Positions 1 through 62,258 of a stretch of DNA of 62,258 bases are shown piece by piece. Both the position numbers and the translations under genes were made by a program. The notes under the pieces are model-generated. The model was not told the DNA's origin and did not search any database. It was given only the letters and a program-made list of their open reading frames with translations. Numbering within the stretch: the stretch's first letter is position 1; each line of letters starts with the position of its first letter. This DNA comes from Ignavibacteriota bacterium (lineage in GTDB: Bacteria; Bacteroidota; Ignavibacteria; UBA10030; UBA6906), in assembly GCA_003158475.1 (NCBI GenBank), contig PMJR01000066.1, positions 1 to 62,258 of the forward strand, written 5' to 3'.

Positions 1-4
1 TGTC

Positions 5-763
5 ATGAGATTCGACACCTTGTTCTACACCAAGTATGCCAGCCAAATCCCGGCAACTTCCCCTCTATGGTTCTTCAATAATTACGAAGCATATGACCAG
101 ATGTTTCTCAGATCGGGTGGTGGGGCATATGTCGATAGCATCCGCGAGTATCATCCCAGCAGGGAATTGAGAGCATTCATTCTCTTCAATGCCGCCATAG
201 AAGCACAAAGCAGTATGAATACAGAGGAAGTACGCCGTAACTATCTGAGACTGAAGGAGGAATTCGGCGATATATGGTGGTCAAAGATCGCAGATCGATG
301 GATCATGGTGGAAATGAAGGTAAAGCGGGGTGTGCAGGTACCGGTATTTTCATTCACAGACATGGACGATTCAACGATCCTGTACTCGAAGGCCTCGATG
401 AAAGGAGAGATCTATTTGCTAGACTTCTGGGCCACGTGGTGCATTCCCTGCCTCAATGAAATACCGTATCTTCAAAAAGTATACGGGAAATATCATTCGA
501 AAGGTCTCCAGATCGTCAGCATATCATCCGACACGAATAAATCAGACGTTTCATTGTTTCGACAACAGAAAGCCACAATGCCATGGAAGCATGTCTGGAT
601 TGGCGGCGATGAGCTCAAGATGATTCACGATCTTTTTGAGGTGACAGGCATCCCGAAGCCTATTCTCGTCAACCGGAACGGAGAAATAGTAGGATTAGGA
701 TCTGACGTGCGAGGCGAGAATCTCGATAGGATTCTCAAGGAGGTCTTAGTCTTAGGTGAATAA
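5..763 (+). CDS. TlpA/ResA-like thioredoxin-domain protein, probably 5'-truncated by the window edge
   Basis: ORF contains 'LLDFWATWCIPCLNEIPYLQKVYGKY...LQIVSISSD' (WCxxC thioredoxin motif) and 'GIPKPILVNRNGEIV'; the frame is still open at the left edge. Confidence 0.85.
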   Translation: MRFDTLFYTKYASQIPATSPLWFFNNYEAYDQMFLRSGGGAYVDSIREYHPSRELRAFILFNAAIEAQSSMNTEEVRRNYLRLKEEFGDIWWSKIADRWIMVEMKVKRGVQVPVFSFTDMDDSTILYSKASMKGEIYLLDFWATWCIPCLNEIPYLQKVYGKYHSKGLQIVSISSDTNKSDVSLFRQQKATMPWKHVWIGGDELKMIHDLFEVTGIPKPILVNRNGEIVGLGSDVRGENLDRILKEVLVLGE

Positions 764-887
764 AGCCCTTCCAAAGCGGCCGGCTGGGCTTGTGCTCTTA
801 TCAGTTGTGCAAATTACGGATTTCGGGTTCTCCCATCCCGACCAGACCTCGCGGTGATGGTCCGAAGTACTCAAACTGAATAGGAGG

Positions 888-1407
888 ATGGCAATGCACT
901 TCCGTCGTTTACTCTTGAGTTCGTTTATGATATCAATCTGGACCACCCTGATGCTGGCTCAAACTATCAATAGCTCTCAGCTTATCGGGAGGTGGCAGAT
1001 ACACTCTAATGCAATCGCGTCTGGATGGAATGGGAACTATCAATTCTATTCAAACGGGAGGTTCATTTATCATTTCAATCAAATGGTTGACGAAGGGAAG
1101 CGAATCGTTTCAGTCCGGGGCAACTATCGAGTTTTCCGGTGATTCTCTGTTCTTTACGGCTTGATTCACAGATGAATATGTAGGAGGCGATCTCAGAAGG
1201 CCAGGCCCTCCTTCTGGCAGCGAGTGGGAGCTTGAGGGAGCAAAACTCACGCGTTTGCCGGTCAAGCAGCCGCTCGAGGAACCAACTGTTCTTCCTACGT
1301 GTGAATCGAAGACAACTGGAGGAAGATGTATCTGTATTGACGGAACGTTTTTCTACAAAATTAGCAGCAACCCCGATGCAGATCATTTCGATCTCCCGAA
1401 AATGTAG
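888..1407 (+). pseudogene. Disrupted small secreted protein gene (one frameshift near 1130-1140 plus in-frame TGA at 1162-1164)
   Basis: ORF 888-1142 has a signal-peptide-like N-terminus and stops at NYRVFR*. The +1 frame continues from 1138 as GDSLFFTA*FTDEYVGGDLRRPGPPSGSEWELEGAKLTRLPVKQPLEEPTVLPTCESKTTGGRCICIDGTFFYKISSNPDADHFDLPKM* to 1407. Confidence 0.6.
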
Positions 1408-1626
1408 CATTGTTCCTCCGGTGTGAGAGATTCCCGATCCCCATCCAGGCCTCGCGGTGGAGCCTGGAACAGGGGGCTTTGCCGGGACCCAATCTCATTC
1501 AGTTGGAATAGTCGAATATTTACAGGACTAACAAACATTCTGCAACCGCCGCGCTGACCGGGTTTGTGTGGTTATACTGGAAGGGCCGTGGTTCAGTCCT
1601 CACTCAAATTTAGGCGGTGCTGTGCG

Positions 1627-3447
1627 ATGAAACTCCACTCGATTCGCGAGTCCCTTCGCGATGCGCGCGCAACGCTTCTCCGCTTTCCGCTTGTCGTCCT
1701 GGTTGCTGCGCTCGGGACTTTCGCAGCGCTCGTTCTGGCCGACTATGAAGGCCCCCCCGGCCCGACGATTCTCTTCAAGATACTCCTCGCCGCGATCCTC
1801 GGCATACCGTTCCTCGGTGCGTTGGCCCTGCTGGCAGAAAGGTATAAGTGGCGGAGATCGAAGGCGGTGGGGATCAACGCAATTGGACTTCTCGTTCTCG
1901 CGGGCTACGCGCTCAGTGTTCCCTCTGACCTGGCAGGAGCCCCGGGCTATTCTATCCTCCGGTTCTTCCTGTTTGCCTCAGGGCTGCACCTGTTTGTGGC
2001 GACAGCGCCGTTTTTGGCCAGAGGGGAGCTGAATGGATTCTGGCAGTACAACAAGTCGCTGTTTGTCCGACTCCTGACAGCACTGCTCTATACAATCGTC
2101 CTCTGGGCGGGACTTGCCATCGCACTCGCGGCGCTCAAAAACCTCTTCGGCCTCGATATTCCGGAGAAGCGGTATTTCGAATTATGGATCCTTTTAAACG
2201 GGCTCTTTATGACCTGGTTCTTCCTTGCGGGTGTGCCTCGAGATCTTGCTCATCTGGAGAGTGTGACGGAATACCCGAAAGGACTCAAGGTCTTCGCTCA
2301 GTACGTACTCTTTCCACTTGTCATGGTCTACCTTGTGATCCTGTATGTATACATGGGAAAAATCATTATCGCCTGGGACTGGCCGCAAGGATGGGTGAGC
2401 AAGCTCATACTTGGGTTCTCCGGCGCCGGCCTTTTCTCACTGCTCCTGCTGCATCCGGTTACCGGACGGGAAGAAAATGTTTGGATCAGGACCGCGGCAC
2501 GGTGGTACTACGTGATCCTGATTCCACTGCTCGTAATGCTGTTTTTCGCAGTCTGGAGGAGGGTCTCCGAATACGGTGTGACCCCAGGAAGGTACCTTGC
2601 CTTGGTGCTGGGACTTTGGTTTGCTGGACTGGTGATCTACTTCCTCGCAAGCAGGGCGAAGAATATCAAGGTCATCCCTGCCACACTGTGCATACTGGCA
2701 TTTGTCGTGAGCGTCGGCCCCTGGGGGATGCTTCGCGTATCTGAACAAAGCCAGCTCTCCCGATTCAGGTTGATCGCAGAGCGAAGCGGGTTCCTCCTGG
2801 ACGGCAAGATCCGCCCGTTGCATACAGAAATCCCATATCGTGATGCGGCACAAATCCGCTCGATCCTCTCCTATCTTCACGATATCCACGGCTATGATGG
2901 GCTTCAGGAATGGTTCAGCGGATCGCTCAAGAAAGACTCGACCGGAGAAGGAAATGTGTGGAAGGACGTTCCTGCTGTTGCGCAGATGATGGGACTCGGG
3001 GAAGGCGGAGGCGTCCAGGAGTGGGCAGGCCATGCGGTTGACTTGCAGGTGGCTCGTGACGGTGTCATAGATCTGACCGGTTACGATCGAATGATACGCG
3101 CGCCAAACATCACCGTTGGAGGCGGATGGGCGTCCTCGACAACGGAGAAAATCTCCTACCGTTTGGGGGACAGCCTGCACAACGTTATCATTGCCTTCGT
3201 TCGTGAGGGGAAAAAGGTCGCGCCGGTTGAGATCGATCTTCGTGCCCATGTAGAGAGGCTTCTCAAGGAATATGGCAGTGCAAACCTCAGTATGATTCCC
3301 CCGGAGAAAATGGCAACATGCAGCTCCGCAGGGGAAACCAGTGTCAAAGTCTGCTTCCGGAAGATTCGCGTCGAGCACCACGGCGGGGATGTTGTTGCCA
3401 CTCTGTGCGACGCGGACATATTGTACACGATTAAGGCGAGTAAGTAG
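1627..3447 (+). CDS. DUF4153-type multi-pass membrane protein
   Basis: Long ORF (track start 1564; ATG at 1627 gives MKLHSIRESLRDARATLLRFPLVV). Many TM segments followed by a soluble C-terminal domain. Confidence 0.7.
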   Translation: MKLHSIRESLRDARATLLRFPLVVLVAALGTFAALVLADYEGPPGPTILFKILLAAILGIPFLGALALLAERYKWRRSKAVGINAIGLLVLAGYALSVPSDLAGAPGYSILRFFLFASGLHLFVATAPFLARGELNGFWQYNKSLFVRLLTALLYTIVLWAGLAIALAALKNLFGLDIPEKRYFELWILLNGLFMTWFFLAGVPRDLAHLESVTEYPKGLKVFAQYVLFPLVMVYLVILYVYMGKIIIAWDWPQGWVSKLILGFSGAGLFSLLLLHPVTGREENVWIRTAARWYYVILIPLLVMLFFAVWRRVSEYGVTPGRYLALVLGLWFAGLVIYFLASRAKNIKVIPATLCILAFVVSVGPWGMLRVSEQSQLSRFRLIAERSGFLLDGKIRPLHTEIPYRDAAQIRSILSYLHDIHGYDGLQEWFSGSLKKDSTGEGNVWKDVPAVAQMMGLGEGGGVQEWAGHAVDLQVARDGVIDLTGYDRMIRAPNITVGGGWASSTTEKISYRLGDSLHNVIIAFVREGKKVAPVEIDLRAHVERLLKEYGSANLSMIPPEKMATCSSAGETSVKVCFRKIRVEHHGGDVVATLCDADILYTIKASK

Positions 3448-3649
3448 CCCACATTGACGTACCCGTTGTATCCAGTTATGTTCATCGAGGAATTTGGACT
3501 TGCCGAGTGTTCCTGACCTGTTGCAGTGTTGAGGGATAGTGATCTTTGCTGACCCATCAACCACGCGAAGCACAGCAGTCCCCGTAAACTTCTGATCGGG
3601 CCTGCTGTTGAACGGCTCGCGAGCACTTCTGAGGTGACTCCCCAAGGAA

Positions 3650-4864
3650 CTATTTCATGAGAACCAGCCTCTTCATCGAGACAAAAGATCCAGTTTCCAG
3701 ACGGTAGAAGTATACTCCGCTGGAGAAATTGATCGGATTGAACGGCACGGTGTAGCTGCCGGCTTCCTGATGACCGTTCACGAGTGTGGCAACATCCTGA
3801 CCCAGCAAATTGTAGACCTTGAGGGAAACCTGAGCAGCGTTCTCAAGACTGTATTGAATCCTCGTGGATGGATTGAATGGATTTGGATAGTTCTGTTCAA
3901 GTGAGAAGTGTTGAATCGGTGAACTCTTGTTGCCGAGAGAGTTCACAACGCTCGGCTTAACCACAGTATTGGCATCCAATGTGACCGCGGTCTGTGCCAG
4001 CGCCCTACCGTCCAGCGTTGCGCCTGTAGTCATCACAATCGCTGTTTGACACAACATGACTCCCTTCATAGCAGCCGCCTTTCCAAGAGTAACCTGGCCG
4101 GCGACCTGCCAGAAGATATTGGACGTCCTCGCACCGCCGATGAGGGTAACCATAGCACCGTCGGCCAATACTAAATTCTGCGCTATCTGGAATATCCAGA
4201 TATCGTTTGCGGTCCCAGAAATGGTGACACCACCAGCAGATACCAGGACATCCGTGCCCCATTTGTATAGACCGGGAATGAGAGTTTGTCCAGTGACATC
4301 TCCGGCGTACAATTCAGTATAGCCGGGAAGTGATCGTCCAGCTGCATCAGTGTACGCAGTTTGCATGTCGCCTATTGCCGCCGTCATTTTGGCTGGACTT
4401 GGGACAGTATAGTCGGAAGCATATATTTTGCCAGTGACTAAGGACGATATCGAGAATGTGCCCGAGGCATCCAGTATAAGTCCAAATCCGGTTATGCCAG
4501 TCGCCTTGATTGGACTAACTCCAATATCACCGGTAATTTTGGTGACCCCTGTAGCAGAAACACCCGTTTGGGTGAGAATAACAAAATCGCCGGCCGTCGC
4601 AAGATTCACCGGTTTGGGCGACTGAGAAACAGCGATGGAAGTCAGCATCAAAGCAACTGCGAGTACTGCGCCGAGGGAGCGCGTCCACCTGTCTGGACTA
4701 CTTGCTGTACGCATCTTCATAAACCCTCCATTTGTCCGCATACGATTCCCCAATCTCTTAACTTGGATCGGATTGTCTTCCTTAAATGATTTCTCGAGCT
4801 GACACGAGTTCTGCTCGATCTTTCTTTGTTGTGCAAGGATTTCTGCATTTGAATCAACCGGCAA
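3650..4864 (-). CDS. Ice-binding-like (DUF3494) secreted protein with T9SS C-terminal sorting domain
   Basis: 'VNLATAGDFVILTQTGVSATGVTKITGDIGVSP', 'GLYKWGTDVLVSAGGVTISGTANDIWIFQIAQNL', 'NIFWQVAGQVTLGKAAAMKGVMLCQTAIVMTTGATLDGRALAQTAVTLDANTV'; C-terminus 'LEQNYPNPFNPSTRIQYSLE...GVYFYRLETGSFVSMKRLVLMK'. The true start may be an internal Met. Confidence 0.85.
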   Translation of the reverse strand: MPVDSNAEILAQQRKIEQNSCQLEKSFKEDNPIQVKRLGNRMRTNGGFMKMRTASSPDRWTRSLGAVLAVALMLTSIAVSQSPKPVNLATAGDFVILTQTGVSATGVTKITGDIGVSPIKATGITGFGLILDASGTFSISSLVTGKIYASDYTVPSPAKMTAAIGDMQTAYTDAAGRSLPGYTELYAGDVTGQTLIPGLYKWGTDVLVSAGGVTISGTANDIWIFQIAQNLVLADGAMVTLIGGARTSNIFWQVAGQVTLGKAAAMKGVMLCQTAIVMTTGATLDGRALAQTAVTLDANTVVKPSVVNSLGNKSSPIQHFSLEQNYPNPFNPSTRIQYSLENAAQVSLKVYNLLGQDVATLVNGHQEAGSYTVPFNPINFSSGVYFYRLETGSFVSMKRLVLMK

Positions 4865-5090
4865 TTGGGCCTCTTGAGTTGTCCGAAGGTCCTCTCGAAA
4901 TCCTTAACCTGTTGGTTCTCCTCCTCCTTAAGAACTCCGTATCTCTCTTCCAGTCTTCCCGCCAGGCTTTATGCTTTCCTGCAGTCAAGGCCGGCTGGGC
5001 GAGCCGTCCGTATTCAACCAGATGAAGCATACCGGATAGAACTGCAGAATGAATCGGCAGAAAGGATGAAAGGGTAGTTAACCACCGGTA

Positions 5091-5294
5091 GGAGGGAAAT
5101 GTCACCCTTCGCATGGAAATGAGCGACGCTATCCCGGAAACTGTCTCAAAACAGGGATAATCATCAGAGTGACAACGATCACAGGGTGACAATGATCACT
5201 CATACTTCCACCATTGCCACCTAACTTGAGTACAGGATGCTCGTGATCATTGTTCGTCATTGATTCAGGGGGAGGTCAATGTCACCTCATATGG
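5091..5294. repeat. Cluster of GTCAC/GTGAC-containing repeats: a GGAGG-N2-AATGTCACC pair 180 bp apart and two GTGA-N6-TCAC dyads
   Basis: GGAGGGAAATGTCACC at 5091 and GGAGGTCAATGTCACC at 5271; GTGACAACGATCAC at 5169-5182 and GTGACAATGATCAC at 5186-5199; inverted copy GTGATCATTG near 5242. Confidence 0.5.
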
Positions 5295-5925
5295 AGAATT
5301 GGGGGATCCCGTCGCCGGTGGAGGAGCTGTATTGCACTCAGAAAATCGGCTCTCCGTTGGACGACGGGCAGACCGCACTCGCCGGTGGCAGTCAGTTTTT
5401 CGTTCAGAAGAGCGAATGCTCCGAGGAAGGCGCGGATTCCGTTCCTCAACGTTCAACTAGGCCTGTTCCATTCTCTAAGCGTGAATGGCGCGGCCGGATA
5501 TAATCTTGAAGTAGCGTTCAGGCAGAAGGGACATGCGAGACCACTCTTTTGAAATATACAAGACCAGGGTTTTCAGGACGGTCCTCGAGATTGACCGGAA
5601 GGCAAAACCGGCCTCCCTGGGGGACACGCTGATCAGGCACTACTTCAATGCCGGCTACAGCGAGAGGGGTGCGGCGACCGCAATGATCGAAGTTGTAACA
5701 GTCCCGACGCCGTTTCGACCTTCCGCTGACTCCTTTCAGAGGCTCTAATCACTTGCAACGGGCCTGGTAACTAATCTTCCTGCTGCACCACGTCAAGAAG
5801 TTCCGGCCAATTTGTGGTCCCGGGTAATCAGGTTGGGTGATCGATGAAGCGAACGAGGAGGCCGGCAGCACAAGCAGATTATTCGGGATGACGTGCCGAA
5901 GATTTAAGTGCTATAGGATCCCCGC

Positions 5926-6579
5926 ATGATAACGATCCGCATATTTCTCATTGAAGATCATCGCACTTTGCGCGAGGGCATTGCAGCGATGATCAACGGA
6001 GAGGAGGATATGACGGTCGTGGGAGCCTCCGGAGGCAATGGCGACACATTGCTGCAGATGCGCAAACTGAGTCCTCATGTGGTCCTTCTGGACCTTGGTT
6101 TGCGGAATCAAAACGGCATCCGCACTACAGCGGCGCTTACAAGAGAATTCCCCGAAATTAATGTGATCGGGATGGGTCTTATCCCGTCACAACTGGATAT
6201 CATCGAGTTGGTGGAGGCGGGGGCATCTGGGCTCATCCTCAAAGACGCATCGATAGAGGTTTTTCTGGGGACCATACGGTCAGTGGTCCGCGGGACAAAA
6301 GTTCTGCCGCCCGCGCTCGCGGGATCGCTTTTTTCTCATGTTATCGAGCAGGCACAGAGAGAGGAAAAGGGAAAACTGATCAACGCGGTGCAGATGACGA
6401 AGCGTGAACGTGAAATCATTCCCCTGATCGCCGATGGACTAAGCAACAAGGAAATTGCCCAGCGGCTCAACGTTGCTACATACACGGTAAAGAGCCATGT
6501 GCATCACACCCTTGAAAAATTGGCACTCCACAGTCGCCTGCAAATAGCGACGTTTTTCCACAATCACGAGGCGTCCTGA
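5926..6579 (+). CDS. NarL/FixJ-family response regulator (REC plus LuxR HTH)
   Basis: 'IFLIEDHRTLREGIAAMI...HVVLLDLGLRNQNGI...LILKDAS' and HTH 'LTKREREIIPLIADGLSNKEIAQRLNVATYTVKSHVHHTLEKL' (track: MTKRERE...). Confidence 0.92.
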   Translation: MITIRIFLIEDHRTLREGIAAMINGEEDMTVVGASGGNGDTLLQMRKLSPHVVLLDLGLRNQNGIRTTAALTREFPEINVIGMGLIPSQLDIIELVEAGASGLILKDASIEVFLGTIRSVVRGTKVLPPALAGSLFSHVIEQAQREEKGKLINAVQMTKREREIIPLIADGLSNKEIAQRLNVATYTVKSHVHHTLEKLALHSRLQIATFFHNHEAS

Positions 6580-6786
6580 AATAATGTAATACTCATTGCA
6601 GTCGAACGGGTGCATTGCCTCCAATCCCACTCGCGATTCCTCCCCTCCCCCCCGGAAACTCTGTCAACAAACATCTATCGTGGACGAGAAGTGGCAAAAA
6701 GTCCCCCGAACAGCCGCGCTGGCTTCCTTTGTTAATACTACCGCTGCCATACGTAGTGGGGGAAATGTGATCCACGACAACTGTAG

Positions 6787-7065
6787 TCACCGCGAGTGAG
6801 TCGACTCCGATGGTGCGTCCATTCGCTTAAAGACCTGCTCCTTCAGAATGTCGAAAACATCGCGTTGTTCCGGGAGATGGCTTTTCACCATTGAGCCCGC
6901 AGAACCGGTGGTGTTTGTTTTGAGTGCACCTGCCGAATCGGCGGCATCTTTCAAAGAGTGTTCACCATGGGCGTTCGATTGCTGCGCGTACGAAGTGATA
7001 CACAGGAACGTAGAACACGAAAACAAAACCATGCCAATGAAGGTGCAGGTGTTATACGGGTGCAT
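6787..7065 (-). CDS. Small secreted hypothetical protein (92 aa), overlapping the end of the GT9 gene
   Basis: MHPYNTCTFIGMVLFSCSTFLCITSYAQQSNAHGEHSLKDAADSAG...; signal-peptide-like N-terminus; ATG at 7065 overlaps the TAA (7052-7054) of the upstream gene. Confidence 0.5.
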   Translation of the reverse strand: MHPYNTCTFIGMVLFSCSTFLCITSYAQQSNAHGEHSLKDAADSAGALKTNTTGSAGSMVKSHLPEQRDVFDILKEQVFKRMDAPSESTHSR

Positions 7066-8365
7066 GCCGGCCGAGACCGTTGAGATGGCCGGCAATGAGC
7101 GTCGACAGGCCTGCAACGTCGACGTGCTCGAAACACCTGACCGTCTTGCACGTCTTGAACATCTTGTTGAGACAGGTGATGTTGCGGCAGGGACTTCCCG
7201 CCTGGTAGCACCAGGACGGGGCATCCTGGTTTGCGGGAAGGTAGCCAGGCTGGAATGAATCGTAGCCCGACATCCGGGGCGTGGTGGCACCGAAGAAGGA
7301 GAGTACGGCCGTACGGTTCCGGAATTGATAGTGACCGGAGCGTGAGTACCGCCGGGCCGCTGCCAGATGCAGGGGGCCGGTGTCACCGGAGACGAAAACA
7401 TCGGCGTAATCAATGAGTGCCGAGAACACGTCCAGGGGCATGGTTCGGGGGACGATGCGAACCTTCGAACGAAGCGTCGATGGGATGGAATCGGCAAGGC
7501 GCTCTCCGATACCCGCCTCGGTATGGCCCGCCCCCAGAAGGATCGAGGTCTCCGCTGTTGTCTCCGCTGCGAGTAACCCCAGCAGCCTGGACTGGCTTTC
7601 GAACGGCATCAGATTGAATCTGCTGCTGCTATCCGGATTGAACATGATGACCGGTGCACGGGACGACAGGCCTGTCTCCCTGGTGAAGCGGCACGCGGAT
7701 TCTATCGCTTCATCGGAGTAGGTTGTCCGGACTCCCAAGAAGCAATCTTCACGGACCGGTTGAGCCGCCATGAGAAGCAGGCCACGGACAAATTGGTAGC
7801 TCTGATAGCTGAAGTGATTGATATGCACAGAATCGTTCTCGTTGCGCAGGAGAATCGGAGCACGGTTCAGGAATCTGGCTACCGACTGGCCGTTTCCTGC
7901 AATGTCCCTTTTTTCAAGGAAGGGGCAGATGTTCACGCACAGGTCATACTGACCACTGCGGATAACCCCCTGCAGCGCCTCGACGTCTGAGGACGACGGG
8001 AATTGCCCATCAGAAAACAGCGGAATGATCCGGGTTGCATCGGGGTTTCCCTCGATGAGGGGGGCCGCCACCTTGTTCACCACGTAATCGATCTCGGCAT
8101 CCGGGAAAAAATCGCGCAGGGCAATAAGTGATGACTGCATCATCACTGCGTCGCCAATATGGATGTCCGGGATTACGAGGAACCGCCGGAACGCCTTCAT
8201 TCTCTTCATTACTTTCCGGCTTCCGTGCTCGAATACCGCAGAGAGTGTGCGGCTCCCGTAGAGAGGACGGATCGTCGAATCCAACAGGCGCCCGCCGATC
8301 ACCGGAGAAATATCGGTGAGCCGGCTGGTTCCGGCAAAGATTATACTCTGTAATTTGGTATTCAC
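7052..8365 (-). CDS. Glycosyltransferase family 9 (heptosyltransferase-like)
   Basis: 'RRFLVIPDIHIGDAVMMQSSLIALRDFFPDAEIDYVVNKVAAPLIEGNP...', 'ADVFVSGDTGPLHLAAA', 'AVLSFFGATTPRMSGYDS'. Confidence 0.85.
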   Translation of the reverse strand: MNTKLQSIIFAGTSRLTDISPVIGGRLLDSTIRPLYGSRTLSAVFEHGSRKVMKRMKAFRRFLVIPDIHIGDAVMMQSSLIALRDFFPDAEIDYVVNKVAAPLIEGNPDATRIIPLFSDGQFPSSSDVEALQGVIRSGQYDLCVNICPFLEKRDIAGNGQSVARFLNRAPILLRNENDSVHINHFSYQSYQFVRGLLLMAAQPVREDCFLGVRTTYSDEAIESACRFTRETGLSSRAPVIMFNPDSSSRFNLMPFESQSRLLGLLAAETTAETSILLGAGHTEAGIGERLADSIPSTLRSKVRIVPRTMPLDVFSALIDYADVFVSGDTGPLHLAAARRYSRSGHYQFRNRTAVLSFFGATTPRMSGYDSFQPGYLPANQDAPSWCYQAGSPCRNITCLNKMFKTCKTVRCFEHVDVAGLSTLIAGHLNGLGRHAPV

Positions 8366-8697
8366 ATTCCTCCAGAAACGCAGTCACGATACGGCAACGC
8401 CGCACTCTCTTCTTCTCACGACGGGGAACGTGGTCCCGACATTTCGCGACAGTGATCTTTTCCTTTAGGTGGGACAATGTGACAACTGTTGGAAGATGTT
8501 CCTGGTGACAGTTCGGTAAACCGGGTGCAGGAAAGCAGTGAGGTGTGAAAGAACACGTAAATCTCGCCTGGTTTTTTCTATTGGAAAAACACAGAATCAA
8601 TCCGGGCTGTATGTACCTCTTTCTGTCGTGGAGGAATCTATGTAAAGATAACAATTAACGAGTGATCGTCAACGATAAACGGCAGAATGGATTATCG

Positions 8698-8997
8698 TCA
8701 CAGCCGTTCGACGCGTTTGGCGACAATAAGTCCTCCTTTAATGACTTCTTTGATGTGGGGGAGCACGCCCCGGACCTTTTCTTCATCGTCCACAAAAAGG
8801 ATCATGATGGGTCCCTCGTCCACAGTGCCGATCCCCTTGGTGTGATGGAGATGATGTTTCTGGCCGTACCCCATCACCGCGGGGAAGACCGAAGCGCCCA
8901 TGATCCCGTGATGCATGAGATACCGCATGATGTACTCGTCCATCCGTTTGTCCTGATGCAGGTCGTCTTCGTCGAGGAACATCGTGACTTCAAGCAT
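8698..8997 (-). CDS. DUF190 / PII-like protein
   Basis: [52 protein letters not shown]...[35 protein letters not shown]; start at 8997 overlaps the TGA of the RND gene at 8990. Confidence 0.8.
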
Positions 8998-11900
8998 GAA
9001 CGTCTCCTTTTCCGTTGCGGAAGAGAATAAGGTAGAGAGCCGGGAGCGTGACAACGGTGAGGAACAACGCCGATGTCAATCCTCCCACAATCACCGTGGC
9101 GAGGGGACGTTGTACGTCCGATCCGATGCCCGTCGCACGCGCGGCCGGAATCAGCCCCAGGAGGGCGAGGAACATCGTCATCAGGTTCGGCCGGAGCTGG
9201 ATGATGGCTGCCTTCCGAACGGCATCTGCGACCGTGCATCCCTCGTCGTCGATCAGCCGGTTCGTCCTGGAGACGAACAACACGCCGGCGATGATCGACA
9301 CCCCGAAGAGGGATATGAACCCGACTCCGGCCGACACATTGAAGCTGTAACCCCGCAGCATCAGTGCGACGATTCCGCCCGCCAGGGCGAGCGGGATCCC
9401 GGCCATGGCGATGGCCACGTGCCGTAGGTTCCTGTAGAGCAGGAAAAGGATCAGGAAAATCATCCCGATGGTGAGCGGGATGACCACCGCGAGTCGCGCC
9501 GCAGCGCGGGAGAGGTTTTCGAACTGCCCCCCCCAGTCGAACGTGTATCCCTTCGGAAGCGTGACGGCCTGTGCCACCCGGTCCCTGGCCTCCGCAACGA
9601 AGCTCCCCTGATCGCGGCCGCGTATGTTCGTCCGGACCGATATCTGCCGCCTGCCATCCTCACGTTGTATGATCGTGGGCCCGTCGACCAGCCTGATTTC
9701 CGCCAGTTGCGACATCGCGGCGCGGGCCCCGGAAGGGGTCACCACAGTCATCCTCTTCACCGCGTCCACAGAGCTACGGAATTCAGACGAATACCGGACC
9801 ACGATGTCGAACCGGCGCTCGCCGTCGTAGAATTTGCTGACCGGCCTTCCCCCGACCGCCGCCTCGATCATCTTCTGGATATCGCTGACATTGACGCCGA
9901 ACCTTGCCGCCGCGGTCCTGTCGATTTCCACGGAGAGCTGCGCCTGGTTCCCTTCCTGCTCGATCCCCGATTCACTTGCGCCGGGGACGGACCGAATGAT
10001 CGCGAGGACCGAGTCCGCCTCCCGCCTCATCAGGTCGAGGTCCTCGCCGCTGATCAGGACCGCGAGATCGGCGACGCTCCCGGTGACCGCTTCGGTGACA
10101 TTGTCGAGGATCGGCTGTGAAAAGGAGAAGAGCGCACCCGGGATCGCCTGCTCGAGTTCGGACTTTATCCGCAGGAGGAGTTCCTTCTTGCTCACCGCCT
10201 TCGTCCAGCGGGAATAGTCTTCCAGTCCTACAAAGATCTCCAGCCGGTTTGGTCCGTACGGATCGGTTCCGTCGTCGTTGCGCCCGAGCTGGGTGAGGAC
10301 CACGTTGACCTGGGGATGGGCGCTGATCAGTTTCCTGATCACGGGGGTGTACTTGCCGGCCTCGCTGAGCGAAATTCCCACAGGGAAGAAGCAGCGTATG
10401 TTGAAGGATCCCTCGTCAAGTTCCGGGAGAAACTCGGTGCCGATGGAATGCGCCCCCGTCAACACGACCACGATCACGATGGCGGTCGCAGCCAGGACCG
10501 TGATCCAGGGGCGCCTGAGCACACGGCTGATCGTTCGTTCGTACCGCTGCTCGATCCAGGCGTACGCCGGGTTGTGCCACTCGATGTGCACCGGGCCTGC
10601 AGATTCGAAATGGCGACGGTAGAACATCGTCATCAGGACAGGGATCACCGTCAGCGCAAGCAACAGCGACCCGGTGATCGCGAACGCCAGAGTGTAGGCC
10701 ATGGGGGAGAAGAGCTTCCCCTCGACGCGCTGGAAGGAGAATATCGGCAGGTAGGCGAGTATGATAATGGCGATTGAAAAGAATATCTCCCGGCCTACCT
10801 CCTGCGCCGACGTCAGTGTGAACCGGATGATCCCCTCCCCCCGGTCGGCCGGGGTGGCGTCGCGGTAGCGTCGCATGATGTTCTCCACCATGACGACCGC
10901 CCCGTCGACGATGATCCCGAAGTCGATCGCGCCCAGGGAGAGGAGATTGGCGGGGATCCCCGTCAGGCGCATCATCGAGAATGCGAAAAGCATCGACACG
11001 GGGATCGTTGTGGCGACCACGAGCGCCGACCGCACGCTTCCGATGAAGAAGATCAGGACGATCAGGACGATGGAGATCCCCTCGAAGAGCGTTCCGGAGA
11101 CCGTGTCGATCGTGTAATCGACGAGCTGGCTCCGGTCATAGGTGATGCGGAGCGAAACGCCCGCCGGAAGATCGTTATCGTTGATCTCGCGCACCTTCTT
11201 CTTCAGAGCCTCGACAACGGCGGAGGGGTTTTCGCCCCTCCGCATGGCGACAAGCCCCTGGATCCCCGAAGAAACATCCTCGATCGTACCATCACTCCCG
11301 CGGATCGCATATCCCAGGGCCCCGGTAGGAGGGAGAGGGAATTCCTCCACGGTGCCGATATTCCTGATGAACACGGGGACGCCGTGCTGGACGGTGAGGA
11401 CGATGTTCTCGATGTCCTCCCTGTTCCTTATCGCGCCGATGCTCCTGACGGCGAATGCCTGCCCGCCCCTCTGGATGATATTCCCGCCGGTGTTCAGGTT
11501 GTTCGAGGTGACGGCATCGATGACGTTTTGGATCGTAATGTTGTACTGCTGAAGCCTGTCGGGGGAGGTTATGACGTGATACTGCTTCACCAGCCCCCCG
11601 AAATTGATAACATCGGCGACGCCCGGAACCTGAAGGAGTCTGGGGATGATGACCCAGTCCTGGAGCGTCCGGAGTTCCATCGGTGTGTGTTCATCGGTCG
11701 ATTCAATCACATAGCGGAAAATCTCTCCGACGGGGCCGGTCAACGGTCCGAGTGCGGGATTGACGCCGTCCGGGAGGACGGCATCGCCGAGTTTTTCAAG
11801 CACCCGCTGGCGTGCGAAATAGTCGTCGGTACCGTCTTCGAATGTAAGCTGAATGACCGAGAGGCCGAATATCGTTTTGGACCGGCGCGTGAGCACGCGG

Positions 11901-12130
11901 GGGACCGAGTTCAGAGCTCGTTCCAGCGGCTCGGTGATCTGCTGTTCGACTTCCGTCGCGGCGCGGCCGGGGAACAGCGTGATAACGGTAACCTGGGTGT
12001 CTCCGACATCGGGATATGCCTCCTTCTGAAGCTGGATCCAGGAGAAGACGCCGGTCGCGGCGATCGCCACGACGAGCCCGATCGTCGCGAGGCGCTGGTT
12101 GAGGGCAAAGGTGAGGAGCTGACGTATCAT
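8990..12130 (-). CDS. czcA: Heavy-metal efflux RND transporter, CzcA/CusA family
   Basis: 1046 aa with HME-RND motif '[22 protein letters not shown]', N-terminal '[35 protein letters not shown]', duplicated TM domains. Confidence 0.93.
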
Positions 12131-12150
12131 TGGCTATTCCCGCCGGTTAT

Positions 12151-12227
12151 TCCCGCCTAAAATCGGCGGGATTGTTACTCCCGCCTGAAATCAGCGTGAT
12201 TATTACTCCCGCCTGAATTCAGCGGGA
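12151..12227. repeat. Three tandem 28-bp-period palindromic units (TCCCGCC-TGAAAT-CAGCGGGA type) between czcA and czcB
   Basis: tcccgcctaaaatcggcggga 12151-12171; tcccgcctgaaatcagcgtga 12179-12199; tcccgcctgaattcagcggga 12207-12227; spacer a(t/c)t(g/a)ttac; partial unit at ~12136. Confidence 0.85.
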
Positions 12228-12230
12228 CTC

Positions 12231-13241
12231 TTAGTACCCGAAACTCAGGCCCTTGAGGAGCATGGCTCCGTCGGTGACCACCCGTTCGCCGTCCGAGAGA
12301 CCCTTCAGCACGATCACGTCCCCCGCCCCGGAGGAACCTATGGTGATCTGGCGGCGCACGAACTCCGAGTCATTGAGTTGTATGAAGGCGTAGTCCGCCC
12401 CCTCGACGGTCACCACGCCTGATGCGGGCAAGAGCACGATCCCGCTTATCGGATCTCCGAAATCGACGCGGGCGAACATTCCCGGGAGGATCCGGCCCCT
12501 GGGATTGGGCATGGAGACACGCACCTTGACCGTGCGGGTGACAGGATCGACAACCTCGCCGATTGCGTCCGCCCGCCCCCGGAACTTCCCGTCGGGGAAT
12601 GACGCGAGCTGTATCGGGACATCTTCCCCTCTCTGCACCTCGTTGAGTTGCGATTCGGGGACGTCGCACATGAGCCATGCCGTCCCCGGGGGGATTGTGT
12701 CAAACTCCGGGGGGTTATACCCCAGGCCCCGAAGCTTCGATTCGCTCTCCGCCATCGCCGCCTTGGCGGTCGCCGCCTCGTTCTCGGCTTCGTTCAGATC
12801 TTTCGCCGTCGCGGCCTGGTTCTGAAACATGTCCTTGATCCTTGAGAGATTCTTGGAGGCGCGCGCGACGTTCGCGCTCGCCTGGCGGTACTGGGAATAA
12901 AGCGACGTGACGTCCGGCGAGTCGAACATCACGATCCTGTCGTTCGAGCTCAGTCCGGGCACAATGCTCGCGACGACCCGGGCGGGGGCGATGACGGGAA
13001 TGGTGGCGGTCCGTTTTTCCACCATCGCGGATGTGATCCGGCTGAGTCCGGGACTCCCCGACGGGAACCTGATACTTGTCCCGCCCTCGTTCACTTCCGC
13101 GCGCCGCGAGGTTTGCTGGTGGCGAGAGGCGGCCATGTCGTCGCCGTTGCAACCGCACATGAGTGCCGCGCCTGCCAGGATGCACGGGAGGGTCTGCATA
13201 AGAGTGAAGAGACGAGTGGCGTTCATGGTGATGTCCTTCAA
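12231..13241 (-). CDS. czcB: RND membrane fusion protein, CzcB/CusB family (putative lipoprotein)
   Basis: 'LAGAALMCGCNGDD' lipobox-like; 'PRGRILPGMFARVDFG...LLPASGVVTVEGADYAFIQLNDSEFVRRQITIGSSGAGDVIVLKGLSDGERVVTDGAMLLKG'. Confidence 0.9.
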   Translation of the reverse strand: MKDITMNATRLFTLMQTLPCILAGAALMCGCNGDDMAASRHQQTSRRAEVNEGGTSIRFPSGSPGLSRITSAMVEKRTATIPVIAPARVVASIVPGLSSNDRIVMFDSPDVTSLYSQYRQASANVARASKNLSRIKDMFQNQAATAKDLNEAENEAATAKAAMAESESKLRGLGYNPPEFDTIPPGTAWLMCDVPESQLNEVQRGEDVPIQLASFPDGKFRGRADAIGEVVDPVTRTVKVRVSMPNPRGRILPGMFARVDFGDPISGIVLLPASGVVTVEGADYAFIQLNDSEFVRRQITIGSSGAGDVIVLKGLSDGERVVTDGAMLLKGLSFGY

Positions 13242-14515
13242 GGCTGGAAAAGGTCTGTTCCTGTGACGTAGTTGAGCATTTCCATCGCGTCGGCACGGTC
13301 GTTCCCGAGCTGGTTCATCTGGAGCATGCTCGTGCGGTACGACTCGATGAAATCCGTAAACTCGATGACGCTCATGTTCCTTTTCTGGTAATTCGCAATC
13401 ATGCCGTCCACGAGCTCGCGGTACTGGAGCGGGAACCTCCGGTCGAACGAGCGGTACAGGCGTTCCAGGTCCGAAGCTCTTCGCAGGGCGGCGGCCACCT
13501 CCTCCAGCACCGACGCACGGTAATTGTCGTGCACCGCCCTGTCCGCCTCCAGCGTCCTGGCGGATACATCGATGTTCCCCTGGTTCCTGTTGAACAAGGG
13601 GAGATCGATCGAGAACGTGAGGGCATAGTAATCGGGGATGTAGCTGCCGGCACGGGACCAGAGGCCGCCTACCGTCAGGTCGGGCGTCGCCAGGGATTTC
13701 TGGTACTCCAGGTTGGCTTCCTCCCGCAGCACCGTGCCGTTCGCCTTCCTGAGGTCCGGCCGGTTCGCGAGTGCCGCAGCGGCGACGTCGGCGTACTGCA
13801 AAGAGTCCGGCCTGAACATTTCAAGCCGTTCGGCGTTGATTTTGGGGATGTAGATTTTCCGCACGCCCGCAGTGTCGCGGAGAAGCACCCGCAGGCTTGA
13901 CTCTATATCTGCGACCTTCCCGAGGAGGCCGAGACGCTCGTTCTGAAGCGAAAAGAGGAGCGATTTCAGCCGGAGGAGCTCCGCCAGGAGTATGGACCGT
14001 CTTTCGTACACGCCTTCGGTGACTGTCACGGTCTTCGTCAGCGTGGCGATGCTTTCGTCGTAGAAGCCGAGGGACTGGTGAAGGTAGTAGAGATCGTACA
14101 GATCGGTCCGCAGCTTGAGTTTGAGGGCCCGCATGACGTCATAGAAATCGTTGCCTGCATTCTCCGCATCGATTTCGGCGAGGCGGACCTGCTTGCCGCG
14201 TTTCCCCGCCAGGAGGAGGAGCTGCTGGATCTGGACCCCCGAATTCCCGCTGGCGGAAACGTCGAACCACCGCCCCGTATACTGGTTATGGATGTTCTGT
14301 TCGACGGAGAGGTTCGGGTTGTTCCAGAGCCCCGCCTGCGAGACGGCAGCCCGGGCGGCATCGATGTTGAACCTCGCGGCGACGAGCTGCAGGTTCCTCT
14401 GGAGGAACTGCTGTTCCGCGTCCTGAACGGCAATACGGATCGTGTCCGCCTGAGAGAATGCTCCCCGCGGTGCCAGCATGCACATGACCCACATCAGGGG
14501 AAGAATGCGGCGCAT
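13238..14515 (-). CDS. czcC: TolC-family outer membrane protein, CzcC/CusC-like
   Basis: MRRILPLMWVMCMLAPRGAFSQADTIRIAVQDAEQQFLQRNLQLVAARFNIDAARAAVSQAGLWNNPNLSVEQNI...; ATGA-type overlap with czcB. Confidence 0.9.
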   Translation of the reverse strand: MRRILPLMWVMCMLAPRGAFSQADTIRIAVQDAEQQFLQRNLQLVAARFNIDAARAAVSQAGLWNNPNLSVEQNIHNQYTGRWFDVSASGNSGVQIQQLLLLAGKRGKQVRLAEIDAENAGNDFYDVMRALKLKLRTDLYDLYYLHQSLGFYDESIATLTKTVTVTEGVYERRSILLAELLRLKSLLFSLQNERLGLLGKVADIESSLRVLLRDTAGVRKIYIPKINAERLEMFRPDSLQYADVAAAALANRPDLRKANGTVLREEANLEYQKSLATPDLTVGGLWSRAGSYIPDYYALTFSIDLPLFNRNQGNIDVSARTLEADRAVHDNYRASVLEEVAAALRRASDLERLYRSFDRRFPLQYRELVDGMIANYQKRNMSVIEFTDFIESYRTSMLQMNQLGNDRADAMEMLNYVTGTDLFQP

Positions 14516-14665
14516 AGAATCAATCTCTTTGTGGTTAATGACAACTCGCTGCAGTGTGCGCGTACGGTCCGCGCGGTAGGCACCCATGTCATGAGGGGAG
14601 GCATGAGGGCGTGACCGCTCAGTGGACCGGCACGTGCACAGGATATCGCGGGGGAGGGGAGCGGA

Positions 14666-15040
14666 CTAAATGAGGAGCGCGCGGAGCTTGATATGGAGTG
14701 CGTTGACGGCGAAGACCATTTCATAGGAAACAGTCTTCTCGCCTGAGAACATTGACTGACCTACGAGCGAAGAGGCATCCGACTCCGCAGCCAGCGAGGG
14801 GCTGTCCTGGTCGAGTATGAGGCGAACCGGGGAGGGGGGAAATTTTCCCTGTGAGTCGGGTGACGACCGGTCGGGAGAGGGGATCGACCCGTACGGCGCC
14901 GAGGCGGCATCGTCGTCGTGTATGACGTAGTTGGAAGAGAAGATGTCGTCAAGATTTGCCGCATCTGCAAACAACGTGGCGGCGAACGCCCAGCTCACGA
15001 TCAGAAAAAGCCTGGAGCGCCGTTTGACGAATCGATTCAT
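14666..15040 (-). CDS. Small secreted hypothetical protein, first gene before czcC
   Basis: MNRFVKRRSRLFLIVSWAFAATLFADAANLDDIFSSNYVIHDDDAAS...; signal peptide; collinear with the efflux genes. Confidence 0.6.
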   Translation of the reverse strand: MNRFVKRRSRLFLIVSWAFAATLFADAANLDDIFSSNYVIHDDDAASAPYGSIPSPDRSSPDSQGKFPPSPVRLILDQDSPSLAAESDASSLVGQSMFSGEKTVSYEMVFAVNALHIKLRALLI

Positions 15041-15120
15041 GAAAACAGGATGATTGACGGTGAGAACATCCGGAACAGGCAAATGTACTATACAGGGAGA
15101 ACATTGTCAACGTCTCTCAG

Positions 15121-15154
15121 GTTCCCCGCCCGGGGGAGTTCCCCGCTCGGGGAG
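15121..15154. repeat. Two tandem 17-bp GC-rich hairpin units upstream of uxaE
   Basis: gttccccgcccggggga / gttccccgctcggggag; each self-complementary; degenerate third unit gttccgcctgcgggac at ~15167. Confidence 0.7.
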
Positions 15155-15195
15155 TGAAAAATGACTGTTCCGCCTGCGGGACGGAAGGGAGTTGA

Positions 15196-15225
15196 TTGTT
15201 GGGGGCGTTGGCCCTATTTTACATT
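15196..15225 (+). promoter_or_regulatory. Putative sigma70-type promoter upstream of uxaE (TTGTTG-N18-TACATT)
   Basis: Hexamer pair read directly; shares TTACATTCAT with the promoter at 26453-26481. Confidence 0.4.
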
Positions 15226-15254
15226 CATTGTACGATACCATCGTCCATAACAAC

Positions 15255-16517
15255 ATGAGACTGGAAAAATACTCTCTCGGCATCGGAGACAGGTTCGGTC
15301 TTCAGGGTACGCACCAGCTACGGGCATTCCGGATGGCGGCGGAGAAAGGGCTGCAGATCTCCCCCGTCTGGAACAAATCAAACCGCGAGCACGCGATCAT
15401 CGGCACGCATCCCTCCGATACGCGCGCGGAGGCGGACGAGGCGGTCAGAGATCTCGGGTGGCGGGGAGCGTACTTCGTTGATGCGGACCATATCGGGGCT
15501 GCGACGGTGGAGAGGTTCATCGACTCGAGCGACTTTTTTACGATCGATGTCGCAGAGTTCATCGGGACGCCCGCCTCGGGGGATGCCGTCAGGACATTTC
15601 TCGGCGCCATGGCGCCCCTTACCGGAGCGATAGTCGTCCCCGGGCTTGACGAGCCGATGAATGTCGATGAGTCGCTCCTCCGCGCAGTTGCCGCCAAATA
15701 CCTTAACGCCGTGAAGGAGGCCGGGCGCGTCTACCGCATGATACTCTCGGGACGGCGCGGGAAGGAGTTCATCCCGGAGGTGTCTCTCGATGAGTCGGAC
15801 GCTCCGCAGTCGCCGGAAGAGCTTCTTTTCATTCTGGGGGCCATCGGCGCGGAGGGGATACCCGTCCGGACGATTGCCCCGAAATTCACAGGTTCATTTC
15901 TGAAGGGGATCGATTACGTCGGGGACAGGGGGGCGTTCGCCCGCGAGTTCGAACAGGACCTCGCAGTCGTTGCATTTGCGGCCGGATCCTTTCATCTTCC
16001 GGGGGACCTCAAGCTCTCGGTCCACACCGGAAGCGACAAGTTCTCCCTCTACCCCCTGATGCACAGGGCGATCAGGAGATTTGACGCCGGTCTCCATCTG
16101 AAGACCGCCGGGACGACGTGGTTGGAAGAGGTGATAGGGCTCGCGGAGGCGGGGGGGGAAGGCCTCCGGGCTGCGAAGGAAATCTATACGCTCTCGCTCG
16201 GCAGGTTCGACGAACTTTGCGGTCCCTATCTCCAGGTCATCAGCATCGACAGGTCGAAGCTCCCTTCTCCGGCGGAAGTGGCAACATGGTCGGGGGACGT
16301 CTTTGCCGGTGCGCTGCGTCACGACCCGGTTCACCCGGGGTTCAACCCGAACTTCCGCCAGCTCATCCATGTCGGTTACAAGGTTGCGGCGGAAATGGGC
16401 CACCGGTTCACAGACCTCCTGCGACACAACGCAGTTCCGGTCGGGAGAAACGTCACGTACAATCTCTACCACCGTCACATCGTGCCGCTGTTCCTGGGAG
16501 CGGGCAACCCGGATTGA
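15255..16517 (+). CDS. uxaE: Tagaturonate/fructuronate epimerase (UxaE family)
   Basis: MRLEKYSLGIGDRFGLQGTHQLRAFRMAAEKGLQISPVWNKSNREHAIIGTHPSDTRAEADEAV...YFVDADHI...; collinear with uxaC. Confidence 0.85.
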   Translation: MRLEKYSLGIGDRFGLQGTHQLRAFRMAAEKGLQISPVWNKSNREHAIIGTHPSDTRAEADEAVRDLGWRGAYFVDADHIGAATVERFIDSSDFFTIDVAEFIGTPASGDAVRTFLGAMAPLTGAIVVPGLDEPMNVDESLLRAVAAKYLNAVKEAGRVYRMILSGRRGKEFIPEVSLDESDAPQSPEELLFILGAIGAEGIPVRTIAPKFTGSFLKGIDYVGDRGAFAREFEQDLAVVAFAAGSFHLPGDLKLSVHTGSDKFSLYPLMHRAIRRFDAGLHLKTAGTTWLEEVIGLAEAGGEGLRAAKEIYTLSLGRFDELCGPYLQVISIDRSKLPSPAEVATWSGDVFAGALRHDPVHPGFNPNFRQLIHVGYKVAAEMGHRFTDLLRHNAVPVGRNVTYNLYHRHIVPLFLGAGNPD

Positions 16518-16519
16518 GA

Positions 16520-17989
16520 ATGGGAACAACATTCATCAATGATGATTTCCTCCTCGGCACGAGGTATGCCAGGGAGCTCTATCATGCGTATGCCGCCACG
16601 CTGCCGGTGATCGACTACCACTCCCATCTTCCCCCGGGTGAGATCTCCGGGGACAGGCGGTTCGATACGATGACGCAGATCTGGCTCTCGGGGGACCACT
16701 ACAAGTGGCGGGCGATGAGGACGTGCGGCGTCGATGAGAGATTCATCACCGGGAACGGCTCCGACTGGGAAAAATTCGAAAAATGGGCGGAGACCGTCCC
16801 CAGGACACTCCGTAACCCGCTGTACCACTGGACGCACCTCGAACTTCGCCGGCCTTTCGGTGTGGAAGACAGGCTCCTCGATCCCTCGACGGCGAAAGGG
16901 ATCTGGGACGAGTGCAATGCGAAACTTGCATCGGCCGGGTTCTCCGTCAGGGGAATACTCGCCCGGATGAACGTCGAGGTCGTCTGCACTGTCGATGATC
17001 CTGTCGACACGCTCGAATATCATGCGCTCATGATGGGTGATCAATCGCTCAATGTGCAGGTGCTCCCCACATTCCGCCCGGACAGGGGCCTGGCGGTGGA
17101 AAACCCCGCGTCATTCATCGCCTATTGCAGGGAGCTCACGGCGTCGTCGGGAACTGAGATATCTTCCTATCCGGACTTCATTGCAGCGCTGAAGTCGCGG
17201 CATGACTTCTTCCACAGCCGGGGGTGCAGGCTCTCGGACCACGGGATCGAGACCGCGTACGCAGCGGAGTACTCCCCGGTGGGCGTAGAGACCGCCTTCA
17301 AGCGGCTTCTCCGGGGTGCGAGTCTCGATCCCGTGTCCCTTCTCGGTCTCAAGTCCTCCATCCTCCACGACCTGGCGGTGATGGACTGGGAAAAGGGATG
17401 GGTGCAGCAGTACCATATCGGTGCGCTGAGGAACACGAATTCCCGGATGATGCGGACGCTGGGTCCGGACACGGGGTTCGACTCCATCGGCGATTCCGAG
17501 GTTGCCCGACCGCTTGCGCGCTTCCTCGATTCACTCGACAGGGACGACCATCTTGCACGGACGGTCCTGTTCAACTTGAATCCCCGGGACAACGAGGTGT
17601 TCGCCACCATGGCAGGAAATTTCCAGGACGGCTCCGTCCCCGGAAAGATCCAGTACGGCCCCGCCTGGTGGTTCCTGGACCAGTCCAACGGCATGACGGG
17701 ACAGATCGAGGCTCTTTCCCATATGGGAGTCCTGAGCCAGTTCATTGGCATGGTGACTGATTCACGGAGCTTCCTCTCGTACCCGCGTCATGAGTATTTC
17801 CGCCGACTCCTCTGCGGGCTCCTCGGGGATGACATGGCCAACGGGTTGCTCCCCGGCGACGTCGGTCTGGTCGGGAACATGGTGCGGGACATCTGCTACT
17901 TTAATGCGAAGCGCTATTTCAGATTTCCGGACCGCCCCCGATCGCCGGCGGTTCCCTCACCCCCCTCCCCCACGAGGTCCCGGGCTTGA
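16520..17989 (+). CDS. uxaC: Glucuronate isomerase (uronate isomerase)
   Basis: MGTTFINDDFLLGTRYARELYHAYAATLPVIDYHSHLPPGEISGDRRFDTMTQIWLSGDHYKWRAMRTCGV...; ATG at 16520 just after the uxaE stop. Confidence 0.95.
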   Translation: MGTTFINDDFLLGTRYARELYHAYAATLPVIDYHSHLPPGEISGDRRFDTMTQIWLSGDHYKWRAMRTCGVDERFITGNGSDWEKFEKWAETVPRTLRNPLYHWTHLELRRPFGVEDRLLDPSTAKGIWDECNAKLASAGFSVRGILARMNVEVVCTVDDPVDTLEYHALMMGDQSLNVQVLPTFRPDRGLAVENPASFIAYCRELTASSGTEISSYPDFIAALKSRHDFFHSRGCRLSDHGIETAYAAEYSPVGVETAFKRLLRGASLDPVSLLGLKSSILHDLAVMDWEKGWVQQYHIGALRNTNSRMMRTLGPDTGFDSIGDSEVARPLARFLDSLDRDDHLARTVLFNLNPRDNEVFATMAGNFQDGSVPGKIQYGPAWWFLDQSNGMTGQIEALSHMGVLSQFIGMVTDSRSFLSYPRHEYFRRLLCGLLGDDMANGLLPGDVGLVGNMVRDICYFNAKRYFRFPDRPRSPAVPSPPSPTRSRA

Positions 17990-18087
17990 AAACCTACGGA
18001 GTGAAAAACCGATGACTGCACTGTTCGATCTCGGGGGGAAAACCGGGAATTCTCCCGCAGGGATCCAGTGAATATGCAAGAACTGAA

Positions 18088-19392
18088 GTGAATACGACGA
18101 CGGTTGAACGCGCCGGCGCCCGTGGAGAAGTGGCGGGGACGGTGGGCCGGTACAGGTGGGTAATCTGCGCACTCCTTTTCTTCGCGACAACGATCAACTA
18201 CATCGACCGCCAGGCGATCGGAATACTGGCGCCTTTGCTCCAGAAGGAGATCGGCTGGAACGAGATAGAGTACGGATATATCGTGACCGCGTTCCAGGCG
18301 GCATATGCGCTCGGGCTTCTTGTTGCCGGAAGGCTGATCGACAGGTACGGCACGAAAATCGGGTACTCCGTCGCAATCGTACTCTGGAGTCTGGCCGCCA
18401 TGGCGCATGCCGTCACGCGCTCCGCGGCGGGGTTCGGAGCCGCGCGGTTTGCGCTGGGGCTCGGTGAGTCGGCGAATTTTCCGGCGGCGGTCAAGGCAAT
18501 CGCCGAATGGTTCCCGAAGAGAGAGCGGGCACTGGCGACGGGGGTCTTCAACTCGGGGGCGAACATTGGTGCCGTCGTTGCTCCCCTGACTGTCCCTTTT
18601 CTCGCTGTCACGTATGGCTGGCAGGCGGCGTTCATCGTGACGGGGCTCCTGGGATTTATCTGGCTCATTTTCTGGATCCTCGTCTACGAACGGCCCGAAA
18701 CACACAGGAAGCTCTCCCCGGCCGAACTCGGATATATCAGGAGCGATCCCCCCGATCCCGCTTCCGGGAAAATCCCGTGGGCGGGCCTCCTCAGGTACAG
18801 GCAGACCTGGGCGTTCGTGGCCGGGAAATTCCTCACCGATCCGATATGGTGGTTCTATCTCTACTGGCTCCCGAAGTTCTTGAACAAAACCTACGGACTC
18901 ACGCTCACTGACCTCGGAGTGCCCCTTGTCGTCATTTATACGATGACGAGCATCGGGAGCATCGGGGGGGGGTGGCTCTCTTCCAGGTTCATCGCGCAGG
19001 GCTGGCCGGTCGGCCGGGCCAGGAAGACCGTCATGCTCATCTGTGCTCTCCTGATCGTGCCTATCGTCTCCGCCGCGAGCGTTGCCGACCTCTGGGTCGC
19101 CGTCGCTCTGATCGGCGTTGCCGCCGCCGCACATCAGGGATGGTCGGCCAACCTTTTCACGACGGCCTCCGACATGTTCCCCAGGGATGCGGTCGGCTCG
19201 GTGGTGGGACTGGGGGGAATGGCGGGTGCAGTCGGAGGGATGCTCCTTGCGACGTCCGCGGGGTTCCTGCTGGAATGGACCGGGAGTTATATGACGCTCT
19301 TCATTATTTCAGGGAGCGTGTACCTTGTCGCGCTGTTCATCATCCATAGGCTGGTCCCGACTCTCGAGCCGGTAAAGATCGAGGCAGGGTGA
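18088..19392 (+). CDS. MFS transporter, hexuronate (ExuT/ACS family) type
   Basis: GTG start; 'FFATTINYIDRQAIGILAPLLQKEIGWNEIEYGYIVTAFQAAYALGLLVAGRLIDRYGTKIGY...GESANFPAAVKAIAEWFPKRERALATGVFNSGANIGAVVAP'. Confidence 0.9.
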   Translation: MNTTTVERAGARGEVAGTVGRYRWVICALLFFATTINYIDRQAIGILAPLLQKEIGWNEIEYGYIVTAFQAAYALGLLVAGRLIDRYGTKIGYSVAIVLWSLAAMAHAVTRSAAGFGAARFALGLGESANFPAAVKAIAEWFPKRERALATGVFNSGANIGAVVAPLTVPFLAVTYGWQAAFIVTGLLGFIWLIFWILVYERPETHRKLSPAELGYIRSDPPDPASGKIPWAGLLRYRQTWAFVAGKFLTDPIWWFYLYWLPKFLNKTYGLTLTDLGVPLVVIYTMTSIGSIGGGWLSSRFIAQGWPVGRARKTVMLICALLIVPIVSAASVADLWVAVALIGVAAAAHQGWSANLFTTASDMFPRDAVGSVVGLGGMAGAVGGMLLATSAGFLLEWTGSYMTLFIISGSVYLVALFIIHRLVPTLEPVKIEAG

Positions 19393-19396
19393 GACA

Positions 19397-20230
19397 ATGA
19401 ACATCAAGGAACTCGTCAGACTGTACGACTTCACCGGCAAATCGGTGATGGTGACCGGCGGGGCCGGCGTCCTGGCCGGGGAGATGGCGTGCGCGCTCTT
19501 CGGCTGTAATGCGCAAATCGCGATCGTGTGCCGGGACCCCTCGCACGCCGCCCCGCTCATGAAGCGGATCGAGCCGGTGGGTGACCGTGCCATCGTCGTC
19601 TTCGGCGACGTCCTCAAGGGGGAGACCATGCAGATCGCCGCCGATCAGGTGATACGTGCGTTCGGGAAGATCGACATACTCATCAACGCGGCGGGAGGGA
19701 ACGACCCCCGCGCTACGTCGGGGGGCGGGAACAGTTTTTTCGACATTCCGGCAGAGGCGCTGAAATTCGTATCGGACCTGAACCTCCTCGGGACAATGAT
19801 ACCATCCCAGATCGTGGGGAAACATATGGCCGGGAGGGGAGAAGGGGTCATACTGAACGTTTCCTCGATGAACGCCTTCCGCCCCCTGACGAGGATCGCG
19901 GCATACTCCGCTGCGAAGGCTGCCGTGAGCAACTTCACGCAATGGCTCGCGGTGTACATGGCGCAGGAGGTGTCGCCGAACATACGCGTGAACGCGATCG
20001 CGCCCGGATTCTTCCTCACGAATCAGAACCGGTACCTCCTGATCGACCGGGAGACGGGGAAACACACCGACCGGGGAAAAAAGATCCTCGATCACACTCC
20101 CGCAGGACGATTCGGGGAACCGGAAGATCTTCTGGGCACAGTGCTCTGGCTCCTCTCCCCGGCTTCGAAGTTCGTCACGGGGATCGTGGTGCCTGTCGAC
20201 GGCGGGTTTTCAGCTTTCGGTGGCGTCTAA
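19397..20230 (+). CDS. SDR-family oxidoreductase, probable D-mannonate (fructuronate) dehydrogenase
   Basis: 'GKSVMVTGGAGVLAGEMACALFG', 'INAAGGNDPRATSG', 'YSAAKAAVSNFTQWLAVYMA', 'IRVNAIAPGFFLTNQNRYLL', 'VPVDGGFSAFGGV'; context in hexuronate cluster. Confidence 0.85.
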   Translation: MNIKELVRLYDFTGKSVMVTGGAGVLAGEMACALFGCNAQIAIVCRDPSHAAPLMKRIEPVGDRAIVVFGDVLKGETMQIAADQVIRAFGKIDILINAAGGNDPRATSGGGNSFFDIPAEALKFVSDLNLLGTMIPSQIVGKHMAGRGEGVILNVSSMNAFRPLTRIAAYSAAKAAVSNFTQWLAVYMAQEVSPNIRVNAIAPGFFLTNQNRYLLIDRETGKHTDRGKKILDHTPAGRFGEPEDLLGTVLWLLSPASKFVTGIVVPVDGGFSAFGGV

Positions 20231-20242
20231 AGGAGCGTGGCG

Positions 20243-21502
20243 ATGTCCGGCATAACGGGGAAGGGTTCACTTGACGCGCCGCTCGACGTGCCGGCAATCG
20301 AGGAGATCTGTGCGGATGCCCTGTCCGCTCTCGATCTCCGGGGGAAGCGAGTCCTGGTTCTCATCCCCGACCATACGCGACACGCACCGATCGGGTTGTT
20401 TTTCCACGCCCTCTACCGGATACTGGGCCGGAGCGTGAAGTGCCTGGATTACCTCGTCGCCACCGGGACGCACCGGGCGATGGAGCCGGAGAGGCTCTAC
20501 CGGCACATCGGCATTACGCCGGAGGAGCACCGGAGGGAATTCACAAACGTAAGCCTCCTCGCACATGAGCACGATAACCCCGCCGCGTTGAAAAGCATCG
20601 GCACGATCCCCGCCTCGGAGATCCGGACGCTCACTGGCGGTCTGTTCGTCCAGGATATCCCCGTGAGCATCAACAGGGCGGTCCTGGAGTACGACCATGT
20701 CCTCATCGTCAGCCCTGTGGTCCCCCACGAGGCGATGGGATTTGCCGGGGGGAACAAATACTTCTTTCCCGGCGTGGGGGGGGTCGACATCATCGAGACG
20801 TTCCATTGGCTGGCTGCCGTCATCACCAATCCGGCCGTCAACGGGGTGAAGGACACCGCCACGCGGCGTGTCATCGACAGGGCCGCACAGTTCCTCCAGG
20901 TCCCCCGCACATGCATTGCCTTTGCGGTGGACGACCGTGACCGGCTGGCATGCCTGTTTGTCGGCAGTCCGGAAGAGGCATGGTCCCGTGCGGCCGATTA
21001 CTCGGCGAAGCTCCACATCAAGTACATCGGAAGCCCGGTCGACCGGGTCCTGGGTGTGACGCCTGATATCTACGAAGAACTATGGGTCGGCGGAAAGGCG
21101 ATGTACAAACTGGAACCGGTCGTGGCCGACGGGGGTGAACTGATCATCTACGGTCCGCAGATCCGTGAGATCTCGTTCGTCCACGGCCGCGCAATCAGGC
21201 GGGTCGGCTACCACGTGAGGGATTATTTTCTCTCTCAGTGGGAGAAGTTCTGCGATGAGCCGAAACTGATACTGGCGCATTCCACAAACGTCCGCGGCGT
21301 GGGGTCGTTCGAACAGGGGGTCGAGCATCCACGCATCTCCGTGACACTGGCGACGGCGATTCCGGAAGAACTCTGCAGGGCCGTGAACCTCGGATTCCGG
21401 GATCCCCGGTCGATCGATCTGGACGCCTGGCGCCGGCATCCGGGGCGCGGCGACCTTGTCATTGAAAATGCGGGACAGGTCCTCTACAGGCTGCAGGAGT
21501 AG
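20243..21502 (+). CDS. LarA-family (lactate racemase-like, nickel-pincer) racemase/epimerase
   Basis: 'LIPDHTRHAPI', 'YLVATGTHRAM', 'VVPHEAMGFAGGNKYFFPGVGGVDIIETFHWLA'; H-x9-K-x15-H spacing matches H174/K184/H200 of LarA as I recall it; AGGAG RBS 7 nt before ATG 20243. Confidence 0.85.
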   Translation: MSGITGKGSLDAPLDVPAIEEICADALSALDLRGKRVLVLIPDHTRHAPIGLFFHALYRILGRSVKCLDYLVATGTHRAMEPERLYRHIGITPEEHRREFTNVSLLAHEHDNPAALKSIGTIPASEIRTLTGGLFVQDIPVSINRAVLEYDHVLIVSPVVPHEAMGFAGGNKYFFPGVGGVDIIETFHWLAAVITNPAVNGVKDTATRRVIDRAAQFLQVPRTCIAFAVDDRDRLACLFVGSPEEAWSRAADYSAKLHIKYIGSPVDRVLGVTPDIYEELWVGGKAMYKLEPVVADGGELIIYGPQIREISFVHGRAIRRVGYHVRDYFLSQWEKFCDEPKLILAHSTNVRGVGSFEQGVEHPRISVTLATAIPEELCRAVNLGFRDPRSIDLDAWRRHPGRGDLVIENAGQVLYRLQE

Positions 21503-21559
21503 GAACCGGATGACGGAGAATATGCTGCGCCATCATCGGGAATCAGAAAGGAAGAAGAG

Positions 21560-22642
21560 ATGGACAATGTGCTCAACATCCGTCCCCGGGGGGCTCTCGA
21601 TCTGGTCTCCCTGGGAGCGCTGGTACACCGGCTTGATCCCGGGATCATCCCCTTCCGCAAGGCGGCTGAATGCCAGATCCACGTCAGCGGAGGTGAATAC
21701 AACGTCGCTGCAAATCTCTCCGACTGCTTCCGCATGAACACGGCGATTGCCACCGCGATGGTGGAATATCCCATCGGCGACCTGGCGGCGGAGCGCGTGA
21801 AAGCGATGGGGGTGAAGCCGTTCTACCGGTTCTTCAAGCACAACGGTGTCAACGGTCCGAATATCGCCGCGGTCTACAGCGACCGGGGGCAGGGTATTCG
21901 TGCTCCGGTGGTTTTCTATAACCGGTGCAACGAAGCTGCAGCGCAGCTTCGTCCGGGGGATTTTGACTGGGAGACCATCTTCTCGGGGGGGGTCCGGTGG
22001 TTCCACAGCGGGGGGATATTCGCTTCTCTCTCGGCGACAACGGGGGAGCTGATCATCGAGGGGATGAAGGCGGCGCGGAAGGCGGGGGCTGTCGTAAGTT
22101 TCGATCTCAATTTCAGGGAGAAGCTCTGGAGCATCTGGGGGGGGGAAAAAAAGGCGGCGGACGTCGTGGAGCGGATCGTCGGGAACGTCGATGTCCTCGT
22201 CGGGAATGAGGAAGACCTCCAGAAGGGACTCGGGATCCCCGGCCCCAAAGCGAATGCGAAATCGAAACTCGACCCGGAGATTTTTCTCGGCATGATGCGG
22301 GACCTGGCGGCACGGCATCCGAATGTCAGGGTGGCGGCGACGACGCTCCGGGAGGTGCATTCGGCAAACCGGCACAGCTGGAGCGCCGTGGCATGGGTCA
22401 ATGGCAAAGCCTTCAATGCGCCGGCATGCGATCTCGAAGTGCTCGACCGCGTGGGGGGGGGTGACGGGTTTGCGAGCGGATTCATCTACGGCCTTCTCTC
22501 AGGCGAGCCACCTGAGGAGGCGGTGAAACTCGGCTGGGCGCACGGGGCTCTCTTGACGACGTTTCCCGGAGATACCACGATGGCGACTCTTGAGCAGGTG
22601 CGGTCTTTCGCCGGCGGCGGCTCGGCACGCATACAGCGATAA
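21560..22642 (+). CDS. kdgK: PfkB-family sugar kinase, probable 2-keto-3-deoxygluconate kinase
   Basis: 'VVSFDLNFREKLW', 'VDVLVGNEEDLQKGLGI', 'VGGGDGFASGFIYGLL'; end of hexuronate cluster. Confidence 0.85.
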   Translation: MDNVLNIRPRGALDLVSLGALVHRLDPGIIPFRKAAECQIHVSGGEYNVAANLSDCFRMNTAIATAMVEYPIGDLAAERVKAMGVKPFYRFFKHNGVNGPNIAAVYSDRGQGIRAPVVFYNRCNEAAAQLRPGDFDWETIFSGGVRWFHSGGIFASLSATTGELIIEGMKAARKAGAVVSFDLNFREKLWSIWGGEKKAADVVERIVGNVDVLVGNEEDLQKGLGIPGPKANAKSKLDPEIFLGMMRDLAARHPNVRVAATTLREVHSANRHSWSAVAWVNGKAFNAPACDLEVLDRVGGGDGFASGFIYGLLSGEPPEEAVKLGWAHGALLTTFPGDTTMATLEQVRSFAGGGSARIQR

Positions 22643-22701
22643 GAATTCATACGGAGTGCACCGGGCGCGGCTCGTGGACGGAATGATTGTGCTCCCCGGG
22701 C

Positions 22702-24087
22702 CTACATCTTCAGCGTAAGCCCGACCCCGAGTGATCCGCGCGAGAACGAGTCATGCGAAAAAAGCCAGCCGATGTTGTCGGAAGCGACGTCGAGCTGGAC
22801 CACCCAGATCTTCAGCCCGAACCCGAGGGCGAAATTGAAACGGTCCAATCCGCCGAACCCGACACCCGTCCTGATCGGGAGGAACTGCCATGGGCGGTAT
22901 TCAAGCCCGAGCGAAAGACGGCCCACCCTGCTCGATCCCGGGAAATCCGAGAACCCCTGCGCGAAATCGCATCCCGCCGTCATCTCCCCGTAGAGGATCT
23001 TCTTCACCCAGCTGATTTGCCCGAGTTCGACCTGGACGCCCATCCGGAGTGTGGTCGGGAGTCCCACGGTGAACGCCCCGCCCGGTTTCGTGTTTCCCGT
23101 AACAGAATGTTCGAGTGAGTCCCGCTGGGCGCCGTTCATCGGATCATCGAGGTGCATCCGTCCCAGTCCGTAGACTTGCCTGACGTCTCCGTCCCAGCGC
23201 ATCGAGCCGATATCGGTGACGCTGATGCCAGCAATCAGGAATTCATTCATCTCGGCGGATATCCCGAGGTCGACCCCAATCCCGCTCCCGGCGGGCGCAG
23301 GGAAAGGGGAACTCTTCAGGTCGGATTGCGATGTCACGCCGGCGAGGTCGACATTTGCGTCGAGCACGCCGTTGCTCCCCGCCGAGAGCCACGTGTTGTC
23401 ACGGGTGACCGCCGCGTAGGCGAACCCGTGTACCAGCTTTACCGAGAGACCCCCCGACCAGCTTCTGAACCAGGGAACGGCCGGGAGGACGAATCCGGCG
23501 GAGAGAGCGTACTCACGCGTCCACGCGGCCGCTCCGGCGGCGCCGCTGAAGTCGTACGAGGAGGCGGGCGTCACCCCCTCGAGAAGAAATCTCGCGTACG
23601 ACGAAGGGATCGCAGCGGTCGCAGCCACCCGTTCTGTCGCTGTGAGGGCGAATGTCGCGAATCCTTCGAAACGGATCGCCAGGCCTATGGGACGGACCTC
23701 CGCGTCGGCACTGATCCTTCCCATCCCCCCCGGGAACGCGTTCAGCAACTCCTGCTTGTCGCTCTCCGAGAGATTCCTCGCAACCCGGCCGGTCGGCGTT
23801 TCCACGCCCGTGAAGAACTTGTTGTAGAGGCCGTACGTCATGAAATCGCTCCCGACGCCGATTCCGATCGGCATCAGGCCGATCGTCACGGTTGCGTCGT
23901 CCCGGAGCGCGAGGTTCGCGGGATTGATGCCGACGGCATCGAGACCGCGCGAGGCTGCGACCGATGTCCTGGCCATACCCAGCCCCCGTATGTTGGTCTG
24001 CTCGCCGGCCAGAGTTTCGGGCGGCGTACCGGACAGCATGAGTGCGAGGAGGACGATTCCCGATACAGAAAGGCGGTTCGTTTTCAT
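22702..24087 (-). CDS. Predicted outer-membrane beta-barrel protein (DUF5723-like)
   Basis: Signal peptide then 'RGLGMARTSVAASRGLDAVGINPANLALRDDATVTIGLMPIGIGVGSDFMTYGLYNKFFTG'; C-terminal alternating barrel strands ending LGVGLTLKM. Confidence 0.65.
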   Translation of the reverse strand: MKTNRLSVSGIVLLALMLSGTPPETLAGEQTNIRGLGMARTSVAASRGLDAVGINPANLALRDDATVTIGLMPIGIGVGSDFMTYGLYNKFFTGVETPTGRVARNLSESDKQELLNAFPGGMGRISADAEVRPIGLAIRFEGFATFALTATERVAATAAIPSSYARFLLEGVTPASSYDFSGAAGAAAWTREYALSAGFVLPAVPWFRSWSGGLSVKLVHGFAYAAVTRDNTWLSAGSNGVLDANVDLAGVTSQSDLKSSPFPAPAGSGIGVDLGISAEMNEFLIAGISVTDIGSMRWDGDVRQVYGLGRMHLDDPMNGAQRDSLEHSVTGNTKPGGAFTVGLPTTLRMGVQVELGQISWVKKILYGEMTAGCDFAQGFSDFPGSSRVGRLSLGLEYRPWQFLPIRTGVGFGGLDRFNFALGFGLKIWVVQLDVASDNIGWLFSHDSFSRGSLGVGLTLKM

Positions 24088-26150
24088 TTGTTCACCTGGT
24101 ACTTGAATTCCGCCCAGATCCTGATCCTGATCGCCTGCGTTGATTCGAAGCTCACGGGATCGGTCCCCGCACTCGAGATCCCCATAAAGTAGGCCACGGA
24201 ATACGCACTGTTGAATTGCTGGATCTCGGTGCCGGCAAGTTGTATGATCCTCTCCGCATGCGTGGGAGACTGCACGATTCCCCCCTGGACAGCGGGAGCG
24301 GGAATGCTGATCGAGTCCCCGGCGGTCTGCGGGAGGACGAGGAGAAGTCGCTTCGCCCGGTCCAGAAATCTCAGCTTCAGGGCAACCTGGAGCGGGATGG
24401 CGTTGTCGATCGAGACATGCAGTTGTATGCTGTTGATATTACCCGCGGTCTTCGCGTCGACCAGCGTGTGCCCCTGGCCGGTTCCCGATGTGTCTCCGAT
24501 TGACGTGGTGTCGGCAAACAGCCCCCCGGTGAGGGAGCATATGAGGGGGAACGAAAGCTGGACCTGACCGCCGAACCAGCTGCTGTTCCCCATGGACTGC
24601 GGTGCCGAAATATCGTACTGCGGGTTGACGAGCACCGTCCCGCGTACGCGGAGCGAATCGGGGAGCAGGCCGCTGATCGAGGTGAGGAATCTCCCGACGT
24701 CTCCCGGCAAGAAGTCGATCGGCTGCAGGCCATTGCCTGTACTCGACTGCGGCACAGCCATCTCCGACAGGAGCTGGCCGCGGTTTCCCTCAGCCTGGAG
24801 TTTCAGGTCGAGCTGCAGTGGGAATCGTATCGTGGATTGCGGGAGAAGCCTCAGGTTTGCGGCCGGGACGTTCACCTGGCCTTTGAATTTCTTTGTGAGA
24901 TCGCCGAGCTTCACCGGGAGAAGCGTGTTGATGTTGACCCACGTCGGCTTCATCACACCCACCACACTGTCTGCCACGATCGACGTCGCACTCAGCGCAA
25001 ATGAGATATTGTCGTTTTCCCGGACCTTGACCGGGGCTCCTCCCCCCGCCGGTGTGAGGGAAATGGTCCCCGTCACGTCGAGCGCGGAGATGAAATTGCC
25101 GTCGGTGGAGTGAAGCCGGTACGCTCCGAGATCGAGCGTGCGGTCGAGGCCCTTCCCGGCTGGAAGAGAGACATTATCGGTGTAGGCGATCCCCGCGGGC
25201 GTCAGAAGCTCCCTGATGCTGTAGCTGAAGGACGCGTTCACCGGGAGCGCGCTCTGGAAATGAAGCGTAAGCCTCCCCGATTTCACGAAGAGCTCCTTCA
25301 CCAGATTCGAGTCCTTGAGCGCGAGAGACATCGTCACGTTGTTCACGGCAACCTGCGCGGGGAGCGTGGTGACGATGGCACTGCGCACCATCATATTCCC
25401 GGCGACAAGTGTCGCAACGACAAGGTTGTCGGAAGGGATGAAGACAGGCTGTGTGCTTCCCGGTTCGGAGAGTGCGATTCCCGTGAGCGACAGTGTGCGT
25501 GTCAGGAACACCCCCGCAAGGTCCATCGATGCGACCGATTCGGTCCCGGGCTGAATCGGGCCCATTCCGGTGAAATCAAACGTGCCGCACGCGGTGCCGC
25601 CGGCGTCCTTGAGCGTGATCGGGCCCTGCACTGTCGCCGGAACCGGGAGGTTGTTGCGCAAATGCAGCTCGAGAGTGCCGCTCTGGAAGCTCACGGAGTC
25701 GAGCCCGGGGAGCATCACCTGCAGGGGCGCAACCGAAAAAGTCGCCGGAGGGATGGGCGTCGTCGTCCCCTTTGGAAACGTGGCGGGGAAAGGGACCGGG
25801 AGTACATAGGACGTGCCGGCGACGGAGAAGACGCCGAGCTGAACCTGCGATGAGCATGTGAACGGAGAAAGGCTGACGAGGTTTCCGAAGAATGTGGGGT
25901 CTGCCTGGAACGTGGTCCTGTACACGAGCTGCGTCCCTCCCGGCGTGATCCCGAGGAGACTGGAATCCTTGCTGATGAGATCGGAAAGTGTGTACGACCT
26001 GAGGGAGACGGGGGCGGTCATCTGCGTCTCCCACGTCGGTGCGACCGGTGCGAGAGGTTTGTTGACGCAGTGGAACGAGATTCCCGCCAGCGCGAGCACA
26101 CAGATCGATCCCGCCGCTCTCTTTATGCGTTGTCTGATTGCTTTTTTCAT
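24084..26150 (-). CDS. Large secreted/lipoprotein-like protein of unknown function, coupled to the barrel gene
   Basis: MKKAIRQRIKRAAGSICVLALAGISFHCVNKPLAPVAPTWETQMTAPVSLRSYTLSDLI...; Cys after the hydrophobic segment; 4-bp stop/start overlap with 22702-24087. Confidence 0.7.
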   Translation of the reverse strand: MKKAIRQRIKRAAGSICVLALAGISFHCVNKPLAPVAPTWETQMTAPVSLRSYTLSDLISKDSSLLGITPGGTQLVYRTTFQADPTFFGNLVSLSPFTCSSQVQLGVFSVAGTSYVLPVPFPATFPKGTTTPIPPATFSVAPLQVMLPGLDSVSFQSGTLELHLRNNLPVPATVQGPITLKDAGGTACGTFDFTGMGPIQPGTESVASMDLAGVFLTRTLSLTGIALSEPGSTQPVFIPSDNLVVATLVAGNMMVRSAIVTTLPAQVAVNNVTMSLALKDSNLVKELFVKSGRLTLHFQSALPVNASFSYSIRELLTPAGIAYTDNVSLPAGKGLDRTLDLGAYRLHSTDGNFISALDVTGTISLTPAGGGAPVKVRENDNISFALSATSIVADSVVGVMKPTWVNINTLLPVKLGDLTKKFKGQVNVPAANLRLLPQSTIRFPLQLDLKLQAEGNRGQLLSEMAVPQSSTGNGLQPIDFLPGDVGRFLTSISGLLPDSLRVRGTVLVNPQYDISAPQSMGNSSWFGGQVQLSFPLICSLTGGLFADTTSIGDTSGTGQGHTLVDAKTAGNINSIQLHVSIDNAIPLQVALKLRFLDRAKRLLLVLPQTAGDSISIPAPAVQGGIVQSPTHAERIIQLAGTEIQQFNSAYSVAYFMGISSAGTDPVSFESTQAIRIRIWAEFKYQVNK

Positions 26151-26452
26151 GCTGCTGCGCTCCCCTTGATTCTCTGAGCCAGGTATGTTCAAATCCCATG
26201 CCCCGCGGGAGCGCCGGAGTGCCATATGGCACACCGACCCTAGCATCGCCGGCGTGAAGGGCTTATCACCCCCCGGGGGACGGGCGGAGCCTTACCTCCC
26301 TCCCTGCCCGTCCGTCGATGCATGTAGTTTCTTCAAAAAAAAACCATTATGGCGGACAAGGGTGACACGTGTGCGGAGAAGGGTCCGTTCCTTTCTCCCC
26401 GCAGGAAGGACGCAAAGAGAGAGGTTCCATGAGATGGGGGGACGCACCGGTG

Positions 26453-26481
26453 TTGACTGGCGCGTTCTGAAATGTTACATT
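26453..26481 (+). promoter_or_regulatory. Putative sigma70-type promoter TTGACT-N17-TACATT
   Basis: TTGACT 26453-26458 and TACATT 26476-26481, just before ATG 26490. Confidence 0.55.
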
Positions 26482-26489
26482 CATCATCC

Positions 26490-27401
26490 ATGAATCCGTC
26501 TTCTCTTCACGCCCGCACACCGATCCGGGCCACGACCCGGGTCCGCCATTTGGCCGTTCCGGCCTTCCTCCTGGTGGTCTCCCTTCTCCGGCCCGGAGAG
26601 CATGTGTACGCGCAGGATACCTCTGACGTGAACCCCGCCCGGCTCGCGATCGTTTCAGGTATCACGTTCGGAACAGTGATCCCCGTCCACATCTACCAGC
26701 AGAACGCCTGGTGGCAGGGAGCCCGGGCTCCCTTCCGATTCGAAAATGACTGGGCGTACGCGTTGAATGTCGACAAGCTGGGACATATGTACGCGGGATA
26801 CCTTCTCTCCCGGACGTTCAGGTACTCGCTGGAGTGGAGCGGATTCAGCCGTCACACGAGCACGTTTTACGGGTCTGTGCTCGGATTAGCCTACCAGATG
26901 TATGTGGAAGTCGAGGACGGGTTCCACAGGATCTACGGCTTCAGCCCGGGGGACGCGTTCTTCAACATGATCGGCGCTGCAATTCCGCTTGCACAGTGGA
27001 CGTTCCCCCTCCTCAGGAATTTCACGCTCAAATACAGCTACTGGCCGAGCACGGGGTACAGGAACGAACTGCGCGCGGGACAGGGGAGGGCGTTCCTCGA
27101 CGACTACCAGGGGACAACAGTGTGGCTGGGCGTCGACCCCCATTTTTTGTTGGGGAGCCGCCTTGCGGATGCTCTGCCCCCATGGCTTGGCCTGGCGTTC
27201 GGCGTCGGGGCAAGGGACCTGGATGAGACTGGGGGCGGGCGACGTCAGGCCACGATTGCGCTGGACTACAATTTCTCCAGGATTCAAACGGGGAGCGACT
27301 TCCTCCAGGCGCTCTTCACGTTCGTGGACTTCTATCACCTCCCGGCGCCCGGCATCAGGCTTGACGGGAAACGGATCATCTTCGGGGTCTTCTATCCATG
27401 A
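26490..27401 (+). CDS. DUF2279/YfiM-like protein
   Basis: 'FRFENDWAYALNVDKLGHMYAGYLLSRTFRYSLEWSG...FYGSVLGLAYQMYVEVEDGFHRIYGFSPGDAFFNMIGAAIP'. Confidence 0.75.
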   Translation: MNPSSLHARTPIRATTRVRHLAVPAFLLVVSLLRPGEHVYAQDTSDVNPARLAIVSGITFGTVIPVHIYQQNAWWQGARAPFRFENDWAYALNVDKLGHMYAGYLLSRTFRYSLEWSGFSRHTSTFYGSVLGLAYQMYVEVEDGFHRIYGFSPGDAFFNMIGAAIPLAQWTFPLLRNFTLKYSYWPSTGYRNELRAGQGRAFLDDYQGTTVWLGVDPHFLLGSRLADALPPWLGLAFGVGARDLDETGGGRRQATIALDYNFSRIQTGSDFLQALFTFVDFYHLPAPGIRLDGKRIIFGVFYP

Positions 27402-28021
27402 AGGGGATGACCCTGCGCCATGTTACTGCCGCCCTCTTCTTTCTCCTCCCCGGTGCGCTTTGCGTCGCGCAGTCTCCCCCTGGCGGGTCCGCCCCTCAGG
27501 ATTCCTCCCGGCAATTCGGACTCGTGTTCGACGTTCAGGTTGCCCCGCATTTCTCCTCGATCAACGCTTTCGCGGACGGGGGGTATTCGATCTCTCTCGG
27601 ATTCGGTCTGAACTTCTCCCCCATGTTCCAGATGTCGATTCAGGTTTATACAGGGAGGGAGGAATTCCCCGCCGGCTCCGCGAAGCCTGCGGACGGTTGG
27701 CTCCCCCTGGGTGGTGCCTCGCTCGAGGGGACGTTTTTCCTCGCGTCCGGCCCCACCGTGCGGCCGTACGGAACCGCAGGCTATGGCCTGTACACGATTG
27801 CCGGAGGGAATGGTTACAACGGAGGTGGTCCGCATTTTGAAGCCGGCGTCGAGTGGGATCTCTCCCGGTATTTTTCGATCCGGGGGGGTGTCCAGTACAC
27901 CATCATAAGTTTCCATGACCCAACGGGGGAAGCGTTCCAAGCCCTGGGCTTCGAGCCATTCACGGCACATTTTCTCGGCGCCGCGATCCGCTTGGCATTC
28001 TATCCGAGCGTCCTCCCATGA
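27398..28021 (+). CDS. Outer-membrane beta-barrel protein
   Basis: Signal peptide; alternating strands 'FGLVFDVQVAPHFSSINAFADGGYSISLGFGLNFSPMFQMSIQVY...'; ATGA overlap with previous gene. Confidence 0.6.
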   Translation: MKGMTLRHVTAALFFLLPGALCVAQSPPGGSAPQDSSRQFGLVFDVQVAPHFSSINAFADGGYSISLGFGLNFSPMFQMSIQVYTGREEFPAGSAKPADGWLPLGGASLEGTFFLASGPTVRPYGTAGYGLYTIAGGNGYNGGGPHFEAGVEWDLSRYFSIRGGVQYTIISFHDPTGEAFQALGFEPFTAHFLGAAIRLAFYPSVLP

Positions 28022-28297
28022 ACTGATGTCCACGGGCCTCTGCTCCGCACCACCGGAGGAGAGAGGGGCTTTCTTTAAGGGCTTGTAGAATCTACGATAA
28101 AACCCCCAAGGAGGTGTAATTTTTCCCTCCTCCGGCGGGACTAATCGTAAAAAAGTGCGTTCCCCACCTCTATTGCATATGTCCGTCTGAATGCCGGTTT
28201 TGGTACAGGATTTGTTTATACAACGGTCAAATGAAAAGCCGGCGAATCGGGACGTTGAGGCCGGCGACAAGAGTATCAGACTGAGACCGGGGGACTT

Positions 28298-28681
28298 ATG
28301 AGAACTATCGCAATCGTCGTCGCGCTTTTCGGAGTGATCTTATTCTCGAAGCTGTACCTCGCGGAGCCCTCTACCGCCGACGGGCAGCAGGTGGTCGCAA
28401 AGCTTGTGCACGACAATTCGCTGGGGAGTATGAAACTCTCGGATTTCAGGCAGACGGGCGGGAAAGAATACATCCTCTCCGGTGTGCGTGTATACATCAT
28501 GACATTCGAGGGATCCGTGGAATGCATGAACTCTCCGGAGCAGGCCACGAATGTCGTCTTCGCGTTCGACCGCCGGGAAGGAACAAAAGTGTCTCCCATG
28601 CGCGCCGGTGACCGCCGCATTGTGAAGGGCGCGATACAGTTCGAGAAAACATCCTACGCCTGGGTGGGACAGCCGATGTGA
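28298..28681 (+). CDS. Small secreted/membrane-anchored hypothetical protein
   Basis: MRTIAIVVALFGVILFSKLYLAEPSTADGQQVVAKLVHD...; followed by a strong hairpin. Confidence 0.6.
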   Translation: MRTIAIVVALFGVILFSKLYLAEPSTADGQQVVAKLVHDNSLGSMKLSDFRQTGGKEYILSGVRVYIMTFEGSVECMNSPEQATNVVFAFDRREGTKVSPMRAGDRRIVKGAIQFEKTSYAWVGQPM

Positions 28682-28708
28682 CGCTCCTCGGGTAGCCGAT
28701 CGTGAGTT

Positions 28709-28754
28709 GACCGGCCCTTCTCCTGCCGTTTCCGCGGCGTGGGAAGGGCCGGTC
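28709..28754 (+). terminator. Terminator-like hairpin, perfect 12-bp stem
   Basis: GACCGGCCCTTC (28709-28720) and GAAGGGCCGGTC (28743-28754), 22-nt loop; weak T-tract afterwards. Confidence 0.6.
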
Positions 28755-28845
28755 TCATTCCTTCCTCCTCCGCTCCACCGATCGCAATTCTTCGTTTGGA
28801 GTTCTCCGGTTTCCTTCTAAATTAGCAGTTCATGACGAGTTCCTA

Positions 28846-28872
28846 TCAGCCCCGGCTGAAATCGGCGGGACT
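28846..28872. repeat. Solitary dispersed copy of the palindrome found between czcB and czcA
   Basis: ccccggctgaaatcggcggga here versus tcccgcctgaaatcagcggga: about 18/21 identical by eye. Confidence 0.6.
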
Positions 28873-28903
28873 GTCAGCTTCAGACACAGAAGGGATTTGT
28901 TCC

Positions 28904-29917
28904 ATGTATGACATGATTGTGATCGGGGCCGGCCCCGCAGGGATAAGCATGGCATCCGAGGCCCGCGCCGCCGGCATCAGGGCCGGGAACATTCTCATTC
29001 TGGAGAAGGCGGGGGAACACTCGTTTTCGATCAAGAAGTACTACCCGGACAACAAGCTGGTGACCGCGAACTACAAGGGGTTCGAAGCCGCGTGCACGGG
29101 CGTGATGTGTCTCGTCGATTCGTCCAAGCATGAAACGATCTCCTACCTGGACCGGACGATCTCCGAGAACTCCATCACCGTCCACTACGAAGAAACGGTC
29201 TTCAAGATCCACAAGGAGACTGCGGTACAGAGGTTCACGATCACGACGGACAGCGGTTCGTATGACGCGACGGTGGTGGTGATCGCAATCGGCATACTGG
29301 GAAAACCGAACAAGCCGGGATACAGGATCCCTCCTTCGCTCAAAGACCGGATACTCTTTGACGTGACAACCACAGACGTGACCGATGCGGATGTCCTCGT
29401 CGTCGGCGGCGGCGATTCAGCGTCGGAATACTGCCAGTACCTCGTGCAAAAGGGGAACCGGATCACGCTCAGTTACCGGCGCCACGATTTTTCCAGGATG
29501 AACGATATCAACCGCCAGAGCATTCTCGCGCTGGCGGAACGCAACCAGGTCGGGGTCCTGTTCGGCTCCAACGTCACAGGTCTGACGGATGCATCGGGGA
29601 AGCCCGGCGTCGCGTTTGCGGAGCCCGGGTTCGGGACGAGAAGATACGACTATGTCCTGTACGCGCTCGGGGGGACGACACCGCGCAATTTCCTGAAGAC
29701 GATCGGCATTGAATTCGACGGCGAGGAACCGTACGTGCAGGAGGCGCATGAAACCAATGTGCGTGGAATGTTCCTCATCGGCGACCTGAGTGCGGGGACA
29801 AGGGGGGGATCGATCATCTGGGCATTCAACTCCGCGAACACGGCGATGAAAAGGATCTGCCGCGAATATCTCAGGTGCAGTGCGGACCCCTCGTCACCGA
29901 AGTCCATCCCGCAGTGA
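28904..29917 (+). CDS. NAD(P)/FAD-dependent pyridine nucleotide-disulfide-type oxidoreductase
   Basis: MYDMIVIGAGPAGISMASEARAAG...; second nucleotide fold 'DVLVVGGGDSASEYCQYLV'; 'MFLIGDLSAGTRGGSIIWAFNSA'. Confidence 0.85.
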   Translation: MYDMIVIGAGPAGISMASEARAAGIRAGNILILEKAGEHSFSIKKYYPDNKLVTANYKGFEAACTGVMCLVDSSKHETISYLDRTISENSITVHYEETVFKIHKETAVQRFTITTDSGSYDATVVVIAIGILGKPNKPGYRIPPSLKDRILFDVTTTDVTDADVLVVGGGDSASEYCQYLVQKGNRITLSYRRHDFSRMNDINRQSILALAERNQVGVLFGSNVTGLTDASGKPGVAFAEPGFGTRRYDYVLYALGGTTPRNFLKTIGIEFDGEEPYVQEAHETNVRGMFLIGDLSAGTRGGSIIWAFNSANTAMKRICREYLRCSADPSSPKSIPQ

Positions 29918-29978
29918 ATCTCACGCTCCCGTACCGGGCGCGTCACCGACACAATTCCCGTTCACTCCCGAGGACCCC

Positions 29979-31487
29979 ATGCCCCATCCCCTGTTCCGCA
30001 GGAAGAATCTCGATGCGATACTCAAAGAAGCCGAAGAGCCCGACCGGCAGCTGAAGCGGGCTCTCGGGGCGTTTGATGTGATCATGCTCGGTATCGGCGC
30101 AATCATCGGATCGGGGATTTTCGCGACGATCGGGACCGCGGTCGCAGGAGATGCGATGCGCGCGGGTGCGGGACCCGCGATCGTCCTTTCATTCATACTG
30201 ACGGCGGTCGCGTGCGCTTTCTGCGGCCTCTGTTACGCGGAATTCGCATCGCTCGTCCCGATATCGGGCAGCGCCTATACGTACTCCTATGCGACGCTCG
30301 GCGAGCTGGTCGCCTGGGTGATCGGGTGGGATCTTATTATAGAATACGCGGTGGGGAATGTCGCGGTCGCCATCGCATGGGCGGCATATTTTCACCAGCT
30401 CTGTGTCGGACTCGGCTTCCATATCCCGGCCTGGTTGGCGGTAGACTATCGTTCGGCGCACCAGGCGGCCGACGCCGTTATCCAGTCCGGCCAGACCGAT
30501 CCCGCCGTCGTCCTGGCACATGAAGCCTGGATTGCGCATCCGGTCGTCGCGGGGGTCCCGCTTATATTCAATGCGCTCGCGGTCCTGATCGTCATGCTCA
30601 TCACCTGGCTGCTCGTCATCGGGGTCAAGGAATCCGCACGCGCAAACAACGTGATGGTCGCCATCAAGCTTATCATACTATGCTTTTTCATCTACTCCGG
30701 CGCGAAGTTCGTGAAACCCGCGAACTGGAGTCCCTTCATGCCGAACGGCTTCCACGGCGTCTGGGTGGGAGCAAGCCTTATTTTTTTCGCGTATATCGGG
30801 TTTGACGCGATATCCACGGCGGCGGAGGAATGCCGGAAGCCGTCGAGAGACCTGCCGATCGGCATCATCGGGTCGCTCCTGGTCTGCACGGTCATCTATG
30901 TGGGGGTCGCGCTGGTTTTGACCGGAATGGTACCCTGGAACCACCTCGGGGTTGCCGACCCGCTGGCAGCGGCATTCGCGTACGTCGGCGCTGATGTTTC
31001 CGCCGGTATTGTCGCCTTCGGCGCCGTCGTGTCGATGAGCGCCGTCCTGCTCGTCTTCCAGTACGGCCAGCCCAGAATATTCTTTTCCATGTCGCGGGAC
31101 GGCCTTCTCCCCCGTCACTTTGCCAGCGTTCATCCGAAATACCGTACTCCCCACGTCACCACGATTTGGACGGGGGTCGTGGTCGCGGCGGTCTCGGCGA
31201 TCGCCAATATCAATGAGATCGTCGAGCTGACGAACATCGGGACACTCTTCGCGTTCATTCTCGTGTGTGCGGGTGTGATCGTCCTTCGGCACAGAGAGCC
31301 CGGGAGAAAGCGGGCGTTCCGGACGCCGTTCGTTCCCCTCATCCCGGTCCTAGGGATACTCTCCTGCATCTATCTCATGATGGGACTCCCCGGAGTCACC
31401 TGGCTGAGGTTCGGCGTGTGGCTCATCATCGGCATGGTGATCTACTTTGCGTACGGGTACCGGAAGAGCCGCCTGAGGGGTGCCTAG
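29979..31487 (+). CDS. APC-family amino acid permease (cationic amino acid transporter-like)
   Basis: 'KRALGAFDVIMLGIGAIIGSGIFATIGTAVAG...AGPAIVLSFILTAVACAFCGLCYAEFASLVPISGSAYTYSYATLGELVAWVIGWDLIIEY'. Confidence 0.93.
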   Translation: MPHPLFRRKNLDAILKEAEEPDRQLKRALGAFDVIMLGIGAIIGSGIFATIGTAVAGDAMRAGAGPAIVLSFILTAVACAFCGLCYAEFASLVPISGSAYTYSYATLGELVAWVIGWDLIIEYAVGNVAVAIAWAAYFHQLCVGLGFHIPAWLAVDYRSAHQAADAVIQSGQTDPAVVLAHEAWIAHPVVAGVPLIFNALAVLIVMLITWLLVIGVKESARANNVMVAIKLIILCFFIYSGAKFVKPANWSPFMPNGFHGVWVGASLIFFAYIGFDAISTAAEECRKPSRDLPIGIIGSLLVCTVIYVGVALVLTGMVPWNHLGVADPLAAAFAYVGADVSAGIVAFGAVVSMSAVLLVFQYGQPRIFFSMSRDGLLPRHFASVHPKYRTPHVTTIWTGVVVAAVSAIANINEIVELTNIGTLFAFILVCAGVIVLRHREPGRKRAFRTPFVPLIPVLGILSCIYLMMGLPGVTWLRFGVWLIIGMVIYFAYGYRKSRLRGA

Positions 31488-31541
31488 ACGAAGGGATGGA
31501 CCGGGGAATGTGAACGAAGAGCTCTGAACCGGGGGGGGCCG

Positions 31542-31820
31542 TTACTTTCGCCTGCGCACGGGGCGTTTTCGGGGCCGGTTCTCAGGCAAGGGGAAGCATC
31601 CGTGCGCGTTGAGGGCTCTGATCATACGATCATGCGCCGCCTGCGGAAGTCGGGGGGAAGGGACAGAACGGTACAGGCTGACCGTCCGTTTGAGCGACGC
31701 GAGGTACGCTCTGCAGTCGCGGCAGACCCTGAGATGCAGCCTGATCTCGCGGCAGCGACGGGTCCCGAGCTTCTGGTCGAGGTTGTCGCAGATGTGGAGA
31801 TAGACGTCAGCGCACTTCAT
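31542..31820 (-). CDS. Putative zinc-finger (zf-HC2) anti-sigma factor
   Basis: 92 aa, 'IRLHLRVCRDCRAYLASL' HxxxCxxC; overlaps the end of the sigma gene. Confidence 0.75.
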   Translation of the reverse strand: MKCADVYLHICDNLDQKLGTRRCREIRLHLRVCRDCRAYLASLKRTVSLYRSVPSPRLPQAAHDRMIRALNAHGCFPLPENRPRKRPVRRRK

Positions 31821-32467
31821 CTGCCATTCCTCCGGACCGGGCGTGCCATGTACGGCGTGAGCTGATCCCGCAAGAACGCGCGCGCGCGGCGGAGGCGCGA
31901 TTTTGCAGCCTCCTTCGATATCCGGACGATTTTCGCAGTCTCTTCCGTCGATTTTCCCTCCATATCCCGCAGCGTGAACACGATCCTGTACTCGGGGGGG
32001 AGTTTCCCGATCGCCTTCTCGATCTCGGCGCGCAGTTCCTTGTCCAGCACAAGATCAGCCGGCGTCTCGTCCCAGCGGGCGATTTCATGTGTGAACTTCC
32101 CGTCCGCCGACGTCTCGGGAGACTCCAGCGCCTCCAGCGATTCCTCGATCTCCCGGATCTTCCGCCTGCGGTGCCTCATCAGGCAGTTGTTCGTCACGAT
32201 GGCATACAGCCAGGTGGAAAACCGGGACCTCCCGTCGAACGAGCCGAGTTTCCTGAACACGTTGATGAACGTGTCCTGGAACGTCTCTTCGGCCTTCTCC
32301 CGGTCACGGCAGAGCTTGAACGCGTACCGGTACACGGTCTGTTCGTACCGGCGGACGAGCTCGCTGAACGCCCGCATATCACCCGCGCGGGCGGCTGCAA
32401 TCAGCCTCCCTTCTGCGAGTTTTTTGATCTCTCCGCCTGTCACTTGTGAGATGCCGGGATGGTTCAA
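31817..32467 (-). CDS. ECF RNA polymerase sigma factor
   Basis: 'AFSELVRRYEQTVYRYAFKLCRDREKAEETFQDTFINVFRKLGSFDGRSRFSTWLYAIVTNNCLMRHRRRK...LPPEYRIVFTLRDMEGKSTEETAKIVRISKEAAKSRLRRARAFLRDQL'. Confidence 0.95.
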   Translation of the reverse strand: MNHPGISQVTGGEIKKLAEGRLIAAARAGDMRAFSELVRRYEQTVYRYAFKLCRDREKAEETFQDTFINVFRKLGSFDGRSRFSTWLYAIVTNNCLMRHRRRKIREIEESLEALESPETSADGKFTHEIARWDETPADLVLDKELRAEIEKAIGKLPPEYRIVFTLRDMEGKSTEETAKIVRISKEAAKSRLRRARAFLRDQLTPYMARPVRRNGR

Positions 32468-32490
32468 AAGGGTTCAGCGGCGTTCCCCCG

Positions 32491-32676
32491 CTACGGCGCC
32501 GTGGCCTCGACGCTGGCTTCCTCCATCGAGGGGTCGATCGTCACGTGCAGAAAGTTCGGCCGGCAGCAGACCTGGCAATCCTCCGTATACTCCTGCTGCC
32601 GCCCCGCCGACGAATCAACGAGCGTGACGTTGACCTGGAAGCAGAAAACGCAGACAAATGTCGTTTCTATCTCCAT
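32491..32676 (-). CDS. CPXCG-motif cysteine-rich small protein
   Basis: 61 aa MEIETTFVCVFCFQVNVTLVDSSAGRQQEYTEDCQVCCRPNFLHVTID: paired CxxC motifs in the characteristic arrangement. Confidence 0.75.
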   Translation of the reverse strand: MEIETTFVCVFCFQVNVTLVDSSAGRQQEYTEDCQVCCRPNFLHVTIDPSMEEASVEATAP

Positions 32677-32782
32677 TCCTCCAAGATACCATTCGGCTGG
32701 CTGTGGAGCAACCCGGAGGTTTAGTTTCTCGCGAAAAATCCTTATATTTTACTCTCCATATCCGAACGAAAGCTTCCGACCG

Positions 32783-33613
32783 ATGAATCTTCGCCCGGCA
32801 GTCCTCCTCCTGCTCGTACTGGTCCCCGTCTTGTACGCGGGGCTCACCACCGTGTACGGGCTTTTGTTTTTCGGTGATTTCCCCCGCCTGGCCCGCATCA
32901 AGACTCCGGCCCTGCTCGTCACGGTGACATTCCATTGCGTCTATCTGATCGTCAGGACAATCGCGTTTGATCATCCCCCCATCACCTCGGTGTTCGAGAT
33001 CATGACCGTGCTGGCGGCGTCGATTGCGATCGGGTACACCTATATCGAGCTCCGGACCAGGGAGAGCGCCACCGGCTTTTTCATACTCTCTCTCGCATTG
33101 GCGTTCCAGACCGCCTCGTCGCTGTTCATCAGGGACCGGTTCGACATCCCGGTGTATCTCCACAGCATTATCCTGGGGTTTCACGTCTCCGCCGCCCTGC
33201 TCGGGTACACGGCGATCTCCCTCTCGGCCGCCTACGGGTTCCTCTACCTCATGCTCTATCACGAAATCAAATCATCCCGGTTCGGGCTGATCTATAACCG
33301 GCTCCCCAATCTCGAGATGCTCGAAACGATGAGCCACAGGGCGGAGGTGTTCGGATTCGTGGCCCTGGGCGTTGCCATCATCATAGGGGTGATCTGGCTC
33401 CCGCGCGTGTTTCACGATTTCTCGTACTGGGATCCCAAGCTCGTCGGGACACTGGTGATCTGGTGTCTCTACGCGCTTGCCCTCGGGGCGAAGAGGCGGC
33501 TGGGCTGGCAGGGGAGGAAGACGATGATCATCACGCTGGTGGCATTCTGTTTCGTGTTCCTCTCCATGACCGTGATAAATCTCTCCCTGAGCGGCTTCCA
33601 CAGCTTCCACTGA
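32783..33613 (+). CDS. CcsA/HemX-type cytochrome c assembly-like membrane protein
   Basis: MNLRPAVLLLLVLVPVLYAGLTTVYGLLFFG...; 'HVSAALLGYTAISLSAAYGFLYLMLYHEIK'; 'SYWDPKLVGTLVIWCLYALAL'; immediately upstream of hemA. Confidence 0.85.
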   Translation: MNLRPAVLLLLVLVPVLYAGLTTVYGLLFFGDFPRLARIKTPALLVTVTFHCVYLIVRTIAFDHPPITSVFEIMTVLAASIAIGYTYIELRTRESATGFFILSLALAFQTASSLFIRDRFDIPVYLHSIILGFHVSAALLGYTAISLSAAYGFLYLMLYHEIKSSRFGLIYNRLPNLEMLETMSHRAEVFGFVALGVAIIIGVIWLPRVFHDFSYWDPKLVGTLVIWCLYALALGAKRRLGWQGRKTMIITLVAFCFVFLSMTVINLSLSGFHSFH

Positions 33614-33615
33614 GA

Positions 33616-34908
33616 ATGAACCTTCACTCCATCGGGATCAGCCACCACACCGCGACACTCGACGTCCGCGAAAGGATGTGGCTTTCGGACGATGAAATCA
33701 AAGCCACCCTTCCCCGGCTGAAGGAGCAGCAGCACTTTGCCGAGTGCGTGCTGGTCTCCACATGCAACAGGACCGAGCTGTACGGTGTCGCCGCGGGTGA
33801 GAAGGTGGATGAGGCCGCGCTGAAACGGTTCCTCATCGATGCGAAAAGTGCCGCCCCTTCCGTCAGCGAGGAACATTTTGTTTCCGCGCATGCCGGCGGC
33901 GCGATCACCCACCTCTTCAGGGTGGCCGCCGGGGTCGAATCGATGGTCATCGGCGACGTCCAGATCCTCGGCCAGATCAAGGACGGGTTCAATCTGGCGA
34001 AGGAAAGCGGGACCATGGGGCCGGTGATGAACCGGCTCATGCAGGCGACGCTCCACGTCGGCAAGCGGGTGCGGACCGAGACATCGATCTGCGAGGGGGC
34101 GGTGTCCGTCAGCTACGCCGCCGTGGAACTGGCGAGCAAAATCTTTGCAGACCTGGCGAAGAAGTCCGTCCTGCTTATCGGCGCCGGCGAGACCGGCGAA
34201 CTGACGCTCCGACACCTCGTGGGGAAGGGGATCGGCCAGGTGAGGGTTGCAAACCGGACGCGCGAAAGGGCGGAGGCGCTCGTGGCGGCGATGGGAGGGA
34301 CGGTGATCGACTACGAAGAGATCGTCGATGCGCTCCGTTCCGTGGACATCGTCGTCACGTCCGTCACGAGCCCGTCCTACATCGTGCAGCCCGACGAGGT
34401 CCAGAAGGTCATGAAACAGCGGTCCAACAACCCCCTCTTCATCATCGACATCGGCCTCCCGAGGAATGTCAACCCGGCGGCGGGGAAAATAGAGAACGTC
34501 TTCCTGTACGATATCGACGCGCTGAGCACGATCGTGGACCGGAACCTCGACAGACGCAGGGGGGAGATGCCGAAAGTGACAAGGATCATCAGGGAGGAGC
34601 TGATCTCCTTCCTCCGCTGGCAGAACTCGCTCGAGGTGGGCCCGACGATTCAGGAATTCCGGGAGTCCCTCGAAGCGATCCGCTCGCAGGAGGTTATGAC
34701 GAACGTCAACCGCTTCAAGCCTGAGGACAGGGAGTTGCTCGAGCTTGTGACACGGAGGATAGTGAACAAGATCCTTCATGGACCGACAACCGTGCTGAAG
34801 CAGGGGGCGGAAACGGGAGCCCACACCGAGGATGCCGTGAACCGCGTGAAAGCCCTCCGTGAGCTCTTCGGTATCTCCCGGAACGGCGGGGCGGGCCATG
34901 AAGAGTAA
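33616..34908 (+). CDS. hemA: Glutamyl-tRNA reductase
   Basis: MNLHSIGISHHTATLDVRERMWLSDDE...'ECVLVSTCNRTELYGVA', 'GVESMVIGDVQILGQIKDG', 'VLLIGAGETGELTLRHLV'. Confidence 0.97.
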   Translation: MNLHSIGISHHTATLDVRERMWLSDDEIKATLPRLKEQQHFAECVLVSTCNRTELYGVAAGEKVDEAALKRFLIDAKSAAPSVSEEHFVSAHAGGAITHLFRVAAGVESMVIGDVQILGQIKDGFNLAKESGTMGPVMNRLMQATLHVGKRVRTETSICEGAVSVSYAAVELASKIFADLAKKSVLLIGAGETGELTLRHLVGKGIGQVRVANRTRERAEALVAAMGGTVIDYEEIVDALRSVDIVVTSVTSPSYIVQPDEVQKVMKQRSNNPLFIIDIGLPRNVNPAAGKIENVFLYDIDALSTIVDRNLDRRRGEMPKVTRIIREELISFLRWQNSLEVGPTIQEFRESLEAIRSQEVMTNVNRFKPEDRELLELVTRRIVNKILHGPTTVLKQGAETGAHTEDAVNRVKALRELFGISRNGGAGHEE

Positions 34909-35860
34909 GACGCTGAAGATCGGCAGCCGGGGGAGCGATCTCGCACTCTGGCAGGCGCGATGGGTGGAATCGGCAATCAGGAAGATCGCTCCGGCCTGCG
35001 ACATTTCCATCGTTGTCATCAGGACCACGGGGGACAGGATACTCGACTCACCACTCTCAACGCTGGGGGACAGGGGGCTCTTTACGCGAGAGATCGAGGA
35101 AGCCCTCCTGGGGAAACGCATCGATTGTGCGGTTCACAGCCTGAAGGACCTTCCGACGGAACTCCCTCCCGGGCTCACGCTCGGCGCCACCTGCCGGCGC
35201 GAGGACGTCCGGGATGCCTTCATCCCGCACCCCGTCAACCCGGTCCGGACGCTCCTCGACCAGAAACAGGGGGCGGGCATCGCGACCGGCAGTCTCCGGA
35301 GGAGGAGCCAGATCCTCGCGAAGCGGCCCGACATCCGGATCGTCGATATACGCGGCAACCTGAACACCCGCATGCAGAAGCTCAGGGATTCGGAGTGGGC
35401 AGGCATGATACTGGCGTGCGCAGGCGTCACGAGGCTGGGATGGGAGGAAAGCATCGGCGAGATCATCCCCGTCGACGTCATTCTCCCGGCGGTGGGACAG
35501 GGAGCAATAGGCGTGGAAATCCGGGCCCGGGACACCGGGACCGCCGCGATGATCGCAGCCCTGGACGATCCGCCCACCGCCCGCGCCGTCGAGGCCGAGC
35601 GTGCATTGCTCCGCACTCTGGAGGGAGGGTGCCAGGTCCCGATCGGCGCCTATGCGCGGATCGAGAAGACGGGTGAACGGGAGGTGCTGCATATTGATGC
35701 GGTGGTGGCCTCCCTCGACGGCAGGACGGTGGTCCGCGGCAGGACACACGGCCACCCCTCCGGAGCCGGAGAGATCGGCAGGGCTCTTGCAGAAACTCTC
35801 CTTGACGGGGGGGCGGACAGGATCCTGCGTGATATCCGCGCCGGCGGCCCTCCCCCATGA
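34898..35860 (+). CDS. hemC: Porphobilinogen deaminase (hydroxymethylbilane synthase)
   Basis: MKSKTLKIGSRGSDLALWQARWVESAI...'DCAVHSLKDLPTELPPGLTLGA', 'IRGNLNTRMQKL', 'LEGGCQVPIGAYA'. Confidence 0.97.
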   Translation: MKSKTLKIGSRGSDLALWQARWVESAIRKIAPACDISIVVIRTTGDRILDSPLSTLGDRGLFTREIEEALLGKRIDCAVHSLKDLPTELPPGLTLGATCRREDVRDAFIPHPVNPVRTLLDQKQGAGIATGSLRRRSQILAKRPDIRIVDIRGNLNTRMQKLRDSEWAGMILACAGVTRLGWEESIGEIIPVDVILPAVGQGAIGVEIRARDTGTAAMIAALDDPPTARAVEAERALLRTLEGGCQVPIGAYARIEKTGEREVLHIDAVVASLDGRTVVRGRTHGHPSGAGEIGRALAETLLDGGADRILRDIRAGGPPP

Positions 35861-36627
35861 CGATGCGCAACCGGATGATCCTCATCACGCGGCGGCAGGG
35901 GCAGGCGGGAGAGATGATCCGGGAAATTGAACTTCGGGGTGGGACTGCCGTGGTGGTGCCGATGATCGGCACCGGCCCTCCCCGCTCATGGACAGAGTGT
36001 GACGCGGCGATCGGCCGTCTCGGGACATATGACGCGCTCATCTTCACCAGCGTGAACGCCGTGGAGAGCTTCGTCGGAAGGACACGTGTGCTCGGAGTCC
36101 CCGCCTCGTCGCTCGCCGAGGCGCGGTCGGTGGCGGTGGGCGAGGCCACCGCTTCTGCACTGACAGGGAGCGGTCTCACCGTCCTCCTCGTCCCCGAGAA
36201 ATTCGCCGGGTCATCGCTCGCCTCGGCGCTGGGAGATTCACTGTCGGGAAAGCGGGTTCTTCTCCCGCGGGGGAACATCGCGCGCGATACGGTGCCGGAT
36301 GCCCTTCGCGAGGGGGGAGCGATCGTCGAGACCGTGACCGTCTATGTGACATCCGGACCGGAGGTGACCGACCGGCGGGGCTTCGTCCACCGTGTGCTCT
36401 CAGGGGAGTTCGATGTCCTGACGTTCGCCAGTCCTTCGGCGGCGGTGAACTTCGGGACGCTCTTCCGTGCAGAAGAGTTGCGTGCCGTCCCCGATCATGC
36501 CAGGATTGCCGTGATCGGTCCCTCGACGGCGGACGCCGTGAGGGTGCTCGGGCTCGAGGCAGATATCGTTGCCCGCGAATCGACCGCCCGGGGATTGGTC
36601 CTCAGTATTGACGAATACTACCACTGA
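35857..36627 (+). CDS. hemD: Uroporphyrinogen-III synthase
   Basis: 'ILITRRQGQAGEMIREIELRGGTAVVVPMI', 'YDALIFTSVNAVESF', 'DVLTFASPSAAVNF', 'RIAVIGPSTADAVRVLGLEADIVARESTARGLVLSI'; overlaps hemC. Confidence 0.93.
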   Translation: MTMRNRMILITRRQGQAGEMIREIELRGGTAVVVPMIGTGPPRSWTECDAAIGRLGTYDALIFTSVNAVESFVGRTRVLGVPASSLAEARSVAVGEATASALTGSGLTVLLVPEKFAGSSLASALGDSLSGKRVLLPRGNIARDTVPDALREGGAIVETVTVYVTSGPEVTDRRGFVHRVLSGEFDVLTFASPSAAVNFGTLFRAEELRAVPDHARIAVIGPSTADAVRVLGLEADIVARESTARGLVLSIDEYYH

Positions 36628-36633
36628 AAGCGT

Positions 36634-37674
36634 ATGACCAATGATCTCTTCCTGCGCGCCTGCAGGAGGCAGCCCGTCGACCGGACCCCCGTCTGGATAA
36701 TGCGCCAGGCCGGCCGCTACCTTCCCGAATACCGCGCTCTCCGTGCACGGCACGACTTCCTTACGATGTGCAAAACCCCGGAGATCGCCTCGGAGGTCAC
36801 AATCCAGCCCGTCGAGATCATCGGTGTGGACGCGGCGATACTCTTTTCCGACATACTCGTCGTCCCCGAGGCGATGGGGATGCACCTGACCATGGTGGAG
36901 GCGGAGGGACCCCGGTTCTCCACGCCCCTCCGGTCGGCGGACGACCTGAGAGGACTGAAGCCTGTCGATCCGGAGCGGCAACTCCGGTTCGTCATGGATG
37001 CGATTGCGATGACCCGCCGGGGACTCAACGGGCGCGTCCCCCTGATCGGGTTCTCGGGCTCCCCCTGGACGCTTGCCTCCTACATGATCGAGGGGGGTGG
37101 GTCGAAGGACTTCCGGAACATCAAGAAAATGATGATCGATGAGCCCGCACTTCTCAAACAGATCATCGATCTCCTCACGGTGACCGTCCGGAGGTATTGC
37201 GAGGCCCAGGTTGCGTCCGGTGCGCAGGCGATTCAGATATTCGACACCTGGGGGGGAATACTCGACCCCGATCACTACAGGAAGTTCTCCCTCGATCCGA
37301 TGTTCGAAATTGTTTCAAAGATGCAGAGGGGAGATGCTCCCGTGATCGTGTTTTCAAGGGGGGCCGCGCATGCGCTCAAAGACCTCGCGGCGATAGGGGC
37401 GGACGTTGTCGGACTCGACTGGACCGTGGATATCGCCTCCGCGAGGAGCCTGATCGGAGAAGGCGTAGCCCTGCAGGGAAATCTCGATCCGGCATTCCTG
37501 TATGCCTCTCCGGAGAACATACGGAAGGAAGTCCGGTCGGTCTTGCGGGGATTCGGCCCGGGTCCGGGCCACATATTCAACCTGGGACACGGCATACTCC
37601 CCGGCATTCCGGTAGACCATGCCATCGCGATGGTCCGATCGGTGCACGAGGAGAGCCCCGCGTTTCATCTCTAG
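36634..37674 (+). CDS. hemE: Uroporphyrinogen decarboxylase
   Basis: MTNDLFLRACRRQPVDRTPVWIMRQAGRYLPEYRALRARHDFLTMCKTPE...'GFSGSPWTLASYMIEGGGSKDF'. Confidence 0.97.
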   Translation: MTNDLFLRACRRQPVDRTPVWIMRQAGRYLPEYRALRARHDFLTMCKTPEIASEVTIQPVEIIGVDAAILFSDILVVPEAMGMHLTMVEAEGPRFSTPLRSADDLRGLKPVDPERQLRFVMDAIAMTRRGLNGRVPLIGFSGSPWTLASYMIEGGGSKDFRNIKKMMIDEPALLKQIIDLLTVTVRRYCEAQVASGAQAIQIFDTWGGILDPDHYRKFSLDPMFEIVSKMQRGDAPVIVFSRGAAHALKDLAAIGADVVGLDWTVDIASARSLIGEGVALQGNLDPAFLYASPENIRKEVRSVLRGFGPGPGHIFNLGHGILPGIPVDHAIAMVRSVHEESPAFHL

Positions 37675-37731
37675 GTGCGTTGTGCAGGGCGTGCTGAAAG
37701 TTCATCAGAAGCTCGATCCGAAGGAATGACA

Positions 37732-40566
37732 ATGACGCTACGGGGCACCCGGCCCGGAAGGAAAGCCGATCGCCGGAACGATCTCTTCACCGCGGAAATC
37801 CAGCTCCGGACTCTCGCCGCCCTCGGCGCACTGCGGAGCGACGGTGTCCCGCTTTCCCGTCTCCTCCGGCAACTTGCCGGAGTTCTGCGAAGGGAGACCG
37901 GATCCGGGTTCGTGTACATCCGGGCATCCGGCGCGCCGGGAAGAACCCCCGCGCTTTCGGCGGTCGCAGTGACTTCGCCCGGCCGCGCAGGCCTTCCCCC
38001 GGGCGAGCCGTTCCTCCTCTCCGGTGTCCGCCCGGGAAAAGTGCTCGTCGTATCCCCCGGGGTCCGGGGGAAGGTTGCGCGTCAGGTGCGGACGCTTGGC
38101 CTCATGAACCTGGTCGTCCTCCCTCTCCGCGTGGGGCGCCGCCTCCGGGGCGTGCTCGCCCTGGGGTCGCGGGAGAAATCTGTCGGGGGAGCGGCGGACC
38201 TCCGTTTCCTGCAGCATTGCGCACTCCAGGTTGCCGCGCTTCTGGCACAACGGGAAGAGCGCGAATTTATGAGGGATGCGGACGAGAAGTACCGTTCGCT
38301 TCGACTGGGGATGCCGGACACCCTCATCTTGCTGGATCCTCTTGACGGGAAGATCATCGATGCAAACCCGCAGGCCACCCGATTGACGGGATTCTCGCGC
38401 GGCCAGCTTACGGGGAAGACAGTCTTCAGCCTCCATACCCCTGCGGTGGCGGAAAAGCACCGCGCCGAGCTCAAACGGCTCCGGCGCGCCTTCACGCAGT
38501 ACGGCCCGATCGAGTTCCTGCGGCAGACGGGGAAGCCGGTTTCCGCCGAGATCAATGCCCGCCTCCTCGCGCTCGGGGGGAAGGCAATGATACTCTGCAT
38601 CGTGCGCGACATCAGCGAGCAGAAGAGGACGGAGGTGAAGCTCGCGGCGTCCGAGGAGCTCCTCCGCATCATCGTCGAAGGGACTCTGGACATGTTCTTT
38701 TATGTCCACGACACCGGCGGCGTCTTCACGTATCTCTCCCCCTCCGTGGGGAAGATCACGGGCTTTCCTCCCGAACACTGGGACTCCCGGTACAAGGATT
38801 TCCTGACGCCGAACCCGATCAACGACAGCGTCAGGGGATATGCGGACCGGGCGCTGAAGGAGGGGATCCCCGCACCCACATACACCTGCGAGGTGCGGCA
38901 CGCCGACGGGAGGCCCCTCCTCCTGGAGATCAACGAGAAACCGATTTTCAAGGAAGGGACGGTGATCGGCATCCAGGGGGTGGCGCGGGATATCACCGAA
39001 AGGAAACGGCTCGAAGAGGCGATACTCGAATCACGCGACAACCTGAACAGGATCCTCGACCAGACCCCGCTGGCAGTCACGGTGCTTGACGCGAGCGGCA
39101 ACCTCATCGATGTCAACGAAGCCTGGCTGCGCCTCTTCGGGGCCGCCGGGAGGGAGCTTGTCGTCGGGAAGTTGAATGTCTTCCATTCGCAGTTCATCAG
39201 GGGGACGGGTCTCGCGGACGGGTTCGCCGCGGTGTACAGGGGGGAGATCGTCGATGTCCCCGCGACCACCGTGGATCCCCGGAGCGCAGGGTCCGAGCTG
39301 CCCCTGAACGGCGTCGAACGGACCGTGCACGTGCGTATGTTCCCTGTGTTCGAGCGGAACGGGAAGCTCGTGAACGTTGTTGCGATGATGGAGGATGTGA
39401 CCGAGAGGCGCCGCCTCGAGGAACAACTCATTCAATCCCAGAAGATGGAGAGCATCGGGCTCCTCGCCGGAGGGATCGCCCACGACTTCAACAACATCCT
39501 GGGGGGGATCCTGGGATACGCGTCGTTCGTGAAGACGCAGGTGCCGAAGGAAGACAGGATCTATCCCCACCTGGAGACCATCGAGCGTTCCGCGCTGAGG
39601 GCGGCGGAGCTGACCTCGCAGCTCCTCGGGTTCGCCCGCGGAGGGAAGTACGTCGTCGGACCGCTCATCATCAATGATCTCGTCCGGGAGACTGCGGACC
39701 TCCTGAGGGGGACGATCGAGACGAACATCGCGATGACGACCGGTCTCGATGCTTCATCTCCCGTGATCGAGGCCGATGCCTCGCAGATGCAACAGGTATT
39801 GATGAATCTCTGTGTCAACGCAAGGGATGCGATGCCCGGCGGCGGGGAGCTGACGATAACGACGACGCGCCTCGACGCACCGGATGCTTTCCTCCGGTCG
39901 ATCCCGGAGGCAAGAGGAGGACGGTTCGTCCGCATTGAGATCGCCGATACCGGCATAGGGATCGAAAAGGCGATACGCGGAAAAATCTTCGATCCGTTCT
40001 TCACGACGAAGGAGAAGGGGAAGGGGACCGGGCTGGGACTGGCGACGGTCTACGGCATCGTGAAGAACCATAACGGGTTCATCAACGTCGAGAGCGAGAT
40101 CGGGTCGGGGACGACCTTTTCCGTCTATATCCCCGCCGTCGACAAGGTGGCTGCAAAGGTCCAGGAGGACGAGTCCCGCCCGCAGGGAGGCCAGGAGACG
40201 ATCCTCGTGGTGGACGACGAAGAGATGATACGGATGCTCGTGCGGGACATACTCGAGGAAATCGGTTACAACGTCCTCTCCGCAGCAGATGGCATCGAGG
40301 CGGTCGAGCTTTACAAGGAAAAGGACGGGGAGATAGATCTTGTGATACTCGACATGACGATGCCCGGGATGGGAGGGAGGGAGACGTTTGAGAAGCTTAA
40401 AGAGATGAATCCGAGCGTGCGCGCCATCCTCTCCACGGGCTATGCCGCGGACGAACGGGCGCGCCAGATGCTGGCCATGGGGGTGAAGGCATTCGTCCAG
40501 AAACCCTACCGGATTGACGACCTTGCCTCTGCCGTGCGCAAGACACTCGATTCCCCCGGAACCTAA
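37732..40566 (+). CDS. Hybrid sensor histidine kinase: GAF-like, three PAS, HisKA, HATPase_c, REC
   Basis: '[26 protein letters not shown]' H-box, '[46 protein letters not shown]', C-terminal '[28 protein letters not shown]...[13 protein letters not shown]...ILSTGYAAD'. Confidence 0.93.
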
Positions 40567-40580
40567 AGGAGGGGCGAGGC

Positions 40581-41564
40581 ATGGGAACAGAAAAACCGGT
40601 GGGAGTCGTGCTCCTGCAGCTCGGGGGCCCCGATTCGCTCTCGACGGTCGAGCCGTTTCTCTACAACCTGTTTTGCGACCCCGATATCATCGACCTCCCG
40701 CTGGCCTTTCTCTTCCGGCGCGCGCTGGCGAGGATCATTGCCAGGCGCCGCGCCCCGCGCGTCCGGCAGTTCTACGCACGGATTGGCGGCAGGTCTCCGA
40801 TTCTCAAGCTGACACTCCGGCAGGCTTCGGCTCTGGAACGGGCGCTGCGCCCCGCCCTCGACGCGCGGGTGGTGATCGCCATGCGCTACTGGCACCCGAT
40901 GACCGACGCGGCGATCGATTCGCTGGTCGCCGCCGGCGTCGAGAAGGTGGTACTCCTCCCGCTCTATCCGCAGTATTCGAGGACCACGACGGGTTCCAGC
41001 GTCCGGGAATGGGAGAGGGCGCTCCGGCGCAGGGGGCTCCGCCATTTCCTCGTCCGCACCGTCACGGAGTACTGCGAGCACCCGCTCTATGTCGCCGCTC
41101 TGGTGAGGAACATCGGCATCGCGCTGAGACGTGTTCCACCCGCCGACCGGACGGCCGTCCATCTGGTTTTCAGCGCTCACGGGACCCCGGTCAGCCTGGT
41201 GCGGAGGGGGGACCCGTACCAGGCACAGATCGTGAAGACCTATAATGCCGTGGTGCGGGAAGGGAAATTCGACTTGCCCCATCATCTCTGCTACCAGAGC
41301 AAGGTGGGACCGCAGCGCTGGCTCGAGCCATCCCTGGATGCGACGATCGATCGGCTCGCGCGGGAGCACGTGTCGCACCTGATCGTCATCCCGGTCGCTT
41401 TCGTGTCGGATCACTCGGAAACACTCTGGGAAATCAATATCGAGACGCGACAGGAGGCGCAGCGTCTCGGCATAAGGTATTTTGACATGTCTCCGGCGCT
41501 TCACACGGCTCCCCAGTACATCGCGGCCCTCAGAGATCTGGTCATGCAGAAAGCGACGCCGTGA
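40581..41564 (+). CDS. hemH: Ferrochelatase
   Basis: 'PVGVVLLQLGGPDSLSTVEPFLYNLFCDPDII', 'HLVFSAHGTPVSLV', 'HLIVIPVAFVSDHSETLWEINIE'. Confidence 0.96.
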   Translation: MGTEKPVGVVLLQLGGPDSLSTVEPFLYNLFCDPDIIDLPLAFLFRRALARIIARRRAPRVRQFYARIGGRSPILKLTLRQASALERALRPALDARVVIAMRYWHPMTDAAIDSLVAAGVEKVVLLPLYPQYSRTTTGSSVREWERALRRRGLRHFLVRTVTEYCEHPLYVAALVRNIGIALRRVPPADRTAVHLVFSAHGTPVSLVRRGDPYQAQIVKTYNAVVREGKFDLPHHLCYQSKVGPQRWLEPSLDATIDRLAREHVSHLIVIPVAFVSDHSETLWEINIETRQEAQRLGIRYFDMSPALHTAPQYIAALRDLVMQKATP

Positions 41565-43000
41565 CCGGACACAGGGACGTCGTCATCGTCGGTGCGGGTA
41601 TCTCCGGTCTCACGGTTGCATACTATCTCCGCCGCGCCGGAGTGAGCCTCACGGTCCTGGATCCCGGCGATGCGCCGGGAGGGACGATGCAGACGCTCAC
41701 GGACGGGGGCTGGATGGTGGAGACCGGGCCGAACAGCGCGCTGGAAACGACCCCCCTGTTCGGGGAAATGTTCGACGGACTCGGCATCACCGGGGAGCGG
41801 CTGTACGCCGAGCCTGCCGCCGACCGCCGGTACATACTCAGGGACGGCGTCCTCCACCCGCTCCCGATGTCGCCGGGGGCGTTCGTCAGGTCGTCTCTCT
41901 GGTCCGTGGCAGGGAAACTGCGTCTCATGAAAGAACCATTCGTGGGCCGGGCGACGGAAGAGGAGACGGTTGCGCAGTTTGTTCGCCGCCGTCTCGGGGA
42001 GGAGTTCCTGGACTACGCGATCAACCCGTTTGTCGCCGGCGTGTATGCGGGAGATCCCGCGGCGCTCAGTGTACGGGCGGCATTTCCGAAGCTTTACGCG
42101 CTCGAGGAACGGTACGGGGGACTCATCCGGGGGATGGTGCGGGGGGCAGGCGAGCGGAGGAAACGGGCCGAGAAGGCAAAAGACAGGGCGCGGATGTTTT
42201 CGTTCAGGGAGGGGATGCAGACGTTCCCGATGGCACTCGGACGATCGCTCGGGGATGAACTCCGTCTGAAGTGCACGGTGACCTCGGTGGAGCGGAAGAC
42301 CCGCCCCGCGGGGACGCCGGAGTTTCTCGTCCGTTACAGGCGGGAGGGGGACCCGGGCTCGCTTGGGGCTGCGGCGGTGGTGCTGGCGGTGCCGGCGTAC
42401 ATCGCGGGGAATTTCGTCCGCCCATTTTCGGAGTCTCTTGCCGCGGCGCTCGAAGGCATTTTCTATCCGCCGGTCGCGGAGGTTTTCCTCGGGTTTCCCG
42501 CCTCTGCCATGGGACGTCCGCTCGACGGTTTCGGGTACCTGATCCCGGCCCGGGAGGAAAGAAAGATACTCGGAACGATCTGGTCTTCCGCACTCTTTCC
42601 CGGCAGGGCCCCGGCGGGTCATGTCGCTCTGACGACATTCGTGGGGGGAGCGAGGCAGCCGTTGGTTGCGGGACTGGGAGACAATGCACTGACAGAGATT
42701 GTCGCCTCGGAGATCCGTTCCCTCATGGCCGTACACGGGGATCCGGTGTACGCGAAGATCATACGCTGGGAGAAGGCCATCCCCCAGTACAACCTCGGCC
42801 ATCTCGCGCTCGTGGAGGAGATCGGGGGTCTCGAACGGCGGGTCCCGGGGCTGTACCTCTGCGGGAACTACCGCGGGGGGATTGCAGTCGGAGACTGCCT
42901 CGCGAGCGGGGAGAGATTGGCCCGCCGTATTGCCGGCGAAATGCGAAATTCTCCTTTCGGGAGCCCCGCACGAACGGCGGGGGACGGGAGGGATCAATAA
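41561..43000 (+). CDS. hemG: Protoporphyrinogen/coproporphyrinogen oxidase (HemY/PPOX type)
   Basis: GTG start; '[65 protein letters not shown]'; overlaps hemH stop. Confidence 0.93.
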
Positions 43001-43019
43001 CAAGCATGAAGGTGCACAG

Positions 43020-44024
43020 ATGAATACCGTCGAAACAAACGTCGCTTCGTTCCCGGTGGCACGGCTCCGCCGGCTCCGTATGACGGAGACACTGCGGGGC
43101 ATGGTCCGTGAAACCCACCTGAGCCCGGACGATCTCATCTATCCGCTCTTCGTCGTCCCGGGATCGAATGTAAAAAAAGAGGTTTCTTCGATGCCGGGGG
43201 TCTACCAGATGTCCGTGGACCAGATCGTCCGTGAATGCGCCGATGTCCATGCGCTCGGGATCCCCGCCGTGATATTCTTCGGCATACCGGAGGAGAAGGA
43301 CGAAGTCGGCTCCGGTGCCTACGATACTCACGGCGTCGTCCAAGAGGCGCTCAGGGCCGTGAAAAAGGAGGTCCCGGACCTTTTCCTCATCACCGACGTC
43401 TGCCTCTGTGAGTATACATCCCACGGGCACTGCGGGATCGTCCGGGGGAACGAGATCGTGAACGACGAATCCGTCGAACTCCTCGCCCGCGAGGCGCTCT
43501 CGCACGCCGAGGCGGGAGCCGATATGGTCGCCCCTTCGGACATGTTCGACGGCAGGGTTGGCGCGATCCGGCGGGCGCTGGATGAGCATGATTTCCGGAA
43601 CATCCCCATCATGTCTTATGCGGCGAAGTACGCGTCCGGTTTCTACGGCCCATTCAGGGAGGCGGCGGAGAGCACACCGAAATTCGGCGACAGGCGCTCC
43701 CACCAGATGGATCCGGCAAATTCCGACGAAGCGATCAGGGAGGTGGCACAGGACATCGCCGAGGGGGCGGACATTGTCATGGTGAAACCGGCGTTGCCTT
43801 ATCTCGACGTGCTCTACAGAGTGAAGCAGCAGTTCGGGATGCCGACCGCGGCATACAACGTCAGCGGCGAATACGCCATGGTCAAGGCGGCCGCACGTCT
43901 GGGGTGGATAGACGAAGAGCGCGTCATGATGGAGATGCTCACCGGGATCAAACGGGCGGGGGCCGACCTGATACTCACGTACTTCGCGAAGGCCGCGGCG
44001 GGTCTCCTCAGGAGGAAGCGGTGA
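43020..44024 (+). CDS. hemB: Delta-aminolevulinic acid dehydratase (porphobilinogen synthase), Cys-containing zinc type
   Basis: '[16 protein letters not shown]', '[18 protein letters not shown]', '[38 protein letters not shown]'. Confidence 0.97.
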
Positions 44025-45331
44025 CGGGTGACGTGAAGACCCGGAGATCCGATGCGCTGTTCGCGCGCGCGCTGGAGCTGATTCCCGGAGGGGTCAACTC
44101 ACCCGTCCGTGCATTCCGCTCCGTCGGGTGCTCCCCGCGTTTCATCACGAAGGCGGAAGGTGCACGCCTCTGGGATGAGGACGGCAACGAGTACATCGAC
44201 TATGTGGGTTCATGGGGACCGATGATACTCGGCCACGCGCACCCGCGGGTGATCGGTGCGGTGATCCGTGCCGCTGCTTCGGGGACCAGTTTCGGCGCAC
44301 CGACGGGGCTCGAAGTGAGAATGGCGGAATTGATAACGCGGCTCGTCCCTTCCGTGGAGATGGTCCGGATGGTGAACTCCGGCACCGAGGCGACGATGAG
44401 CGCGGTCCGCCTCTCACGGGCGTACACCGGGCGTGAGAAGATCATAAAGTTCGAGGGGTGCTATCACGGTCACGCCGACGCGTTCCTTATCAAGGCGGGT
44501 TCCGGCGCGATGACGATGAGTGTTCCCGACAGCCCGGGGGTCCCCGCGGGAGTCGCGGCACAGACGCTCACGGCCCGCTTCAACGACCTGGATTCCGTGG
44601 CGGCGCTCCTGGGGCTCCACCGCCGTGAGGTGGCGGCACTCATTGTCGAGCCCGTTGTCGGGAACATGGGGTGCGTCCCTCCGGAACCCGGATTCCTGGA
44701 GGGACTGCGACGTCTCTGCACGGAAGAAGGCGTCGTTCTCATTTTCGACGAGGTGATGACCGGATTCCGGCTTGCCCTCGGGGGAGCGCAGCAGCTTTAC
44801 GGGGTGAGGCCCGACCTGACGACACTCGGGAAGATCATCGGCGGGGGGATGCCTGTCGGCGCATACGGCGGGAAACGTGAGATCATGACGATGATCGCGC
44901 CGGCCGGACCGGTCTACCAGGCGGGGACGCTCTCGGGGAATCCGCTTGCAATGACCGCCGGGCTCGAGACACTGACAATCCTGGCCGGGGACCCCGGCCT
45001 CTACGATCAGCTGGAACGGAAATCACGGCGGCTGGCGGAGGGGATTGCCCGGACGATCGACTCGCTCGGGTTGCCGCTGACGCAGAACCGCGTGGGTTCC
45101 ATGTCCACGCTCTTCTTTACCCCCGGACGTGTCATCGACTATGCGGGAGCGCTCAAGGCGGACACAAAGCGCTTCGGTGTGTACTTCCGTGAGATGCTCC
45201 GCCGGGGGATCTACCTGGCTCCCTCACAGTACGAAGCAGGCTTCATGTCGGTCGCGCACACGGACGAGGATATCGACAGGACGATCGACGCGAACCGCGA
45301 GGCGCTCACAGCCGCATTCACCACAAAGTAA
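44021..45331 (+). CDS. hemL: Glutamate-1-semialdehyde 2,1-aminomutase
   Basis: GTG start overlapping hemB stop; '[20 protein letters not shown]', '[19 protein letters not shown]', '[23 protein letters not shown]'. Confidence 0.97.
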
Positions 45332-45341
45332 AAGGAGGCGC

Positions 45342-45821
45342 ATGTTTACACTGACCTGCGGATCCTACAAGATCGGAGGGGAGATCCCGGTGAAGTACGC
45401 ACATCGCCCGATCCCCGGGGCGGAGAACATCTCCCCGGCATTCAGCTGGGAGGATCCTCCGCCGGGCACCAGGTCCTTTGCTCTCTCGATCGTGGACCCC
45501 CATCCCGTGGCGAACAACTGGGTCCACTGGTTTATCATCGACATTCCCTTCCAGGAGCGATCGCTGGGGGAGGGTGCGTCCGGGACGGGGAGGCTTCCCT
45601 CGGGAGCAAAGGAACTTCTCAACTCGTACAACGAGAAGGGCTACGGAGGACCCGCACCGCCGAAGGGTTCGGGGTCACACCCGTACGTCGCCACGCTGTA
45701 TGCTCTCGATACTCCCTCGCTCCCTCTCGGGAAAGACACGGTTCTTTCGGCGTTCCTGAGGACGATCGAAGGGAAGAGCATCGCCGAGGCCTCCCTGACG
45801 GCGTACCACGAGCGGAAGTGA
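45342..45821 (+). CDS. YbhB/YbcL-family PEBP (Raf kinase inhibitor-like) protein
   Basis: 'AENISPAFSWEDPPPGTRSFALSIVDPHPVANNWVHWFIIDIP...YNEKGYGGPAPPKGSGSHPYVATLYALD'. Confidence 0.92.
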   Translation: MFTLTCGSYKIGGEIPVKYAHRPIPGAENISPAFSWEDPPPGTRSFALSIVDPHPVANNWVHWFIIDIPFQERSLGEGASGTGRLPSGAKELLNSYNEKGYGGPAPPKGSGSHPYVATLYALDTPSLPLGKDTVLSAFLRTIEGKSIAEASLTAYHERK

Positions 45822-45843
45822 GCTGCTCATTGCGCGGTGTCTT

Positions 45844-46959
45844 TTACAGCATTCCCCCGACATATTGCGCAATCGCCGGCGACGCCGTCAGGCCGGGAGA
45901 TTCTATCCCTATCAGGTTGATGAACCCCGGGAGTCCCCGCTCACTCTCCTCCCGTATCACGAAGTCTCTCGGCGGCTCCCCCGGTCCCTGCAGCTTCGGA
46001 CGGATCCCGCTCATGTCTGGAGTGAGGTCTTCGTCACGGACATGCGGGAGTAACCGGCGGACGGAAGCGCCGAAGGCGCCCCGTTTCTTTTCGTCGACGC
46101 GGTAGTCCAGCACGCGACCCTCCTGGTACTCGATGTCCGGGCCGAACTTCAGGCGTCCCCCGAGGTCCACGACCGCATGGACGCCCAGCGTTTCATTGGT
46201 CGGGACCGGGTAGACGAGCCGGCTCACGCATCCGCTCAATGATGCCGGCAGGGCGAAATAGCATCCCCTGCTGTAGTGGAGCCGGTACCCTTCCCCATCC
46301 ACGTCGATGCCGGCAAGCGCGGCGATCGTGTCGGACTCCAGTCCGGCTGCGTTGATGACGCGTTCCGACGTGATCGTGGAGTACTCCCCCCCCTCACTGA
46401 CAGTGATCAGGTAGTCGTTGGAACGGCGTTCCACCCCGACAACGGTGCAGTGCGTCTGCACCTCGGCTCCCTGGTCCTTCGCTGTTCTGTAAAAGAAATC
46501 CATGAGTCCGTGCGCGCTGATGATCCCCGTATCCGGAGAGAAGAGGCCGCCGACGGTGACGATCTGCGGCTCCAGGGCAAGGACTTCCGCGGCGGTCATC
46601 ACGCGGAGCGAGACCCCGTTCTCCGATCCGAGAGCGCGGAGCCGGTGGAGTTCCCCTTCCTCCGATGGACGTGTGGCGGTGATGATCTTTGTGATCCGCC
46701 TGTGGGGAATGCCGTGGCGGCCGCAGATTTCATACAGGAGACGGTTTCCCTCGACGCAGAGCCGTGCCTTCAGCGAACCGTTGGCGTAATAAATTCCCGC
46801 GTGGATGACCTCGCTGTTGCGGCTCGAGGTCTCCTGACCGTACTTCGGATTCCTCTCCAGGAGGTACAGAGGTGCGTGGCGCCGGGAAAGCTCTGCGGCG
46901 ATCGCAAGGCCGACCGCACCACCGCCTATGACTGTGAGAGCGGCATCCGGCATGTTCAA
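45844..46959 (-). CDS. FAD-dependent oxidoreductase, L-2-hydroxyglutarate oxidase (LhgO)-like
   Basis: 'LTVIGGGAVGLAIAAELSRRHAPLYLLERNPKYGQETSSRNSEVIHAGIYYANGSLKARLCVEGNRLLYE'. Confidence 0.85.
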   Translation of the reverse strand: MNMPDAALTVIGGGAVGLAIAAELSRRHAPLYLLERNPKYGQETSSRNSEVIHAGIYYANGSLKARLCVEGNRLLYEICGRHGIPHRRITKIITATRPSEEGELHRLRALGSENGVSLRVMTAAEVLALEPQIVTVGGLFSPDTGIISAHGLMDFFYRTAKDQGAEVQTHCTVVGVERRSNDYLITVSEGGEYSTITSERVINAAGLESDTIAALAGIDVDGEGYRLHYSRGCYFALPASLSGCVSRLVYPVPTNETLGVHAVVDLGGRLKFGPDIEYQEGRVLDYRVDEKKRGAFGASVRRLLPHVRDEDLTPDMSGIRPKLQGPGEPPRDFVIREESERGLPGFINLIGIESPGLTASPAIAQYVGGML

Positions 46960-47862
46960 TTACTCCACGATGTGCGGTGATTCCACAAGGACCCAGGTCT
47001 TGTCCGGCACGGTGCCCGCGGCGCGGAAGAAGTCCGCCGTGTCCCTCTTCCTGGAGTTGACCCTGACCCTGAGTCCCGCGGAATAGAGCAGGAGGGGGAT
47101 GTCGTTTTTCGAGTCGCTCGCCACCAAAAGGGGGATGAGGTCCGTGTGACGCCGGAGGGCGTCGATTTTGCCGGTGCGTATGGGGACAGGCTCCTCTGCC
47201 CGGTCCGTCAGGAGTCCGTCACGCACTTCCAGATCGATCCCGATGATCCGGTCCGGGGGTATGCCGAAGCGCCGGAACACCGGCACGACGCTCCATTTGT
47301 TGCTCCCTGTGACGACCCAGATGTCGAATTTCCGTTCCGTGAGCGCGCCGATCAGTTCCACGGATTCCCGGATGAACCTGGCGCCGCGGGAAAGATCGCG
47401 CCCGCCGAGCCGCCTGATCCCGATCGGCGAGGAGATCTCATCCTCGAACGTTGCGTCCGCCAGCGCGTGCACTTCCGCCGGCGTGTATCCCGCAAAAAGG
47501 CGGACGATGTCGGCGCAGGCCTTGACCACCGCCCCCGAGGCGATCTGGTCGAAATACCGCGAGAGAAGAATCTCCGCGAATCTGGGGTACGCAGGACTCC
47601 CCGCCCGCTCGGCGGGAACAAGTGCCGCCAGTTCCTCGTACAGGCTCCCGAGTTCCCCGCGCCGGGGATGATCCGGCCAAACCAGGGCGGGAGACCGCCG
47701 GAAATGAAAATGCTCGATTTGGCGGTAGAACATCGCCTCCCCCATATCCCCGTGAACCACCGTCCCGTCACAGTCAAAAACAGCGACGGGGCGGGGGCCC
47801 TGATCGTGGTTCAGGTGTCCGGCGAGGAATGCCGCGACGGCGGGGTCTGTCAGTATGGACAT
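46960..47862 (-). CDS. HAD-family (phosphoserine phosphatase-like) hydrolase
   Basis: 'VAVFDCDGTVVHGDMGEAMFYRQ', 'KFDIWVVTGSNKWSVVPVFRRFGI', 'PLLVASDSKNDIPLLLYSAG'. Confidence 0.8.
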   Translation of the reverse strand: MSILTDPAVAAFLAGHLNHDQGPRPVAVFDCDGTVVHGDMGEAMFYRQIEHFHFRRSPALVWPDHPRRGELGSLYEELAALVPAERAGSPAYPRFAEILLSRYFDQIASGAVVKACADIVRLFAGYTPAEVHALADATFEDEISSPIGIRRLGGRDLSRGARFIRESVELIGALTERKFDIWVVTGSNKWSVVPVFRRFGIPPDRIIGIDLEVRDGLLTDRAEEPVPIRTGKIDALRRHTDLIPLLVASDSKNDIPLLLYSAGLRVRVNSRKRDTADFFRAAGTVPDKTWVLVESPHIVE

Positions 47863-47918
47863 GTCGTGTGAGAGAGACGTTCCCCTCAAAATACGAAGGG
47901 AGGGGCGGAAGAGCAACA

Positions 47919-47947
47919 TTGCAACTCACCGGCGAAAGAAGTATATT
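47919..47947 (+). promoter_or_regulatory. Putative sigma70-type promoter for lepA (TTGCAA-N17-TATATT)
   Basis: TTGCAA 47919-47924 and TATATT 47942-47947, about 80 bp before ATG 48025. Confidence 0.55.
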
Positions 47948-48024
47948 GATCCATGACGTGTGCCCGACCGAGCAAGTCCGCCCCGCTTTCCCCGGGACGG
48001 ATTTTCTGTTATTGACGATACCGC

Positions 48025-49824
48025 ATGAACGCGATCCGGAATTTCTGCATCATCGCCCATATTGATCACGGCAAGTCGACGATCGCCGACCGCCTTCTCG
48101 AGCGGACCGGCACGATCACGCCCCGCGAGATGAAGTTCAACCAGGTCCTTGACGACATGGACCTCGAACAGGAACGCGGGATCACGATCAAGCTGCACGC
48201 CATCCAGATGCACTACGCGGCGAAGGACGGATCCTCCTACACGCTGAATCTCATCGACACGCCGGGACACGTCGATTTTTCCTACGAAGTCTCCCGGTCA
48301 CTCGCCGCCTGTGAAGGGGCCATACTGGTCGTGGATGCGTCGCAGGGTGTGGAAGCACAGACCATAAGCAACCTGTACCTTGCGATCGACGCGGGACTCG
48401 AGATCATCCCCGTCATCAACAAGATCGACCTGCCGAGCGCGACGATCGACGCCGTCAAAGGGCAGATCAGGGATCTGATCGGCTGCCGCGACGACGAGAT
48501 CATCCTGGCGAGCGCGAAGGCCAACATCGGCATCGACGAAATACTGGAGGCGGTTGTCGGCCGCATCGCATCCCCCGCGGGGGATCCTGCCCGGCCCCTC
48601 CGCGCCCTGATATTCGATTCGGTGTTCGACGCCTACCGCGGGTCGGTCGTGTACATCCGCGTTGTCGAAGGGACGCTCCGGGAGGGGGACAGGATCATGT
48701 TCTTCCACACGGGGAAACCTTTCGACGCCGAGGAGGTGGGGGTCCTGGAGATGAAGCGGCTCCGGACGGGGGAGCTGGCCGCAGGGAACGTGGGGTACCT
48801 CATCGCCGGGGTGAGGGACGTCCATGACACCAAAGTCGGCGACACGGTCACCTCGGCGGCGCACCCGGCAGAGAGTGCGCTCCCGGGATACAAGGAAGTG
48901 AAACCGATGGTCTTCAGCGGCGTGTACCCGACGAATGCCGAAGACTTCGAGGACCTCCGGAGCGCGATCGCAAAGCTGCAGCTCAACGACTCCTCGCTCG
49001 TCTACCAGCCGGAAACATCGACGGCGCTCGGGTTCGGATTCCGGTGCGGTTTTCTCGGCCTGCTCCACATGGAGATCGTCCAGGAACGGCTCGAGCGCGA
49101 ATACAACCAGAACATCATCAACACCGTGCCCAATGTGGAATACCGGGTGACACGGACAGGAGGTGACGTCGTTCTCGTGGACAACCCGTCCACCATGCCG
49201 CCCCTGGGCGAAGTCGCCATGGTGGAGGAACCGTACGTCAAGGCGCAGATCATCGTCCCGGTGGAATATGTCGGGAACATCATGAAGCTCTGCATGGACC
49301 GCCGGGGGGTGTACCGGAACACGACCTACCTCGATCCCACGCGGGCGGACATCGCATACGACATGCCCCTGAGCGAGATCATATTTGATTTTTATGATAA
49401 ATTGAAATCGACGAGCCGGGGGTATGCATCGTTCGACTATGACCTCCTGGATTTCCGCGAATCGGACCTCGTCAAACTCGACATCCTCCTCAACGGGGAG
49501 TCTGTCGATGCGTTCTCGTGCATCGTGCACCGGGACAAGGCGCACGACTGGGGGAAGAAGCTCTGTGTGAAACTGCGCAAACTGATACCGAGGCAGATGT
49601 TCGAGGTGGCCATCCAGGCGGCGATCGGCAGCAAGGTCGTCGCGCGAGAGTCGATTTCCGCGATGCGAAAGAACGTGCTGGCGAAATGCTATGGGGGCGA
49701 CATCTCCCGCAAGCGGAAGCTCCTGGAGAAACAAAAAGAAGGAAAAAAGCGTATGAAGCAGGTGGGGCGCGTCGAAATTCCCCAGGAAGCGTTCCTGGCG
49801 GTTCTCTCAATGGAAGACGAATAA
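48025..49824 (+). CDS. lepA: Elongation factor 4 (LepA)
   Basis: [31 protein letters not shown]...'[25 protein letters not shown]...[38 protein letters not shown]'. Confidence 0.98.
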
Positions 49825-49832
49825 GGAGGCCC

Positions 49833-50738
49833 ATGGCAAGAACGAACCGGTCATCGACGGAGAAGGAACATCGGGAGGTCAAAAAGGAGCCCGTCAAGGA
49901 CTTCCTGAAGGACCTGGTGTTCGTGCTCGTGTCGTTTTTCTTCCTGAACAGCTTTGTGCTCGCTTCGTTCGAAGTCCCCACCGGGTCGATGGAGAACGAA
50001 ATCATGGCGGGCGATTTCCTTTTTGTCAACAAGTTCATCTACGGCGGAACGACACCGCGCACGATTCCCTTTACCAACGTCCGGCTTCCGTGGTTCAGGG
50101 TCCCCGCCCTGCGAAGCGTCGGTCGCGGCGATGTCATCGTGTTCGAATTCCCCGGGCAGCGCGAGGAGATCCAGTCGCCGGAATTCATGTTCTATCTCAA
50201 GCGCTGCGTGGCGCTCAGCGGAGACACGATCCAGGTTGTCAACAGGATCCTGTACATCAACGGGACGCCGGCGCCGATCCCCCGGAACATGAAATTCAAC
50301 AACCTGAACCCGCGGCCGCAGGCATACGCGGACCCGAAGATCTTCCCCCGCGACGCACCGTTCAACGAGGATTTCTGGGGCCCGGTCACGGTGCCGAAGA
50401 AAGGGGACGTCCTTGACCTGAACGCTTCCACCTACATGCGGTGGGCGACATTCATCGTACGGGAGGGACACCGGGTGCGCCTTGACGAACGGGCACGGGT
50501 CCTCGTCGACGGCGTGGCGGTGACGAGGTACGTCGTCCAGAGGAATTACCTCTTCGGCATGGGGGACAACCGGGACAACAGCCTTGATTCACGGTTCTGG
50601 GGGTTCATCCCCGAGGAGAACATCGTGGGGACCCCCATGATCGTGTACTGGTCATGGGACCCGGACAAGCCCCTGAGCAGCATCATCGACAAGCTCGGGT
50701 CGATCCGTCTCAGCCGCATCGGCTCCCTCATAAGGTAG
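49833..50738 (+). CDS. lepB: Signal peptidase I (first copy)
   Basis: 'VLASFEVPTGSMENEIMAGDFLFVNKFIYGG', 'FYLKRCVALSGDTIQVVN', 'YLFGMGDNRDNSLDSRFWGFIPEENIVGTPMIVYWSWD'. Confidence 0.96.
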   Translation: MARTNRSSTEKEHREVKKEPVKDFLKDLVFVLVSFFFLNSFVLASFEVPTGSMENEIMAGDFLFVNKFIYGGTTPRTIPFTNVRLPWFRVPALRSVGRGDVIVFEFPGQREEIQSPEFMFYLKRCVALSGDTIQVVNRILYINGTPAPIPRNMKFNNLNPRPQAYADPKIFPRDAPFNEDFWGPVTVPKKGDVLDLNASTYMRWATFIVREGHRVRLDERARVLVDGVAVTRYVVQRNYLFGMGDNRDNSLDSRFWGFIPEENIVGTPMIVYWSWDPDKPLSSIIDKLGSIRLSRIGSLIR

Positions 50739-50739
50739 C

Positions 50740-51405
50740 ATGGAAAGGACGCCGGCCGGGGGAACCGGCCCGCGCCGGGCGCGCGTCTTCCGCCGCATCC
50801 GGGACGCAGCGGAGATCCTCGGATTGACCGTCGCGCTTGCGCTTGCGGTGAAGACATGTATCGTCGACGCGGTCCACGTGCCGAGCGCCTCCATGGAAAA
50901 CACGCTCTTGGTGGGGGACTTTGTCCTCGTCAACAAGTTCGTCTACGGTCCCTCGACGCCCCGGTTCCTGCCGATCGTGGGGAGCAGGCTCCCTGCGCTG
51001 CGGCTCCCGGGCCCCGGCTCGCCCGCCCGGGGGGACGTGATCGTGTTCTACGCGCCGGAGGGGACCCCTCCGCGGCTCTATGTCAAGCGCCTGGTGGGTC
51101 TTCCGGGAGATACCGTGATGCTTCGCGGCGGGGCGTTGATCGTCAACGGACAGGAGGTCGCTCCATCCCCGTCGGCGAAACCGGCGCGAAAGCACGCGGC
51201 CGACTTCGGTCCGGTCGTTGTCCCGAAGGCCGGGGAGACGATCCTCTATTTTGTCCTGGGAGACAACCGGGACGACAGCCTGGACAGCCGGGCGTGGGGA
51301 TTTGTGCCGTTCGACCGGATCGTCGGGCGTGCCATGATGATCTACTGGTCGGTGGACGGCCGGACGGGGATCCGTTGGGGGCGACCCGGTACCGTCGTCC
51401 GATAG
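50740..51405 (+). CDS. Signal peptidase I (second, shorter copy)
   Basis: 'IVDAVHVPSASMENTLLVGDFVLVNKFVYG', 'RLYVKRLVGLPGDTVML', 'YFVLGDNRDDSLDSRAWGFVPFDRIVGRAMMIYWS'. Confidence 0.95.
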   Translation: MERTPAGGTGPRRARVFRRIRDAAEILGLTVALALAVKTCIVDAVHVPSASMENTLLVGDFVLVNKFVYGPSTPRFLPIVGSRLPALRLPGPGSPARGDVIVFYAPEGTPPRLYVKRLVGLPGDTVMLRGGALIVNGQEVAPSPSAKPARKHAADFGPVVVPKAGETILYFVLGDNRDDSLDSRAWGFVPFDRIVGRAMMIYWSVDGRTGIRWGRPGTVVR

Positions 51406-51438
51406 CCTGTTCCTCAACTGTTTTTACAATAGACTGCG

Positions 51439-52575
51439 ATGTCATCTCTGTACGTTCATATCCCCTTCTGCCAGCGCAAGTGCGTCTACTGCGACTTCTA
51501 TTCCATTGAGACAGTCTCCCTCATGGGGACGTTTCTCGACGCCCTCGACACGGAAATCGCACTTGTCGGACCGGTGGGGGAGGGGGTGTCGTTCGACACG
51601 CTCTTCTTCGGAGGAGGGACACCCTCCCTGCTCGCGCCCTCTGAGCTCGAACGCGTGATGCGTTCTCTCCGGAGTGCATTCGCGATCAGGGGGGATGCCG
51701 AGATCACGCTCGAGACCAATCCGGGGACCGTTTCACTCGAGAAGCTGCGCCAGTACCGGTCTCTCGGCGTAAACCGCCTCAGCATCGGGATCCAGTCGTT
51801 CGATGAAAACGAGCTCCGGTTCCTCGGCAGGATTCACGACGCCGCTGAGGCGTCCCGATGCGTCGGTCTGGCGCGCGAAGCGGGCTACGGAAATGTGAGC
51901 GTCGACCTTATCTATTCCCTCCCCGGCCAGACGGTGGGGGAGTGGGAGAGAACGCTGTCAACGGCGCTCGCCCTCGGTCCGGATCACGTTTCGGCATACA
52001 GCCTGATCGTGGAGGACGACACGCCGCTTGCGCGGATGGTTTCCGCAAAGCTGGTGTCGCCGAATCCCGTCGAGGCCGAAGCGGTGCTCTATGAGCACAC
52101 CATGGCCGTGATGGAACGGGCCGGATTCGAACACTATGAAGTTTCGAGCTATGCCCGGCCGGGATTCAGGAGCCTGCACAACTCCGCGTACTGGTCCCAC
52201 GCGGGATACCTCGGCTTCGGGCCCTCCGCCCATTCGTTCTGGGCCCAGGGGAACGGTGGCAGTCAACTGCGGTGGGCGAATGTGCCCGCCCTCAGCAGGT
52301 ACTGCGGCAGTCTCCGGAAGGGTGAACTCCCCGTCGCGATGCGTGAAGAGATGACGTGCGCGCAGCTGTGCAACGAGCGGATCTTCCTCGGGCTGAGGAG
52401 CTCCGGCGTGGACCTCCGGAGGCTGGGAGATGAATTCGGGCTGCCGGCGGACAGGCTTGCGCTTGCCGGGGCACTCGTGGAGGACGGGGCGGCGGTGATG
52501 GACCGCGGCACACTGCGCCTGACGGCCCGCGGGTACATGCTCTGCGATGAGATTGCTGCGCGCATGATGGTGTGA
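51439..52575 (+). CDS. hemW: Radical SAM heme chaperone HemW
   Basis: MSSLYVHIPFCQRKCVYCDFYSIE...'LFFGGGTPSLL', 'VNRLSIGIQSFDENELRFLGRIHDAAEA', 'NSAYWSHAGYLGFGPSAHSF'. Confidence 0.93.
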   Translation: MSSLYVHIPFCQRKCVYCDFYSIETVSLMGTFLDALDTEIALVGPVGEGVSFDTLFFGGGTPSLLAPSELERVMRSLRSAFAIRGDAEITLETNPGTVSLEKLRQYRSLGVNRLSIGIQSFDENELRFLGRIHDAAEASRCVGLAREAGYGNVSVDLIYSLPGQTVGEWERTLSTALALGPDHVSAYSLIVEDDTPLARMVSAKLVSPNPVEAEAVLYEHTMAVMERAGFEHYEVSSYARPGFRSLHNSAYWSHAGYLGFGPSAHSFWAQGNGGSQLRWANVPALSRYCGSLRKGELPVAMREEMTCAQLCNERIFLGLRSSGVDLRRLGDEFGLPADRLALAGALVEDGAAVMDRGTLRLTARGYMLCDEIAARMMV

Positions 52576-52606
52576 TGTCCTCCCCCCACTTCCCGGGATT
52601 CAGGTC

Positions 52607-53578
52607 ATGAGAGTACTCGTCACGGGGATCGATGGCTTCGTCGGAAGCCATGCCGCCGAATACCTGCTCGGCATCGACGGGATGGAACTGCACGGCACGC
52701 ATTTTCTGCATCAGCAGACCGGCAACATCGACCATCTCCGCGGACGCATTACCCTCCACGAAGCCGATATCGTCGACGCGGAGGCCGTGCGGAGCATATT
52801 CAAGGCTGTGCGTCCCGACAAGGTGGTCCACCTGGCGGGGCAGGCATACGTTCCCACGGCGCTGCGCGATCCGTACGGGACATTCAGCGTGAACGTCATG
52901 GGGGGCGTCGCGGTGCTCGACGCAGCCCGGCGGCAGGCGGAAGAAAGGGGTACGGGGCCGGATCTCCTCCTCGTCAGTTCGGGGGAGGTGTACGGGAAAC
53001 CCCGGCTGGAACCGATCAACGAAGAGTCGCCCGTCAGGCCGGAAAATCCGTATGCTGCGAGCAAGGCGAGCGTCGATCTCATCGGCCAGGCGTACCGCCG
53101 CACGTTCGGCGTTCGCGTCAGCGTCGTCCGTCCTTTCAACCACGCCGGTCCCCGTCAGAGTCCCGTCTTCGTCTCTTCTGATTTCGGCCGCCAGTTCGCG
53201 CTCATCGCTGCGGGGAAGAACGAACCGGTGATACATGCCGGCAATATCGACGTACGCCGGGATTTCACCGACGTGCGCGACGTGGTCCGCGCATACTGGG
53301 CGATCCTCACGCACGCCTCCGAACACACCGTGTTCAATCTCTGTTCCGGGCGCGTCGTCGCCATCCGCGATCTCATCGACATGTTCCAGCAGGTGTCGGG
53401 AATACGGGTGACGGTACGGACCGAGGAATCACGGACGCGGGGAGGGGAAGCGCCTCTGATCGCCGGGAGCTATGCACGGTTGCGCGAGGCGACCGGCTGG
53501 GAGCCCATGATCCCGCTCGAGAAGACGCTGGCGGATGTCTTTGCATACTGGACCGCTGAGATCGATTCACGCGGATGA
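52607..53578 (+). CDS. NAD-dependent epimerase/dehydratase, GDP-mannose 4,6-dehydratase-like
   Basis: 'VLVTGIDGFVGSHAAEYLL', 'VHLAGQAYVPTALRDPYGTFSVNVMGGVAVLDAAR', 'SSGEVYGKP...PYAASKASVDLI'. Confidence 0.87.
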   Translation: MRVLVTGIDGFVGSHAAEYLLGIDGMELHGTHFLHQQTGNIDHLRGRITLHEADIVDAEAVRSIFKAVRPDKVVHLAGQAYVPTALRDPYGTFSVNVMGGVAVLDAARRQAEERGTGPDLLLVSSGEVYGKPRLEPINEESPVRPENPYAASKASVDLIGQAYRRTFGVRVSVVRPFNHAGPRQSPVFVSSDFGRQFALIAAGKNEPVIHAGNIDVRRDFTDVRDVVRAYWAILTHASEHTVFNLCSGRVVAIRDLIDMFQQVSGIRVTVRTEESRTRGGEAPLIAGSYARLREATGWEPMIPLEKTLADVFAYWTAEIDSRG

Positions 53579-54732
53579 ACATTCTTGTCGTCAACTGGCA
53601 GGACATCACCAACCCGCTCTCCGGCGGCGCGGAAGTCCATTGCCATGAGATCTTCTCCCGGATCGTCCGTGGCGGACACCGCGTGACCCTCTGCTGTTCG
53701 TCGTACCGGGGATCGGTGGGGCGCGAGAGCATCGACGGGATCGAGATACGCCGCTTCGGGAGCAGGCCGTTGTTTAATTTTGTGTTCCCTTTCGCGTACC
53801 TGGCCTGCCTGCGCGGGGGGGACTATGATGTGGTCGTGGAGGACCTCAACAAGGTCCCATTTTTTTCCCCCCTGTACGTGCGGCGTCCGCTCGCCGGAAT
53901 CGCCCATCATCTTTTCGGCAAAAGCGTCTTCCGTGAAACGGACCTCCTCTCCGCCGCCTATGTCTACGTGATGGAGCGTTGCGCAATGGCGCTCTACAGG
54001 ACGAGAATCCCTTTCATGGTCGTCTCCCGGAGCACCGAACAGGAATTCCTCGCCAACGGCTTCTCCCCCGGCCGGCTCGCCGTCATTCACAACTGCGTCG
54101 ATCACCGCAGGTACAATGTCGGCGAGGGGACGAAAAGTGCCGGTCCCCTTGCCGTGTATTTCGGACGGCTAAAGAAGTACAAGAGCGTCGATCACTTTCT
54201 GCGTGCGCTCCCCGCCGTCCTTGCCGCCTTCCCCCCCCTTAAGGCGGTGGTCGCGGGGGACGGGGATGATCTCGAACGGCTCCGCGAAACGGCGCGCGGG
54301 CTCGGGATACAGGACGCGGTCGAATTCACGGGGTTCCTCACCGAAGCGCAGAAGGTCGACCTCCTCCGGAGAGCCTGGTTCACCGTGACGACTTCGCTGA
54401 AGGAGGGGTGGGGACTCACGGTGATCGAAGCGAATGCGTGCGGAACACCGTCGGTCGCTGCGGATGTTCCCGGACTCAGGGATGCCGTCAGGGAAGGAGA
54501 GACGGGGCTTTTATTTCCCTACGGGGACATCGGAGCGCTGAGCGCCCGCATGTTCCGTCTCCTGGAGGACGGGGCGCTCCGGCGGCGTCTCGGGGAGGGT
54601 GCTGTGAGATGGGCTGCGACGTTCGACTGGGATGACGCGGCGGAAAGGACTCTTGCGTTTCTCTCGGGCGTAACCGGAGAATCTCCCCGCGCCCCGGAGA
54701 GCCCCTCCCACGGGAAGAAACTCACTTCATGA
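53575..54732 (+). CDS. Glycosyltransferase family 4 (group 1)
   Basis: 'NILVVNWQDITNPLSGGAEVHCHEIFSRIVRGGHRVTLCCSSY', 'AVYFGRLKKYKSVDHFLRALP', 'WGLTVIEANACGTPSVAADVPGLRDAVREGETGLLFPYGD'; ATGA overlap with upstream gene. Confidence 0.92.
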   Translation: MNILVVNWQDITNPLSGGAEVHCHEIFSRIVRGGHRVTLCCSSYRGSVGRESIDGIEIRRFGSRPLFNFVFPFAYLACLRGGDYDVVVEDLNKVPFFSPLYVRRPLAGIAHHLFGKSVFRETDLLSAAYVYVMERCAMALYRTRIPFMVVSRSTEQEFLANGFSPGRLAVIHNCVDHRRYNVGEGTKSAGPLAVYFGRLKKYKSVDHFLRALPAVLAAFPPLKAVVAGDGDDLERLRETARGLGIQDAVEFTGFLTEAQKVDLLRRAWFTVTTSLKEGWGLTVIEANACGTPSVAADVPGLRDAVREGETGLLFPYGDIGALSARMFRLLEDGALRRRLGEGAVRWAATFDWDDAAERTLAFLSGVTGESPRAPESPSHGKKLTS

Positions 54733-54801
54733 GACGCTTGATAAGCCGTATCTGCCGCAACTGGCCCTTCACGTTTGCCTCCTGATCGTTTTCCCGGACC
54801 G

Positions 54802-56952
54802 TCAGTTCAAGAATTCCCATGAAATTCCGAACCTGATCGCCCGCTCCCCTCCGGGATAATACGGCGTGCCGAAGTACCGGTTACCGGCCAGGTTCTCCCA
54901 TATGAAATGGATGTACGCATCGCCGATGTGTCCGATCAGGAAAAAATCGGCGCTCGCGGTCGTTCCGAGCGGCGTCCCGGTGTTCGCCACATACGCGATC
55001 ATCTCCGGATTGAACAGGAATCCTACGTAGGGGAGCGTGAACCGTCCCCTGAAACCGGTCTTCAGCTCCAGCTTGTCGTTCACGAGTTTCTTCCGGTAGA
55101 AGAGGCCCCCGCTCCCGGAGAACTTCGGATATGCCTGAAGTATTGCGCCGCCGGATTTCTGGAGAAGGTACTCCAGGTTCCCCTCGAGCGAGAATGACCA
55201 GAAGCGGACGTCGAGATGCGCGGTGACCCCGCTCGTGTTTACCGCGGGACCGTTCGCGATGACTGCGCCCGGGAAGGGGGAAGCCGTTCCGTTGTAGGGG
55301 GTGAATGTGATCGGGTCGGTAACCGTCCTGTGAAAGAGCGCCAGGCGGACCGTCCCTGTCTCCGCAGTCCCGAATGTCGCTCCCGCTTCTTCAACAGTGT
55401 GGTGTTCGGCGACGATCGGCCCCGTCCGTACCACAGTGGAATCGGTCCAGAAGAGCTCCTGGTAATTCGGCACGCGCCACGACTGGCTCACTCCGCCGTA
55501 GAGGCTGAGCCATCGTCCGAAACGGAGCGTTGCGTCCGCACCGTACCCCGCGTACTCTTTCCCGAGGTACGAGTCGATCCTCGCGTAGAGAGCGACCGCG
55601 ACGGGACCCTCCGGATCGATCTCCTCCTTTCCCCAGAGTGCCCCCACGACGTTCCGGCGCCGTCCGAGGTTCGGACTCCCTTCGATCTGGCGGAGTTCCA
55701 CATTCCCCCCGACGCCGAGGTGCTGGAAACCCGTTGCGACGTCCTGTGTCGCCTGGACACCCGTCCAGGATGAAACATGGTCCGAGGAGACCCCCGGTGG
55801 AAAATCATGGTAGGGGTCCTCCCGTTCCCGGAACTCTCTCATCGTGTGGGAGTAATACAACGTGAGGTTCGTGACGTCTGCGGTGTCCCCCAGGAATGTC
55901 CCGACAAGGGAGAGATCGAAGTCGTTCCTTGTCACCTTTTCGTATGTGCTGTCCTGTTTCATAACCGCGAGTGTATTGTCGAACGCGGTCAGAAAGCCGC
56001 TCAACGTATCAACCACACCGCCGTTCATCTGCGTCTGTGTCGACGTGTGATAGTGGGAGAGTATGAGGTTGATGTCATGCGATATGTTGTACCTGATCTT
56101 CTCTCTTGCGTTCCAGGCGTCGTGCGCTTCGCCGATGAACCTCCCGTCCGTCGTCTGGTGCTGAAAACCGAGAGTGACGTTCATTTTCCGCGATATATTC
56201 TGGCTGAACGTGCCGTCGACGTTGGAGTAACCGTACGCGCCTTCGGAGTAGTTGAACTTGGTAAAAGGCTTGTTGCTGTTGTAGTTCTTTGTCACGAGGT
56301 TGACCGCAGCGCCCGTACTGTTGAGGCCGTAGAGGAACGCCCTGGGTCCTGTCACCACCTCGATCCGGTCGGCATATTCGGCCGTGAAATCATACAGCTT
56401 GAACACGCCGGATGCGGGGTCGTTCAACCCCCTCCCGTTGGAGCTTACCCTTGCAGCCCGCCAGTCGACCCCATCGAATGTGGCCTGGCTGTACTGTCCC
56501 TCGCTCTCCTGGTCCATCATGAAGACTCCGGGGAAGGACTCCAGTATCCCCCCCAGGGAGCGATAGTCGAGCCAGTGGAGGTCCCGGCTTGTCCTGACCC
56601 CGGAGGTGTCGGCGAACCGGTCGAGCGTCCCCACGAGGGACGGCGTGCTCATCCTTCCCAGCGTGTCCGCTGCCGCCGCACTGGAATCGTTCCTCCCCTG
56701 TCTCAGGGAGTCGGCCGCCGCATGACGGATCCGAAGTGAGTCCTCGCGAGGAGTACGGGGTCGCGTGGAATCCGGAGGGGGTGCTTGTGGCGCCAGCGCT
56801 GCCGCCATCTTTGGCAGCGGCTTCGGTAGCGCCGCAGGCGCCACAATGACGCAGAGCAGGAGCAGGCAGAGAGCGATCAACGCCCTCCTGCGTCCCGGCC
56901 GCCGTCGGACTGGTTCAGATCTGGTTCGGGACGCAGAACGTCGCAACTTCAT
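54802..56952 (-). CDS. TonB-dependent receptor/OM beta-barrel with plug domain
   Basis: 'LGGILESFPGVFMMDQESEGQYSQATFDGVDWRAARVSSNGRGLNDPASGVFKLYDFTAEYADRIEVVTGPRAFLYGLNSTGAAVNLVTKNY'; terminal barrel strand ending ISWEFLN. Confidence 0.8.
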   Translation of the reverse strand: MKLRRSASRTRSEPVRRRPGRRRALIALCLLLLCVIVAPAALPKPLPKMAAALAPQAPPPDSTRPRTPREDSLRIRHAAADSLRQGRNDSSAAAADTLGRMSTPSLVGTLDRFADTSGVRTSRDLHWLDYRSLGGILESFPGVFMMDQESEGQYSQATFDGVDWRAARVSSNGRGLNDPASGVFKLYDFTAEYADRIEVVTGPRAFLYGLNSTGAAVNLVTKNYNSNKPFTKFNYSEGAYGYSNVDGTFSQNISRKMNVTLGFQHQTTDGRFIGEAHDAWNAREKIRYNISHDINLILSHYHTSTQTQMNGGVVDTLSGFLTAFDNTLAVMKQDSTYEKVTRNDFDLSLVGTFLGDTADVTNLTLYYSHTMREFREREDPYHDFPPGVSSDHVSSWTGVQATQDVATGFQHLGVGGNVELRQIEGSPNLGRRRNVVGALWGKEEIDPEGPVAVALYARIDSYLGKEYAGYGADATLRFGRWLSLYGGVSQSWRVPNYQELFWTDSTVVRTGPIVAEHHTVEEAGATFGTAETGTVRLALFHRTVTDPITFTPYNGTASPFPGAVIANGPAVNTSGVTAHLDVRFWSFSLEGNLEYLLQKSGGAILQAYPKFSGSGGLFYRKKLVNDKLELKTGFRGRFTLPYVGFLFNPEMIAYVANTGTPLGTTASADFFLIGHIGDAYIHFIWENLAGNRYFGTPYYPGGERAIRFGISWEFLN

Positions 56953-57845
56953 ACCCGGGAATGTGGGGGAGTGATAAACGTCCGGACGCCGGGCGATGTG
57001 AGCGAAGCCGCTGCGAGACCGGCGGCTCCCGTGTCATGAAAGAATCCGTAGACTGATGACCCGCTCCCCGACATCGACGCAAAGAGGGCCCCGTCCCTCG
57101 CCATCGATTCCTTGATGGACCGGATCACGGGGTGCTCCCGGAAAACGGGAGACTCGAAATCGTTGACCAGGTGTTCGCGCAGGAGGAGGGGATCCGACAT
57201 CCCGCGGAGGAGAAGGGAGCGGAGGTCTTCCTGATCCGGCCGTTCCGGCGGTCGCGGGACGATGCGCGAGTAGGCCCATCGTGTCGAGACCTGGACAGGG
57301 GGTGTGCACAGGAGAATGGCGAACGGGACGTCGAGCCGGAAGTATTCCAGAACCTCTCCTCTTCCCGTCCCGAGCGCGGAGTCCTCCCCGAGGAAGAACG
57401 GGACGTCGGAGCCCAGCCGGAGTGCCAGTGCACGGAGATCGTCCTGGGGAAGGCTCTTCCCCCACAGCGCAGGGAGTGACCGGAGCACAGCAGCGGCGTC
57501 CGCGCTTCCACCCCCCAGGCCGGCCCCGATGGGTATGCGCTTGGTGATGTCAATTCGTACTCCGGGTCGTACTCCGGGCCGCACCTCCGTTCCTGCATCG
57601 AGCCTTTCCCGGAGCATCAGTGCCGCGGCGTAGCAGATGTTCGTCTGATCAGAGGGGGCCGCGGCATCGGTTGTGTGCACCGTGATGGCGTCCGAGGGAC
57701 GGAGAAGGATGTCGTCGAAGAGGCCGATGCGGTGGAAAACCGTGCGGATCTCGTGATACCCGTCGGTCCGCTTCCCCGTCACACGCAATCCGAGATTGAT
57801 CTTGGCGTATGCCCTGCAACTGATCTGGGGGGGAATGGGGGACAT
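56949..57845 (-). CDS. ispE: 4-diphosphocytidyl-2-C-methyl-D-erythritol kinase
   Basis: MSPIPPQISCRAYAKINLGLRVTGKRTDGYHEIRTVFHRIGLFDDI...'IPIGAGLGGGSADAAAVLRSL', 'MSGSGSSVYGFF'. Start trimmed from the ORF-track start. Confidence 0.95.
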   Translation of the reverse strand: MSPIPPQISCRAYAKINLGLRVTGKRTDGYHEIRTVFHRIGLFDDILLRPSDAITVHTTDAAAPSDQTNICYAAALMLRERLDAGTEVRPGVRPGVRIDITKRIPIGAGLGGGSADAAAVLRSLPALWGKSLPQDDLRALALRLGSDVPFFLGEDSALGTGRGEVLEYFRLDVPFAILLCTPPVQVSTRWAYSRIVPRPPERPDQEDLRSLLLRGMSDPLLLREHLVNDFESPVFREHPVIRSIKESMARDGALFASMSGSGSSVYGFFHDTGAAGLAAASLTSPGVRTFITPPHSRV

Positions 57846-57963
57846 GGTGCTGAAATATACGCCCGAAAGAGCGCGAAAGCAAAACACGGGGAACAGGATC
57901 GAACAGGGGTAACGCCCCGTCTCCGTGCCCCTCGGCACGGGCGGTGTCCCACGGCACAGCTGG

Positions 57964-57992
57964 TTGACTCTCGTCGGAACCGGGATTACATT
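57964..57992 (+). promoter_or_regulatory. Putative sigma70-type promoter TTGACT-N17-TACATT
   Basis: TTGACT 57964-57969 and TACATT 57987-57992, upstream of the repeat-protein gene. Confidence 0.5.
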
Positions 57993-58144
57993 ATAAACAT
58001 ACAGTTCATTGATCAGACGGCTTCTTGTGTCCTGTTTTTGGGGAGAGGGGCCGTTTTTTTTGCTTTCGCATAAGGATGCGGGACTCGGTCCTTGGACGAC
58101 AAACGCAAACGCAAAATCGCGCTTCTCTGAGGAGAAAGACGGCC

Positions 58145-60343
58145 ATGAGACATGTATTGCTCTGTTCCATAGTGGCATCATTGGCTCTATGTGCGGACTC
58201 CTCGTTCTCACAATCCAGCTGGTTCTGGCAGAATCCATCACCGACCGGTCAAATACTCAACGCGGTTTCTTCTCCTGATACCAATACGGTTGTAGCAGTT
58301 GGCCCTTTTGGAACGCTGCTCCGATCGACAGACGGCGGTTTGACGTGGAAGGAGCCTGTGATCGGAACCCCGCATCATCTCAATGGTGTCTCATTTGGTG
58401 ATGCATATTCAGGTACAGCGGTCGGAAGTTATGGCGTGATTCTGCACACCACGAACGCGGGTGTGACCTGGGTTGCGCAATCGAGCGGGACATCGGAATT
58501 CCTGAATGGAGTATGTTTCACGGACGCCGGGACAGGGACAGTTGTCGGGAGCAATGGCATAATTCTTCGCACGACGAACGGAGGTGCTACCTGGGCAACG
58601 CAATCAAGCAGGACAACAAATTCTCTTTCAAGTGTTGATTTTGTGGATGCCAATACGGGGACTGCTGTGGGGGAGGCCGGCACGGTTCTCCGGACGACGA
58701 ATGGAGGCGCGACATGGACGCCACAATCAGGCGGAACTGTGTGGCCTCTCTATGGAGTCCACCTTACGGATGACAGCACCGGCACGGCAGTGGGGTGGGG
58801 GCCTACGGGATTACGCTCCGCGAACGGTCTGGTCCTTCGCACAACGGATGGAGGCACCACATGGGCCGCGCAGAATATAAAGTCAATCCCGTTATATGCT
58901 GTTCGGTTTAGCGATGCAAGAACCGGCACCGCGGTCGGAGCAAGCGGATTGAACGGCATCAACGGGATTATCCTCCATACGACTGATGGAGGATTAACCT
59001 GGACGCCGATAGACACTGTCTCAAATTACGTTTTCAAGGCGGTACATTTTGCCAACGGCAGAATAGGATGGGCTGTCGGAGTGAAGGGGGCTATTTTCCG
59101 CACGACAGATGGAGGGGTGAAGTGGTCGGCTCAGTCAACGCTGCCGACATCATCGGCACTCTACGGGGGTTGCTTTGTTGACGACAAGACCGCGTTTGCT
59201 GTGGGCAACAACGGCGCTTTGCTTCGCACAACAGATGGAGGCTCCACATGGACCAGGCCGTCAGGTGATTTTGGACCCACCGAGTTCCACGCAATCGCGT
59301 TCGCTGATGCGGATTCAGGAACCGCCGTCGGAAATTTCCATGGATATTTCCGTAGCACTGACGGTGGAGCCAGTTGGGTGTGGGAGTATAACACCATCAT
59401 GTTGTTTGCGAATGCAGTCTGTTTCCCGAGTTCCCGTGTTGGATACATGGTGGGGAATGGCATCGCCAAGACAACTGACGGTGGGGCTTCGTGGATCAAG
59501 CAATCAGCCGGGCCCGACCTGGCTGCAGTCTGTTTCACCGATACCAACACAGGGACCGCCGTTGGATACTTCAATATGCTCCGGACGACAGACGGCGGGG
59601 TGAATTGGACGGAAGTGCCGGGGATGACGAACTACTTCCTTTATGGTGTATCGTTCACGGACGCAAACACGGGGACCGCCGTGGGGTCTGACGGAACCGG
59701 CAGTTGCATTATTCGCACGACGGATGGAGGGGCGACCTGGACAAACCAACCAAGTGGATTGCCTGGTGCGCCTTTCAACTCCATTCTCAATGCGGTCTGC
59801 TTCCTGGATGCAAACACAGGGATTGCAGTCGGACAAAGTAGCGGTATTGGCGAGTTGGATATACCCGCTGGTTATATCATCAGCGTGATTCTCCGTACAA
59901 CCAATGGAGGATCAACGTGGGCACAGGATCCATTCACGAGCTATAACGAGCTGTTGGGAGTATCCTCCCTCAATGCTCATACGTTGATGGCTTTTGGACA
60001 CGGCGGCACGATTCTTCGCACGGACAATGGCGGTCTAACGGGCATCAAAAATTCTCCACCGTTCCGGTCCGCGAGCCCGGCACAGGTGGTTCTGATGCAG
60101 AATTATCCGAACCCGTTCAATCCATCTACCACAATTCGGTACAGCCTGCCACACCGAACCCGGGTGACGCTGGGGGTATTCAACATACTCGGACAACAGG
60201 TCGCACTTCTCCAGAACGGCGATCAGGACGCCGGCTTCCACGAGGTGCGGTTTGACGGCTCAGGACTTGCGTCGGGGGTGTATTTCTACCGAATACAGGC
60301 GGGAGATTTTGTGCAGACGAAGAAACTGGCGCTCGTAAAATAA
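58145..60343 (+). CDS. Secreted YCF48/BNR-like beta-propeller repeat protein with T9SS C-terminal sorting domain
   Basis: Signal peptide MRHVLLCSIVASLALCADSSFSQ; 14 R/H-(S/T)TDGG-x-(T/S)W-like motifs; C-terminus 'MQNYPNPFNPSTTIRYSLPHRTRVTLGVFNILGQQVALL...GVYFYRIQAGDFVQTKKLALVK'. Confidence 0.9.
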   Translation: MRHVLLCSIVASLALCADSSFSQSSWFWQNPSPTGQILNAVSSPDTNTVVAVGPFGTLLRSTDGGLTWKEPVIGTPHHLNGVSFGDAYSGTAVGSYGVILHTTNAGVTWVAQSSGTSEFLNGVCFTDAGTGTVVGSNGIILRTTNGGATWATQSSRTTNSLSSVDFVDANTGTAVGEAGTVLRTTNGGATWTPQSGGTVWPLYGVHLTDDSTGTAVGWGPTGLRSANGLVLRTTDGGTTWAAQNIKSIPLYAVRFSDARTGTAVGASGLNGINGIILHTTDGGLTWTPIDTVSNYVFKAVHFANGRIGWAVGVKGAIFRTTDGGVKWSAQSTLPTSSALYGGCFVDDKTAFAVGNNGALLRTTDGGSTWTRPSGDFGPTEFHAIAFADADSGTAVGNFHGYFRSTDGGASWVWEYNTIMLFANAVCFPSSRVGYMVGNGIAKTTDGGASWIKQSAGPDLAAVCFTDTNTGTAVGYFNMLRTTDGGVNWTEVPGMTNYFLYGVSFTDANTGTAVGSDGTGSCIIRTTDGGATWTNQPSGLPGAPFNSILNAVCFLDANTGIAVGQSSGIGELDIPAGYIISVILRTTNGGSTWAQDPFTSYNELLGVSSLNAHTLMAFGHGGTILRTDNGGLTGIKNSPPFRSASPAQVVLMQNYPNPFNPSTTIRYSLPHRTRVTLGVFNILGQQVALLQNGDQDAGFHEVRFDGSGLASGVYFYRIQAGDFVQTKKLALVK

Positions 60344-60377
60344 GGACAAGCTAACTGATCCTGCTCTTGTCGGGTGC

Positions 60378-60419
60378 GGAGGCGAGGGCGCTCTGCCTCC
60401 AAGTGGCGCTGAAGCGCCA
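60378..60419 (+). terminator. Tandem hairpins downstream of the repeat-protein gene (possible terminator or repeat)
   Basis: GGAGGC(60378)...GCCTCC(60395) and TGGCGCT-GA-AGCGCCA (60404-60419); no T-tract. Confidence 0.35.
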
Positions 60420-61187
60420 TGGCGACAAAGGCGCTCATCCCGACCGTGGTGAGACTCTGACGCGATATAAAAGCGAAGAATAAAGAGAGCACCGAGAGCC
60501 TGATCCGCGAGGGTTACTTTATTTTATGCCCTCGACGCTCGATCCGGTTGGGCCGGTGGGAGGCGATCAAGCCATTAACGTCCTGAAGGATATGAACGAG
60601 CTCGAAGCGGGGCACGAAGAGTTTGTGAAGAGTCTAGTTCCGAGCGTGGGTACGCTGTGATGAATCGCGCCGCGGGTCGCGGAAAAGATGACATGGACAA
60701 CCATCTTGAAATGAACCCACGAAAAGGCTTTTAACGCATCTGTTATCCGACTGGGAGCGAAAACTCACACGGCTGAATCTCTTTCAGAAATAATAAGTGC
60801 CCAGATCCGAAAATAAGTTCCCGCATAACTTCTTATCTCAATTGATCTATCGAGACTGATCAATTCTGCAACATTGACAATGGCGAGTTGACGCAATACC
60901 TTATTCGCGGAGTCTACACTGTTCTTCGCAATCGCTCCTTGTGTATCCGCAGCGATTCGGAGTGACTGTTCCCCTCGTAACCGTCGCTTGCTCGTCGCTG
61001 AATCCTGGAAGTGATTAGATTTCCCTTGCATCGGCTGACTGGAATAGTCGGTTCTTCTTGAACCCTTTTGGGCCGAGCCGGAAGCCCGCCCACTTTAACC
61101 CCCATGATGATGAGAACGAATGGAACGTGATTCATCAGAAAGTCCAACGCGCGAAGCCATGGCGATCGCAATAGTTGAGGATTCTGT

Positions 61188-62258
61188 ATGCCGATGAAGA
61201 AGCTCGCTCACGATCGATTTATCGTCTTGCTCACATTTGTGCTATGTCTCAATCTACAATGCAGTAAGAACAATCCCGTCACGACCCCTGACAACACGTT
61301 TAGTTTAATGATAGACGACGCGAGCTGCACAGAAGTATTTCTGCGTCTGGAAATTGGCGCTGCCAATTCTTCCCGCACTGTAACACTCAAACGGGACACG
61401 ACAACACTATTCACAAAAACACTTGCAGCGACTGAGACGGCTATCACAGACACAAATCTCCTGCCTGCACATTCGTACACCTATCATGCTCAACTCAGTA
61501 GTGGTTCGACTGCTCAGGTAGACGCTCGAACGATGGACACAACGAGCCACAATTGGAGCTTCCAGCAGTTTGAATTAGGCGATGGCAGCGGGAGCAGCGC
61601 GCTCTATGATGTGGCGATAGTTAATGACACGCTAGTGTATGCTGTTGGCGAGATCTACCAAGGTGGCACCGTCTATGATGTTGCAAAGTGGAATGGACGG
61701 GCATGGCGATTGGATCAATTGTACTACAGCGGGAACAATCCTATCGTACCAATACGCGGAATTCTTGTTTTGAAGACCGACAATATTTGGTTAGCAGCCG
61801 GAGGCGTGTTCCACTGGGATGGCGTTGTGCCAGAAGCTCAACTTAGTTTGTCTCGTCTTACTCTGTCTGATCCGAATGCGACCATTGAAAAGCTATGGGG
61901 GATTTCAGATTCATTCCTATATGGCGTAGGCAATTCCGGGACTATTGTTCACTTCAACGGAACAAGTTGGACGAAGATCGAGAGTGGAACGGCACTTGAT
62001 GTGCGAGACATCGTTGGGTCGCCGGATGGGAGTGAAGTACTGGCAATTGCATCAAATGATACAGACAAGAGACTTCTGAAGATTCAGGGAAATACGGCAT
62101 CTTCGTTGCCCACCGACGGTCTCGCAAGCATGGTGTATGGCAATTGGTTCGTACAGAAAAGACACTATTATGTAGTCGGGGCGGGGATTCATTTCAAACA
62201 CGCACTCAACGATTCTTTGTGGACTCGATATCCCCCGGGTGTTGTAACCAGCAACTTG
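61188..62258 (+). CDS. Predicted lipoprotein of unknown function, 3'-truncated by window end (not in ORF track)
   Basis: Frame from ATG 61188 read open to the last base: MPMKKLAHDRFIVLLTFVLCLNLQCSKNNPVTTPDNTFSLMIDDASCTEVFLRLEIGAANSSRTVTLKRDTTTLFTKTL...; lipobox-like LNLQC. Confidence 0.8.
   Translation, partial: MPMKKLAHDRFIVLLTFVLCLNLQCSKNNPVTTPDNTFSLMIDDASCTEVFLRLEIGAANSSRTVTLKRDTTTLFTKTLAATETAITDTNLLPAHSYTYHAQLSSGSTAQVDARTMDTTSHNWSFQQFELGDGSGSSALYDVAIVNDTLVYAVGEIYQGGTVYDVAKWNGRAWRLDQLYYSGNNPIVPIRGILVLKTDNIWLAAGGVFHWDGVVPEAQLSLSRLTLSDPNATIEKLWGISDSFLYGVGNSGTIVHFNGTSWTKIESGTALDVRDIVGSPDGSEVLAIASNDTDKRLLKIQGNTASSLPTDGLASMVYGNWFVQKRHYYVVGAGIHFKHALNDSLWTRYPPGVVTSNL

Follow-up and report, generated by a model that had tools for sequence, protein, structure and literature searches.

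The window analysed here is the whole 62,258-nucleotide stretch that makes up contig 30 of a draft MAG (3.75 Mb, 153 contigs, 97.85% complete), and at positions 15255-22642 of its + strand it carries six intact and consecutive open reading frames, namely uxaE, uxaC, an MFS transporter, an SDR, a LarA homologue and a PfkB kinase, with intergenic gaps of 2, 98, 4, 6 and 57 bp in operon order (Table 1). Both the coordinates and the domain scans bear out the six-gene operon outlined in the preliminary description. The source is a soil bacterium of the Ignavibacteria, and the nearest named relatives of the window are the Ignavibacteriae MAGs of isolates fen_1259 and fen_1277. The uxaE frame is already open from a TTG at 15192, ahead of the ATG from which the gene is counted. 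The best NCBIfam match of the transporter, the galactonate transporter group, reaches 250 bits, under the cut-off of 395.

Table 1. Genes of the hexuronate operon, with the matches or context on which each assignment rests.
Gene	Assignment	Position	Strand	Basis
uxaE	Tagaturonate/fructuronate epimerase	15255..16517	+	PF16257 161 bits, E=4e-47
uxaC	Glucuronate/galacturonate isomerase	16520..17989	+	PF02614 647 bits, E=2e-194; NF002794 584 bits vs cut-off 387
MFS transporter	Probable hexuronate importer	18088..19392	+	PF07690; top NCBIfam TIGR00893
SDR	Probable fructuronate reductase (D-mannonate oxidoreductase)	19397..20230	+	NF006132 345 bits vs cut-off 281
LarA homologue	Predicted nickel-dependent D-mannonate/D-gluconate 2-epimerase (GntE-like)	20237..21502	+	Lar_N PF09861 E=6e-21; 4NAR E=3e-69
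PfkB-A kinase	Predicted gluconokinase (KDG kinase would be the annotation)	21560..22642	+	PF00294; Gnd co-occurrence, and adjacency in relatives

The fifth gene product belongs to the LarA superfamily both by its Lar_N domain and by its residues. The catalytic and NPN-binding residues of LarA are D72, R75, H108, H174, K184, H200 and K298 (PMC7583248), and the alignment places D45, R48, H110, H164, K174, H190 and K287 in the window protein, with H110 paired with LarA H108 through phmmer. The nickel-pincer pattern H-x9-K-x15-H that had been noticed earlier is indeed there as H164-x9-K174-x15-H190, and it is invariant in 18 aligned orthologues. The closest solved structure, aligned over 400 residues, is 4NAR, the Thermotoga maritima enzyme GntE2, which epimerises D-mannonate (PMC7583248); the window protein is 36% identical to GntE2, and GntE2 is 27-29% identical to the group-18 relatives. 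The residues expected of a GntE enzyme were also found, since E165, the substrate-loop Glu after the catalytic His, is invariant, and the small residue before the catalytic Lys is G286, the same as in GntE2, a match that covers two regions, with the third (alpha14) aligned poorly. The putative hexonate epimerases of NF052594 (LarAH group 18) share with the window protein the superfamily, the catalytic residues and, in relatives, a location beside Gnd, but they have Asn before the catalytic Lys where the window protein has Gly, and they are about 30% identical to it; assignment to NF052594, which has a cut-off of 500 bits, was rejected because the window protein scores 166 bits. In the tree, which was built without GntE1 and in which GntE2 and LarA form very long branches, GntE2 falls beside group 18 and the family of the window protein forms a separate clade, with homologues in Myxococcota, Chloroflexota, Planctomycetota, Verrucomicrobiota, Hydrogenedentota, Armatimonadota and others. 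The genes larB, larC and larE, whose absence had been named beforehand as refuting, are all present, each on a separate contig (LarB 290 bits, LarE 324 bits, LarC E=8.5e-132), and because the window gene is the sole Lar_N gene of the genome, the NPN cofactor is presumably made for its product.

The preliminary description had also found no UxuA, UxaA or UxaB in the window, and we found none across the genome either, where UxuA was sought by profile search and with a close same-genus query, and UxaA and UxaB with chimeric queries (several proteins end to end), a search of BLAST-level sensitivity. A co-regulated uxuA elsewhere, another observation named in advance as refuting, was searched for genome-wide and did not appear. 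For KDPG aldolase (Eda), a search confined to the PF01081 type found nothing in the genome, and so none of the enzymes taken as marks of the canonical isomerase (Ashwell) pathway, UxuA or UxaA/UxaB plus KDPG aldolase, was found in this genome. Likewise, no gluconate dehydratase was found among its ILVD/EDD or full-length enolase-superfamily proteins. The sole ILVD/EDD protein is IlvD, which excludes an Edd or gluconate dehydratase of that family, and the enolase-superfamily matches over the cut-off comprise three full-length proteins and a truncated one. Two of the former are MenC-like and the third matches best, below cut-off, the DgcA/Ala-Glu (dipeptide) epimerase models, so that they were rejected as sugar-acid dehydratases; the latter is a galactonate-dehydratase-like piece at the end of contig 10, with a GC content of 40-47% versus 60% in the window. 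Together with the GntE2-like residues and the presence of larB, larC and larE, the absence of UxuA supports the earlier proposal that the LarA homologue acts as a mannonate/gluconate 2-epimerase bypassing UxuA, a function predicted here from sequence.

The last gene of the operon had been labelled KdgK-like, a doubtful label, since its product is a PfkB-family protein of the KDG-kinase branch but scores 117, 65 and 28 bits, far under the respective KDG-kinase cut-offs of 440, 400 and 400; the same genome also lacks the PF01081 aldolase that would be the partner of such a kinase. Two kinase types predominate in the relatives, PfkB-A, to which the window kinase belongs (>70% identical), and PfkB-B (~43%). 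The two can share one genome and differ at approximately 36 group-specific positions, including N121 (D in PfkB-B) and A20 (E in PfkB-B). The T. maritima KDG kinase (2AFB) shares its PfkB branch with the window kinase and aligns with it over the full length, but it is closer to PfkB-B (239 bits versus 160 bits for PfkB-A). As a PfkB protein, the window kinase falls outside the gluconokinase families GntK/SKI and FGGY. A gluconokinase of known type elsewhere in the genome was rejected, given that a chimeric-query search of BLAST-level sensitivity gave no GntK match and that the FGGY matches, from a search that was not exhaustive, resemble xylulokinase and rhamnulokinase, both below cut-off; the xylulokinase-like gene (C10), itself below its cut-off, could phosphorylate gluconate instead. 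Our reading is that the window kinase, rather than being KdgK, probably phosphorylates gluconate and has gone unrecognised in this role, so that it would work like a gluconokinase without belonging to either known family. No report of a PfkB-family gluconokinase was found among the open-licence papers searched.

The comparison with three congeners (G001, G002 and G003), made with chimeric queries at BLAST-level sensitivity, showed that each has UxuA (a fragment in G002), KduI, PfkB-B and Eda, of which the window genome has none, while it retains the epimerase, PfkB-A and Gnd (6-phosphogluconate dehydrogenase). Moreover, the UxaC and MFS genes of G002 are separated by kduD and kduI, which are not there in the window operon, and in all three congeners pfkB-B follows gnd and a PdxB-like gene, which is not the case in the window genome, where the PdxB-like gene stands beside gnd on contig 139. 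The joint loss of the whole KDG branch is a better reading of this pattern than four independent assembly gaps, and with UxuA, KduI, PfkB-B and Eda missing, the shunt is apparently the sole route in this genome. In a wider set of 120 related genomes, whose counts are not independent owing to kinship, PfkB-A and full-length Gnd occur together in 47, the kinase only in 2, Gnd only in 9 and neither in 62, so that 47/49 PfkB-A carriers have Gnd. For PfkB-B or a third type (C) and Eda, the corresponding numbers are 60, 2, 9 and 49, with Eda in 60/62 carriers, and LarA homologues and Gnd occur together in 52 genomes, with 4 having LarA only, 4 Gnd only and 60 neither. Given this kinship, it is the discordant genomes that carry the information. 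PfkB-A is present in each of the seven genomes that have Gnd and a LarA homologue but lack Eda, and it occurs in 1/23 genomes with Eda but without full-length Gnd, that one being 55% complete. The rule is not strict, because among the four genomes with the epimerase and Gnd but no PfkB-A (G021, G031, G017 and G029), the near-complete G021 and G031 hold PfkB-B only.

Gene neighbourhoods add to this picture. PfkB-A adjoins Gnd in loci L038, L041, L044, L047, L048, L058, L102 and L105, and the kinase adjoining the epimerase is PfkB-B in L123, L129, L130 and L132. In L183 a GntK-type gluconokinase over its cut-off comes directly after the SDR and the epimerase, and FGGY kinases adjoin the epimerase in other homologue loci. 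Because PfkB-A tracks and adjoins Gnd, and a GntK gene fills the equivalent slot in L183, we infer that PfkB-A phosphorylates gluconate. Among 80 epimerase-homologue loci from many phyla, Gnd is nearby in 25 and UxuA in none. UxuA is nevertheless found alongside the epimerase in 13/26 relatives, so that the shunt is usually an addition and not a replacement.

We consider it probable, from sequence and genome context, that hexuronates enter the pentose phosphate pathway here through a mannonate/gluconate epimerase, PfkB-A and Gnd, apparently by this route only. UxaC would convert galacturonate to tagaturonate and glucuronate to fructuronate, UxaE would epimerise tagaturonate to fructuronate, and the SDR would reduce the latter to D-mannonate. 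The LarA homologue would then invert C2 to give D-gluconate, which PfkB-A would phosphorylate to 6-phosphogluconate, to be decarboxylated to ribulose-5-phosphate by Gnd (contig 139). The substrates given for the LarA homologue and for PfkB-A are thus predicted ones, and the order mannonate, gluconate, 6-phosphogluconate is the most likely one because the KDG branch is missing and the presence of PfkB-A follows that of Gnd, whereas PfkB-B goes with Eda.

The preliminary description had instead let a dehydratase elsewhere turn the gluconate into KDG, with the window kinase as KdgK, a step that KDPG aldolase would follow. The place of PfkB-A in the KDG-kinase branch and the dehydratase fragment on contig 10 speak for this version, but it did not hold up, with IlvD as the lone ILVD/EDD protein, full-length enolase-superfamily proteins that are not sugar-acid dehydratases, no KDPG aldolase, and Gnd, not Eda, as the genomic partner of PfkB-A, as it is of the epimerase, and we regard it as very unlikely. 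The main live rival is phosphorylation first, in which PfkB-A would phosphorylate mannonate and the LarA homologue would be a 6-phosphomannonate 2-epimerase that supplies 6-phosphogluconate to Gnd. Extracts of Lactobacillus suebicus gave 6-phosphomannonate and then 6-phosphogluconate, free mannonate not being epimerised (PMC6978723), and the KM of GntE2 for mannonate is high, at 17 in the units of the table (PMC7583248). Nevertheless, GntE2 and two other GntE enzymes do epimerise free D-mannonate, and the GntK gene after the L183 epimerase implies that the intermediate in that locus is free gluconate, so that this order of steps appears improbable.

It could also be argued that the substrate of the LarA homologue is a different hexonate or uronate of the operon, such as an altronate, glucarate or a uronate, with mannonate being used by a UxuA hidden in an assembly gap, given that its family is a clade of its own, just 36% identical to GntE2, and that GntE1 combines a poor KM for mannonate with a uronic-acid gene context (PMC7583248). 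A mannonate-type SDR directly upstream of the LarA homologue, the recurrence of Gnd and PfkB-A as partners, and the simultaneous lack of UxuA, KduI, PfkB-B and Eda make us give this explanation little credence. The mannonate/gluconate epimerase feeding PfkB-A and Gnd is our preferred reading.

The idea of an epimerase shunt is not new in kind. Mannonate-to-gluconate epimerisation in the hexuronate breakdown of T. maritima was proposed by Rodionova and colleagues in 2012, as reported in PMC6978723, and the activity of GntE2 was demonstrated in 2020 (PMC7583248). As cited in PMC7583248 and PMC6978723, the T. maritima network resembles the window in having UxaC and UxaE, a reductase that forms mannonate, and a D-mannonate/D-gluconate 2-epimerase of the LarA type (GntE2/LarAH20), from which a gluconate kinase is proposed to lead to the pentose phosphate pathway. 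However, UxuA and KDPG aldolase, which served as search controls, are present in T. maritima as well and are both missing from the window genome, and the window epimerase belongs to another clade and is accompanied by a PfkB-family kinase. The galacturonate pathway of L. suebicus shares with our route that mannonate ends as 6-phosphogluconate for Gnd, but there phosphorylation precedes epimerisation, the genes were not identified and phosphoketolase follows (PMC6978723).

What is new is a genome in which the shunt seems obligatory, to which we add the inferred reassignment of PfkB-A from KDG kinase to gluconokinase, and the spread of the epimerase over many phyla, with Gnd, and with UxuA nearby in none of the 80 loci. 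A broader reading, to which we give about an even chance, is that PfkB-A would be the first PfkB-family gluconokinase and would form, with this LarA clade and Gnd, a many-phylum route independent of UxuA, joined in some lineages by the PdxB-like dehydrogenase, which, as part of that same reading, would either clear 4-phosphoerythronate, a known Gnd inhibitor, or re-reduce a 2-keto acid leaked by the epimerase.

Pectin provides hexuronates, which rank among the major carbon sources from plants, and models of their breakdown presuppose UxuA and KDG. If the route proposed here is true, the KDG-kinase annotation would be wrong for a large group of kinases in uncultured bacteria, hexuronate would give pentose phosphate, CO2 and NADPH and not pyruvate and triose phosphate, and growth on the sugar acids of pectin would require a nickel cofactor.

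PfkB-A is the kinase of the window operon and a predicted gluconokinase. In four loci of other phyla that do not carry it (L147, L149, L166, and L180), a gene that we call phosphofructokinase-like, from sequence reading alone, lies directly downstream of the LarA homologue, and its proteins begin VVVAQSGGPTPVINN. A second LarA group within the same order, group 18, scored 648 bits, above its cut-off, and was found in near-identical neighborhoods together with 6-phosphogluconate dehydrogenase (Gnd) and PfkB kinases, in genomes that often do not have the window-type LarA.

In the window itself, a divergent RND-type efflux set, made up of an inner-membrane pump, an adaptor, and an outer-membrane factor, is encoded upstream of the hexuronate operon, and an ice-binding-like protein with a Por secretion tail was also observed. 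Elsewhere in the same genome, the terminal 5.4 kb of contig 10 has 40–47% GC vs. 52–59% in the remainder of the stretch read, and is possibly foreign or misjoined DNA; it encodes an ORF resembling glycoside hydrolases and a truncated gene resembling sugar-acid dehydratases.

Coordinates of the features described
Feature	Location	Strand	Basis
PdxB-like dehydrogenase, contig 139 of the genome that holds the window	L097:8363-9517		PdxB model score
PdxB-like dehydrogenase, second example	L047:6119-7279		PdxB model score
Group 18 LarA	L058:8498-9766; also L109, L110, L111, L112, L113, L114		
Ice-binding-like protein	window 3650-4864	-	PF11999
RND-type efflux set	window 8990-14587	-	reading of translations
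Low-GC end of contig 10	L207, 52400-57853		GC content

Among the 31 loci with a PdxB-like dehydrogenase, 26 have it at most 300 bp from Gnd or from a LarA homologue, the window's own homologue being the predicted D-mannonate/D-gluconate 2-epimerase. The two copies tabulated above score 392 and 426 bits, slightly below the cut-off of 434. This dehydrogenase may reduce a 2-keto acid leaked by the epimerase; alternatively, given that 6-phosphogluconate dehydrogenase is inhibited by 4-phosphoerythronate, the substrate of PdxB (PMC6449344), its role may be the protection of Gnd.
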